Source: Heterostelium album PN500 (taxonomy: Eukaryota; Evosea; Eumycetozoa; Acytosteliales; Acytosteliaceae). From it: a DNA stretch of 64,000 nucleotides. The translations under genes and the position numbers were made by a program. Where the stretch lies: contig NW_008805089.1 of the NCBI RefSeq assembly GCF_000004825.1, positions 930,001-994,000 of the forward strand, read 5' to 3'. Of the stretch, positions 1-64,000 are shown piece after piece (positions within the stretch are counted from its first letter, which is position 1; the number at the start of each line of letters is the position of its first letter). The notes beneath the pieces are model-generated. The model had not been told where the DNA came from. It did no database searches and worked only from the letters and a program-made list of their open reading frames with translations.

Positions 1-212
1 AAAGACATCTGAGATGCTGTTTTTTTTATGATTATGATTTTAAACATTTTTCTTTTTTTGAATTTGAAATCAAACCAAAAAATAAACCAACCAAATAAAT
101 AAATAATAATACATATTAATATTTAATTGTATTATTATTATTATTAAAGAAAAAGATAAGAATTTATAGTTTTAGTTATAGTTAGTTTAGTTAAATTAAT
201 TTTTAGATAGTT

Positions 213-2544
213 ATGAGTGCTCCACCATCTGAAGTTGTACTCCCAGTCGAAGGACAAAGAAATATATTGATTACATCGGCGTTGCCCTATGTCAACAATG
301 TTCCACATCTCGGAAATATCATTGGTTGCGTGCTGAGCGGTGATGTCTACGCTAGATACTGTCGTATGCGTGGATACAACACCATCTATATCTGCGGTAC
401 CGACGAGTACGGAACTGCAACAGAGACAAAGGCACTGCAAGAAGGTGTAACTCCAAAGGAGATCTGCGATCGTTATCACGTCATTCACCGTGATATCTAC
501 AAGTGGTTCAACATCGGATTCGACAAGTTCGGACGTACCTCGACCGACTCTCAAACTGAAATCGCACAAGACATCTTCATGAAGCTCTACAAGAATGAGC
601 TGACAACCTCTGAAGAAATCGAACAACTCTATTGTGAAAGATGTAATATGTTTTTAGCTGATAGGTAAGTTTATTAAAATAATAATTATAATAGTTATAA
701 GTTATTAATATTTAATATTATTTTTTATATAGATATGTTGAAGGAACATGTCCACATTGTCAATTTGAAGACGCAAGAGGTGATCAATGTGATAATTGTA
801 CAAAGATGTTGAATCCAACCGACTTGATTAGACCACGTTGTAAGTTAGACTCTACCACACCAGTTCTCAAGTCAACCAAACATATCTTTTTGTCACTTCC
901 AAAGATTCAACAGAGATTAGATGACTTTGTAACTCAATCATCTCCAATCTGGTCGGAAAATTCCCAAAGAATCACTAATTCATGGGTCAAAGGTGAATTG
1001 AAATCAAGATGTATCACAAGAGATTTGAAATGGGGGTATGTAATTAAACATATTATAGATAGATAGTTTTAACAAACAAGTTAACAATTATTATTTTTAT
1101 TTACTATAGTACACCAGTTCCATTGGAAGAATTTAAAGAAAAAGTATTCTATGTTTGGTTCGATGCACCAATTGGTTATCTTTCGATTACAAAGGAATAT
1201 ACAGAGCAATGGGAACAATGGTGGAAGAATCCAAAGAATGTAGAGTTGGTACAGTTCATGGGTAAAGATAACGTTCCATTCCACACTGTTATTTTCCCAT
1301 CGTCTTTGATTGGTTCTGGCGATCAATACACTTTGCTCCACAATCTTTCAACCACCGAATACCTCAATTATGAATCTGGTAAGTTCTCAAAGTCAAGAAA
1401 TACCGGTGTTTTCGGTGACAATGCTATGGGTACAGGTGTACCAGCCGATATCTGGCGTTACTACCTCCTCTCCAACCGTCCAGAAAAGATCGACTCGACA
1501 TTCTCGTGGGCAGACTTTGGATTGAAGACAAACACAGAGTTGCTCTCCAACTTTGGTAATCTTGTAAATCGTGTGCTGAAACAGGTATCTTCGGATCTCA
1601 ACGGTGTCATTCCCAAGATCGAGTTGAACGACGAAGACAGACAATTCATTGCCGATGTCGACAAGCTCTACATTGAGTATTTGAATGATTTGGAGCATGT
1701 GCATATCAAGGACGGTCTCAGAACTGCCATGTCCATGTCAAAGCTTGGAAATCAATACATGCAATCCAACAAGCCATGGGAGTTGAAGGAGAAGGATCCA
1801 CTTAGATTCGGAACCATCTTGACAGTACTCGTCAACACCATCAAGCTGTTGGCAACCGTTTTCGAGCCATATCTCCCAGAGATCACCGCCAAAGTCCACG
1901 AACAACTCAATATGCAACCAACTAAATACTCTGTGAATTTCGAATTCCTCATCACCGAGGGACATGCCATCTCCAAGAATATCGTACCACTCATCAACAA
2001 GATTGAGAATACCGATCTCGAAAAATTCCGTTCCAAATTCTCTGGACCAGTTCTCGAGGAATTCCCATTGGATTTACAGGTTGCTCAGATCAAAGAGGTC
2101 GCTGACCATCCAACTGCAGAGTCGTTGTACGTTCTCAAGGCAGAGTTGGCAGGAGGTGCGGTACGTACTGTTGTCGCCGGTCTCAAGGCAACTCACACCA
2201 AGGAACAGCTACTCAACAAGAAGATCGCATTGCTATTGAATTTGAAGCCAGCCAAGTTCCAAGGTGTCGCTAGTGAAGGTATGGTTGTTGTAGCCGACAA
2301 TGAAAATAAAGAATCACCAGTTGTTTCATTGTTGTTGGTTGCCGACAACACTGAGCTCGGAACCAAGATCAACGTCAAGGGTATGAAGTTGGCACCAAAG
2401 CCAGGAATGGACTATGTCAAAGGATTCAAGAAATTGGATTTGAAGGTCAAAGACGGTGAGATTCTCTTCAAGGGTGCTCCAATTCACATCAACAATCAAC
2501 CATTGACATTAGAAAAACCAATCTCAACTGGTATTCTTAGATAA
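213..2544 (+). CDS. metS: Methionyl-tRNA synthetase, cytosolic, with C-terminal tRNA-binding domain
   Basis: This class I enzyme charges tRNA-Met with methionine. Three exons (213-664, 733-1035, 1110-2544) have canonical GT/AG borders and sum to 730 codons (729 aa). The class I HIGH-type motif appears as PHLGN early in exon 1. The zinc-knuckle insertion (CERC, CPHC, CDNC cysteines) spans the first intron. FDAPIGY and the KMSKS-type loop KFSKS lie in exon 3. The last 170 residues or so form an EMAPII/Arc1p-type tRNA-binding domain ([17 protein letters not shown]). The ATG at 213 is the first in frame and lies only about 40 residues from the HLGN motif, as expected for the cytosolic form; no mitochondrial presequence is seen. 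The family is certain; the domain fusion is common in eukaryotes. Confidence 0.96.
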
Positions 2545-3498
2545 AAAAAAAAACAAAACAATACAAAAAAATAGAATAATATAATAATATAAATAGTTTA
2601 TAAAATATATAAAAAATCTCCAATATCAATTCCTACTAGTAAATATAAATCATATATAATTTTCAATCAAGTTCCAGTATATAAACATTCATTATAATTG
2701 TAATTAGAATAAAAAAATCTTGAACATGTTCTTTTTTCTCAAAACTGAAAAGAAAATAATAATAATATTAAATCTATCTATTATAATTTGATATAAGATT
2801 TCATTCAATCAAAACTATATAGATATTTTTCAGTTAAATAAATATTTACTCCTGCTATTCTAAATGATAACATTTTATTTGAATTGAATATTATTATCGA
2901 TAGAATTTCCAAAAGAGGAGTTGAATTGTTGTTCCTAATTTTATCTATCTACACCCAATATAAAAATATAAATATTATGATTTTCAAATCTCATAGTTAT
3001 TGGATTCAGTTGGAAAATTCACCTTACATTTTTCGAAAATGAAATACAACACCCATTTCATCGATATAAATTTGGGGGTTCAAATAAATATATTACAAAA
3101 AAAAATAATCAATAATTTTATATTATATATTTAACATTGAAAAAATATAATATAGATATTTTAAATAAAAATAAAATGAAGTAAACAATGTTGTATATAT
3201 ACACATCAAACCTTTTTGTATAGGGAGTATTATTTTATTTTCATTGGTAAAATCGGAGGTATGATGTATAGAGATAGATGTTTTTACTTGGTGTTGATAT
3301 GTTCAATGCGCATTGGTGATGTAACTACATTCGCAATCTTTAGACATGTCCAGATTCGTCATCAATGACATATTGCACTAAAATTATTTGGCATTTCAAT
3401 GACCTCAACTACTACTTCTACTACTATGCTATACTGAGCTGCACAGCTCTGCTCCTTCACCCTTCACTTCAGCGAGCACAAGGTTAAGATTACAAACC
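2545..3498. other. AT-rich intergenic region between metS and the CBM49 gene
   Basis: No coding frame is convincing here. The last 250 bases before the TATA-like box are less AT-rich than the rest and contain a 14-base inverted repeat at 3436-3449 (GAGCTG, 2-base loop, CAGCTC). This may be part of the control region of the downstream secreted-protein gene. A 10-base palindrome GAACATGTTC lies at 2722-2731. Confidence 0.5.
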
Positions 3499-3506
3499 TA
3501 TAAATA
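3499..3506 (+). promoter_or_regulatory. TATA box-like element upstream of the CBM49 gene
   Basis: TATAAATA lies about 115 bases before the ATG at 3623, in a short stretch that is less A/T-saturated than its surroundings, followed by the A/T-rich leader typical of these genomes. Position and sequence fit a TATA box; there is no transcript evidence. Confidence 0.35.
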
Positions 3507-3622
3507 GTAAACTCGAACCGCTTAACTATTCAATATATTTCAATTATTCAATAATAGTAATAATAATAATAATAAATATATAGAATAATCTTAAATAATA
3601 ATTACAATCAACAAAAACAAAC

Positions 3623-4689
3623 ATGAGAAAAGCACTTGTTTTATTTTGTATCTTTTTGATTTGTTTGGCGGTGGTATCTGCAAAGAAACCAAAAGACAGC
3701 GATGATCAACAGAATCCAACAGACAAACCAAATGACAAAGCTCCAGAGGTGACTGATGGTGATAAGCCAAAGGGTGAGGATAAACCAAAGGGTGATAAAC
3801 CAAAGGGTGATAAACCAAAGGGCGATAAACCAAACGATGGCGATAAACCAAAGGATGGTGATAAACCAAAGGACGGTGATAAACCAAAGGATGGTGATAA
3901 GCCAAAGGATGGTGATAAACCAAAGGATGGTGATAAGCCAAAGGGTGAAGATAAGCCAACTGACAAGCCAACTGACAAGCCAACAGATAAACCAACTGAG
4001 AAGCCATCTGATAAACCAACCGATAAGCCATCTGATAAGCCAGAGAAACCAAAGGATGGTGACAAGCCATCTGATAAACCAGAGAAACCAAAGGATGGTG
4101 ACAAACCATCAGATAAGCCAGCAAAGGAACCAAAGACTTCTGATAAGCCAGATGATGCTGGAAAGAATGATACCAAGACCAAGGGTGGAAAATCAAAGGA
4201 CGAGGGTGCAAAGGGTGGTGCTGAAGAGAAGCCAAAGTCTCAAGATCACTGCAGAGATGAAGGTGCCAAGGGTGAACATGTTGAAGTTGATAAGAAGTCA
4301 TACAATATTACTACCAAGCTCATTGGACGTTGGAATGATGGAAGCCGTGGCAATCAAGTATTTGCACAATATGATATCATCTTTACCAATCTCTCCAACA
4401 AAAATCTAAAGAATTTTGTCATGTAAGTAATATTTTAATTAAATAACTTTTACTTCTTACTCATTCCATTTTATTCATATCTAATTAATAATATAGTGGA
4501 ACAGATCCAAAAACATTCAAAGTTCGTGATAACAAAGACATTTGGAACGTCGAGAAATCAAAGGAAGGTGATCTTACACTCTCACCTTATCAAACATCAA
4601 TCAATGTTGGTGCCAGCTACACCTTCGGTTTCATTCTAGAAGGTGCAAATCCACCAGAATTAAATGTCAAACAAATCATCTACCAATGA
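3623..4689 (+). CDS. Secreted CBM49 cellulose-binding protein with Lys-Pro-Asp repeat stalk
   Basis: Two exons (3623-4422, 4497-4689) give 330 aa. A cleavable signal peptide (about residues 1-20, Leu/Ile/Val-rich, ending VSA) is followed by roughly 170 residues of Lys/Pro/Asp/Gly repeats (units GDKPK, DGDKPK, then DKPT). This is a highly charged extended stalk. The last 110 residues form one beta-sandwich of CBM49 type (SYNITTKLIGRW, FTNLSNKNLKNF, SPYQTSINVGASYTFGF), the carbohydrate-binding module that dictyostelids use in cellulose-containing sheath, stalk and spore-coat proteins. The intron sits inside this module. The likely role is extracellular matrix binding, with the repeat acting as a spacer. 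No enzyme domain is present. The CBM49 call rests on recognised sequence pattern; the exact partner polysaccharide is inferred. Confidence 0.8.
3757..4150 (+). repeat. In-frame tandem repeat encoding the GDKPK / DGDKPK / DKPT stalk
   Basis: Imperfect repeats of 15 and 18 bases encode charged Pro-rich units. The first part carries GDKPK and DGDKPK, the middle DKPTDKPT, and the last part longer repeats with EKPKDGDKPSDKP. The units differ mainly at third codon positions (AAA/AAG, CCA), so selection on the protein has kept them. Copy number is likely to vary between strains. Confidence 0.85.
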
Positions 4690-4997
4690 ACCAACCATTT
4701 TTTTCCCTTTTAAAATCAAAGCCACTTTTTATTTCTTCAACCATTATTATTTAATTTATTAATAATAACAGCCTAAATCAACAACAACTTATTTCTTTTT
4801 TTCCTTTTATATCTAAAAATAAAAACTAAATATCTCTTATCTTGATGTTAACAAATATATATATTCTAACTCAATATAATTTTAATCTATTATATTTAAA
4901 ATATTTATTTAAATTGTTGTTTGATAAAAACAATCATACATTATACTGTTAGTTGTTATTTATTATTATTATTATTATTATAAAGTGGGAGTCTCAT

Positions 4998-6237
4998 TTA
5001 ACTATGGAATGGTGGAACACATGTTACTTGTAAAAGAGATTTCGATTTAACACAAGATTGTTGAATTGTACCAGCATAACCAGAGTTTGGTGTAATGGAA
5101 CATCCGTTTTGTGATGACTGTGAACCTGAATTGCCAGATGCTCCTGAACCACCACTGGAATCTCCAGTACCCGATGTGAAATCACCGGTCATTTGAGATC
5201 CCTCTGGATCACCGCTTGTGAATTCACCGGTCGATAGAGTACCACCGGCAGTAGCAGAATTAACAGCTCCATTAGCAAAAGTGGCATATCTGAACTTTGC
5301 TAGATCACATTGGATCAAAGCGAATAGCACAGCGTTGACCTCTTGACTGGAACCGGTATTTGCGGATCCAGAAGTACCAGTGTTGAAACCAGAGGACAAC
5401 AAACCAGTTCCTGATTCACCGGTAATCGAAATTGAACCAACTCCATCCTTTTCAACCTCTTTATCAACAGTGATACTGTTGCTATGTTTTTGCTTGATTA
5501 CATTTGAAAATCCAGCTACATTATCGATATACTCTGAGAACAATTGAAGCTCATTGGTATGGTCAACTGGTTCGTCGAGTTCTTTTGACATTAAATATCT
5601 TGTTCCCTGTTGACCAGTCTCTGATCCTGAAGCGCTACCTCCTGAAGCGCTAGCTGAGCCTGATGAACTACCGGATCCTGATGTACTACCTGATCCTGAT
5701 GAAGCGCTGGAACCTGAACCGGATCCAGATGGATTCAAAAAGGCTCTGGTAAGTGCCATACATTTGTAGGTTGGAACCCAACGATACATTTCAAGGGTAT
5801 TGTTTGTTGTTGAATTGTTACAGGTTTCGTAGTAAGCCAAAACCAATGATCTCTCTGGGTATGCTGGTAGACTTGATGAGCATGTGTAACGTTTGGCGAA
5901 TCCCCAATGATTGGCAGTAGAGCATACACCGGATTTATAGGTTTCAACTTGGCTAGCTTGACCAGTACACTCGGCATTGGCATAAGTAGATACAATGACT
6001 TTGTAACCTGAACAAACTACTGTACTATGTTCTGAAACAGGATCCTTGTGGAACTGCAACACCACCAATACTAGAGCTATCTGGACAATTACCTTCATTA
6101 AAAGTTTCAACGGTTACCCAAGAGGTTGAGTTATTATTTGGTGTTGGAGATGGAGTTGCTGGTATTCTAATTGCGCCACAACCACTGTTAACACACAAAA
6201 TGTATACTATAATAGATAAAAATAATATATGTCTCAT
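4998..6237 (-). CDS. Secreted Cys-rich Gly/Ser-rich protein, copy 1 (one-base frameshift)
   Basis: First of three tandem minus-strand paralogues. It has a signal peptide, a Thr/Pro-rich spacer and a Cys-patterned N-terminal domain (WVTVETFNEGNC onward). This domain resembles the CfaA/B/C (former DUF3430) secreted family of dictyostelids; that family call is tentative. A Ser/Gly linker (SGSGS-type) follows, then a Cys domain ending CVPPFHS. Relative to its paralogues the frame breaks once, at the AAA run 6035-6037 (+ strand). Reading one base fewer there restores Cys-x7-Cys spacing identical to copies 2 and 3 and gives about 412 aa. No intron consensus fits. It could be a real pseudogenising indel or a homopolymer sequencing error. 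Everything else in the gene is open, which favours an error or a very recent lesion. Confidence 0.65.
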
Positions 6238-6821
6238 TTTGCGTATCTATAATTATATATTTATATTATCAAACCAATATGAAAAGAAAGTTGACCATTT
6301 ATCGATTACCATTTTTAAGAGTTAGATTTGCAACAACACCGTAAATTTAATATTTATTTATTATCTTGGCATAAAGTCGGAAAAAATATCATCTTTTGCA
6401 AATATCTATTTAAGAGATGGTTTTGAATTTTGATTTCAGATAAGGTCGAGACCAATATTTTCAATTTTTATTATCGAAATTTATTAAGTATTTTAACTTT
6501 CGTTTGACAAAAAATTATCAGTGGAAAAATAAAAGGAATTTTCTACTTTTCAATTTAATTAATTAAATAAATTAGAAACTGTTTCTTTAAAAGTTACCTT
6601 TGATTTGTTCTGAAGATATTAAATCCCACTTCATTTTTTTCAAGGTTGGTATTCAAGGTTAAAAAAAAGAAAAATCTTCTAGATATGTCAATAGTATCTT
6701 CAAAAAGAAATCCCTGGTTGAATTTGAATGCTTTTTGATCTTAACAAAAAATTTGTCCTTTCAAAGTTTTTGCCGATAGGCATCTCAATAAATAATTCTT
6801 TCCAATTGAATTGATAACATA
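6238..6821. other. Intergenic region between secreted-protein copies 1 and 2
   Basis: AT-rich; upstream region of copy 1. Unlike the upstream regions of copies 2 and 3 it shows no trace of ribonucleotide reductase sequence. I see no other gene. Confidence 0.5.
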
Positions 6822-8480
6822 TTAAAAAATTATTAATTTATTACGAGTGGTATGGCGGTACGCAAGTTAGTGTAAATAATGTATTATCATTGTAACACTT
6901 TTCATTATTATAGCCGTCATTGTGTTGAGCTTTTTTACCTCTACATCCCATCGGTTGGCTAGAATCCCCTGATAATCCAGAACCAGATCCTGATCCTGGA
7001 AGTGCGGTCATTTCTGATCCATATGGATCTCCAGAGGTATACTCTCCAGTTGGTAGAGGTCCACCGGAAGTACCACTTGCAGAGTATCCAACACTATATG
7101 TGGAGTATGCAAATCTTGTTTGATTGCATTCGGCAATGGCAAATGTAACTGAGTTGATTTGTGGCTCTGAACCACTGGTATAGATACCGGTTCCACCTGA
7201 TCCTGTACTGAATGCTGTATTACCTGTAATAATACTGTCACCACCTGATCCAGTATTACCAGTTGCACCATCACCAGAAGCACTGTCTCCAGATCCACTG
7301 CTACTCTTGAATTTTCCAGCACTATTTAATTTATGCTCAACAGACAAACCAGTGAGATAATCGATATGATCTGAAAACATTTGAAGTTTCGATCTAGTAT
7401 CAGAGTCGTAATCATCATCCGAATTTCTTTGCGAATAAGAAGCAGAATCAGACTCTGGAATCTCGAAATCTCCTGTACCAGTATATGGATTCAATGCCCA
7501 TTTAGATATGGCAACGCAGGTATAAGTTGGAATCCAACGGTAGAATGAAAGTGTATTTCCTGATCCACATCCTTTGTAGTGTGACATTACCAAAGATTGC
7601 TCTGGATAGGCAGGTGGTGCTGATAGACATCTATAGATCTTACTGAAACCCCAAGTTCCAGTAGGACCACATTGATTGGTTGGGTAGGTAGTTGATTTGA
7701 AATGTCTATCGATACATTGTTCATCATTATACTCATTAACAATAACCTGATCACCATCGCAAACTATTGTTTTCATGTTATAACAGTCACCATTTTGAAT
7801 TACAATACCACCAACGCTTGAACTAGAATAGCATCTATCTGCATTGAAAGTATCAATTGATATCCATGATTGAGTTGGTGTTGGTGTAGGAGTGGAAGTA
7901 GGTTTTAATCTAATAGCACCACAACTGTTTATATATAGAATATTTAATAAAATAGATAAAATTATTATTTTTTTCATAGTTATAAATAAGTTATTTGTTT
8001 GTTTTTAGTTTTTTAATAAATTAAAATTAAAAAAAAGATTACTAATCGTTCATTTATAAATACAAGATATTATGAGATATAAAGGTTCCAAATTTTATTT
8101 TTTTATCATAAATCTATATAAATATCATTTTAAATATCAAGATTATATTAATTTTTTTTTAAAAATTGGGAGATTAATATCTATTGGTAATATTAAGGTT
8201 AATAATCAAACAAAATCTTATTTTGATACTTTCTAAATGGCAAAAAAGCTTCTATTCTATATGACTCCTTCCCTGAAAAGATGATCAATTTTTAGATATT
8301 TTTTGCTAAATATCGGCACCTGGTCAATCTAAATATCAAAAAAAAATAAAAAGAAAATACTGATTTTTTAGTTTAAATATCTGTTGAATAAAAAAAAAAA
8401 ATGATGGCAATGAGTGGTATCAGAAATTGAACAGTGATGTCATATTTAATTTAGTCCAATATTAAAAGAGAAAAATGATA
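6822..8480. repeat. Duplication unit A: secreted-protein copy 2 plus upstream region
   Basis: Homologous to unit B (9342-11040). The left borders share the same 19 bases (TTAAAAAATTATTAATTTA) directly after the stop codons. Coding regions are near identical. The upstream regions share ordered blocks (AGGTTCCAAATT, AATCAAACAAAATCTTA, TTTTGATACTTTCTA, CTTTCCTGAAA, TCGGCAC, TTTAAATATCTG). Both units then run into R2-derived sequence on the plus strand, so the unit seems to have been a divergent gene pair with its shared promoter. Confidence 0.75.
6841..7977 (-). CDS. Secreted Cys-rich Gly/Ser-rich protein, copy 2
   Basis: A single exon gives 378 aa. It has a signal peptide (residues 1 to about 20, ending near SCGA), a Thr-Pro spacer, and an N-terminal domain with paired cysteines (GDC, TIVC, EQC, NQCGP, YRC, KGC, TYTC) and a conserved PAYPEQSLVMSHYKGC segment. 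This pattern resembles the dictyostelid CfaA/B/C (DUF3430) secreted family. An acidic Asp/Ser stretch, a Gly/Ser linker (SGSGD, TGSGG units) and a C-terminal Cys segment ending TCVPPYHS follow. No membrane anchor or enzyme motif is visible. The role is unknown; an extracellular signalling or matrix role is inferred from family and secretion. It is nearly identical to copy 3 in its central and C-terminal parts. Confidence 0.75.
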   Translation of the reverse strand: MKKIIILSILLNILYINSCGAIRLKPTSTPTPTPTQSWISIDTFNADRCYSSSSVGGIVIQNGDCYNMKTIVCDGDQVIVNEYNDEQCIDRHFKSTTYPTNQCGPTGTWGFSKIYRCLSAPPAYPEQSLVMSHYKGCGSGNTLSFYRWIPTYTCVAISKWALNPYTGTGDFEIPESDSASYSQRNSDDDYDSDTRSKLQMFSDHIDYLTGLSVEHKLNSAGKFKSSSGSGDSASGDGATGNTGSGGDSIITGNTAFSTGSGGTGIYTSGSEPQINSVTFAIAECNQTRFAYSTYSVGYSASGTSGGPLPTGEYTSGDPYGSEMTALPGSGSGSGLSGDSSQPMGCRGKKAQHNDGYNNEKCYNDNTLFTLTCVPPYHS

Positions 8481-9040
8481 GATATGATTTCAAAGTGAAG
8501 ATGTGTATCGGTTGTATGAAAGAGTAAGGTTTGCAATCGAATATTGAATCGTAGCGATATGTCGAACTTACCTTTCAACGACTTGACTCACGATGTAAGA
8601 GATTGACAATGTAATCTCGACGATAATGAATGATACTTAATTAGCAATATTCTTGGCGCACTGTAGTATTCTAAATGAGGACATCATCACACATTTCATG
8701 TCAGAGTGCAAATTCCTGAAGTTCGTACTTTCTGTGGAGTGCAGATTCTAGGGGAATTCAATCCGAGAAATATAGGTAAGTTGCACGATGCTTTCTATTA
8801 ATATATCAATAATTAATAATACTGACAATATGATATACCTTATCATTATAAAATTAGTTTATTAATAGGTGCAGGTGTCAAGAGAAATGTGGTTGGCTAT
8901 TGAATAATTGTACGTCGTCTACTCAAAACTCATCAATAAGTTGTATTCCAAAACGATCGAATCGATCATTCGTGATGCTGTCGATTGTGTGAAGCAGTTT
9001 ATCGCTATAGATGTTGGTATGAGCGATCTAACAAATGTCA
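8477..9040 (+). pseudogene. Ribonucleotide reductase small-subunit (R2) relic
   Basis: Aligned by eye with the R2-like gene at 11684-12791. The stretch from about 8497 matches its exon 1 (MYRLYERAK region through QSEKY), the donor GTAAGT and most of the intron (ATATGATATACCTTATCATTATAAAAT) are retained, then two pieces of exon 2 follow with large deletions between them, ending near the ESIIRDAVDC region. Multiple frameshifts and in-frame stops are present. The retained intron shows that it arose by DNA duplication, not from an mRNA. It still carries a CAA (Gln) codon at the metal-ligand His position, as in the open copy. Confidence 0.8.
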
Positions 9041-9341
9041 TACTCAAGTAAATCATTAAACCTACAACACAACATCAAACACCAAGCTAAAGCAACACTC
9101 GATAGAGATCATGTATAAAGTCAGAGTAGATGATTTCGACTAGCAAGATCTATAAACCGGATCACAATGTAATGAACTACACCAAGAAGAAAATCCAGAT
9201 CATAGAGATTTCAGTACCACATACAATGTATACAAAATAGAATATAGATATTAATTGTAATGTATTAGTTAAGAAAAAGTGTAAAACATACAGCAAGTTT
9301 ACTTATTCTTTTACTAGTATTTTATAAAAGATTAAAAATAT

Positions 9342-11040
9342 TTAAAAAATTATTAATTTATTACGAGTGGTATGGCGGTACGCAAGTTAATGTAAATAAT
9401 GTATTATCATTGTAACACTTTTCATTATTATTGCCGTCATTGTGATGATTTCTTCTACCGCTACATCCCATTGGTGGGGTTGTTGTACTACCTGATCCGC
9501 TAGCTCCTGAGCCTGATCCTGATCCTGAACCTGGAAGTGCGGTCATTTCAGATCCATATGGATCTCCAGAGGTATACTCTCCAGTTGGTAGAGGTCCACC
9601 GGAAGTACCACTTGCAGAGTATCCAACACTATATGTGGAGTATGCAAATCTTGTTTGATTGCATTCGGCAATGGCAAATGTAACAGAATTGATTTGTGGA
9701 TCTGAACCACTGGTATAGATACCGGTTCCACCTGATCCTGTACTGAATGCTGTATAACCAGTAATACTGTCACCACCTGATCCAGTATTACCAGTTGCAC
9801 CATCACCAGAAGCACTATCACCAGATCCACTGCTACTCTTGAATTTTCCAGCACTATTTAATTTATGCTCAACAGACAAACCAGTGAGATAATCGATATG
9901 GTCTGAAAACATTTGAAGTTTCGATCTAGTATCAGAGTCGTAATCATCGTCTGAATTTCTTTGCGAATAAGAAGCAGAATCAGACTCTGGAATCTCGAAT
10001 GCTCCTGAACCAGTGTATGGATCCAATGCCCATCTATTTATAGCAACGCAGGTATAAGTTGGAATCCAACGGTAGAATGAAAGTGTATTTCCTGATCCAC
10101 ATCCTTTGTAGTGTGACATTACCAAAGATTGCTCTGGATAGGCAGGTGGTGCTGATAGACATCTATAGATCTTACTGAAACCCCATGCTCCTGTTGGACC
10201 ACATTGATTAATTGGATATGTAGTTGGCTTGATCTTTCTATCAGTACATTGTTTATCATTGTACTCAAATATAATGACCTTATCACCATCGCAAACTATT
10301 GTTTTCATGTTATAACAATCACCATTTTGAATTACAATACCACCAATGTTTGAACTAGAATAGCATCTATCTTGATTGAAAGTATCAATTGATACCCATG
10401 CTGCATTTGATGGAGTTGGTGTTGGTGTAGGAGTGGAAGTAGGTTTTAATCTAATAGCATCACTAGTGTTTATAAAAAGAATAAATAATAAAATAGATAT
10501 TATTTCTGTTTTCATTATTTTAAGTTATTTGTTTGTGTAATACTGTTTGTTAAAAAAAAGTAACACATCATCACTTTTATCAATCAAATATATTTTGTAT
10601 TTAGGTTCCAAATTATATTATTTTAAAATAAAACAATTATAAATATCAAGGTCTTGATATTATAATCGTTTTGTTGTTAGATATGAATTCTCTTTTGAAA
10701 AATTGTAGATTATTGATAGCATTTAAATAATCAAACAAAATCTTAACAATATTTTGATACTTTCTAATGTTTTTGAACAAAAGTCCCCCTATTCAAGATG
10801 ACACCTTTCCTGAAATCATGATTTAAATTTAGATATTAGCAAAATGATCTCGGCACTGGTGCCAATCCCATGGGATGAGAAAATAAGATATTTTCTTTAA
10901 ATATCTGTGTTGACAATAATTAAAAAAAAAACTAAAAAAAAGTTTTTTAAAAAACAATGACAAGGTATCAATTTTTTTTATTTATTCATGTTCTTCACAA
11001 TATAGGTCAAGTGATATCAATTTAGTAATTTACTTATCGC
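9342..11040. repeat. Duplication unit B: secreted-protein copy 3 plus upstream region
   Basis: Partner of unit A (6822-8480). The coding parts differ mainly in the N-terminal third and in a small Ser/Gly indel near the C-terminus. The upstream region is clearly homologous but carries many indels, then passes into an R2-derived relic on the plus strand, mirroring unit A. Confidence 0.75.
9361..10515 (-). CDS. Secreted Cys-rich Gly/Ser-rich protein, copy 3
   Basis: A single exon gives 384 aa. The architecture matches copy 2: signal peptide, STPTPTPTPS spacer, Cys-patterned CfaA/B/C-like domain, Asp/Ser stretch, SGSGD/TGSGG linker and C-terminal segment ending TCVPPYHS. Differences from copy 2 cluster in residues 45-95 and in the last linker, which here is longer (GSGSGSGASGSGS). 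The middle of the gene is almost base-for-base the same as copy 2, which points to recent duplication or gene conversion. Function is unknown; secretion and tandem amplification suggest cell-surface or matrix diversification (inference). Confidence 0.75.
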   Translation of the reverse strand: MKTEIISILLFILFINTSDAIRLKPTSTPTPTPTPSNAAWVSIDTFNQDRCYSSSNIGGIVIQNGDCYNMKTIVCDGDKVIIFEYNDKQCTDRKIKPTTYPINQCGPTGAWGFSKIYRCLSAPPAYPEQSLVMSHYKGCGSGNTLSFYRWIPTYTCVAINRWALDPYTGSGAFEIPESDSASYSQRNSDDDYDSDTRSKLQMFSDHIDYLTGLSVEHKLNSAGKFKSSSGSGDSASGDGATGNTGSGGDSITGYTAFSTGSGGTGIYTSGSDPQINSVTFAIAECNQTRFAYSTYSVGYSASGTSGGPLPTGEYTSGDPYGSEMTALPGSGSGSGSGASGSGSTTTPPMGCSGRRNHHNDGNNNEKCYNDNTLFTLTCVPPYHS

Positions 11041-11050
11041 TAACTTATCT

Positions 11051-11181
11051 TTCGGTACAATTACAACATCGTTCTGCTTTGCCTGCACTCACTACCGTAT
11101 TGGATGCCGAAACGATAGAATCGATCGTTAACGATGCTGTCGACTGTGAGAAACTTTATCGAAGAGTCACTCCGATTCGAT
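11051..11181 (+). pseudogene. Chimeric relic: DOHH fragment joined to R2 fragment
   Basis: Bases from about 11051 to 11103 match the DOHH gene at 14036-14093 (ACAATTACAACATCG, CTGCACTCAC, ACCGTATTG). From about 11100 the sequence switches without a gap to the R2 sequence found at 14430-14516 (GATGCCGAAACGAT, GAATCGATC, GATGCTGTCGA, GAGTCACTCCGATTCGA). The junction lies at the shared string TTGGATGC or close to it, so microhomology-mediated joining is plausible. The frame stays open for about 60 codons from an ATG at 11079, but no complete domain is encoded. Confidence 0.75.
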
Positions 11182-11683
11182 CACTGTCGCATCGGCTATT
11201 TTTTTGTCACTCATTGTTTCGAAAATGTAGCGGCAGTGTAGGGGAATTAAGTTGGCTTTGACATCATCATTATCTAAACTCATCTTTTACATATACATAT
11301 ATATTATCAAAAATAATCTATTTTATATCTTTGCGCAGGTTGCAATTTTAGACCAATAAGAAACAGTAAATTGCAAGATCAGTCACAAAGTTGTTTATGA
11401 GTCAAATTATACCTATTATAGGAGATTTCTATTACTTTAACAAGGTTATGGATAAAGAGATGTACACCTTTAAGCCAGAGGATGATGCGTAGTGTTCATC
11501 GAGTCAATATTGATCCTTTTGATTTATTTTTTTGTTTTTTTAATGTGAATTTATAATATTTAACATTTATTAATAATAAAGATACTTTGTGCTTACCAAA
11601 AAAAAAACAATGTCTTTTTTTAAAAAAAAACATTACTTACTATTTTTTAAAAGATTTATTGATACATTGTAATTAGCATAATT
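11182..11683. other. Intergenic region before the R2-like gene
   Basis: AT-rich with a short unexplained open frame at 11397-11492 (31 codons, ending KPEDDA). Otherwise it holds A/T runs and the presumed promoter of the R2-like gene. I see no further gene. Confidence 0.4.
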
Positions 11684-12791
11684 ATGATGCAAAATCAACA
11701 TGAAGAACCAAAATTAATAGAGATGCGTAACTATTTATTTAAAGATATCAGACGTATTTCAACCAAAAATGAAGATATGTATAGATTATATGAAAGAGCA
11801 AAGTTCAAAGTCGAACGTTGGAGATGTCATGATGATACAACGAACATCGAAGACTTGTTTCTTCTCAATGATGTAAGAGATTGGCAATGTAAGCTCGATG
11901 ATAATGAGCGTTACTTAATTAGCAATATTCTTGGTTTTTTCGTGAGCATTGCAGGTATTATAAATGAGAACATCATCACACATTTCATGTCAGAAGTGCA
12001 AATACCTGAAGCTCGTACTTTCTATAGCATGCAGATTGCTATGGAGAATATTCAATCAGAGAAATATAGGTAAGTTTCTTTATGTTTTCTGTTTAATATA
12101 ATAATAATAATACTAACTATATGATATACCTTATCATTATAAAATAAGTTTATTAATCGATGCATATATAAAAGATACAGATGAGAAATCAAAGATATTC
12201 AATGCAATCGAATCAATTCCATGTGTCAAGAGAAAATGTGAATGGCTGTTGAAATCGATGAACAATTCCAAATCACTCGCTGAGAGATTGATTGCATTTG
12301 CTGCTGTGGAAAGTATACTATACTCTGCGAGTTTCTGTGTAATACTTTGGTTCCATAAGCGTTCTTTGATGCCCAAATTGAGCGAATACTACTCTTTTAT
12401 CGTTAGCAATGAATATACTCATTGCGAGTTTGGACGTCTTCTCTACTCAAAACTAATCAACAAGTTGGATACCGAAATGATAGAATCGATCATTCGTGAT
12501 GCTGTCGATTGTGAGAAGCAGTTTATCAAAGAATCAATCCGATTCGATCATGCCGATATGAACTATCGTTTGTTGTCGCAATATATCGAGTGTTTTGCAG
12601 ACAATCTTCTCTTTTCTCTTGGTCACGAGAAGATCTACAACGCCACCAATCCATTCCACTGGCTAGATTTAAGATGCCTCGCAGCTAACTTAGTTATGCC
12701 ACCCTGCTGCTGCATTCAAATGAGTGGCAAAAAAATAGATACTAACAACAAACCACCAAAGCCAGTGTTTACCACCGATGAGGACTTTTAA
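11684..12791 (+). CDS. Ribonucleotide reductase R2-like protein lacking two metal ligands
   Basis: Two exons (11684-12069, 12149-12791) give 342 aa with clean phase. The R2 fold is unmistakable: SEVQIPEARTFYSMQIAMEN, LLIDAYIKD, NAIESIPCVKRK, RLIAFAAVES, LMPKLS and the acidic C-terminal tail ending DEDF that normally docks on the large subunit R1. Against mouse R2, the radical Tyr177 is kept (Y128), as are Glu170 (E121), Glu233 (E183), Glu267 (E217) and His270 (H220). Asp139 is replaced by Ala (A90) and His173 by Gln (Q124). The block after NPFHW is also aberrant (no KTNFFEKR). It is therefore unlikely to build a normal di-iron site alone. It may be an Rnr4-like helper subunit or a gene in early decay. 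It lies beside R2 relics. Confidence 0.85.
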
Positions 12792-13180
12792 ACATTTCTC
12801 TCGTTGTCATTTACTCTCAATTCAATTGAAGTATTTTAAAAACATTCTTATGATAATCATTTCATCTACCAGTAGCATACTTTTAGATGATGGTCAATAT
12901 GTCCACCAACATCATTAATAACAGCCTAAATATGTATTAAAATATTATTAATCAGCTTAAAATCTTTTTTTTTTTTATCTTGAACCTCTTATGTTGTAAT
13001 TATTATGTAGATGTAGATGTCTGATGATATATTTATTAATCATTGGGATAGCTTATGATACAAAAAAAAAAATGTACGTTTTTAAAAAAAAAAAATTAAA
13101 AATTAATTTTTCGTTTTATTTTTTTTTTTTTTCATTTTTTGTTTTAAATTAAATCTTAAGAATATTATATATATAGAATA
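12792..13180. other. Intergenic region between R2-like gene and DOHH
   Basis: The first 45 bases (ACATTTCTCTCGTTGTCATT onward) are shared with the R2 3' fragment downstream of DOHH, so they are the old R2 3' flank. The rest is poly(A)/poly(T)-rich leader of the DOHH gene. No other gene is visible. Confidence 0.5.
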
Positions 13181-14327
13181 ATGGAATCAGAAACAGGAGA
13201 TAGTATTTTCGCTCAACAACACAAGATAGAGGTTACACCAGAGGTTGTCAATCATTTAAAGTCAACTTTGACCGATGTCAATCAACCGATTGCCAAGAGA
13301 TTCAGATCGTTGTTTACACTGAGAAATCTAGGTGGTCGTTTATCAATAGATGCAATGTGCTCGGCTTTAAAGGATGACTCTGCATTGCTCAGACACGAGA
13401 TTGCTTATTGTCTCGGTCAGATGACTGACAGTCACGCAGTCGATCAACTCATCACAATAGTGGGTGACCAGAATGAACACCCAATGGTCAGACACGAAGC
13501 TGCAGAAGCACTCGGTGCCATCGGTGACACCACAGCATACGATACTCTCCGTCAACACGCCAACGACATCACCAGAGAAGTTGCTGAAACCTGTCAACTT
13601 GCACTCAGTAGATTAGAATGGTATACCAAAAATGAGTATGTTAGGTTTCAACCAAACTAAAAACCAATTAATAATTGATTCAGAAACCAAGCAATTCTTT
13701 GCCAAATTCTGTTGTTGTGGAGTTTGTTTATCGATCGCATTTCCTCACACAGAATATTATAATCTTGTATACTAACATCATAATCATTTTGTTGACTTTA
13801 TTTTTAGACCAGAATCAGTTGAGAATAAATCATATCTTTCGGTTGATCCTGCACCCTCTTTACCAACTACAGTACCATTTGAGGAGGTAAAGAAAGACTT
13901 TTTGAATGGCGAATTGGATATATTTAATAGATACAGAGCTTTGTTTTCGTTGAGAGATCGTGGTGATGAAGCGTCGGTACTAGCGTTGTGCGATGGCTTC
14001 AACGATGAGAGTGCATTGCTAAAGCACGAGGTTGCATTCGTTTTGGGACAATTACAACATCGTGCTGCTTTACCTGCACTCACAACCGTATTGAGAGATG
14101 CCAAAGAATCGGCTATGGTTAGACACGAGGCTGCTGAAGCACTCGGTGCTATTGCATCGACCGAGACAGTGCCATTGCTCGAAGAGTTTGTCAAAGATGC
14201 TGAGCCAATTGTCAGTGAGAGTTGTCTCATCGCATTGGATGTCACCGAATACTTTAATAACACAGAAGAGTTCCAATATGCTGATGGAATTAAAATATTA
14301 TTAGAAAAGAAAATGGAAGCAAAATAA
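13181..14327 (+). CDS. dohh: Deoxyhypusine hydroxylase (DOHH)
   Basis: DOHH hydroxylates deoxyhypusine to hypusine on translation factor eIF5A, the last step of hypusine formation, using a di-iron centre. Two exons (13181-13635, 13808-14327) give 324 aa, close to the usual 300-330. The protein is a pair of HEAT-like repeat halves. All four His-Glu iron-binding pairs are present: H72-E73, H105-E106, H225-E226 and H258-E259. The 33-residue spacing within each half matches the human enzyme. LEW at the end of the first half and YLSVDPAPS at the start of the second are family signatures. The intron lies in the linker between halves. It sits between R2-like sequences but appears intact. Confidence 0.95.
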
Positions 14328-14394
14328 AATAAAACCAAAAAAAAACTATTTATATTTTTTAAAGATCGTTTACTTTTTTAGTATTCATTGCCGA

Positions 14395-14790
14395 TTTTCA
14401 TGTCTACTCCACTCAAAACTAATCAACAAGTTGGATGCTGAAACGATTGAATCGATCATTCGTGATGCTGTCGATTGTGAGAAGCAGTTTATCAAAGAGT
14501 CACTCCGATTCGACCTTATCGAGATGAACAATCGTTTGTTGTCACAATATATCGAGTATTTTGCAGACAATCTTCTCTTTTCTCTTGGCCACGAGAATAT
14601 CTACAACGCCACCAATCCATTCCACTGGATAGAGTTAATCAACCTCCGAACCTACTTTAATCCCCTACCATGCCGCTGCAGAGAGTGACAAAAAAATAGA
14701 TACTAACAACAAACCACCGATGCGAATGTTTACCACCGATGAAGACTTTTAAAACATTTCTCTCGTTGTCATTTACTCTCAATTCAATTC
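14395..14790 (+). pseudogene. R2 3' fragment downstream of DOHH
   Basis: An open stretch (ATG at 14431 to a stop at 14686-14688) encodes the C-terminal third of R2: LDAETIESIIRDAVDCEK, EMNNRLLSQYIEYFADNLLF, NATNPFHWIELINL. It lacks the N-terminal two thirds and hence most of the metal site. The sequence after its early stop still parallels the R2-like gene, including the codons for the tail and about 45 bases of 3' flank. Where it differs from the 11684-12791 gene it is closer to ordinary R2 (IEMN, WIELINL), so it may come from a less diverged copy. Confidence 0.8.
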
Positions 14791-16629
14791 AAGTATAAAA
14801 TAGTAATAATATGTTTGGCCATAGCATTCTCTTTAACAATAAAGATTAAGTTTAATATTGAAATAATAGTTAAATAGATAGAACTAAAAAAATCTGAATC
14901 TTTTGCTTCATTTATTTATGTAAATTTAATCAAATTTTAAAACACCCATCCACTAGTAATAAACACCTATCTTAAAAAAGCACTAACAATAAACAAACGT
15001 CAAAGACAATTAGAGCTTTTTATTATTTATTACCAAGATAACTTAATTCGCTCGACTTTGTTTATCATTTACTTTGCAATCTATTGGATGGGTTATTATT
15101 GGGCAAATTTTATTACGATTAAAATAAAGTGGGGCTAAAAATCAATCAATTATTGTTTTTAAAAGAGTGCATGTTGTCATTCTACACTCGTCTTTTCTGA
15201 ATAACGAGGTGTAAAAACATGTTTTTTTTTTGATATTTAATTAAAAATGGTGTTATATTTTGTAAACAGGTTGTCAATGTGTCTTTGCTTGGTTCTTAAT
15301 TCGACAAAAAAATTTAAAAACCAAAAAAAAAACTAAAATTAAAAAAATTCCATTATAATCTTTTTAAAGATGGTGCTGTTTCAACCAATAAACACACCTC
15401 TTCATCTTATTTTGTTTAGTTTTTATCACACACACACACTAAAAAAAGTAACCAATAACAAACAAAGACATATCACTTCCTTTATATTTATTTATTTATA
15501 TTAATTTTAATTTAATTAAAAATTTTCACTTAACTATTCACTAGGAATAGTGTATTACTTTTTTATTTAATATCATACAGTAGTTAATTAAATAATTATT
15601 TCTTTTTTTATAACAAACTATAGTTAACTTTAGAATAGAATTGCTTTTTTTGTTTAACTTTTATCAAAAGATCTCGAATATAAATAAATCACTTTTAAAA
15701 ATATCAGAAGATTGAATAGAAACAGCTAAAGAACAGAAGAAAGAAGATTCTTTGTAAAAATAAAAATACAATTTTTGTTTTTAGTTTTTGAAATCGAAAC
15801 GACATTGGAACTTACAACAATAATCAAAGTTCAATTAATTAAAAAGCAAAATCAAACCAATCTAATCTTAACAAACTAAATTAATTAGAAAAAAAAAGAA
15901 TAAAAAAAGGTAATGAATATGTTACAAAAACGAAATATTGTTGTTTTCGTATTTTTTTTTTGTTTTGTTTTGTTTTGATTTTGTTGTTGTTTCATTGGTC
16001 TCTCTACACCGATTGATTACAAAAAAGTAACAGAATAACAGATAGACCATTTTCTTTAAATTAATTTTATAAATTTTTAAAATCAAAAAGAGAAACCAAC
16101 TTTTTTAAGACCACCAACACCACAATAATAATATATTATCCCAATCATTCATAGTTAATATCAACAATTCAATAACTTTATTAAAAATATGTAAAAGTGT
16201 AACTTCATTTTGGAAACCGTCTAAAATGTCATTGTAATTAACCTACCACACCACACACCAACCCCCAAAAAAGAAACCAAAATTTTAATTTTAAAAAAAA
16301 AAAAACAAAAAATTCAAAAAATATACCACCGACGGTTCCACCTTACCTTCAAATTAAACTTTGTACAAATATGGTATCACACACAGTAAGGTCATTGTAA
16401 TGCAAATAAAGGTGTTCACGCGTGAACGGTCTACTTTTAAGGTAGTATAGTTTCCACACCATTTATCAAACAGGGCTCCATCGTATTAAAGGTCTTGCCA
16501 ATCAACTGTTTCAATTGGTTAACAACAATGATGATGGATTTAACGATTTTGTGTGTGTTTCCAATTTATTAACATATTAAAATATATTGATAATTGGGAT
16601 AACCATACAAATCTATATTTATGTTATTT

Positions 16630-16660
<31 letters not shown>

Positions 16661-16925
16661 GTTTTGTTTGATGGTGTTCCTGTAAGCTGATAATCTTCTG
16701 TCATTTGACAAAATTTAAAATATTCCTACCGAATTTATTAAATTATTATGTCTAGAATAATAATTATTAAATTTATATATTATCATCGGTCTTAATCTTA
16801 TTATCCTCAATTATTTATTTATTTACTCTTTATATCTATCTTATCTTTTGCCAAATATATTATATTATTTGTTTTTTCAAACAAAAACAAACAACAAGTT
16901 TCATATTTTTGTTTTTTTGGTAGTT
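14791..16925. other. Long AT-rich intergenic region
   Basis: About 2.1 kb without a supported gene. It contains long A and T runs, including 29 T at 16632-16660, a short (CA) run near 15427-15438, and a more complex segment at 16320-16520 with a 14-base perfect palindrome GTTCACGCGTGAAC at 16414-16427. The latter may be distal control DNA for the GPCPD1-like gene. Confidence 0.5.
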
Positions 16926-19368
16926 ATGGTTATTTATATAACCGGTTGTGATCGTTATCATAAACTATGTCAAGATCACGATTTAAATAGAAGTTCTAAC
17001 AATAACAATAATCACAATGCTCGTCCAAACAATTGTTTCAACAGTGGTTCCATGGTGATTGTCAAGCCCCCTCAAGAACCTCCATCGAATTCTAATAACA
17101 ATTGTGCATCGGGTTCTTCGGATTCATGTTTGTTGACAAGAGTAACTTTCAAGGTTGATACTCCGCTCGGTGAACTTCCAGCAAATCAAGTCGTAGCAAT
17201 CATTGGTGATTCTTTAGAGATTGGAAATTGGAATGTTAAAGGTTCAATAGAATTACAAGTTACTGAACAAAAGTAAATAATTAGAATATTTATCAAATCA
17301 AAATTGAAAAAATTAACCTTTTTATTATTACATAGTGATACTCATTTAGTTTGGACAACTACAATTATTTTTCCTACTTCAACAAAAATTAATTATAAAT
17401 ATATAGTGGTCAACAAGTCTAGAGTACCTTCATTACTTGTGGAATGGGAGGCAGCAAAAGGATCTTCTAGGTCAATCACTGTAGAAGGAAAGGATATGTT
17501 TGTTAACGATGGTATATTTGGTGTATTGGGATCTGCATCACAACCTTGGATTGGACGTGGTTGGTTACCAGAAAATGAAACTCAACTGCGTGTTCAACTT
17601 CAAGTAGACGAAAACCCAGTTAAATTATACAACGAAAATTACTCTCAAGCAAACTTAATTTTAAGAATACATGATGTAAGTTGAGCTTGCTTTTTATTAA
17701 TTAATATCCAATCTTATCATATTTATTGTTAATATCTATTTTTTTAGCCATATGGTCTAAGTCAAGACTTCCAATTACCATTATTAAATTATTCAGAGTT
17801 GGTATTACATGCACCTTCAGTTGAACAACTTGGATTCTCAGCAAGTATCATTGCCATCAATCAAAATGGTGCAAGTTCACCTGGTATATTGCCTGGTGAG
17901 CTGATTGGCAGAGTATTCATCATTTCAAGTCAGATCACAAATAAGTGGGGAAAGATCTCTGCACCAATTCTTACAGAGAAAGGTATCATTGGAGAGTTTA
18001 GATGTAATTTCATTGTTGTCTTGCCATTCGTCCACCCACTGAACTCATTGAGTGTATTATGGCACTCATTCGTTGAGCATCCAAATTCACTTATCGGTCA
18101 TAGAGGTAATGGAAAAAATAATTTTGGTATCAATACAAGTGCTGTTAGTAAGTAGTAGTAATAATAGTATATTTAATGAAAACAAATCATTCTAATCCGT
18201 GTATATTTATATTCAGCTGAGAACACAATTTTAAGTTTCCTTACCGCTGCAAGATTCGGAGCAAAAATGATAGAGTTTGATTTACAATTGACATATGATA
18301 ATGTACCAGTTATTTTCCACAATTATGAAATCGATATTGAAACATCAGAGGGTGTAATAATGCAAGAAACAATCAATAGATTAACATTGGAACAATTCTT
18401 AAGACTTAAACCACAGAAAAAGTAAATATATTATCAAAACTTATTCGTAATCATTTTTATTAATATTTATAACTATTTGTTTAGAGTTGACCAAATATCA
18501 AATGCAATTAGTCATATGAAGAAACACAGACTATCTAGAAGTACAGGAGATCTCTTTTCTGTATCAGACAAAGATTCTTTCAATCCACTGCTATCGACAA
18601 CACAACCATATTCCAATGTTATTCATGACAGATATTCAACTTTCCAAGAGGCTTTCACATTTGTTCCACACGATGTCGGATTTATGGTGGAAATTAAATA
18701 TCCAAATCTCTTAATGCAAAATCTAAGAAAGTTTTCAGCTCCAGAGCGTAATGAATTTGTAGATATCATTTTGAATGTAAGTTTACTATACTGTTTTTAA
18801 TATAATTTATAGATTTCATTTATTAATAGTTATATAATATTATAGATTGTATTTAATGAAGCAGGTGAAAGAAGAATTGCATTTTTAACGTTTGATCCAG
18901 ATATTGCTATCCTTTTACGAACCAAACAATTCAGATACCCAGTGTTGTTTTTGGTTTGCAGTGATACTCCAAGCTTTTATAGTGTATTCGACCCAGACGT
19001 AAATGTAAATGATTCTCGAGGTAATTCCATTCTCAATGCTGTTTCGTTTGTAAAGACTGTGAATCTAGATGGTATCGTTTGTGATTCAGAATCTATTTTG
19101 CAAAATCATTCGTTTGTTAAAACCGTTCACCAAGAGAATCTGTTATTATTTACATATGGTAGTAAAAAGTATGTTTAGTGATAATATTTGATTGAAGATA
19201 TTGATACTAATTACTATTTCTCTCTCTATTTAATTCAGTGTTGATGCAAATAATGTAAAGATTCAAAACGATTTAGGAGTAGATGGCATTATTGCCGATA
19301 ACTTGACCAAACTGAGTAAAAAGCTACGTGAGGAAGAGAACAGTATTGTTTCTGCTGCTCTTGTCTAA
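16926..19368 (+). CDS. GPCPD1-like glycerophosphodiester phosphodiesterase with CBM20 domain
   Basis: Seven exons (16926-17272, 17336-17675, 17748-18147, 18217-18421, 18485-18776, 18846-19168, 19239-19368) close in phase at 678 aa, close to the human GPCPD1 length (672). An N-terminal starch-binding CBM20 domain (VTFKVDTPLGE, VVAIIGDSLEIGNWN) precedes a GDPD barrel. The catalytic features are HRGNGKNN, the EN pair in TENTILSF, EFDLQLTYDNVPVIFHN (Glu, Asp and second His) and EIKYP. The family splits glycerophosphocholine to glycerol-3-phosphate and choline. The first in-frame ATG is 16926. The frame is open upstream without an ATG, so a further 5' exon is possible. The first residues are hydrophobic and an Asn run precedes CBM20. 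Confidence 0.9.
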
Positions 19369-19546
19369 AGATATTTGACATGCACACAAAAACAAATACT
19401 AATAATTTAAAATAAAACATAATTAATAACAAAAAAAAAAATGTATTAAATTAATATATTTTTTTTTTAATAAAAATTTGGTTATGTTCATTCAACCATT
19501 ATTAGATATAATTGTGATATGTTTGTTTTATTTGATTATTTTTTTT

Positions 19547-21091
19547 TTATTGTTGTTGACAATTAGCAGCTTGAACACCTGGATGACCTCTAGCTCTATC
19601 AAAATCATCATCATATCCACCACTGGCTTGATGTTGTGATTGTAAGTTAACCTTGTTTAGCGATACTTCTTTACAGTCTGCCTTGGAGCATGTTGGTAAC
19701 GATGTCTTTGGAAGAATTTCTTCGAGCTTCTTAATGTTATCATCAGAGAGAGTTGGATATTCAACGTCAAACTCTATAATCAAGTTACCTCTTTGGTTCT
19801 CGTGCTTATACACCACCATACCTTCACCAACGATTGCTCTGATATCTCCAGGTTTGATAGTGTCACCTTTCTTTAGATTCACCCAAATTCTCTTTCCGCT
19901 AATTCCATTGAAAGTAAAAGAAGTACCAGCCAAAGAGTCTAGAAGTTTTATCTTCTTTTTCATGTACAAATCATTTCCTTTTCTTTGGAAGAGAGCGTGT
20001 GGTCTCTCTCTAACAATAATGATAACATCTCCAGGTTCACATCCAGGCTATATATAATATCTGATTAGTATAAATAACAAACATTATCTATTCTATAATT
20101 TTACATACAGCTTCAGAACCCATACCAGGTAGTGCGATTTTCTGACCATCTCTCATACCCTTTTCAACTTGGATTTGGACAATCTTTTGGGTGACTGTAA
20201 CTTTCTTTCCTTTACAAGTTGGACATCTGTCGGCATCTGCTATCTTATCACCAGTACCATTACATTCCGGACATTTGGCTTGTGATTGGGTAATCATTGG
20301 ACCTCTTTGTTGTGTTACAAAAATAACTTTCTTTCCATGACACTTTGGACATGTTGATGTTACACCTGGTTTATTACTTCCAGATCTATATTGTTTTTTA
20401 AATATAATAAAAAATAAGTATATTTTGGATTGTCGTTTATTAATTATTAATACTACATACCCATTGCAAGTTTTACAAATTGTATCTCTATTGATAGAGA
20501 GCTTAACAGTTTTACCATTGAAGAGTTCTTCAAGAGTTCTGTTGGTCTCATGTACAATATCTTCACCACGTTGAGGACCTCTACTTCTCTTTCCTCCTCC
20601 AAAAATATTACCAAAACCACCGAAACCACCGAAATCAGCTGCTTCGTCATCACCCATACCACTGAAACCACCCATATTGAAAAACTGAGAAAAGATATCC
20701 TCTGCAGAGTGTTGTGAGAACCCTCCCTCTTTAAGACCTTGGGCACCATAGCTATCATACATCTTTCTCTTCTCTGGATCACTCAATATATCATAGGCTT
20801 CACTAATTTCTTTAAACTAGAATAAAACATGAATTAGTATAATTATATATTTCTTGTTAGTTTAAATTATTACATACTTTTTCCTCTGCCTCTTTATTTC
20901 CTTGATTTTTATCTGGATGGTACTTCATAGCCATTTTTCTGTAGGCTTTCTTTAGATCATCATTTGAACAACTAGGATCAACACCTAGTCTATCATAATA
21001 TTCTTTTTCCTAATAATTTCATTATGATATGAAAATAAATATTATATTTTTAATATCTCTTTATTTTCTTTGAATTACTTACTTTTACCAT
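19547..21091 (-). CDS. Type I DnaJ/Hsp40 co-chaperone (DNAJA-like), CaaX-ending
   Basis: Five exons (21083-21091, 20878-21009, 20461-20816, 20109-20385, 19547-20047) give 424 aa. The first exon holds only three codons. The J domain carries HPD at residues 34-36, followed by a Gly/Phe-rich region ([13 protein letters not shown]) and four zinc-finger repeats ([32 protein letters not shown]). The C-terminal substrate-binding domains follow ([23 protein letters not shown]). The protein ends CQQQ, in the place where DNAJA proteins carry a farnesylated CaaX box. Role: stimulates Hsp70 ATPase and delivers unfolded clients, partly at membranes if prenylated. Convergent with the GPCPD1 gene (about 180 bases apart). 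Confidence 0.95.
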
Positions 21092-22181
21092 TTTTTGTTT
21101 CTTCTGAACACCCAGTTTAATAAAATATAATTACAATAGTATTCGAATACTATTTTATAAGATTAATATTATTAGTATATTTTTAAAAGTTATAAAAAAT
21201 AAAATGAAAGAGATAACTAAAATAATTAATTTAACTTGATAAATATTTTTAAAATTATTTCGTTTAACACTACTCTAGGGAAATGAACTGTGAACTCACA
21301 CCATTTTTAATAAATTGGTAGGTATAAAAATCTGTCTCTTTATTTTTATTGACTTTTTAGGTAAAAACAAAAATTAATAAATATGAATTTTCATTGGGTT
21401 TTCTTTTATTTTAATACCCACATCCCACTTTTTTTTTTTATAAATGATATTAATTAATTTATTATTGTTTTGGTGATTAATAAATTATTATATAAATTAA
21501 TTTTCAAAGAATTCTATTAATAAAAAAACATAAAATTAAATGATCAAACAACATCGGTATTGTAAAAGTTCGATGGACATTCGCAATCCAAATTACGCAT
21601 TTGATATGACAAGTATAACAAGTTTGTCAATTATTTTACTTTTCTACTGGTGGAGTTACATTGATGGGATAAAGGGTTAATTTATATATAAAGTTGATCA
21701 TTTTATATATAAATATCAATCGACACAAATTTAAAATACCAAGAAACTAATAAAAATAAGTTGTTTGTGGTGGTTGTTGGTGGGTTATATATAAATTTAT
21801 CGATAAATTAAAATCTAATACGATATATCAATCAAAATTAATGATGGTAATGTCAGTCGAATCATAAATAAACTATCTATTTTTTTGATTTTATAAATTA
21901 TATATTGTTGTAGTTGCAGCTGTTGTTGGTTGTGTTGATGATATATTTAATAGATATGAATTTATTGATCGATAATGATTATATCAATCATTTTTTTATT
22001 AATGTTTCTCCTATTCAACTAGAACTAGTTCTAGCTTTATTAATCAATAGCAATAAGTTACAAATTTAAATTGATTGTTAGATTATATCCAAGTTTGTTT
22101 ATTATTAATACATTTAACAAGTTTCTAACAACAACAACAATAGTTTAATTCTATTATAATAAAATAAAGTAAAAGTAAACA
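21092..22181. other. Intergenic region between divergent DnaJ and esterase genes
   Basis: About 1.1 kb of AT-rich DNA shared by two divergent promoters. It contains a 14-base near-palindrome around ACTAGAACTAGTTCTAG (22018-22034) and TGTTGTTG/TGGTTG runs near 21770 and 21910. No gene seen. Confidence 0.45.
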
Positions 22182-24289
22182 ATGCGTTGCTTAGTAAATG
22201 TTTTATTTTTATTGTTATGCTTAGGTGTTGCTAACTGTTGTTTTATTGGATCTCATAGTTGTATTAGAAACGATTTATCGACAGTTAAATATTCAGATGG
22301 CATCGTTAAGGGATTGTTGTTTAAAAATCATCGTACATTCTTTGGTGTATGTATCTATTATTATAAATATTGTTTGATATTGATTAGTTGAACATATACT
22401 TACTTATTGAATCATTTACAACATATTTTAATCAATAACAGATACCCTATGCTCAACCACCAGTTGGTCATTTGAGATGGTCTAATCCAACTGAACCCGT
22501 AGGTTGGGATGGCATAAGAGATTGTAGTTACGAGAGGGAATCGTGTCCACAAAAATGTCAGCCACTATCTCTAACTTGTCCTGTGGTGGGAATCAGTGAG
22601 GATTGTCTATATCTTACTATATATACACCTCTAGGACCACCACCGTCTTCCAAAACCAGTAGCAGTAGTAGCGATAGTGATAGTGATAGCAGTGATGTTA
22701 GACCTCTAACTAACAACAACAAAAACAATAACAATCTTAATGGAAATGAAAAGGAGTCAGAATTAAGACCGGTGTTGGTATTTATACCAGGTAGTGAGTT
22801 TACCAGTGGAAGTAGTGAGTCACCACTGTACGATGGTAAACAATTCGCAGAGAATGGCATCATCTTGGTAACTGTAAACTATCGTTTGGGAATACTTGGA
22901 TTCCTTGGAAATAAAGAAGCTGGTATCAATGGTAACTTTGGATTCCATGACCAGTTGGCTGCACTACGTTGGGTACAAAAGAACATTGGTGCATTTGGTG
23001 GTGATATCAAGAGGATAACTCTTGCCGGGCAGTCTGCTGGAGCACTCTCAGTGCTCACTCATCTAATATCGCCATTGTCCAACGGTCTTTTCCAGTCAGT
23101 CATTATCCAATCTTCTCCAACAACCATTGGATATCACACCAACGCTACAGCAAAGGAATTCTTTCATAGACTACTTGAGAGAACCAATTGTACTGCGCCA
23201 AAAACCAGCAACTTCAATTCAGATGATGGCAGCGACGACTACTACCCAGACTACCCAGACTACCCGGACTACCAAGACATTAGCTACGAGAGAAACTTCA
23301 CTTTGAACTGTCTTAAAGAGTTATCTGTCAATCAAATCATTGCCATTCAAATGGATATAGATTTAGAGGTCAATGCGCTCAGCGGTAATAATCCGTTGGC
23401 TGTGGTGGCGCAGTGGACCCCGATGATCGATGAATCTTCGATTCCAGATCAACCCATTCCAATGTTGGAAACTGGTTGTTTTAATAAAGTAAATATTATG
23501 TTGGGTGGTGATGAGTCTACAATCATGATGAAAGAATATCGCCCAGCAGAAGTAGACACACCAATGAATCGCAAGAGCTTTACCAGATTCCTTGGCAAGG
23601 TATTCAAAGACAGCGTTCAGAGGAATAAGATCATTGATCTTTACAACCGAACCGCTACTTCGCCAACCGCTAAAGTATCGTTGATAACACTGCGAGATCT
23701 CAACGAGAATGATGATCACCGACCACTTTTAAGCAACATTCTAAATGATCTCGTCTTCATTTGTTCCTCTCGTTACATCGTAAGATGTATCTCACAGAGT
23801 AAGAGTAATAATAACTATAACTACTATAACTACATCAATGTAAATAACAATGTATATTACTATCGTTATAAACACGCAAACAATCTATTATGTATAAATA
23901 CAACAACATGTCATGGTGATAAAAGTATGTTATAATTATTATAGACTATTATTATTATTATTATATTAAATATTTATAAACTTACTAATGTTATAAAAAT
24001 AGTGGTACCATATATATTTAATAGCTTTAAAACAATTGGTTTGAATATAAGTGATGATGATCGTCAAATGGGAGAACATATAAGTAAATATTGGACCAAT
24101 TTTGTCACGAACCAAAATCCAAACCTGGGATATCAAGTACCAATTCATTGGTCGAAATACACAGAGAACTCTTATCAAAACAATGTTCTTATTTTCGATA
24201 CTAATCCATTTGCTGACAACATTGACAATGATATTCCTGCATGTAACTATCTTGATGAAATAGGATATAATATGGTACCATTCTTTTAA
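22182..24289 (+). CDS. Secreted type-B carboxylesterase/cholinesterase-family protein
   Basis: Three exons (22182-22346, 22442-23924, 24003-24289) give 644 aa. A signal peptide (residues 1-19) is followed by the alpha/beta-hydrolase core: IPYAQPPVGHLRW, SEDCLYLTIY, VTVNYRLGILGF, GNFGFHDQLAALRWVQKNI. The nucleophile elbow is GQSAG (Ser253), the acid is the Glu of GGDES, and the catalytic His is likely in CHGDK just before VPYIFN. The oxyanion-hole motif, usually HGGGF, reads PGSEF at 171-175, so activity may be altered. A Ser/Asp and Asn tract (about 125-160) and a YPDYPDYPDY run are inserted low-complexity segments. Relatives in dictyostelids include the esterase-like crystal protein. The substrate is unknown. 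Confidence 0.85.
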
Positions 24290-24569
24290 AATAAATAAAA
24301 AGGAATTCTAACTAATATATACTTTATGTATTTATAATATAATCAATTGATAAATCTGGCCCTTAATATTCACAATACCATTCTGATTTACCTTCATATC
24401 TAAGGTTTGTTAATAATATATAAAATATTAGTGTTATTTTGGTGCACTTGTGTAATTATTTGATTTTTATTAAAACGTTTTTTTTTGGCATACCAAAATC
24501 TTTTTGGGACAAGAGCTACAGCTTGTTTGATTTTAATGATTCGTTTATGAGTCTTTAATTTGTTTAAAG

Positions 24570-26091
24570 ATGAATAGTTTATTATTTATTTTAAATAAAC
24601 AACGTAATAATAATAATATATATCGTAGTATATTTAAATTTCAACAAAATAGATATTTTAGTAATAATCATAATAACAATAATTTTGTAAACGATGTATC
24701 ATTTACTATTAAACCAACAAGCGATGATACAAGATCTACTGTATTGAAAATGATGGAAGATCTTGAGAATAATAGAAATAAAAAGAAACAAATTAAGAAA
24801 AATACACCAATAAAGAAAATACAATTTAATAATAACAATAATAATAATAATATTAAGAGTACAAATCAAGTTGATAATGAACTTGATGATATAGAAGAAG
24901 AATACGACGATGAAGAGTTTGGTTTGGTGGATAATGAGCTGTACGATGAAGAATATGAACAGGTAGAGAGAGCAAACACATTAAATAGTAAACAAAAACA
25001 ACAATTCGATTCGGAACAACAACTTGATGACTATGGTATGGATGTAGACGTTGATGATGAACACGATCAGGTTGAAGATGATGCAGATGATGGTGTATAC
25101 TTGTTCGATGAGAATCAAAAGTTGGCAGATACCACCAAGCACGATCAATTATACGATGAATATGGAATGGAGGGAATGGAGGATTATGAGTTCGACAATG
25201 ATAACGATGATCAAGTCGATCAAGAAGATAACTTGACATTGGAGACTGAACAAGAGATGTTAGATATCATCAGACAATCGGAGGAACAAGAGAAACTACA
25301 AAAAGAAAAAGAAAAGAAACCAACGAGAGCAGAAAAGTCAGAGCAACACAAGAACCTAGAAGCGATCATCAAGAATAAATATGGTGACAAGGCCAACAAG
25401 ATCCTACACAAGATCCTAATCAAAGAGAAATACGGTAATTGGGAACCAATTAAGAAATTGAGTCGTGACCAGATGTCAGAGATAAAGAGATTACATAAAG
25501 AAGTATGAAAACTGTAGTTAGTAAATAGAATAATATATATAATATAATATTAACAACGATGATCGTATTTATTATTTTTAGGATCCAGATATACATACAG
25601 TTGAATCGTTAGTCACACAATATAGAGTTTCAAAAGAGGCAATCAAGAGAATCATTAGATCTAATTGGACACCTTCAGAAGATAGACTAAAAGAACAAGA
25701 TTCGAAAAAGAAACATAGATTAGAAGTAACTACCGAATCGAATGCTGCTGCAACAAAAGGAACAAAGAGAATAATTAATAATAATTATAATAATAATAAC
25801 AACAAGTCATATAATGATAACAAACCAACAAGAGAATATCAAAAGTCTGAACACAAGTTTAATCAAACAACACAATCTTCACCAAAGTTATCTTACAATA
25901 ACTATATTAAGAAATCGACAAATTTAGAATACAAACCTAAAACCAATTATAATAATAATAATTCTAATAGAAATACAAATAATTATAATGATAGATATGA
26001 CAATAATATAAGTATAACTTTTACAAACGATAGTCTTCATGCGAAAATGAAAAGACTACAAGAATTATCATCAAAAATAAAGAAGAATTAA
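24570..26091 (+). CDS. Neugrin/Rrg9-like mitochondrial protein
   Basis: Two exons (24570-25502, 25582-26091) give 480 aa. The N-terminus (MNSLLFILNKQRNNN, then basic/aromatic residues and RYFSN) looks like a mitochondrial presequence. A long acidic, Asp/Glu-rich low-complexity region precedes a conserved block across the intron: WEPIKKLSRDQMSEIKRLHK, then DPDIHTVESLVTQYRVSKEA and RIIRSNWTPS. This is the neugrin/Rrg9 signature. In animals neugrin supports mitochondrial 16S rRNA stability and pseudouridylation; yeast Rrg9 is needed for mitochondrial genome maintenance. The C-terminal 130 residues are Asn/Lys-rich and disordered. The family assignment rests on the conserved block only. Confidence 0.75.
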
Positions 26092-26195
26092 AATATTGTT
26101 ATGTTTTGATTGTTTCTTTGAAAAACAATTACAAGAGAATTTCTAAACAAAATCGATTATTATTTATTGTTTAAATCGTTATTATTATGATGATT

Positions 26196-27400
26196 TTAGT
26201 CATCTACTATAATCATTTCTATATTTGTTTCTGAACCTGTGTTTTCGAATTCTCTGGAATTGAAATTATCAGTGTCGATCAGCTCTAAGGAGATCGTTGA
26301 TTTGTTCTTTGAGTTTCCAACCGTGTGCGATGGGAACGATCCACCACTGCTATGACCACCGTGTGTCGAATTCTTGTTGGATCCTCTTACAGTCATGACT
26401 GGCTTGGCATACCAGTAGTTGTTTGGACAATCGGCAATGGCAATCATAACGGCACCCGCAGTAATAGTCTCCGTACAGAATGTGATAAACGAAGAGACAT
26501 GTTTGAGATTTGAATCCTTCTGAATTTTCAATACGTAGAATACCAGGGTTCTCGAGACCATCACTAGTAGACACACCAACATTACCAACGAGAGATACTT
26601 TACTTTTCTAACCATTCCGTGGATAATATGATTGGTGTCCTCTTTGATGGTTTTCTCTTCGTGTTTGTGCATCTGTCTGATCAGCACCATTCCATTGATC
26701 AGAGTAGTTCCACCACCATAGACACACAGCACTATGAAACCAATGGTATAATAGAGTGACTTTATTTTCTCACTCACGAATATCGATAAGATTGAAAAGA
26801 CTACAGTATATGCAAAACATATTGACCATAGTGCCCATGTATATTTCCAGCATCTTTCATGATTTTCAAGTCTGATTGTCTCTGAAATAAAGAATGTATA
26901 TAATAATTGGATCCAAAAACACTGTACAAAGGTCCAAATTTGAAACTGGAAAAGCTATTTTTTTTTAATTAAAACAATAAAATAAAGTTAATATTTTTTA
27001 AATCTAGCATATTTTCGTATTTGTAATAGATTACAGTTGACCACATTGATGTATATAAAGTTTTATTCTCACCAAAATCATATTGATGAGTTTGAATAAA
27101 GAATCCACAATAGAGGATTCTACCTGTAAAAAAGAAAAAAAAAAAGATTATTACTATTTATACTAAATAAAATAACTATCTTCGATATTTACAAATAGGA
27201 AATAAAATTAATGCTACTAAAACATAAAATCTTGCATTTGGTCGTTTTCTCTTTTGATAAAAATATATAATGTCATAAATAAACTGAGGTATACAAAGTA
27301 CCATCATTACAAAATGAATGATGATACGTATTATATAAAAAGATAGAACTAATTTATCTAATGGGTCATTTCCTGTGAATGAATCTGGAGATATTGGCAT
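26196..27400 (-). CDS. Seven-transmembrane protein, possibly THH1/TOM1/TOM3-like
   Basis: Three exons (27193-27400, 27035-27123, 26196-26954) give about 351 aa. The start of exon 3 could alternatively be 26945, both in frame. Seven hydrophobic segments are visible: LSFYIIRIIIHFVMMVLCIP, FYVLVALILFPICRILYC, FVQCFWIQLLYTFF, WALWSICFAYTVVFSILSIF, IGFIVLCVYGGGTTLI, LSLVMLVCLLVMVSRTLVF and FITFCTETITAGAVMIAI. A short Ser/Asn-rich cytosolic tail follows. The layout and the ETI/ADCP end of TM7 recall the THH1/TOM1/TOM3 seven-helix family, but a receptor-like protein of another family is possible. I cannot assign a ligand or partner. Confidence 0.7.
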
Positions 27401-28435
27401 TGATTTGTCAATATTTAAATTAAATATATACTTATAAAGAAGATATAAAGCAAAGTGATAAAATTATATAAATAAATAAATTTATTTTTAGATATTTGTT
27501 ATTGCTACTAATATTTTTAATGAAAAATGAAGTAAATCAAGATAATTTAATCAATGGGATATTTGGTACATCTAAATACCAAAAATAAAATATCTGATTA
27601 TTTTTTTTTAAAAAAAAATCTTTGAATTTATTCTAAACACGCAAAATAATTTGATCGAATTTGACCTTTAGATCTGAAGATTATATATTAATTATTTGAG
27701 ATAAATAGATTTATGTAGATTGTGTTTTAAGAGAGAATGTTTTTTTTTTTAATTGTGAGAGGTTGGAATGAGTGATGAATCAACCTCTTTTCACCTATTG
27801 ATCATAATCATTTTTCAAACATTTATTTATTTCTATTAATGTACATTTGTTTTTGAAAGGTTAATCAAGTTGTTAGATAATTGGTCATTAGAATACTGCA
27901 ACAGAGGCTCGAAATTTTTCAGATTTTTTTTTATATAGTGGTTTTCAACATGTTAAACACACACTGCAGTGAGCAGATTTTTTGATGAATCAAAAAATAT
28001 TTTCACAAACCCCTTATTACTATTAAAAAAAAGAAAAGAAATGATGACACAAAACTAAAAAAACCACCAATATTTTGTTTTTGTTTTGTACAACGATTTT
28101 CAAAATGGATCGAACATGACGGTTTTTTAACATGTGTAAGAGGTGGAATGTTGTCGCAATTCAGATATGACACTTAATTTTATCTCAAAACAAAAATCGA
28201 AACATTTTGATGCTTTTGAACAATGTACTTAAACAACTTTGTTGTGGTTTCTACAATGTAACAATAGCTATTTATCAGATCTGAAAAGAACAGCAGTCGC
28301 TGGTTTGATTGGTGTTCATCTATGACATTTTAAAAATAGTAGTTTTAATGGATATTATTTTACTTTTTTTTTTCTCGCAATAAAATCATTTTTAATAAAT
28401 GTTTATTTTTTATTGTTATTGTTTTGTTTTTTTTT
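27401..28435. other. Intergenic region upstream of the 7TM gene
   Basis: About 1 kb, AT-rich. It holds a palindrome CACTGCAGTG (27962-27971) and next to it a 20-base hairpin, nine-base arms with a 2-base loop (27978-27997). No gene seen. Confidence 0.45.
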
Positions 28436-30667
28436 TTATCTTGGAGCTGCCGTCAACTCATGTCTGTGACTCTGAGTATAATTACTTTCGTTTGATGGCG
28501 CTTTTGGTCGATTGATATTGCTGACACATTTGCAAGGCGACGCAACTTGCTGTCCACAATCGCAATAGAAATGTCCATACTTTCTCATTCCGATGTCATG
28601 TCCGGCATGACATTTCTTTGCACACTCTTCACACACTGCAATTTCACTTCTACCCAATATCTTTCTTGGTTCCGTACATGTTTTACATTCATACCAATAT
28701 TGTGCATGATAGTATTCTAGAAAGAACATAATCAGATTAATAAATTACTTTTTTTATATATTATGTGTTTTACAGTAGTAAATAATAGTTACCTCTTGTA
28801 TATGATAATGTACATAAACCAACTTGTAATGCATTCTCTACCAAGAATGAAATAGGTTCCATTTCATCGTTGTTTGATTTCGATTTCGATTTCAAACTGT
28901 TGATGGTCATCAGTTCTCTTCCCTCGCGTAGTATATATTGTTGATTGCCGTTCTCACCGTTGAGTGTGAACGTGTTGTTGGATTCGAATCCGATTGGCTT
29001 GGAGTCTGTGTAGTAGGCGAGTCCAGCTTCCCAGTTTCTCGATATCTGGTTGTTGTCGAATACCAGCGCCTTCGAGCCAGACACTATTTCCACACCGACC
29101 TCGCCATTGTTTGCAATTTCATTGCCTTTGATATTGACAATGGCATGATCAGAGATATAGATACCGGAGCAACGATTTTGGATAATCTTATTATTACAAA
29201 TGGTGGTGTTGGCTCGTGAATACACTTGCATTCCTGCATTCTTGTTACCGTAGATATAGTTGTTTGATACCAGTCCCATTCCCTCACGGTAGATATGGAT
29301 ACCGACACGCTTGTTCTCACAGATATGATTCTCGGTGATGATTGGATTGGCTTTGATTACAAGACGTATACCATCTCCTTGGTTGTGGTGAATAGTGTTG
29401 TGTGAAATCTGTGGATTCGACTTGGAGATTCTGATACCGTCCAACTTTTGTCCGTAGATCTGGTTGTGTTCGTATACACCTTTGCCATCCTCGTGGATAT
29501 AGATACCATCTTCGAGATTATAACAGATCTTATTGTTTGAAACGACAGGCGAAGCACCACCCCAACAGCTAATTCCATCGGATTCATTCTCCTCAATGAT
29601 GTTCTCAGTGATAATACCACCGGCATTGGTATGAACATGAATTCCGTAACCCTTGTTCCGATAGATACGATTCAATTTGATGGTTGGTTTTGCAGTTGAA
29701 TAGACAATCTCTATTGAACCATAACGGTTACGAGTGAATCTATTGCCAATGATGGTTCCTTCTCCTCCGAATATTGCAATACCAGCCTCCTTACAGTCAT
29801 GAATAATGTTATCTGTAATCCAAGGTGATGCGTGTTTTCCAATCTTTATTGCTGATAGTGTTGTGTTTGTAATGTCACATTTGTTGATTGTGAATCCACC
29901 CTTTTCTATATCTATACAAAACCAATGACCTGTTTGACGCATCGACACATTGGTGATCGACCCATGCGCTGCTGAAATGGAAACGGTATTCGAACTGGAG
30001 CTTTCAATGACAACATCCTTCTCTCCTAGAATATCGACCGGCTTGTCAATGGAAATATTCTCCTTATATAAACCAGGTCCAATCAATATCGTTTCTCTCT
30101 TTTGATCGACCAAAGCTGACAATGCATCCGTTAGAGTATTGAAATCACGACGATTCTTATAAATATATTTTGGATTGGTGAGATCTGCATTCTGTGGCAA
30201 AATCAAAACTTTTCCTTCTTTCTACTTTTCAATAATTTATCCCTAGAAAATAAAAAAGTAATTTTTTTGGTTAATTAAATAATTTAATATATTAAAATTT
30301 TTTTTTTTAATATTTACCATACAAATCTATCATTTGATAATCTATTGAAACTATGAGATACTTCTGATAGTGCTACTAAAGATTTATGATCTAGGTACTG
30401 AAGAATGTCTATCCAGTTTTCATCAGAGAGTTGGGAGTGGATCTCATTGTATTGATGAGGTGAATCACCTTCTTGGAATTCGGTGTCAAGGTTTGGAAAA
30501 GCTGAAGCTGACTCTATATCGGTGGCAGTTTCGGTTGCCTTTTTAAAATCCAATCTACGGTCGTGGTCGCCATCACCTTCATTGACAGAGGTATCTGGAC
30601 GACGAGGCCTTTGCTGGTTGTATTGCTTAGAGAGTTGTTCTGTTTCCTCTGCTGTGTAATAGCCCAT
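28436..30667 (-). CDS. FBXO11-like F-box / parallel beta-helix / UBR-box protein
   Basis: Three exons (30318-30667, 28793-30242, 28436-28716). The F-box (SDENWIDILQYLDHKSLVAL, FNRLSNDRFVW) recruits Skp1. A large right-handed beta-helix of CASH/PbH1 repeats follows (G-I-x-I turns with Asn ladders, e.g. NIIEENESDGISCWGG, GNKNAGMQVYSR). The C-terminal exon is a UBR-type zinc box (CKTC, CEEC, CHAGHDIG, FYCDCG). This order is that of FBXO11, the substrate receptor of an SCF ubiquitin ligase. The phase fails between the first two exons: W-DKLLKSRKKEK runs out of frame with VLILPQN unless one A is added to the A4 run at 30210-30213. That suggests a one-base assembly error or a real frameshift. The frame is open upstream of the ATG at 30667, so a 5' exon may be missing. 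Confidence 0.85.
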
Positions 30668-32740
30668 CTTTCTCTTGTTGTTGGATTGTGGACTATCCGA
30701 TATATTTAAATGTTGTTGAAATTGTTGATACAGTTCTAAATATTTGGTTTTAAAATGTCACCAAATCTACCAACAAAAAAATATTGGAATGATGTGACAA
30801 ATGTGTGAAATTTTTATATTAATATATTTTTTTAAAAATAAAAGATTGAAAGTCGGTTATTCTGAAAAAATAAGATAAGTTATAACTTTTTGTTATCAAT
30901 ATCTTATTTTTTAGATAGAAAAGGAAAAAATATAGATTAATGTTACAAATATTTCAAAATAACTTTTTTTAAAATAATAATATTTAAAAAAAGGTATTTG
31001 GAAATAATAAATATACAAAAAAAAAAGGAAAATAATTAAAATTATACCAATTCAAGGATGGTATTGAATTAAATATATAATAAAAAATAAAAATAACAAT
31101 TTTCTTAAAAACAAAAAAAACCTATCTTTTGTTATTATATATATATTATTGTTTTAAATTATTTTGATAATAACGAAAAAGAAAAAGAAAGGGAAAGAGA
31201 TTAAAAGATCTCAATGGTTTGATATTTTAATATTGGTCGTTGGAATCGATTTTGGTGTGTTAAGTTGAGAAATAAAATGAATTTTAATATTTAATTGATT
31301 GTTTTTTTGAAAAAGTTTTTTTTTTTTTTTTTTTTTTCAGTGGGGTTTGTTGCTACGATCAGTAGTTGATTGTTGGTGTTGTTGACTGTTGTTATTAAAT
31401 CTAATATCTATAAGTAGATTGTTGTTATAAATACTGAAAAAGAAATGGATGTTGATGAAAATTATGATGATGTTGATGAATTCAATAGACGATACAAAAA
31501 CCCTATCTGTGTATGTTTGGTGTTAGGTGTTTGTCTTTGTTAGCTCAGTTGTGTGTTTGTTTATGTGTGTTGTTTTGTTTGTATTTAAAACTGAATCAAT
31601 ATTTGCAAATATAAATATAAAAATCAAAAGACGAGTGTTGTTTAATGTGGAATAAATCCAAAAAAAAATAATTCCAACCACTTTTTTCAAAAAAGTGGGA
31701 GGTCAGTTAGATTAAAAAAAAAAAAAAGATTGAAAGTGTGGTGAATCTATTTCTTCGTTTTTTTTTTTAATTGTTGGTCCAAATCATATTTAATATTATT
31801 ATCTGTACATGTTGATTGTAAACTTTGACATACTAAAAATGTTTACTACTAGATATTTATTTTAAGAAGAAATTATAATAAAAATTACATACATTTAAAT
31901 TTACAAAATCAAAAAAGTTGGATTATTTTTTATTATATATTTTTTACCTATATCTGTTTCTATTTTAAAAATTATTATTTTCTACTATTGTACTAATAAT
32001 TGATTTGATTACTTTATTTTATTTCCTTTTATTCCTACAAATAAATACTAATCATTTAAATATCATAAAAACAAAGAAATAATTCTAAAAATATTAAAAA
32101 AATACCAAAAAATTAATTAAAAAACTATTGATGATTGAATTTTGTGTGTCTTTTTGTATTAAAAGATTTAGTTTTCAAAAGTAACTTATGAAAGGGGGTA
32201 AAATATTAGGTTGACAATGTCTGTTATTATTTCATACAGTGAATTGAGGTTTTAGAAAACTATCGATTGTCTCATTCACCACTTCTGTGAAATTAAGGTC
32301 CACAAAAGAGTCTCCAATCTAATCTTATTGATATATTTGGAAAAAATAAAAAAATTTGTTTTTTCAAACAAACCCCACAAATTCGGTCCATATGTGGGTT
32401 TTGTTCAACTTTTATTTTGAAATAAATTAATAATAACTAAAAAATTTTTTAAATAAATTAAAATTCCTTTCAATTATTTATATAACTCGTTTTAGGATAT
32501 TTATTCGTTAATATTTTCTATTGAAAACAAGGGTTTGTTTATTCTTTTTATTAAATAGATCCTGGAAGATTTTGAAAAATCATTACTTTTCTTTTTTAAA
32601 TAGATTTATCCAAAATCAAAAACAACTTGATTCTAGTTATACGGGAAATTGAATTGAAGGGATGCTCTTGATTAATTTTTAAATAAATTTGTTTTTTGAA
32701 TATTTGAATAAATAGAAAGTTTATATTTTGATTTTTTTTG
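30668..32740. other. Long AT-rich intergenic region
   Basis: About 2 kb. On the plus strand a small frame at 31445-31543 (32 codons, starting MDVDENYDDVDEF) looks protein-like by its acidic composition but has no recognisable partner exon. T run of more than 20 near 31317-31339. Otherwise A/T-rich with GT-rich patches (31330-31600). No supported gene. Confidence 0.45.
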
Positions 32741-35018
32741 TTAGAAATGATTTGAAGCCGTTGTTGATCCAAGATCTTTTCCTTTGATTCCTAAAATCTT
32801 TAATATCTCTTCACCTGTTAATGTCTCTTTATCCAATAGTTCTGCTACCAACTTGTCCATTTTATCTTTGTTGTCAACAATTAAATTTTTAGCACATTTA
32901 TATTGTTTACTAAAAAAAAAAAGATGTTAAATATTAGTCTGGAGCTATCTATTCATTAAATATATAAAACTTACATCTAATAATAATTTAACTTCATTAT
33001 CAACGATATTCATTATTTCCGGTGACATTTTATCTTGATGATATGTAAATCCAAGTTTATCGGACATTCCCCATTTAGTAATCATTGAGAATGCCAATTT
33101 AGATGCCTGTTGGAAATCAGAGGATGCACCACTGGTTACGTTATCGTGACCAAAGAATATCTCTTCAGCAGCTCTGCCAGCCAAACAAATTGCTAATCTG
33201 GTCATCATCTGCTTTCTTGTGAATTGCATGTGATCGTTCTCCGGTAGTTGACTTACCATGCCGAGTGCATGTCCACGCTGAACAATGGTTGCCTTGTGAA
33301 TTGGATCAGCACAGTCAGAAAGTGCGGCAACCAAAGCATGACCAGCTTCGTGGTATGCAGTGTTCTTTCTGACCTCTTCGCTGATGATGGCAGACTTTCT
33401 GGCTCTGCCCATCAAGATGTCGTCTCTGGCTTCGTCGATCAGCTTCAAACTGACCTGATCCTTTCCGTGTAGCACCGCTTTGATTGCAGCGGTATTAATT
33501 AGATTGGAAATATCGGCACCGGTGAAGCCAGGTGTGGCACGTGCAATCCTCTCGGAACTGATTTCATTCCTGTCGTGTACCACCTTGGAGAGATAGAAAT
33601 CGACAATCTCTTTACGTCCCTTGAAATCTGGAATGGGAACGGCAATGAGACGGTCGAATCTGCCTGGTCTGGTCAGGGCAGGGTCGAGTGACTCTGGCGA
33701 GTTTGTAGCGCCAATCACCATGACCTTGTTGTTCTGTGAGAAACCATCCATCTCCGAGAGCAGCTGGAGTAGCGTCTCATTGAAATGTGTGGAGTGTCTT
33801 GATTTTCCGACGGCATCGATTTCATCTATAAAAATAATACACGGTTGTTTCGACTTGGCCAAATCAAACAACTCACGGACACGCTTCGCTCCTACACCAA
33901 CATACTTTTCATCGAAACTACTGCCTGCCGTATAAAAGAATGGAATCTCTGCTTCACCGGCTATGGCACGCGCCAACAGCGTCTTTCCTGTGCCTGGCTC
34001 GCCAGACATCAAAATACCCTTTGGCAGCTTCGCACCGATCCTGTCGTATTTCTCTGGATTCTTGAGATAATCAACGATCTCCTCCAATTCGTGTTTGACT
34101 TCGTCGATTCCTTTGACATCTTCAAAGGTGGCGCTATTCGACGCTTCGCTATACTCTTTGGCAACCGACGATTGTTTACTCGATGATTCGTCAGAGTCTT
34201 TCATGATATAGTACACCAGTAGACACAGAAGAGGTAGCCAAATCATTGATGATATTCTATCGAATGTCGACATCTTGACAGTACCCAAATCACTGATTTT
34301 AACCAACGGTATAATTGGTTGTTGATTGATCTTCTCCTTTACATCATCAGTGGTACCAAACTTTAGTGAATAGCCTTCGAGATCCTTGAGCAATGATATG
34401 TTTGCTTTGTTCAACTTTTTCGAATAGACCAACGACATAAAGTAATATCTAATACACTCTTCATTTGATGCATATGCCATCGATTCAAATCTTGAAATAA
34501 TACTATAAAAATAAATGGTGTTATTAGAACATTAACATTGATTGCAATAGCATTTTAATAAAATGTAAACATTCTATTTATACATACGTTTCATAATCAC
34601 CCATATCCATTAATTCATGATAGAGTAATTCTTGAGCATTTTCATCTTTTGGGTTTTCATCTGCTTTATTCAATGCTTTTGATCTTGCAGTTGAATAGGA
34701 ATGTCTTTGTTGACCAAGATTATTATTCGCATTATTATTATTATTATTATTTTCAAACTTTGATACAATAGATCTTGAAAACAATATAGATTTATTATTA
34801 TAATTATTTTGACTGTTATAATAATTTTTTATTTTACAATTATCATTATTGATAATATTTAATCTATGTTTTAAACTATGGGTCGTATTTGAAGTAGATA
34901 GAGAATTGAATTGATTATTCTTGAGTAATACTGGTAAGCAACTATTATTATTTATATTTATATTTGATAGTAATTTATTTCTAGTTGTATTAGAAATTAA
35001 TTTGGATAAAACAAACAT
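32741..35018 (-). CDS. Mitochondrial i-AAA protease (YME1/FtsH family)
   Basis: Three exons (34588-35018, 32975-34502, 32741-32909), about 710 aa. The Asn-rich, basic N-terminus fits a mitochondrial presequence. A single membrane segment ([14 protein letters not shown]) then leads into the AAA domain: Walker A GEPGTGKT (usual GPPGTGKT, so Pro to Glu), Walker [12 protein letters not shown], and the second region of homology [19 protein letters not shown]. The M41 protease domain has zinc motif HEAGH and the third ligand region. One membrane span fits the i-AAA type facing the intermembrane space, where it degrades unassembled inner-membrane proteins. The last exon ([16 protein letters not shown] onward) is clearly homologous, but the splice phase does not close: exon 2 ends in phase 0 at the GTAAGT while exon 3 needs two carried bases. 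Confidence 0.92.
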
Positions 35019-35622
35019 CTTAACTCTAATCTTAACATTAAAAATAAATAAAAAAGTTATATATATTTAAATATATTTATATATATGTATGGTAATTAAT
35101 TATTTATAAATCTTGTTGATATTTTCGAAATGTTACAAAAGTATGTATGTTTGCAAACAAACTGCTTTTAATTATGTATGCAAACCAAAATCAGTTACTA
35201 TTAATTAAAATAATATTACTTTTAAATTAATTAAAATTTTTTTAAAAATTTTCAAAAAAAACGAATGAACATCATCATTATGAGCAGGTGTGTGGTCATA
35301 ATTAAGTATTGATTCATTAATGTATTACATTGATTGATAAATTAATTAGATTAATTAAAATTATATCTTATAATATTTTATTTTATATTCAAAACATTAT
35401 TGTTATAATTATTATTATGATTATTTGTTTTGAATACATCATTTCTTAAATCATAATTATCTATTAATGATTTAAATTAATATTAATAAACATAGAGGTT
35501 TGTTGATGTTAGTTAACTAACTAATTAGATGTTGTGTTAAATGAGAATTCTTAATCTCATTTATACTTGTAAGTGTTAATAGCTATCTACATGTTTTGTT
35601 AAAATATATAAAGGTTGGTTGA
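35019..35622. other. Intergenic region between YME1 and the Rab-like gene
   Basis: About 600 bases of AT-rich DNA containing the YME1 promoter and the 3' end of the Rab-like gene. TTAATTAA-type repeats are common. No gene seen. Confidence 0.45.
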
Positions 35623-36488
35623 TCAAGAACAACATCTCTTTTTCTCTTTTGGTAATGTAATGTTGGTAGGTGGTGGATCCGACAATCTAAATGAATCTCT
35701 ATCTTTGGTAGTCCTATACATAGTTTGTTTTATTGTTAGAGTGACCAGGTTTTCGACAGTCTCCAAAATACCAGAACCATCTCTTGCTGATGTGAATGCC
35801 CAATCATCGAAATTATTTTCATTCGAAAACTTTTGAAATTTGGAGGTTAACATTTCTAAATCTGGATCATCACTTATTAAATCAAACTATATACAAATTA
35901 ATTTAATTATATTAATGACTTTGTTTTTTTTTTGATCAAATTATTTAATTTTATCATACATACTTTGTTAGCTAATAAAAAAGTAGGTATTGGTTCATTT
36001 GGAAAATTCTTATCCAATTCTTTTTTCCAATTCTTGGCACTCACTGTACAATCTAGTTTGGTTGAATCCATAACAACCAATGCTGCATTTGCATCATTGA
36101 AATAACACTAAAAGTAAATAATTAATTACATTAATAAACCAAGTTGTTATTTTAAAATTAATTTTTAATAACTACTCTTGTTAATAATAAGAAACGATCT
36201 TGACCAGAGAAATCCCAAAAGCATATTTTTAAATCCTTCCCGCATATATTAACTTTTTTCTGATGAAAACCTACACCAATCTATTAATTTTTATTAATAC
36301 TTTGTATTTTAAATTTCATGTAATTTTTACAATCAACTTACAGTATTTATTGATGCCAAAGTTTGATCATAGCAAAGATTATTTATAATTGATGTTTTTC
36401 CAACATTGGTATTTCCAATCACAATGATCTTTAGCATTTTCTCTGCATCGACATCCTCATCAAAGGTTTGCATTTTAACCAAATCCAT
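35623..36488 (-). CDS. Rab-family small GTPase, Rab32-like
   Basis: Four exons (36342-36488, 36176-36280, 35964-36107, 35623-35886), all phase 0, give 219 aa. G boxes: GNTNVGKTS (P-loop), the Thr before IGVGF (switch I), WDFSGQDRF (switch II), NKFD formed across the last intron, and TSA. The LLANK motif, the long WKKELDKNFPNEPIPTF segment and FTSARDGSG resemble Rab32/38, which act in lysosome-related organelle and phagosome traffic. The protein ends KKRCCS, supplying cysteines for geranylgeranylation. The switch I region (VGFHQKKVNI) is unusual compared with the Rab32 VDF, so a divergent lineage-specific Rab is possible. Confidence 0.88.
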
Positions 36489-38430
36489 TTGAACAACTTT
36501 TAAATGGATTTTATAAATATATATAAATAAATTAAAATAATGATATTGATATAAAATAAATAATTATTTTAGAAATAAATATTAAAGTTTAAACTATTTC
36601 AACTGTTTAGTTAAAATTTAAGAATAAAAATAATAATGGAAAATGATCAACAACTATATTTATTATAGTTGGTTATATTTCTATAGATTGTAAGAGGTGT
36701 GGTGTTTTGGTTCTTAGCTCAGAGATTGAGCTACAAAATAAATTATTGATGATCAGAGAAAGAGCTGTTTTGTCGTTGTTATTGTAGATTGGGGTAATTA
36801 AAATAAAAAATACTAATTACTTTAAATGTGTGGGTTAAAATAAAAATAAAATAAAACTATGAATAAAAAAAAATAAATATTACTTTTTATGTTTGGTGAT
36901 TTGATTGGATTGGATTGTTGGTGTTTAATTATATATTATAATATTAATTAAATGAATATATAATCAAAAGTTAAAAAAGTATAGTTTTTTTTATATAATC
37001 TAAAAACAATTAACTAAATAGTTGGTTTTGTTTTGTTTGTGATTGGTTGTTAATTTGATTGATAGATAACCTTTATTAGTTAATAATTTGGTTTGTTGGA
37101 TGATCAACCAAACATGAAATACTAGTATTAATTAAAACAAACCAGGGCTATATGATTGGTTCAATTCTCTATCAAAATTTGTTGGGAAGTATACTTTTTT
37201 TGGAATGTTTATTTGGTTTGTGTGAAATGTGTTGGATATTTATACACCTTAAGTTATTACTATTACTACTACTATTATTATTATTAGTTATAATGAACAC
37301 TATTTAATTCTTTGCTAATAAATTGTAGTGCTTGTTTTTTAAGGAAGTAAATATTATAATGAAGTTGAGAGGTATTACCGATGTAAGATGTAGAGGGTAT
37401 GATTATAATATTTAAAGTAATCTAATTTTAAATATTTGCTACAGCAATAATAAGAACAGTAACATCACGGGGTTATTAGAAATAGTAAACAAACAAGTGG
37501 TGGTGGTAGTGGTAATATTCGTATTGATTGGTTCTGATGATGATAGTATAAATGAACTTGATATATATGTTATTTATTTGATAGTTTTATGTAGTTGTGG
37601 GTATGGTACAGTGTGGAGTGTCACTTTGTTGGGTGTAAAACAACCAAATATGTTATATCGAAATAGTATACAAATAATGTGGTGTATTTGATGATATATG
37701 ATGAAGTAAAGTGGTGTGCTATCTGTTCAATGTTGATGTAATTAAACAACACTATTTAAAAGAGAGTTATATATTATATTATATTCTATGTTTATGTTTT
37801 GTTTTTAAAACAATCATTATAATGCGTTTTAATTAAATGTAAATAAATAAGCTTATTTAAAATTTCTCAATTATATTAAAAATTAAAATAAAAGCAGATA
37901 AAGTAGAGATAGCACATCAACTATTGTTTTAATATTAGAAGTTTTGAATATATCTCATTTGGGGTATTATTTTGGTGTTGATCAAGTTAATTCAATTAAA
38001 ATGTGTGCAGAAGCAAACACAAAAATCGATCTTAATATGAGGTGATTTTAATGAACTTTTAATTTTTATTTTTTTGAAACAATCATCGCCAACATTGTTT
38101 GTTGGATGGTGCATAATTTCAATGGGTGCGGTTAACTAAAAACAACCACTAGTGAAAAAGCAACTGTAACATACGATTTACTTCCGAAAGTGACCACTTG
38201 TTGTTATTATTTTCTGTTTATGTGTCAAAAACAATAAAAAGAAGGTTAAACTATTTATGGATTAAGAAATCAAAATTTTAAAATTTACCTTTTAACAACA
38301 GAGTTTCTTGGTAAGTATCGAAAGTTTCAACAGCAAATATCCTACATAAAGGATAAGATGATCATGTTGGTGTTGATTTTACTATTAATAAGTTATCTGG
38401 TTGATATTGATACTGTCAATTGCTAGTTGA
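36489..38430. other. Long AT-rich intergenic region
   Basis: About 1.9 kb upstream of the Rab-like gene. AT-rich with TTGGTTTG/GGTTGTT runs; a 64-codon frame at 37497-37691 has no plausible protein composition. From about 38290 composition becomes more coding-like, leading into the relic at 38431. Confidence 0.4.
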
Positions 38431-38583
38431 CATAGAGATGTACATGAGAATGGTTGTTATTCGATGTTGTTGGAAGCTATCCGTATCATTGCAAAGTTAA
38501 ATATGTTTTGGTATTCAAAGTTAAAATCTGAAATGTCAACGAAAGATTCATCTCCGACATCAGGTTCTTTCGGTTCATCTTAA
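38431..38583 (+). pseudogene. Unidentified coding relic downstream of the polymerase gene
   Basis: Fifty sense codons with protein-like composition (HRDVHENGCYSMLLEAIRII, then KLNMFWYSKLKSEM and a Ser-rich end), closed by stops on both sides. No start codon lies at the front and no splice-linked partner exon was found, though the preceding 100 bases also read as coding in shifted frames. Best taken as a remnant of a decayed gene; the family is not recognised. Confidence 0.35.
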
Positions 38584-38697
38584 TAGGTGTAATATTATAC
38601 TGCAAATATCTGAAATCAATATAAATAGCCTTATTATTAATAGAGTTAAATAGTATTCAACCGAAATCTTTAGGTTATCTTTTTCATCATTATTACG

Positions 38698-38876
38698 TTA
38701 ACATGTTGGATTTAATAAATCAAATGTTTCATCAAACTTAGCTTTAAATGATTTTTGAAATAATAAACAATCTTTCAATATATTAGTGATTTTATTTTTC
38801 GCGAATCAAATTCAATCAACCACCAAGCGCGATGGTTCTGTGAAATGAGAACAGTTCCCAATCCAAATAAAATTGG
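38698..38876 (-). pseudogene. Unidentified coding relic in two frames
   Basis: On the minus strand, 38775-38876 reads PILFGLGTVLISQNHRAWW and on to a stop, and 38698-38805 in another frame reads FAKNKITNILKDCLLFQKSF and on to a stop. The two overlap and look like consecutive parts of one former protein. Not recognised; could also be chance in AT-rich DNA. Confidence 0.3.
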
Positions 38877-38900
38877 TTAATAATACTATTTATAATGATC

Positions 38901-41900
38901 TTATTGTTGATGGTATTGTGTATTCAAAGTTGTTGTTGTCGGTAATTCATATGATTGCAAAGAACCCCAACATTTACCTATACTCATCTTAATGGGTATT
39001 GGTATACTAAGTTTGGCTGCACTTTCCATTGACTCTTTGACTATTAGCTAAATTATAAAAGGTGGTGGTATTAGTATACCTAATTCTTATCTATTTTTTT
39101 TAATAATTTACTTACAGCAACTTCTGCCAATTGTGATTCAGGTACTTCCAATAGCAATTCATCATGTACTTGTAAAACAATTTCAGCGGGAATACCTCTT
39201 TCATTCAACTTCTTATCGACTTGTATCATTGCCAACTTTGAGATGTCTGCGGCGGTTCCTTGTGGTATGGTATTTTTCGCTTTTCTCTTGGCACTCTCTT
39301 TCACCTCGTTGGTGACCTTTGTATCTTTGTAGACTTCAAACACTTCACGAAAGTAACGTTTCCTCCCAAAAAAAGTTTCTACAAACCCATTTTTCAAACA
39401 GGAATCACCAACCGATGTAAGATAGTCTGTGAGAACCTGGTAGGTTGTTTTAAAGCGAAGCAAAGCAGCTTTTGCTTTGTCTTTGGTGGTATTTAGATCA
39501 TGTGCCAACTTACCAATACCCATACCATAGAGAATACCATAACATAAATGTTTGGCAATCGTCCTATCACTATCTTTAATTTGTTCCAGCGGTATCTTTG
39601 ACATTTGATGTGATATCAATTTGAATACATCAACCGTTGAATTATTAAATATTTCCAAAAGTTTTGGATCTTGTGAAAAATGTGCCTAAACAATTTGTTA
39701 ATAAATAGATAATATTAGTATTATTTAATAAATTGTTTTTATAATATTTATTTTAAAGTTCAACTTACCAATATTCTCAATTCTATTTGAGAGTAATCAG
39801 CTGATAAAAATATATAACCTTGTTTCGGTAAGAATGAATCTCTAATTTTTATGGAAAGTGTTTCACATTTAGATTCCATAGCAACTAAATTCTGAGGTAA
39901 TAAAGTTAATAAAATGATCAGTTTTTTTTTTTTGAATGAATTAAATAGTTTAAAAAGTTACATTATATTGTGATGAATGATTTTCCAAGTCAACCGCTGG
40001 TATTTCAATATCGGAACTGTTACTGGCGATTGAAAGAGGTGACGGTGTAAATGTTGGTGCCACTTTGAATTCTATGGGATGTGCGATCGATTGGAGGTTG
40101 GGAAATACCATAGCAAGACGGCCTGTAGGTACGATGGTTTGGAGAATAGTTGAATATATTCTCATGGAGTTGTCGGTGGACCGATAGCAATACTTTCTCA
40201 ACTCGTCTGCATAGTTGTTGATATGATGTGACAACTTACGATACTCCATCAGGATGTTTGGAAATGGATGTTCATGTGAAATCGTTTCCAAATGGTGTGC
40301 ATTGGTACTGTATGATTCCTTCAGAACCTTCTTATTGGTACGTGAATCTGGCTTGGTCAGTTTCAACCAATTATACATTACATCAGACATCTGTATCTTA
40401 CTTTCCATATCCAATTTCAATCTTGGCACCAACAGATGTGCTTTGTAAATGAGATAATCTATTTTCTTTTGTACCAACTCACGTGTATTCTGACAGATTT
40501 CATCGTCAAATCCAATACCAATGAATTCCATACGCGCCAATATCGGAGTGACCGGCATCTCTATTTCAAAGAGAATCTTCAAACTGCTAGGATCGAGCTG
40601 CTTCAACAATCGCTGTGAAAGTATCAATGTTTGGTAACAAGCCTGATATGCCAGATCAAAGTGATTTGTACTTCCAGATCGTGTTGCCAACTTTGAAATA
40701 TTATGAAATTTAGTTGCACCAATCATCTTTTTGCTACCCTTTGCATTGTCCATGTAAACATATTCCAGTTTCTTGTCTTTATGTAAATCGGAATCAGTTA
40801 GCCAGAGTGCAATTTTCGGATCAATTAAACGGTGTTTCAGCGAGATACCTTTCGATAGCAGTATCTTTAATTGTGGTTTGGAATTCCAAATATGTTTGTA
40901 GCTATATGGGTATTCCAGTACTTGTTTAACCAATTTCCAATTATCATTGTAGAACGACTGTTTAAAGTCGGCAACACCTCCACTCGGAGCAAGTGGCAGT
41001 TGATAGACTGCCAATCCAGGTGACCAAGAGACAATGATTGATTCTACATGAAACAGTTTCGGTAAGAAGAATGTCTCTTCATCGTTCATCACCAATTCAA
41101 TATCGATTTTCGCTGTTGATGTTGTAGTAGTGTTATTTTTGTTGTTATCATTATTATTATTATTACTAGACATCTTCAAACTGAAACACAGACTTATAGA
41201 GTATTCAAATTGCATTGGCCATACCTTTCTGAACCACTCTATGTTTCGATCGTTGATGTGTCTTATCTCATATTTGAATCCAGCTGGATTGACCAAACCA
41301 TATTGCTTACAACCAACTAGAGTATTACGATCAAAATCTGGAAGATTTGGTACACTCTGTTTAATCTTTGTATTGGTGTAGTCATCAAATGAGACTGCTG
41401 GATGAAATTGAAGATCTTCGGGGTTGAACGAGCCACATCCACCACTATTACTAGATTCAAAGCTTGTATCCAACTCTTCATTCCTCTCTTTGATTGCATT
41501 CTGTATGATCTGTTTCTTCTTACTGTAATTTAAAACTAATGGTTTTGGTTGTACAATCTGATTCTGTTGTGGTGGTAATATTTGTAATTGTTTTTGTGCT
41601 GGTAGTTTAGGTTGAATCGGAGGCTGAGGTTGAGGTAGAGGAAGTAGTAGTTGTGGTGAATGTGCTTTAATGTTTGGTTGAAATTTTAATAGATTTGGTA
41701 TCATTGGAATTGTAGTTGTAGTGGTCGATGTTGCAGTTGCGATTGACATGTCAGTAGTAGTGATATGAGTGGACATTGTTGTAATTGTCGTAGTTGTTTG
41801 ACTGTTAATGTCAGTATTGTTACTCTTCCTCTTTTTTACCCTATTATTATTATTATTATTATTACTAGATCTACTTGCTTTCCTTTTTGATTTAGTTGGT

Positions 41901-42700
41901 GATTTCTGTTCAACATGATGTTGTTGCACTGGTATATCAGTTGGTTCATGATGTCTTTTCTTTTTAGTTTTTGAGCTGTCGTTTGATTTTCTTTTACTAC
42001 TTGATTTTGATGTAGATGTTGTCGAGGTTGATGTTGTCGTTGTCGCTGAATTAACTGTATCATTGGTAATAGGTAATCCAGCTACACTATCAATATTCAT
42101 ATATTCTTGGTTTAAATAAACTGAATCTTTTAATATTGAATTGTTTTTAGTTGCTGATGTTATTGCTGTTGTTGTCGTTGTGGTTGTCGATTTATTATTA
42201 TTATTATTATTATTATCATCATCATCATTGAAATAACTTGCAGCACTGAATAAACACTTGAATTTAGCTTGCTTTGCCAATATCTTGCTGGTTTCAGATT
42301 CTAATTGGGGATCGACAAAAGAGAATATATTGGATCGACGTATATCGTTATAACTCTTTCGATAGTGATCGATAGTCATCATTGAATTCATGTGTGGCAG
42401 TGTAGATCTCTCTTGACTTGGTAATGTTGAAATCGATGAGCAAACATTGTCTCTATTATTATTATTATTATTATTCTCTTCATTTTTATTTAGTTGTGAT
42501 TTTTGTTGATTTATCTTGATATCTAGATCAGAGTATTCAAATTTAAAGCTATCATTACTGATATTATTATTATTGTTATTACTGATGTTAAATGATAATT
42601 GCTGTTGTTGTTGTTGATGATTAATAAGTTGAATATTTTCATTTGAAGAAGTAGATATATCGAAATCAAAACTTATATCATTTTTGTTGATCATCGACAT
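38901..42700 (-). CDS. Family A DNA polymerase, POLN/POLQ-like, without helicase
   Basis: Four exons (39962-42700, 39769-39891, 39116-39685, 38901-39047), all phase 0, give 1192 aa. The N-terminal 430 residues or so are Asn/Gln/Thr/Ser-rich and basic (KKRHHEP, SKRKASRSS), probably nuclear targeting. A degenerate 3'-5' exonuclease-like domain follows (SIIVSWSPGLAVYQL, RLIDPKIALWLTDSD). The polymerase domain has motif A ADYSQIELR, motif B RTIAKHLCYGILYG and motif C QVHDELLLEVPE. The last exon ends MESAAKLSIPIPIKMSIGKCWG, matching the POLQ/POLN terminus. POLN and POLQ act in translesion synthesis and break or crosslink repair. No helicase domain exists here, so POLN-like is the better label; the POLQ helicase could be a separate gene. 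Confidence 0.9.
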
Positions 42701-43014
42701 TTCTAATTAGAAATCTACATTCTGTGCTAAATAATAATAAATTTATCATTAAAAGATATTGTTTACAAACAAAGAAGTATGTTTTTGCTTATGTTGATCA
42801 TGAGTAAAAATTTCTTGGAAAAAAAAGTAGTACTTTTTAAGTTTAAAATTTTCTACACCAACAATAAAACTTCAAACATTAATTAAATTGGTGTTAACCA
42901 AGAAGTAATACAACAATCCAACTTCCAAGTTGACTCTTAGATTATATTTAAAATAAAAAAACTATTTAAAACTTTAAATAAATAAAAATAAACATATATA
43001 CATATAAATATAAT
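42701..43014. other. Intergenic region between polymerase and BTB genes
   Basis: About 310 bases, AT-rich; 5' flank of the polymerase gene and 3' flank of the BTB gene. Nothing else seen. Confidence 0.45.
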
Positions 43015-44647
43015 TTATTCAGATGAATCATTTTCTTCGGTAATTAAATTCGAATCTTCTTCAAGTTTAACTAATCTACCGTAAACTTCGAAACAACAAA
43101 CACACAGTTCATCACCATCTCTTTGATTTGGACCTGTCATTTGTATCTTTAGATGTCGGTAGGAGTGAATAGAGTCGATTGGCCATCCCGATATACTGTA
43201 TCCTTCTTTGAGTGATGTGTCATTATGGTGAGTCGTTAGGATGTCCCATTGCTCACCGTCCAACGATCCCAACAATTGCCAGTTCTTTGGTGCTGCGTAG
43301 ATCGATCCTTGACTATCACCGGCATATCTCATCGTATAGTAGTTTGGACATAGAACGTACTTGCTTCCAATGTCCACCGAATAGTAGGAGTTTGGCAACT
43401 TGTCGGTGTACATATTGGTCGGAGTGCGACTAACAAACGGTGTTGGATAGCCAATGCTCATGCTGGAGGAACTGACCTTAACAGTCTTTCTAATCGATGG
43501 TGATTCGTAATCGTCGGTATCCTCCACTGTTCCAAAGTAATAGAATACACCCTTTGTATCGCCTGGAGTTGAGAATGTGAAATCCGTAACACCCTGTCTT
43601 ACAACTGCCATATCCAATTGCTTTGGTGTTTCTTTCGTTGCCAAATATCTATATGCCTCATACATTATATCTCTATCGACCAAACCAGATGCTTCTATAT
43701 GTTTACTAAGTTGATGTGATGACATACTTGCAAATCTAATACACTAGTATTTGGATGGTATGAATTAATAACAAAATTATCAACAACAACAACAACAACA
43801 ACAACTATTTTAATATTGATCAACTTACTTCTAATGGTTTTTGTAATTTCTTTTTTAAAAAATCAATCTCTACTATCTCTTCACAACTAATATCTTTAAG
43901 TATTGAATATTGTTTCTTTGCCCATCTGACTAGTGAGTCGAATATCTCTACCTCTGGGACACGAAGACTATCTTGTTTGAGAATGGCGATTACACTGTCT
44001 TCGGTGAGCAAATGCCAGTTTGGAGAGGACAACAATATGTCCATAGAGTGTTGTGTTATGAATTCAAAACAGAGTGTTTTAATTTTGTCCAAACGATATC
44101 GCTCGGCTGCGTATAGAACTTTACAAATATCCATCTCGGGATCACCTTCCATGCAGATTCTCATTGAGTACCAACCACAGTATTCTCGTAGCTCTTCAAG
44201 ACTGTAGTAATCTGCACAGGAAAGTACGTCCAACACTAGTGCAGGCACCAAATCGATCTGACCGGAATACAAATATCTGAGAATACATTGGACAGTGTCC
44301 TTTGAGAATTGCATAGAGATAACGGATGACGCTGCTTCCATCATTGAAGAAGATAACATCCTCATGAGAACCGGCGATCTTGCACTCAAAACGAATTTAT
44401 GTGCATAGAAAGTATCTGTACCATTGTTTCCAGTAATTCCACCACTCGATTGCAACTCTCTCTCTTTGTCAGAACTACTACATTCGATATAATCATCTGA
44501 ACATCCAACGACCTGCACCATGATGTCTGACAATTCTGGATTATTGAAATAATATGAAAAATCAGACATGAATCTCTTCCTCAGTCTATTATTTCCTACA
44601 CCAGCTACCATTATTTGTAAAAAATCTCTCTTTACATTGATTTTCAT
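43015..44647 (-). CDS. BTB-BACK protein with discoidin-like C-terminal domain
   Basis: Two exons (43829-44647, 43015-43743) give 515 aa. The BTB/POZ domain (LSDIMVQVVG, FYAHKFVLSARSPVLMRML, ILRYLYSGQIDL) has a Ser/Gly insertion before FYAHKF. A BACK domain follows (ICKVLYAAERYRL, FDSLVRWAK). The C-terminal 200 residues contain a galactose-binding-like (F5/8C-related) domain: YYTMRYAGDSQG, WQLLGSLDGEQWDILTTH, YRHLKIQMTGPN. BTB-BACK proteins usually serve as substrate adaptors for Cullin-3 ubiquitin ligases, and this architecture also occurs in plant BTB proteins. The target is unknown. A run of (AAC)n lies in the intron. Confidence 0.85.
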
Positions 44648-46758
44648 TTTTATTTGGAAATTTTATTTTATTAGTAATTTATTTTAATAACTATATATTC
44701 TTTTTATCTATCTATTATTATTATAATTATTATTTTTATTCAAAATATTCCACATTAATATTTTTAATAATTAAAGAATTTAAATAAATGTAATGTTATC
44801 CTATCTATTGTAATGATAATAGTAATAAAATAATATTATACATTGAACAACAAAAATAAATTTATTAAACATTACAAGATATTATTCTTATTAGGTATAT
44901 AGGTGTGGTGAAAGATTTTTTGTTGTTGTTGTTATATGTTATTTTTTTAAATGATTTTAAGTAGAATAATACCTTTAAGTTGGTTTTATTTGAATGACAG
45001 AAAAAATAATAATTACAACTCTAACAACAGATAAATAATAAATATAAATTCATTGTATTTGAAAAGATTCGTCAGACTATTGACTATTTTTAATTATATA
45101 AGGTAAAAATAATCATTTTTGGAATACCTATTTAGAATTCAATTGGTGTGTGTGGTTTGGTGTATTTGTATAGACATTATTTTCATTGTATGGTGGTGAA
45201 CATAAAATAATATTGTTTTTTTATTTTTCTGACTTTACTTTGCAAATTTAACACACTTTTTAAAACTTGATTAATGAATACATAAAACAAATGAAAGATA
45301 GATAGAATAATCTTAAATTATAGATAAAGAAAAATAATATTTATTTTTTCGTATTTTTTATTTGTTTTTTTACCTTTTATATATTTTTATCTTATTTTTA
45401 TTTACAAATATTTGTTTTTTTAAATTTGTTATATTTTTTTGAATTGATTTTTTATTTAAAAACTAAATTATTTATACATAATTTATATATTTATTATTTA
45501 TTTCCCTCCTTTTTATTTTATATTTATTTATAGATATGGGAATGAAAAAAAACAAAAAGTAAATTTAATTTTTTTATTTGTTAGTTTTTATTCTTTGATT
45601 ATTATTTAAATTTACTGTTTTTTAGTTGATTGTATTATTATTATTAATGTTGAAAAAATTAAAAATATATAAAATTTGACCAAATTATCATTATTTAATT
45701 ATCCTAATGTAGAAAGTATCACAATCATTGTACTTTGACTAAAATAGTTAGAATAAAATAAATTTCATTTAGTCAAGTGGGGGTCAAAGCGGTGATTTAA
45801 CCATTGGATTTTAATGGGTCAACAGGACAAACCCCTCCTTTTTATTTCATCATACTACCTAAAATTTCCACACTTCTTTTAATTGTTGAATCAACAAATA
45901 ATCAATTCTCATGAAAATGGGAAAAGAAAGTGTAAATTTAATAAACTATATATAAAAGGTAAACATTCGCACTACTACTTTTGATATTAACAAATTATCT
46001 GTCTATTGTTTCGTCTTTTCTAACACTAATATATTTATTATTAAATTCACATGTTGTTGTTGTTATTGTTTGTTTATCTGTGTGAGAGTGTGTTATTTGT
46101 GGTGTGGTGGTAATGTGTGATGTGATTGATTAACTGTGGGTTTTGTGGATAGATTTTATGTTATGTGGGTGGTGTATAAAGTAAAGAATAATTTTTATAG
46201 AGAAGGAAATTGAATTGATGATAATGATGGTAATTTGATTCTTTTTTTTTTGTGTGTTATTAATCATTTGTGGACATTGTATTTGGTGTGACATTCTACA
46301 TCTCTCGATTTTTTATTATATTTTTTTTTCTTATTGTATTATTATTACTTTTAATTGAGAATTTTCAATTTAATCAATGGTAAATTATTGAGATTTAATG
46401 GAGATAATTAAAATGGTATATTAATAATATTTCTGATAGGAAAAAAAAAGATTTACATTATCAAAATATATATATTGTTCATACTCATTACCTTTTAACA
46501 AACTTACATCATATTTTGTTTTGATATTTACCAATTGGAAGATGATCTTGTCTTTTCTTGCCTATTTTACTTTTTTTGATTCAAAACCATTAGATCTTAT
46601 AAATTATCTTATTATTACTATTATCTTAAAATCAATTGCCTTTTTTTTTTTTTTAAATAATAACCAATAATATTGTTGACAAATGTTGTTTTTTTTTTGG
46701 TACTAGTGTTTTTTTTTTGTTTCTGTATATCAAGGAATGGATAACAAGACAAAATGAT
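44648..46758. other. Long AT-rich intergenic region
   Basis: About 2.1 kb between the ends of two minus-strand genes. The complex segment at 45770-45840 (GTCAAAGCGG, ATTTAACCATTGG, GGGTCAACAGG) is less AT-rich than the rest. GTGTG-rich patches lie at 46070-46180. No supported gene. Confidence 0.45.
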
Positions 46759-49700
46759 TTATTTTATTGGTATATTATTTCCATTTGTAGTTGAGGTTGA
46801 AGTAAGTGAATCACTGCTACTGTTATTGTTGCTGTTGCTACTACTGGCATTATGAGGATGATTACTACCGCTATTGTTGTTGTGGCTGCTGCTATTGTTA
46901 TTGTTGTTGTTATTTCCTACATTGATTGGAACACCATTTACTACACCTTTATCCCATTTACTTTCCTTTGGTTTATCTGGTAGAGTTGAACCTGAATAAG
47001 TTGGAGGAGGAGGAGGATGATCCATTGGTCGGTCTCTAAATCTATCTCTTGAAAAATCAGGTCCGCCCCATCTATCTCTTTCTCTCTCCCTATCTCTGTC
47101 TCTCTCACGTTCTCTATCCAACTCCCATTCTCTGTCTCTATCACGTAAATCTCTTTCTCTGTCTCGCATATCTCTCTCTCTGTCCCAATCTCTTTCTCTA
47201 TCAAAGTCACGTCTGTCTCTGTCCCAACCGCGTCTGTCACGGTCTCTCTCTCTGTCCCAATCACGGTCTCTTTCCCATGGAGCATCGTCTCTATATTTGT
47301 ATCTTCCATAATCGCGAGGAGGTCTATCATAAAAGTCTGGTCCTCGTTTGTATGGTGGAGGTGGTGGTCCACCAAAACGATCGCGGCTTCCACGATCACC
47401 ATAGGTATCCATGCGATCGTATGGTGGTGGTGGTCCATAATCATCACGACCACGACTTCCACCCGTTCTGATGGGTGGAGGTGGATAGTCTCTGCCTCTT
47501 TCTGAATAACGACCATATCCGCGCCTGTATTCATCATCATTGTAAGGATCTTTGATGTGTGGATGTGATGGAAGTGGTGGTGGTGGTGATAATCGATTGT
47601 CTGGTCCTGCATGTGGGTACAACAGGGGATCGACAAGTTTGTTGGTTGGTGCGGGTGTTGGTGAGAGTCCATAGCCTGACGACACCTGTTTATAGGGTGA
47701 CTCGTGAAGCAGATGACCATAGTCTAGCTTCGCACTGGGAAGTGGTGAGTAGTCGCTCGCTGGTTTATATGCGCTGCTAGAGTATCCGAGTGAACTGGTT
47801 GTGATGCTCGATCCAAAGTAAAGATCGTCGTATTTCGACTTGTAGGGTGATGTAAGTAATGGATCGATTGCTGTCGTTCTGTAGGCTTCGTGGTGGCTGA
47901 GATGTGGATGGAGTGAGCTCGAGAGACCGGCTGTCTGTTGTGAAGTGAGTGGCGAAATGCCAGCGGTTGTTGACGATTGAGGTGGTGGAGGTGGTCGATT
48001 GATATCGGTGGTGTCGATCGACCACGGTGAATGTATGGTAGTTGGACTGACTGATTTACTCTTGGCTGCGCTTGATGGATGTTGTGAGATGATCTGACGG
48101 AGTGGCTCCTTATAATATGGTTTAGTTTCGTCGATAGTAAAAGTGCTGCTTGCTGAACTGCTGAGTGCGCGACTCGATCCTACCGACGGAACCACAGAGT
48201 CTAGGCTGGGTGGTGATGATCGGTTGATAATAGTAGTGGTAGTGGTTGTTGTTGTCATTGATTTTGACGAGAGTGGTGCAACCACTGGCGATTTACTACT
48301 CTTTGATTTCGAAGCGGATCGATCGGATTTCGATTCCTTCTTGGATGATGACGACGACGATGACTTCTTTTTCGAACTTCCGCTGTCTCGGCTGCTGCTG
48401 TTGCTGTTGGAACTGCTCGTGCTGTCCTTCATCTTCTTGAGACGTTTGTGCTTTCGACTGTTATCCTCGACTTCGCTAGGCTCGCTGAAACTAGAGAGAT
48501 CATCATCCTCCTCTGACTCGGCATCACTTGAAGATGAATCGCTCTCTGAACTGTCGTCACTGGAACTCGAACTGTCTGAATCAACTGTATGTTGTTTACG
48601 CTTGGCAGTCACTTTCTTATTATTACTACTTTTGTCTGCTACTACTACTGCTGGCAGAGGATGACTTTTCCTTTTCGGTATGATCTCTCTGAAGCTTTTT
48701 CTTTTTCTTGCTGCCGCCGCTACTGCTGATTTTTCGAATTTGTCAGACGATGACGACGACTTTGATTTACTGCTGCTGCTGCTGCTGTTGTTGCTGTTGC
48801 TTGAGGATGACGATGATTTCTTTGATGATATCGGTGTTGATGGTGGTAGTGATGGTTTGCTGGCTGTTGGTTTGCTCGGTGTTGATTTCGTTGGTTTTTT
48901 AGATGGTGTTTCGGTCTTGTTGCTGTTGCTATTATTCTTGTGGTGGTTATTGTTTGATTGTTCTACAGGTTTTTCATCGTTATCACTTGCTTCGTCGGTC
49001 ATTTCAGAGCCGTCATCACTGACCTCTGATTCCGATTGAGATGGTTCCGGTTCCGACTCTGAATCATAATCCGCTTCTGGACCAGACTCTTCGTTGTTTT
49101 CAATATATTTAAGTGCTGCATTGTATGCTTTGTGCCACGATTTCTTATTTGGTTTCTTTTTCATTGGAATCGACTTGAAATCAAAAACTGAATCTGGTGG
49201 TAACCAAGCACTATAAGAATTATTATGAATTTTCGTCAATAACTTCAAATTCTTGTTGCTGAATTTCTGTTTTTTTTTTTTTTTAACAATAAATCTATAC
49301 ATACTAATCATTTGAATAAAAGAAGTGTAAAAGTACTACATTTTGATTCTTTGGTTGTGCTTTCTGTACTTCTACTTTAATCGGTGATTTTTGTGGATTG
49401 TGAATCTAAAATGATGAATAAATCATTAATTAGCATTGTGTTATTTTGTTTTTGAAAATCATGAACTATCTATAGTATTATCTTACTCTTGCTGGCCAAA
49501 GTGGATAACCTGTCATTCGTCCATATACAGTCTGTCCATATCTAAAGGGAGTACCGCTAACAAATGAGTTGGTAGATGACTTTGATTTACTGCTACTACT
49601 GCTATCATTCTTTTCTTCTTTCTTTACTTTACTGGATGACGATGAAGAGGACGACGACGATGATTTCTCTTGAGACGACGACTTTTTGCCGTTACTGCTA

Positions 49701-50089
49701 CTGTTGTTGCTCTCCTCTCTATCATCTTTTTCCTTCTTTACTTTACTCGATGATGATGATGACGACGATGAACCGGACGATGAAGACGATGAAGATTTCA
49801 CTTTTTTCCTATCAGCATCAGAGTGATCGATATCATTACTTCCATTACTCTTGGAAGAGCCATTCGAGGAATTATTAGATGCTGCTTTCTTCTCCCAATC
49901 CTCTGTTGTTTGGTGTTTTTGAAAATTTCAAAAAAATTTGAAAAAATTGAAAAAAAAAAAATTCGTAAGTTAGTTAACTTTGAAAATTTGTATGGTTGTC
50001 ACAACAACAACAAAATATATATATATATAGAGTGAGAGGATTATATTATTCATACCTGACTTTGATTTCTTTTTCAACATGCTCATCAT
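46759..50089 (-). CDS. PWWP-domain nuclear protein with Ser-rich and Arg-Asp-rich regions
   Basis: Four exons (50056-50089, 49487-49902, 49340-49405, 46759-49266) give 1007 aa in perfect phase. The short first exon starts MMSMLKKKSKS. A Ser/Lys-rich tract leads to a PWWP domain split by introns: GQTVYGRMTGYPLWPARI, then SYSAWLPPDSVFDF. PWWP domains bind methylated histone tails and DNA. Acidic Glu/Ser tracts, poly-Ser with KK clusters and a Tyr/Pro-rich middle follow. The C-terminal third is a striking RD/RE alternating region (about 48020 down to 46990, e.g. RDRERDLRDRDREWELDRE), like those of splicing and mRNA 3'-processing factors. A chromatin-linked transcription or splicing role is inferred. 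Confidence 0.85.
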
Positions 50090-51279
50090 TTTACTAAAGT
50101 TTTGGTTTGGTTGTTGTTATTAGAGTATCGATACTTCTTCTTTTTTTTTTTTTTTTTTGTTATTGTGTTGTTTTGTTTTGTTTTGTTGTTATATATAAAG
50201 TAGTTGACGCTTTACTGTTTCCGCTGCAGCTTCAAAGAGTTTTGAATTCAATGCAGAGAAAAAAGGCGCCTCTACTCTATATGCTTTGTTCTCTCTCTTT
50301 CGTGGCAATCGAACACGCGGTGTAGTAGAATCCAAAGGCAAATCTCGGTGCTGTAGTTTATCTTGTTTCTATCTGAATCGATCTACAAGATCTAGTCTCT
50401 TCAAGACTTGACTTGACTTCTCTGCTGCTGCTTATGCTATATTCCTTTCTCTTCTCTCTCTATCTCACTAAACAAATAATAGTTATTTTTAATCTAAAAA
50501 TGAAAATAAACCATTATAAAATTAGTTTAGTTAGATATGATTTAAACTAAAATATAAAATCAAAATAATAATAGTGTATTTAACTTACATTCACAATGTC
50601 GATTAATAACGATCGTTCTGAATATATAATGTATTCCTTCAATTTTTGGATTATCACAATAAATATATAATAAATAAAATAAATATAAACAAAAAAAAAA
50701 AAAAAAACCTCAAATGAGTTGAAACAAAACAATTGTTTTTAGCAGAAAAAATTAAAATATATATTATTTTTTTATAGCAAAAACAAAAAAAAACAACAAA
50801 TTTTCAACCGCTTTAAAAAAAAAAAAGTTAATCAAAAAAAAAATTTTAATAACAAATAGATTGATGCAATCTTTTTCTCACCATATTATCTGACATTCAA
50901 TCTTAATTGTGTTGAAAATATTTGAATAAATTGGAAAAAAAAAAAAACAACAAATAAAAAAAAAAAAAAAAAAAAATAATTATCTTGAAAAACAAAAAAA
51001 TTTAATAAAAAATTAAACATAAACATAAAATTCCTAATCGATATATAAACAATTAATATATATTACATTACATTGCATTGTTTAAAAACAAAAAAAAAAA
51101 ACAAAAAACAAAAACAAATATTAAATTAATTAAGTATTAAGTATTTTTAAAAAGTTAGAAAATAATTATTATTATATATGTTTAAAAGATAAAATATATA
51201 TTCAAATTAAAAATTAGAGAATAAAAAAAACAATATTTTTTTTTAACAATAATTTATTGTTAATTTTATATTCGATGAG
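50090..51279. other. Divergent intergenic region between PWWP and VPS9 genes
   Basis: About 1.2 kb shared by two divergent genes. Very long A runs (50690-50708, 50937-50979, 51084-51111) and a TCTC-rich patch at 50230-50470. No gene seen. Confidence 0.45.
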
Positions 51280-52590
51280 ATGATAAGTAATAATGAGGAA
51301 ATATTATCACCTGCAACCACCACCACTACTACAACTACACCAACCAATAACAATGATAACAATGACATAAAATCAAATGAAGATTCAAAAGATAGTACTT
51401 TGATATTGGTTGAACAAAAAGAAGAATGTAAATATTATTATAATTTCAATATTTTTTTAATAGACCTATTTTTTAATTATATCATATTTTCTTTATATTA
51501 ATATTATTTTGACTTAGTAGTCAATGAAAAGGATAGCTCAAGTGATGAAGAGAATATTTTAAAGAATACAAGTAATAATAGTAGTCTAACCGATATTTCA
51601 AGTGTCAGTTCTCAACATTCATCATTGGCATCGATTGATTCAAATTCACCAATACAATCACACAATACAAAAGAAGAGGAAGAGGAGGAAGAAGAAGAAG
51701 TTCAAGTAGAGTCTAAAGATAGTATTCAATTGGAAGATGACGGATTACAAACAACAACAACCACATCATCATCATCATCGTTATTATCAACAAAAACAAT
51801 AGAAACAACAACAACAACAACAATAAAGTCTACGAATGAATTGAGTCTTGACTTTTTAGATGATTTACAATTGACAGAACCAAACTTAACATCTACATCT
51901 ACATCATCAACAACAGCAACCTCTACAATAACAACAACAACAACAACAGAAGAGTCAAGTAAATCTTCAATTCCAATTTCAGCGTCATCTGAAAATTTAA
52001 TGGGAACGTCGCCAAAGCCTAGCTCATATGTCGTTGTTCAACCTACCATTGCCATACTACCCGAACCTGAACTAATTGAAACTGCATCAATGTCCTCTGT
52101 TTCCTCTACGACTATCAATAATAATAATAATAGTAGTAGTAGTAGTAGTAGTATTTCCACTACAGTTATTGCTACAGAATCAAATAGTAGTACATCAAAA
52201 GAACAAGCATTAAAGTCACCTCAACTCATTATGGCTATGCCAACTACACCAGTAGTATCACACCATCAGCGATCTCTATCAACATCTGCTGCCATTACTA
52301 CAACCAGTTTACTATCATCGAATTCATATTCACCTACCTCCTCGTCATCTAGTTTACCTTCGTTAACAATGTCAAGTTCAACCTCATCACTTCCATCCGT
52401 TGTCTCACCATCTACTTCAACAGTAACAAACAACAACAACAATAATAATAACAATAATAAAACAAGCTTTATTAAAAGAATATTTAGAAGAGATACATCA
52501 AAGACATCAGTTATCAAAGAGGAAACTTCACCTTCAACATCCAGCACTCCAGCCAACTCCTTACCTGTTAGTCCAACCGTTACATCTTCG

Positions 52591-52622
<32 letters not shown>

Positions 52623-54482
52623 GTCCAATGTAAATTCCAATACAACAACAACATCATCATCAAACAATCCAACTATTAGTGTATCATCAACAGTTAAAGA
52701 GAATGAAGTATCATTGTTTAATTCACTTTCAAATCTTTTAACACCCGGTGACAAGTCAAAGTCTGCACCACCAACACCCGACTACAAGAAACAACAGCAA
52801 CAACAGCAATTGAAAGATCAAGAGACATCTGCCAAACCAAAACCAGAACCATTTTCATTGCAATACTCAGAGTCTAGTCAGATACCAATATCGTTCTCCA
52901 CACCGAGCTCACCACTTGGCAATGTACAACCAAAGGACTTTGCCAAGTTGATTGAACTGAGCGAGCCGTACTCCTATGAGAGCTTCCTCGAGAAGCTAGA
53001 CAGTGCAACCAATATAAAGTCATCGATTGACAGTTTCGTTAGTAAGCTAAAGAATCGTAAAGTAGCCAACGATGACCTTAGAGAGGCTCTGATGGACTTT
53101 GTTTCGAACATGATGCACTCGCTCAGCTCCGATTCACACTGGGAGAATGCAAGTGACGAAGAGTACACCTATACTACTCACCATCTTCAGCAATATGTAA
53201 TAGAGAAGATCTATGACTATGTATTTAGATCGACGGACGACGATATCGAAAAGGACGAATCACTGCACAAGATGATCGTGAAGCTACACTTTGTCGAGCC
53301 AGCACATCTCGAGATACCGCCAGAGACTTGCAGTGAAGCAATGTGGCAGGAAGCAGGTCAATTCCTTGCAAAGATCAACATCACCAAGAGTTGTCGTCAC
53401 AAAATGATGTACATCGTAAAGAGTTGTAAATCAATACTCAACCATCTCTCTGCAAACAGTGGTGAATCTCATGGTGCTGACTCTCTACTGCCACACCTCA
53501 TCTATGTAGTTTTAAAGTATAATCCACAATATTTAAATTCAAATGTTACGTAAGTTATTGTTGTTTATCAATATATTGGCAGCGCTGCTATAACTTAGCT
53601 AACTATTATTATATCTATATTTTTATATATAGATTTATAAGTAAATTCTCAGACAACTCTGATTCTGAAGCACTTTATTATATGACACAATTGATAGCTG
53701 TAATCTATTTCATTGAGAATATAAATGCAGATTCATTAAAGATTGATAAGAAGGAATATAATCTTTGGATGTCGGGCTCGAATCCTTTGGATCCGACATC
53801 GACAAGCAATACAAAGAGTAGTAGTGGTTCTCTGACATCGTCAGGTGGTGGTGGTGGTGAAAAATCAACACCAAAGACGTCGGTGTTTGATGATGGTGCA
53901 CTCGCTTCGCTTGCAGAGATGTTCCCTGATTGTCATACACAGTATCTGATAGATTGTATTACCTATATCGACACCAAACACAAACATAAATCACCCAAGC
54001 ATCAATTGTCACCTAGTGATCTGGTGAATCGTGTGACCAACATGATTGCAGAACACCAAGGATACCTTCAAGTTAACCAATCAACCTATCCAATGTCATT
54101 GACTGACAGCAATAACAACAACAACAATAATAATAATACTAATAATAGCAACAATACAATCAATGAAAACATACCACCATCCATGATATTCTTACAACAA
54201 CTTTTAGATCAAAAGGAGAGTGAGATAACAAAACTTCAACAACAGACACACAAAGATAAACTAGAGATAAAAGACTTACAAAAGAAACTTTTACTACAAC
54301 AAGATAACAATCAAAAAGATAGCAATAATAATAATAACAATCAAACAATTCACAACTCTGTAAATATGAACCAATTTAGCTTCGAAACAACCAATATCGA
54401 TAATCTAAAGTATTCCGACATACCATTGTTACTAGATCAATATAAATTAATGTTTAAGTTATTATCACAACAACAACAATAA
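51280..54482 (+). CDS. VPS9-CUE guanine nucleotide exchange factor (Rab5 type)
   Basis: Three exons (51280-51427, 51518-53549, 53633-54482) give 1009 aa. The first half is Thr/Ser/Asn-rich and disordered, with a KTSFIKRIFRRDT basic patch. The VPS9 core starts around DFAKLIELSEPYSYESFLEK: a helical bundle, then KMMYIVKSCKSILNHL, GADSLLPHLIYVVLKYNPQY, TFISKF and YYMTQLIAVIYFIENI. A CUE-like ubiquitin-binding domain follows (LASLAEMFPDCHTQYLIDCI), then a coiled coil with Gln-rich end. This order matches yeast Vps9. Role: activates Rab5/Vps21-class GTPases on endosomes, coupled to ubiquitinated cargo. The second acceptor is TTAGTAG, so exon 2 may also begin at 51521, one codon shorter. Confidence 0.92.
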
Positions 54483-54645
54483 TAATAACAAAGCTATCAT
54501 ATATAATATATAATAAAAAAAAGATAAAACTATTTATCTTTGTAAATTAAAATTAAAAAAAAACAAAAAAAAAAAAAGTTATAAAATAATTGATTTATTA
54601 TATTACTTTTATATACGTTTATTTATTTATTATTTATTTTTTAAT

Positions 54646-56303
54646 TTATAAAATTGAGTTTCTAATCTTCAAATCCTTTGTTACACGGAAATACTCTTCG
54701 ACATTCTTGCTCTTTAGATAGTTAATCATTGATTTTCTCTTTGATTGCAATAATGATAGTCTTCTCTTTGCAACGTTATCTTTGTTATTCTTTTGAATAT
54801 GTGCTTCTAAATAATTAATTCTTTCAGTAAAGATTGCAACTATTGAATTGTTATTGATTCAAAGATGTTGATTAGTTTTCATTCACAACTTTTTTATATT
54901 ATTATTATTATTATTATAATACTTACTTTGAACTGAAGTTGATCCAGTATCATTTTTATCGTTACCGAACTTTTGAATACAAACTTGTCTTCTATATGCG
55001 TTGACTTCACCCTGTGAGGCGTTACGGAATGAAAGGAAGTCTCTGAGTTTTGGATGAAGAATCTCTGCTTCCTCTTTGGTGACACCGAAACGGTAGACCT
55101 CTCTCAAGTCCTCTGGTAGCTCCTTCTCTTCGAACTTGGAGGAGACGCTCTCCTCTGTGACGATCTGCTCTGGCTTCATCGCTGGGAAATTCTTGGAGTA
55201 CCACTCTGGGAAGTTGTACCATACACCGAGACCAGTGTAGAAACCGAGTGGTGTGTGTGTGTAGTCGATCCACTTTCTGACTTTGGCCGGGTAGAGTTGG
55301 TAGTACTTGAGGAACGACTTTGGATCTTTGGCTTGCTCTTGCATCTCGACCGGCTTGACGAGGTCGGCATCGGGGAACAACGGCTCGTTAAAGTCCGCTT
55401 CGATTGCACGCAACTCGTTGAACATTGGATCGGTTGCTTCACGCTCCATTTGCTCCGCCGACTTTGGCACGAGTGTCTGTTGTGCACTCAGGAACAGCTG
55501 GTCGAGATACGCTGGCAACTGGTCGGATTTAATCATACGCAAGATGTTGTCTTGTGCTTTCTGTTTGTCGGTCGACTCGGCAAAGAGTTGGTCGTCATCG
55601 ACTTCTTCTTGGCCAACGAATTGTTGGTCACGCAAATTCTTCTCGGATTCACGTGAGAGCTCAGCGTTGTCTTGTCCTTTGATGAGGAATTTCTTGTCAA
55701 ACTCTGCTTGGAATGTCTGCGAGTCCGACTTGTTGTAGACTTCGACGAGATCCACCAGATCCATGATGAGTGCGGTCTGACGAATGTGTTTGATGTATGG
55801 ATGACGCTCGATATAATCGTTTACGATGTCACGTTGGTGAGCGCTGAGTTTGGTCTGATCGGGATTCTCCTTGATGAATTGATCGATCTTGACATTGTCA
55901 CCGAGCTTCAGCGAGTATTCGTCGGTCAGCTGCTTGACACGAATCTTCATTTGCTCCTCTGATTCGATGTTGAACGACGACTTGATGTCGGCGATCAGCA
56001 GATTGAGGTAACTCTTACCCTCTGGTGTACGAAGAAGACGCTCCAACTGAATGAGACCCTGATGATTCTCTGCTGTCGACAAATCCATATCGATACCCAA
56101 GCTAGCGAGTTGATTCTTATCTAAATTGATACCTTTCTCTGAAATCGGTAGATTCAACTCCTTTGAAATGAATCCATAATCAATTGGTTGACTGTAATCG
56201 AATGGTTTTGGATTCTTGAATTGATCTGTGAAATCCTTTAAATTTTCGAATCCAACTTTATTTCCATTGTTATTATTTGATGATGATGAATAATATCTAA
56301 ATG
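54646..56303 (-). CDS. Mitochondrial ribosomal protein uS15 with long N-terminal extension
   Basis: Two supported exons (54927-56303, 54646-54839); exon 2 begins in mid-codon after ATTATAG, so a short 5' exon with the start and presequence is missing from my model. The last 90 residues are a uS15 domain formed across the intron: KFGNDKNDTGSTSVQ, then IAIFTERINYLEAHIQKNN, AKRRLSLLQSKRKSMINYL, VEEYFRV. The preceding 430 residues are unlike any other S15. They are charged and helical, with LDQLFLSAQQTLVP, LYPAKVRKWIDY and GFYTGLGVWYNFPEWY as the most structured parts. Dictyostelid and other protist mitoribosomes often carry such extensions. It overlaps no other gene and convergently faces the VPS9 gene (163 bases). 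Confidence 0.85.
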
Positions 56304-57824
56304 CTATAATTATGTTAAAAGACGAAAATTAATTAATATTGTCACATTATTAAAAAAAAAAAAAGAAATGATATCATAATAATCAACAACAACAAAGACA
56401 ACAATAATCTATATTCACCAATCTTATATATATCTATCTACTAACTTCCACCATTTTTTATATTAAATCCGAAAACATTAATGAGTTTGTTTGAAATCTT
56501 AATATTGATTCAAAATGTGCATTATGTTATCTTTATCTTAAAGTCATGTTGATTCATACTATTCGAAGATGACAACAATGCAACAAATAGTATTAATGTT
56601 GCATTGTTGAATTGTTGTCATTATTGTCATTGTTGTTTCTGTTGTTGTTGACTATTGCCATTTCAATTTTAATTCTTTTCTTACAATTCAAAATCGCAGA
56701 TTTATTAGATTCGATGAGCTGTTTTGTGATATTTGATCTCTTGAGTATATTGATCATCATTTTTTTTGTATCTCTTTTATCTATATAGAATATCTATAGA
56801 TTAACTACTGAATATTATAAATATGAACAAAGAGATTTATTAATTGATTTATTATTGGTGGTGGTGGGTATGATATCAATTTATTTGATCAACTATGCAT
56901 AAAACTAATCACACACACAACAACCGAGTGAATGAAAAAATTGTTTTTCTAAAAATGAAATTCGTGTTTTTGAAAAAAAAATTAATGAGACCTCACACAA
57001 ATTTTTTTATATGATAAAATTGTGGTCAAAAAAATTTGAAAAAAAACCTTGACCAAATTTTTTTTTTCAATAAGGGCAAAGGTGTTCATCAATACAGTGA
57101 CACCACCACAGTAGATTAAATTAATTTTATTAAAAATAAATTTTGATGTATAGGTTTTTTTTTTTTTTTTTTTTTAAATCAGAGGCAGTTCACAATCATC
57201 AATTAACTCATTGAAATTGTATTTGTTCCTAGCAATAAACCTTTTTTTCAAAAAATAATTATTGATTATCAAGATTGAATTTTAATAGTTCAATAATCAA
57301 TATTTATATTTAATATAAAAAAAGGAACTTTATATACCTATATATATTTAATCAATCATGTGTAGGTCTCAATAGTTAATAAATTTAAATTTAGCACAAT
57401 CAACCAAATTTTTCAATCAATCAACAATCAATAATCAATCAATCAATCAATCAGTCAGATTTAAATATGTTTCAAAATGATCAATAAACCAACCAACAAG
57501 CTACCCACAATACTATTAAACAAATTATTACTTCAATCAACAAATTACAAGATAAAAATAGAGTTTTTGGAATAGATTTAGGAAGAAATATAATAAGTTA
57601 TAAAACAGAATATTTAGATTGAAATATATAGATAGGAAATAATATTCATAATTATATATAGATCTTTTTGGATTGATTGATTGATTGGTTAAGATGTTGG
57701 ACATTGAATCAAGAAAAAACTAAAAACAAAAAAAACAAACTAAATTATTTATTATCTAAATATCTAACATTTTTTTATTATTATTATCACTTATATTATA
57801 GATAAACAAAATTCATATGGATTG
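56304..57824. other. Divergent intergenic region between uS15m and ribophorin II
   Basis: About 1.5 kb. It should hold the missing first exon of uS15m (I could not place it: the few ATGs between 56304 and 56560 do not splice in phase) and possibly a 5'-UTR intron of ribophorin II, since a TATATTATAG acceptor lies at 57792-57801. AATC-rich runs occur at 57410-57455. Otherwise AT-rich. Confidence 0.4.
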
Positions 57825-59813
57825 ATGATGGTTGTATTGATGGTCTCATTGACTATCGGTATGATCTCTGCTGCTAAAACAGCACCATCATCATTGTCAT
57901 CGACACTGACAGCAAGCAATATTAAATCATTGAGCAGTATGATTGAATCACATCGTCCATCGAATGGTGGATTGTACGACAACGATCTTAAGGAAACATT
58001 CTACGCTGTAGGTGCACTCACTCGTCTCTCCCAACCAATCGTAAAGGATAGCGAGCTCTGCAAACAAGTACGTGGCTTAATCGAGCAACGTAGCAACGAT
58101 ATCGAGTCTGTATTTTATGGTGTCTCCATTTTGTCAGAGATCAAATGTTTGGCCGCCAACCCAGTACCACTCTCATTGATTGAGAACGCCGTCCAAAAAT
58201 CATTGGAAAACGGTAACATCAATGAATTGGCTGCCGCCGTCAACACTGTATTCTTATTGCTCGACGCCAAATCCATCTCGTACGATGTCGCCAACTTGGA
58301 ATCCGCCGCCAACCGTTTGGTTTCCTTGATGGACGCCGATGGAGAGTTCAAGCTCGAGTCTGGTTCCGACGATGCTTCCATCATCAACAATGGAGTCGCC
58401 TACTTCACCATGGCTCGTCTTTCCCACCGTCTCAAGTCAGTCGCTGGTATCTCGAATCTCGTCGATAAGGTCGTCTCCAAGTTGCCATCGGTTGTCTCAT
58501 CGGCCTCTGACTCTGCCAGTGGATTCGTCTGGCACGACCTCGCTACCACATCCTCCATTTTCCGTGGTATCGTAGCTCTCACCTCGCAAAGCGAGAAAGT
58601 CGCCAACACAATCACTCCACTCCAAATCCAGAGAATCGGAGACTACCTCCTCAGATTCAAGAGCACCGCCTCACTCCAGGATGCTTTCAATTTGGTCATC
58701 GGTTTGAAGAGTTGCGCCAAGAACTCCATTGGACAACCATTGTCCGTAGTCCTCAATCCAACTACATTCGACTCATCGGCCTCTGGAAAGAAGTTGGTCA
58801 CTGTCCAAATCCACGATATTTTCGACCACCCAGTTGCCACCCAAGTCACCGTCGCCAAGGTCGCATTGGCCACCGCCCGTAACACTGCCGTCATCTCCAA
58901 CAAGGAGTTGTCCGACAACCAACTCGATGTTTCCGAACTCAAGCTTGGATCATACGTTGCCGACATCAAGATCAACCCATCCGAAGACAATTTCCATCCA
59001 TTCACTGTCACCCGTACCATCACTGTTTCCGGTGCTGCCGCTGTGCGTGACTTCAAATTGATTGTCGCCGACAACAAAGAAGCATTGGCCAACTCCAAGC
59101 AAATCTTCACAGTTGAATCACAAAACCAATTGTCCCTCGAGTTGCCAGCCGCCAAGACTGCCCGTATTTTCTTCCGTGTCGTCTCTGGTGACCAACCATT
59201 CGTTGCCCAACAAGTCGGAGTTCGTTTCGTCTCCAAGGTCAACCCATCGATTGAAACCGTTGTCCAAGCCGTATTCAGCGTTGACTCTTACAGCTATGTC
59301 ATTAACAGCCGTGACCTCGGTAAGCTTTTGAACTTCCAGAGCGGTGCCTACGCCGTCGATGTCTTGGTCGGTGACTCCTCGATTGCACCACTCAACTGGC
59401 AAGTCGGACAATTGACACTCAACTTTGATCAAGCTGCCACTGGAACTACCCGTTATCCAGTTCACCAACCAATTGATCACCGTTTCCGTGTTCCAGAGAG
59501 CCGTCCACCACAAGTTGTTTCACAAACCTTTACTCTCCTCGTTTTGGCACCATTCGTTATCTTCCTCATTGGTTTGCCAGTGTTGGGTGCCAACTTGAAC
59601 AGATTCCCAGGTGGTATGGGATTCATCTACACCGTTGCTTTCATTGGATGTGCCGCATTGGTTGGATTGTTGATCGTCACCTACTGGTTCTCATTGACCA
59701 TGGTCGTCACCTTGAGATACCTTGGTTTGCTTTTGATCCCAACCGTCTTCTTTGGTCAAAAGACATTGTCTCACTTTGCTCAAGATAGAGTTTCAAAACC
59801 AAAACAACTCTAA
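57825..59813 (+). CDS. Ribophorin II (oligosaccharyltransferase subunit, Swp1/RPN2)
   Basis: A single large exon, 662 aa if started at the first ATG (57825). Signal peptide (VVLMVSLTIGMISAAK) then an all-helical lumenal domain (SDDASIINNGVAYFTMARLS) and beta domains (VTVAKVALAT, SRDLGKLLNFQSGAYAVDVL). Three C-terminal membrane spans (LLVLAPFVIFLIGLPVLG, GFIYTVAFIGCAALVGLLIV, YLGLLLIPTVFF) and a KPKQL end resembling an ER-retention tail. It is a subunit of the complex that transfers glycans to Asn of nascent secretory proteins. Codon third positions are strongly C/G-rich (GTC, GCC, AAG) compared with neighbours, as expected of a highly expressed gene. The frame is open just upstream, so an earlier start in a 5' exon is possible. 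Confidence 0.9.
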   Translation: MMVVLMVSLTIGMISAAKTAPSSLSSTLTASNIKSLSSMIESHRPSNGGLYDNDLKETFYAVGALTRLSQPIVKDSELCKQVRGLIEQRSNDIESVFYGVSILSEIKCLAANPVPLSLIENAVQKSLENGNINELAAAVNTVFLLLDAKSISYDVANLESAANRLVSLMDADGEFKLESGSDDASIINNGVAYFTMARLSHRLKSVAGISNLVDKVVSKLPSVVSSASDSASGFVWHDLATTSSIFRGIVALTSQSEKVANTITPLQIQRIGDYLLRFKSTASLQDAFNLVIGLKSCAKNSIGQPLSVVLNPTTFDSSASGKKLVTVQIHDIFDHPVATQVTVAKVALATARNTAVISNKELSDNQLDVSELKLGSYVADIKINPSEDNFHPFTVTRTITVSGAAAVRDFKLIVADNKEALANSKQIFTVESQNQLSLELPAAKTARIFFRVVSGDQPFVAQQVGVRFVSKVNPSIETVVQAVFSVDSYSYVINSRDLGKLLNFQSGAYAVDVLVGDSSIAPLNWQVGQLTLNFDQAATGTTRYPVHQPIDHRFRVPESRPPQVVSQTFTLLVLAPFVIFLIGLPVLGANLNRFPGGMGFIYTVAFIGCAALVGLLIVTYWFSLTMVVTLRYLGLLLIPTVFFGQKTLSHFAQDRVSKPKQL

Positions 59814-60367
59814 ATCCTAAAAATAAATAAATAAATAAAATAATAGCAAAATCACCCCCAAAAACAAAACAAATCAATAAATTCTACTCATTTGATATAA
59901 TAGTCCTTCGAATAATATAGAATATCTGTGTTAAATAATCTTTTATTAGTTACAAACTACAACTGATTTACACAATATAATTTTTTTAAAAACTATTTCA
60001 TTTTGGTGACACACACAACATTTTTCGGGTTAACTGCGACACAACATATTTCGGTTGTGTTTCATCATATATTTAACTTATTGTTTCACCATTTCATCAT
60101 CAAAGCATCTTTATAATTACTATATTAATTGTATATAAAAAGTAAATATAAGTATTATCCAATTAAAATAATTATTATATGAATTCTCTCTGCAAGTGGT
60201 TATAGATATGTGGTGATATCTAAAATTAATAAATTCAATTACAGTTATATCTCAAATCTTTTAAATACAAAGCAAAAAGAAAAAGAATGAAATCAAACCA
60301 ACTCATTTCCTTAAATTATTATAGAGATAGTTTAATTATAATATATAAACTATAAAAGAAGTTTATA
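59814..60367. other. Intergenic region between ribophorin II and the PhyH-like gene
   Basis: About 550 bases, AT-rich. A short less AT-rich patch at 60000-60070 carries ACACAACATTTTTCGG and ACACAACATATTTCGG, a near-direct repeat (60012-60027, 60042-60057). No gene seen. Confidence 0.45.
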
Positions 60368-61863
60368 ATGGAAATCGAAGATATCAAAAAATTAATTATT
60401 AAAAAGGAGTCAGTTAATGATCCAAATAGACATCTTAATCATATAGAATATCAAGATAACAGTAATTATTGCCCACCTAAATACGATGTTCCAATAGACG
60501 ATGAAGGTTATTTGCAATCATTTACAATTAACCAAGAGAATGAATATTTAAAGGTATAGAGTTTTTGTTTAGGAAATTAAAATTTGTTAACAATATATAT
60601 TTTTTTTTTTTAAGTTTTTTAATCACTATGGATTTGTTATTATCAGAGATGTTCTTAATGATCAACAATGTCAAGCTAGTATTGATGATATCTGGAATTT
60701 TATTTTGAAAGAGCAATGGAGAACAGAACCAGTGAATTCAACCAATGATTCCGAGTCAGAGAAAGTCAAGCAGGACCAACCAGAAACATGGGTGAAAAGT
60801 TGGCCAACATCTCATCAAGTAGGTTTTTTAGGTAGCAGATCTGTGTTTTCAAAGACTGCTGTAGAGACTCGTGCCAATCCCAATATCTATCGAGTCTACT
60901 CAACATTACTAGGTCGTAACGATCTCTTTATCAATCATGATCGTTACGGTTTCTTCAGACCAACCAAAAACATTTTAAATCCAATGCCAAAAATGACACC
61001 TCATCATACTGAGATCAAACAAAGATTAGGTGAGATGAATGCAGTGAAAATCGAATCAAAAAATGATTGGAAAACAATTTTTAACGGTAAATAATTAATA
61101 TTATAATTAATATCGTAATTTTAATAATAATTAAATTATCTTAGTACATCTTGATTTGAATCCATTCGAATTTTTAGAAGAGACTTCTGATGAAACAAGA
61201 CAAAAGATCATTCAGAAATTAGAGTATGAGAATTCAATGTCAAATGATTTCCAACTTGAAAATAACGAAGTAGGTCCAAAGACTCTAAATGAACTACATA
61301 TCCAAGGACTTTTAAACTTTGCAGACAATAAGACTTCGGATGGTGGTTTCCTTGTTGTTCCCGGTTTCCCAAATCACTTTGAAGAATGGGCTAAAAAGTA
61401 TGGTTTTATCAAAACTATTAAATTAGATATTATTTTTGATACTAAAATTCTTTCTCTTAAAGTAATGTAGAACTAAAAAATGTTTTTGGATTGGCAAATA
61501 AGTTTATTATTATTCCAGGAACTTATCCTTTATATGTAGATGTTTTATAAACATTTTCATTTTTTAAAGATAATTAACTTTCAACAAATATTCTTTATAA
61601 AAATTTAGAAATATGCAGTAAGAGTTACAGCAAGGGCAGGTAGTTTGGTATTATGGAATCAAAAGATGGCTCATGGATCTTCTCCAAATGATAGCTCATA
61701 TCCAAGATTTAGTCAATTTATTAAAGTGAGTGTTTCAACTTATTTTAACCAAGAAAAAACCCAATTGAGATGTAATAAGATCAAAGAAGCACTCAATGAT
61801 TTAGATAAAGAACAGTTTACTGATTTACAACAGAAAATCATTGGATTGAAGTCGTGGATCTAA
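60368..61863 (+). CDS. Phytanoyl-CoA-dioxygenase-like Fe(II)/2-oxoglutarate oxygenase
   Basis: Five exons (60368-60553, 60615-61086, 61145-61397, 61463-61535, 61609-61863) give 412 aa. FNHYGFVIIRDVL is the typical start of a PhyH-type jelly roll. The metal site is HxD in VHLDLNPF (formed across intron 2) with the distal His in MAHGSSPN and a following Arg (PRFSQF) for 2-oxoglutarate. LVVPGFPNHF and TARAGSLVLWNQKMAHG are the usual strands around it. The substrate is not predictable; relatives act on fatty acyl-CoA, small metabolites or proteins. No signal or peroxisomal targeting sequence is visible (ends KSWI), so a cytosolic location is likely. Confidence 0.82.
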
Positions 61864-62044
61864 AATGTTGTTCATATTTCCTAGTTTAATTGAGGAGACA
61901 TACACTGTTTTTTTTTTGTATTCATTCAATAAACTTAAAAATTGATTCTTTTTATCTTTTAATATCTTTACAGATGTTAGTTTATTTTTATTCTTGTTAT
62001 TCACTTTCGAGAATAAATCAATTAAAAACAATATATTTAAAGAA

Positions 62045-62071
62045 TTCATCCTAAATCCTTTTTGGTATAGT
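62045..62071 (+). pseudogene. 5' half-tRNA-Glu relic
   Basis: Twenty-four of 27 bases match 62113-62139, which covers the 11-base leader and first 16 bases of the intact tRNA-Glu 68 bases further on (CATCC-AAATCCTT-TTGGT-TAGT). Similarity stops before the anticodon arm. It is a truncated direct duplicate that includes flank, not only the gene. Confidence 0.6.
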
Positions 62072-62123
62072 TTCGGAATTTAACATTTAAAAAATTATTT
62101 TGAGAATGCAATTTCATCCCAAA

Positions 62124-62194
62124 TCCTTATTGGTGTAGTGGTAACACATTAGTCTTTCACACTGAAACCCCGGGTTCGATTCCCGGATAGGGAG
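62124..62194 (+). tRNA. tRNA-Glu (anticodon UUC)
   Basis: A 71-base cloverleaf. The acceptor stem TCCTTAT/ATAGGGA pairs fully with one G-T. The A box is TGGTGTAGTGG, the anticodon arm TTAGT-CTTTCAC-ACTGA places TTC in the loop, and the T arm CCGGG-TTCGATT-CCCGG contains the B box GGTTCGATTCC. There is no intron. No strong T run is seen directly after it; TTTAT follows within 10 bases. Confidence 0.93.
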
Positions 62195-62813
62195 GTTCAT
62201 CTTTATAAAAGTAATGTACCGCCTGCGGTAGAGCACACAATTTTAAAATTTTGCCCCTCAAAAATCACTGTTAAAATCTTTGAAAATAGAAGCTCTCCAC
62301 CAAACATTCGCCTTAAATAGATTCTTCAGCTTAATATCAATACCTGTAATTTGTTGACTGATCATGAGCGCGCGCTCTACGTACGTATAATTAATGACTA
62401 ATGATTTATACTCAGTAATGAAATTCGCATACCTATTGTTATTTTTCCTTTATACCGTAATTAACGTGAAATGAAGTTTTCACTTTATTATGAATGTACA
62501 TTACTAGAAAATACTGGAGTTTAAGTTCAAAAATAATGAATAATAGGATAAAAGAAAAATGGTTTTTTGGTTGTACTAATGTTAAATAGTAACACTTTAA
62601 TATATATAAAATAATCAATTTAAATCAATTAAAATATGTATTTATCAATTAAACAAACAAAATAAAGAACATTGTTATATTTTATCATCATTAGCATTAT
62701 TATAGTATTAAATTAGTTATTCTTTAGTTATTATATATATAGGAACGTTTTTATTGTTAATCACCCCCTTTTAAAAACTAATTAAATACAGGATGTGTAT
62801 ATAAAATTTAAAG
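62195..62813. other. Region downstream of tRNA-Glu with GC-rich inverted repeats
   Basis: Two GC-rich islands stand out in AT-rich DNA. At 62219-62240 ACCGC-CT-GCGGT is a perfect 5-base hairpin followed by AGAGCACAC. At 62368-62386 lies GAGCGCGCGCTCTACGTACGTA. GTAGAGCACAC and the reverse complement of the second island, GTAGAGCGCGC, agree at 9 of 11 bases, making an inverted repeat about 150 bases apart. This could be a small mobile-element remnant or a structured RNA. No protein gene seen. Confidence 0.4.
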
Positions 62814-64000
62814 TTATTTATTATTTGGATTAAAACTACGCATTAATTTTGCTGTATTATTTGAGGCATGAGGCTTTGGTTCCCAATGTTTATAATGTTC
62901 AATACCTTCAGCCGGAATTCTCTTTAAAAGCCATTCCATTGCTCGATAATCATCGTTTCGTATGATATTAGACAATATAGGAGTTAGATGATCATTGTAT
63001 GATATCGATTGAATTGTACATTCTGTTTTATTTGCCATTAGCCATTCAGCCATGTCAAGCTTTCCATATTTAACAGCTAAATGTAATGTCATTCTAGAAC
63101 AGCCTTCAGTTCGATTATTGTGGAGCCATTGAGCGACTGGTAAGTTTCCATCTCTTGCAGCTATATCCATTCCCAGTGTTGAACAACCTTCACTACGATT
63201 CTCGTGCAACCATATTAAAATATCCATTCGATTTCTTTCAATAGCATAGTTCATTGCCTTATCAGTTGCACTGGTAATTCTATGAGTATGAAGATATTTA
63301 AGAACATCAAAGTGTTCATTCTTTACTGTGATGTCAAATGTATTCGAATTACAACCTTCAGTGCGATTCTGATGCAGCCAAGCTACAATTTCAGTAAAAC
63401 CATTCAAAGCAGCTGAGTGCATAACATTCGAATTGAATTGAAAGTGATGATGTTGATTCCAGTGGAACCATTGAATGATGCTTAAATTACCAAAAATTGC
63501 AGCATCAACAATTGGATTCGTTTGCGCAAAAGGATTTTGACTAGCTATTTGATCACTTTTATTTTCGAATAGCCATTCTATTGCTTTCAAGTGACCTTTG
63601 CAAGATGCTTTATTGATCGCACTGCCAACTGGACATGATGGTATCCTAACGTTGATCCAGTTCAGCATCTCTATATTACCATTTTCAGCTGCACCTTCTA
63701 TTGCTTCTTCTGGATTGGTGACAATATTATGATTGTAAAGCATTTGCAAAACATTGAAATTGTTCTCTCTTGCCGCCAAACCAAAGAGATTATCGACTTC
63801 ATCATCCTCATTGAACGACGTTACATCCTTATTCTCACGTAATAAATACTCCACTACGTTATCATGTCCTGCTATGATCGCATTATGATACATCATACTG
63901 TACTTTCGGTCACTGGATCTGTTTGTCGCTAAATAGTCGATCATGTCAACTCGACCTACTTTGGCAGCCGTATCAAAAGGTGACACGGTTAATCGCGTAT
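62814..64000 (-). CDS. Ankyrin-repeat protein, 5' end beyond the window
   Basis: Open from the stop at 62814 to the window edge (at least 395 codons; no ATG is in view, and the frame runs through TRLTVSPFDTAA to the edge). Repeats of about 30-33 residues carry the dictyostelid-type variant WLHENRSEGCS / WLHNNRTEGCS after helix pairs such as MDIAARDGNLPVAQWL and LAVKYGKLDMAEWL; I count about nine. There is no visible F-box or kinase domain in this portion. Such large ankyrin families are expanded in some dictyostelids and serve as protein-binding scaffolds; the partner is unknown. Confidence 0.85.
   Translation of the reverse strand, partial: TRLTVSPFDTAAKVGRVDMIDYLATNRSSDRKYSMMYHNAIIAGHDNVVEYLLRENKDVTSFNEDDEVDNLFGLAARENNFNVLQMLYNHNIVTNPEEAIEGAAENGNIEMLNWINVRIPSCPVGSAINKASCKGHLKAIEWLFENKSDQIASQNPFAQTNPIVDAAIFGNLSIIQWFHWNQHHHFQFNSNVMHSAALNGFTEIVAWLHQNRTEGCNSNTFDITVKNEHFDVLKYLHTHRITSATDKAMNYAIERNRMDILIWLHENRSEGCSTLGMDIAARDGNLPVAQWLHNNRTEGCSRMTLHLAVKYGKLDMAEWLMANKTECTIQSISYNDHLTPILSNIIRNDDYRAMEWLLKRIPAEGIEHYKHWEPKPHASNNTAKLMRSFNPNNK

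Follow-up and report, generated by a model that had tools for sequence, protein, structure and literature searches.

The R2-like gene at 11684-12791 of the window, by which we mean the whole 64,000-nucleotide stretch analysed here (C27:930001-994000 of a 32.9 Mb genome in 39 contigs), has lost metal ligands and relay residues and still holds an intact reading frame beside decaying copies of the same family. The best explanation in our view, to which we assign a probability of roughly 0.47, is a radical-incompetent accessory R2 subunit that works like yeast Rnr4, is now under slack constraint and is perhaps starting to decay. The window sequence agrees with the source assembly in 6000 of 6000 bases compared. 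Its R2-like gene is laid out as follows, using what we take to be the corresponding residue numbers of mouse R2:

11684 to 12069, plus strand: first exon of the ligand-poor R2 paralogue, which covers codons 1-128 in full and ends two bases into codon 129, defined by its open reading frame, the splice junction and a PF00268 match (E 5.7e-20)
11951 to 11953, plus strand: codon 90, GCA, Ala instead of the ligand Asp139 (alignment, codon read directly)
12053 to 12055, plus strand: codon 124, CAA, Gln instead of the ligand His173 (alignment, codon read directly)
12065 to 12067, plus strand: codon 128, TAT, Tyr177 retained (alignment, codon read directly)
12070 to 12148, plus strand: intron of 79 bp with GT at 12070 and AG at 12148, found at the same place in the neighbouring pseudogene, relic 1
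12149 to 12791, plus strand: exon 2 with the equivalents of E233, E267 and H270, N at D266, the FTTDEDF tail and the stop
12408 to 12410, plus strand: codon 216, Asn instead of the relay residue Asp266 (alignment, coordinate via the codon table)

The spliced frame comprises 342 codons for 342 amino acids, has 0 internal stops and ends with TAA at 12789-12791. Both exons match PF00268 (1.4e-34 for the exon 2 ORF), the Pfam family of the R2 small subunit of ribonucleotide reductase, and the match passes the curated cut-off, which places the product in the R2 protein family. A PDB search returned the same identity with a best E of 3.3e-69, and the R2 domain is retained along its whole length. The intron has no counterpart in the coding frames of the two canonical R2 genes of this genome (named C10 and C38 after their contigs). 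As a side observation, an intron common to the ligand-poor copy and relic 1 was either gained in their lineage or lost twice.

In an alignment that also contains C10 and C38, parts of three R2 chains from the PDB and Rnr4 of yeast, the protein keeps four of the six residues that bind the metal (D, E, H, E, E, H), namely E121, E183, E217 and H220 (E170, E233, E267 and H270), as well as the radical tyrosine typical of class Ia R2 (Tyr128). The two other class Ia ligands are replaced (D139A, H173Q), and the class Ia relay of W103, D266 and C-terminal Tyr is broken, with N at D266 and no counterpart of Y370; the W aligned at W103 sits between insertions. The exchanges of Asp139 for Ala90 and His173 for Gln124 had been proposed in the initial annotation together with the retention of E170, Y177, E233, E267, H270 and the acidic tail. 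The alignment bears out all of these assignments, and the codons GCA and CAA, read directly, confirm the two exchanges. Beyond these, we found the two relay losses, R265 changed to S and F237 in the tyrosine pocket changed to Y. The acidic tail FTTDEDF with its C-terminal F is present, and the stretch upstream of it is hardly alignable.

Such losses have a low base rate among the viral R2s sampled: the eleven key positions (six ligands, Tyr, W103, F237, D266, Y370) are kept in 80 of 80 sequences, the best 80 out of 157 relatives that two peptide patterns retrieved, although the conservation of E170 is not independent in this sample as that residue falls within one of the patterns. Excerpts of PMC3824934 likewise describe eight residues as equal over five R2 clades with few exceptions, including the equivalents of His173 and the relay Asp266, and the Asp ligand as Asp in all three class Ia clades. 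A preferential loss of catalytic residues in the ligand-poor copy is unsupported, since 5 of 12 catalytic invariant positions were lost compared to 34 of 102 other invariants (p 0.54), with identical counts for Rnr4.

Because two ligands, the relay Asp and the C-terminal relay Tyr are gone, the product should, judging by these residues, be unable to assemble a six-ligand diiron site or to pass on a radical. From the R2 mechanism as we understand it, Tyr128 should take no part in radical transfer either, because D266, H173 and the C-terminal Tyr are missing. The kept radical tyrosine stressed in the initial annotation is therefore present but carries little meaning, and Rnr4 has the same Tyr.

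It had also been suggested to search for a canonical R2 elsewhere in the genome, and two complete genes were found. PF00268 has five matches in total, the complete genes C38 and C10 and three in the window cluster (exon 1, exon 2 and relic 3, a 3' fragment). In contrast to the ligand-poor copy, both complete genes have all ligands and relay residues, an intronless coding frame and an omega of 0.033. Together with the one R1 match detected in the genome, they could be partners of the ligand-poor protein. Over the alignment, its identity amounts to 54% with C10 and 51% with C38, and the N-termini are similar. The tail (TTDEDF) is of the C38 type (VLDEDF), sharing DEDF, whereas C10 ends in NTNADF, an odd tail for a canonical R2 (L007:1152-2120). 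In a seven-sequence tree, the ligand-poor copy pairs with C10 (support 0.937) and Rnr4 with Rnr2 (0.987), while C38 falls outside C10 and the ligand-poor copy with a support of only 0.615 for the separating split, so that the deep order is not settled. The closest relative is the C10 R2 gene. The tree speaks against an Rnr4 orthologue, and a viral or horizontal origin was rejected as well, since the most similar of the 80 retained viral R2s reaches 52% identity compared to 58% for C10, which the tree joins to our gene.

Three relics of the R2 family lie within 6.5 kb:

8477 to 9040, plus strand: relic 1, an R2 pseudogene that, relative to the ligand-poor copy, has three TGA codons in frame, a large deletion and 12 small indels in its coding part; intron at 8776-8857
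11050 to 11180, plus strand: relic 2, a chimaera of a piece like the HEAT-repeat gene of the window (11050-11102) and an R2 piece (11100-11180)
14382 to 14796, plus strand: relic 3, a 3' R2 fragment with frameshifts, the tail and 3' flank

The outer limits of relic 1 (8477 and 9040) are those of the initial annotation. Its TGA codons stand at 46, 67 and 76, 11 of its 12 small coding indels shift the frame, and its intron aligns to that of the ligand-poor copy with 69 matches, 9 mismatches and 1 gap base (69 of 78 aligned bases equal). Relic 3 equals the ligand-poor copy in 42 of 43 aligned bases past the stop. The duplicated unit consists of a CfaA-like gene on the minus strand and an R2-like gene on the plus strand, seemingly at 6841-9040 and 9361-12791, and the CfaA-like pair has a dS of 0.158 and an omega of 0.42. 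At the place of H173, relic 1 reads Gln (CAA, 8759-8761), as had been noted before. Because relic 1 and the ligand-poor copy both have Gln at codon 124, the loss of His173 is, by the codons, older than the tandem duplication, in agreement with the earlier claim. The loss of Asp139 very probably predates the duplication too, because relic 1 reads GTA (Val) where the canonical genes read GAC and the ligand-poor copy GCA, a dating that depends on the alignment around a one-base gap.

If the ligand-poor copy had been neutral since its split from relic 1, 11-20 frameshifts would be expected in it, yet there are 0. The neutral rate was taken from the frame-shifting indels of relic 1 (11 in 418 aligned bases), and the branch lengths, between 0.043 and 0.079 per site, came from a custom codon model, the upper one being about half of the dS between the two CfaA-like genes. 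With the indel count as observed, the frame would survive by chance with a P of 1.8e-5 to 2.2e-9. Nine settings, which combine the branch lengths with the Poisson limits of the indel count (5.5 and 19.7), give 5.5-36 expected frameshifts and P values from 4.3e-3 to 3e-16, below 0.005 in 9 of 9 cases. In-frame stops are absent as well (0 compared to 2.9-5.4 expected under neutrality). This is in line with an independent clock, as the dS of 0.158 for the CfaA-like pair agrees with 0.16 per site for the ligand-poor copy and relic 1 in the codon model, presuming that both pairs stem from duplication of the same unit, which their order and spacing suggest. Since no frameshift occurred while the adjoining relic 1 took 11 and three stops, the frame was probably under selection for most of the period that followed the loss of the metal site.

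In contrast, amino-acid constraint on the ligand-poor copy is weak. The codon model gave an omega of 0.033 for the canonical pair, 0.40 for the stem and 0.75 for the branch of the ligand-poor copy, with deep values saturated as the C38 branch reached its bound. Omega of the ligand-poor copy lies above the canonical value (lnL -3383.27 vs -3387.40) and is indistinguishable from 1 (-3383.32); that of the stem is likewise above canonical (lnL -3396.42) and indistinguishable from 1 (-3384.28). The dN/dS check proposed in the initial annotation thus came out as a dying copy predicts, yet the frame is intact. We used the topology that joins the ligand-poor copy and relic 1, which is best by 3.2 lnL units over the orders with relic 3; under the other tree orders of these three sequences, omega of the ligand-poor copy is 0.64. 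Branch times fixed at 0.16, 0.237 and 0.32 per codon resulted in omegas of 1.09, 0.64 and 0.41, of which only 0.41 rejects 1, and fixing them from the CfaA-like pair gave 0.64 (lnL -3384.13 vs -3385.40). Positive selection on this branch was discarded, as the omegas of 7.7 and 20 (relic omegas free) accompany near-zero branch lengths.

The kind of changes gives a mixed picture. The ligand-poor copy differs at 69 of the 204 positions where C10 and C38 agree. Of 114 positions that do not vary among five R2s it has kept 75, compared to 60 of 86 common to C10 and C38 only (p 0.65), whereas a comparable, non-identical test shows Rnr4 to favour the invariant ones (75/114 vs 27/58, p 0.02). Hydrophobic positions changed in 23 of 77 cases, close to the 24-25 of a neutral simulation, but 19 of these 23 are still hydrophobic, more than simulated with either of two base compositions (P 0.03 and 0.005). 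The mean BLOSUM62 score of the changes is -0.19 compared to simulated -0.55 and -0.53 (P 0.035 and 0.065). The 21 of 69 changes that also occur in a relic are mild (mean BLOSUM +0.38) and those classed as special to the ligand-poor copy are harsh (n=8, mean -0.88), with permutation p values of 0.053 against the shared changes and 0.13 against all others; for one of the eight, at codon 225, relic 1 has Arg too, and 40 of the 69 changes are unassignable. Recent changes spread flatly over the codon positions (3, 2, 3 relative to relic 1 and 6, 7, 8 relative to relic 3). We read these tests together as a long phase in which the fold was kept, followed by slack.

The initial annotation had posed the choice between an Rnr4-like subunit and a dying lineage, and the evidence divides over it: the intact frame beside a relic supports the former and an omega indistinguishable from 1 the latter. 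A dying lineage would mean a pseudogene only beginning to decay, or neutral drift with the frame kept by chance, like the surrounding relics, and we consider this a real possibility, albeit one that falls short of even odds. It would explain an omega indistinguishable from 1 (even when the CfaA-like pair sets the branch times), the flat codon positions together with the harsh recent changes, the crowd of relics of the same family nearby and the fact that invariant residues were lost as often as the rest. Against it, survival of the frame by chance is improbable even at the most lenient of the nine settings (P 4.3e-3) and far more so at the observed indel count, though the frame test leaves room for a very recent death, by our estimate within about the last fifth of the time since the split.

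The retained tail next to a stretch that hardly aligns, together with the fast change of the gene, would also suit a different job, either as a decoy or inhibitor of R1 that uses only tail and fold, or as an R2-like fold for a task outside ribonucleotide reductase; besides, two canonical R2s with complete key residues may make a helper superfluous. A decoy acting through its tail alone could do without the R2 domain, yet the domain is kept at full length, and we regard this reading as unlikely. It is very improbable that the lost ligands are an error of sequencing or assembly, which would have to have put the Gln codon into relic 1 as well, along with a codon for something other than Asp at the other place, and would leave the differences at 69 of 204 agreed positions unexplained.

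Among known systems, Rnr4 (beta-prime; PDB 1jk0_B and 1sms) is the nearest in kind: an R2 paralogue alongside a canonical R2, with a non-His at H173, F237 changed, the radical Tyr kept and an acidic tail ending in F. Our gene resembles it as a paralogue that, by its residues, would be unable to build the cofactor and has canonical R2s alongside. However, Rnr4 has Arg for E267 and Tyr for H270, while its D139, D266 and C-terminal Tyr are intact, the reverse of the ligand-poor copy at these five positions. The precedent named in the initial annotation fits in its residue pattern at H173 and Tyr but not at these five, and the tree indicates a separate origin. Class Ie R2s are metal-free bacterial proteins with replaced carboxylate ligands. 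They share with the ligand-poor copy an R2 without full metal site, but it keeps E170, E233 and E267 and loses His and Asp, so that we rejected this assignment. Among the matches listed in the literature, no title or start of an abstract names a ligand-poor dictyostelid R2.

The apicomplexan R2_e2 (PfR4), which we compared by its published description only, is likewise a second, fast-evolving R2 with intact frame and R1-binding tail and, as in our protein, the C-terminal Tyr is missing (excerpts of PMC3824934). The same excerpts call R2_e2 likely unable to make a radical, describe it as exclusive to Apicomplexa and report that the P. falciparum protein interacts with PfR2 and R1. It keeps the His and the relay Asp, with few exceptions, and the Asp ligand, all three of which the ligand-poor copy lost; according to a figure legend, R2_e2 is distinct at two further ligand positions, H_15 and H_24, and the radical Tyr, present in our protein, occurs in R2_e2 only in Plasmodium (PMC3824934, in part). 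On the evidence here, the ligand-poor copy may work like Rnr4 and R2_e2 but belongs to neither group, with R2_e2 judged by its description.

Under the preferred reading, an accessory subunit of the Rnr4 kind, the gene, a once-spliced R2-derived paralogue closest to the C10 R2, would have been kept in frame by selection after the ligand and relay losses, as frame retention beside rotting copies suggests. The protein would fold as an R2 and form a beta-beta-prime heterodimer with a canonical R2, as Rnr4 does with Rnr2 (PMC4245953, in the part available), or alternatively dock to R1 through the intact FTTDEDF tail. In this way it may stabilise or tune the enzyme without producing a radical, as yeast Rnr4. 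Amino-acid constraint would by now be slack, and the gene may be at the start of decay.

A second R2 regarded as unable to make the radical is described for yeast and apicomplexans (PMC3824934, in excerpts). We tentatively put forward, as a possibility rather than an expectation, that Amoebozoa evolved a radical-incompetent beta-prime independently of both and by their own route, selected as a structural partner while other copies died. On this route the Asp, a His ligand and the relay Asp are lost, but the radical tyrosine, the Glu ligands and the tail for R1 are retained. If true, this third origin, with losses dated against a tandem duplication, would show that R2s readily become inactive partners, and would make it possible to ask which residues of R2 have a purely structural role. 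If the copy is dying, it would be an ordinary pseudogene, yet one that displays the order of decay.

Further observations concern the surroundings. The CfaA-like genes on the minus strand, 6841-7977 and 9361-10515, are 88-96% alike over five repeat blocks; the second one, the sole copy run against Pfam, matches the family CfaA_B_C, which along with the low GC suits a dictyostelid, and an ORF at 4998-6110 resembles them by eye. A HEAT-repeat gene at 13181-14327, presumably a deoxyhypusine hydroxylase, consists of two ORFs with repeated His-Glu motifs, the first of which was run against Pfam. The HEAT-like part of relic 2 resembles 14041-14093 of this gene, and its join to the R2 piece is a short shared word.
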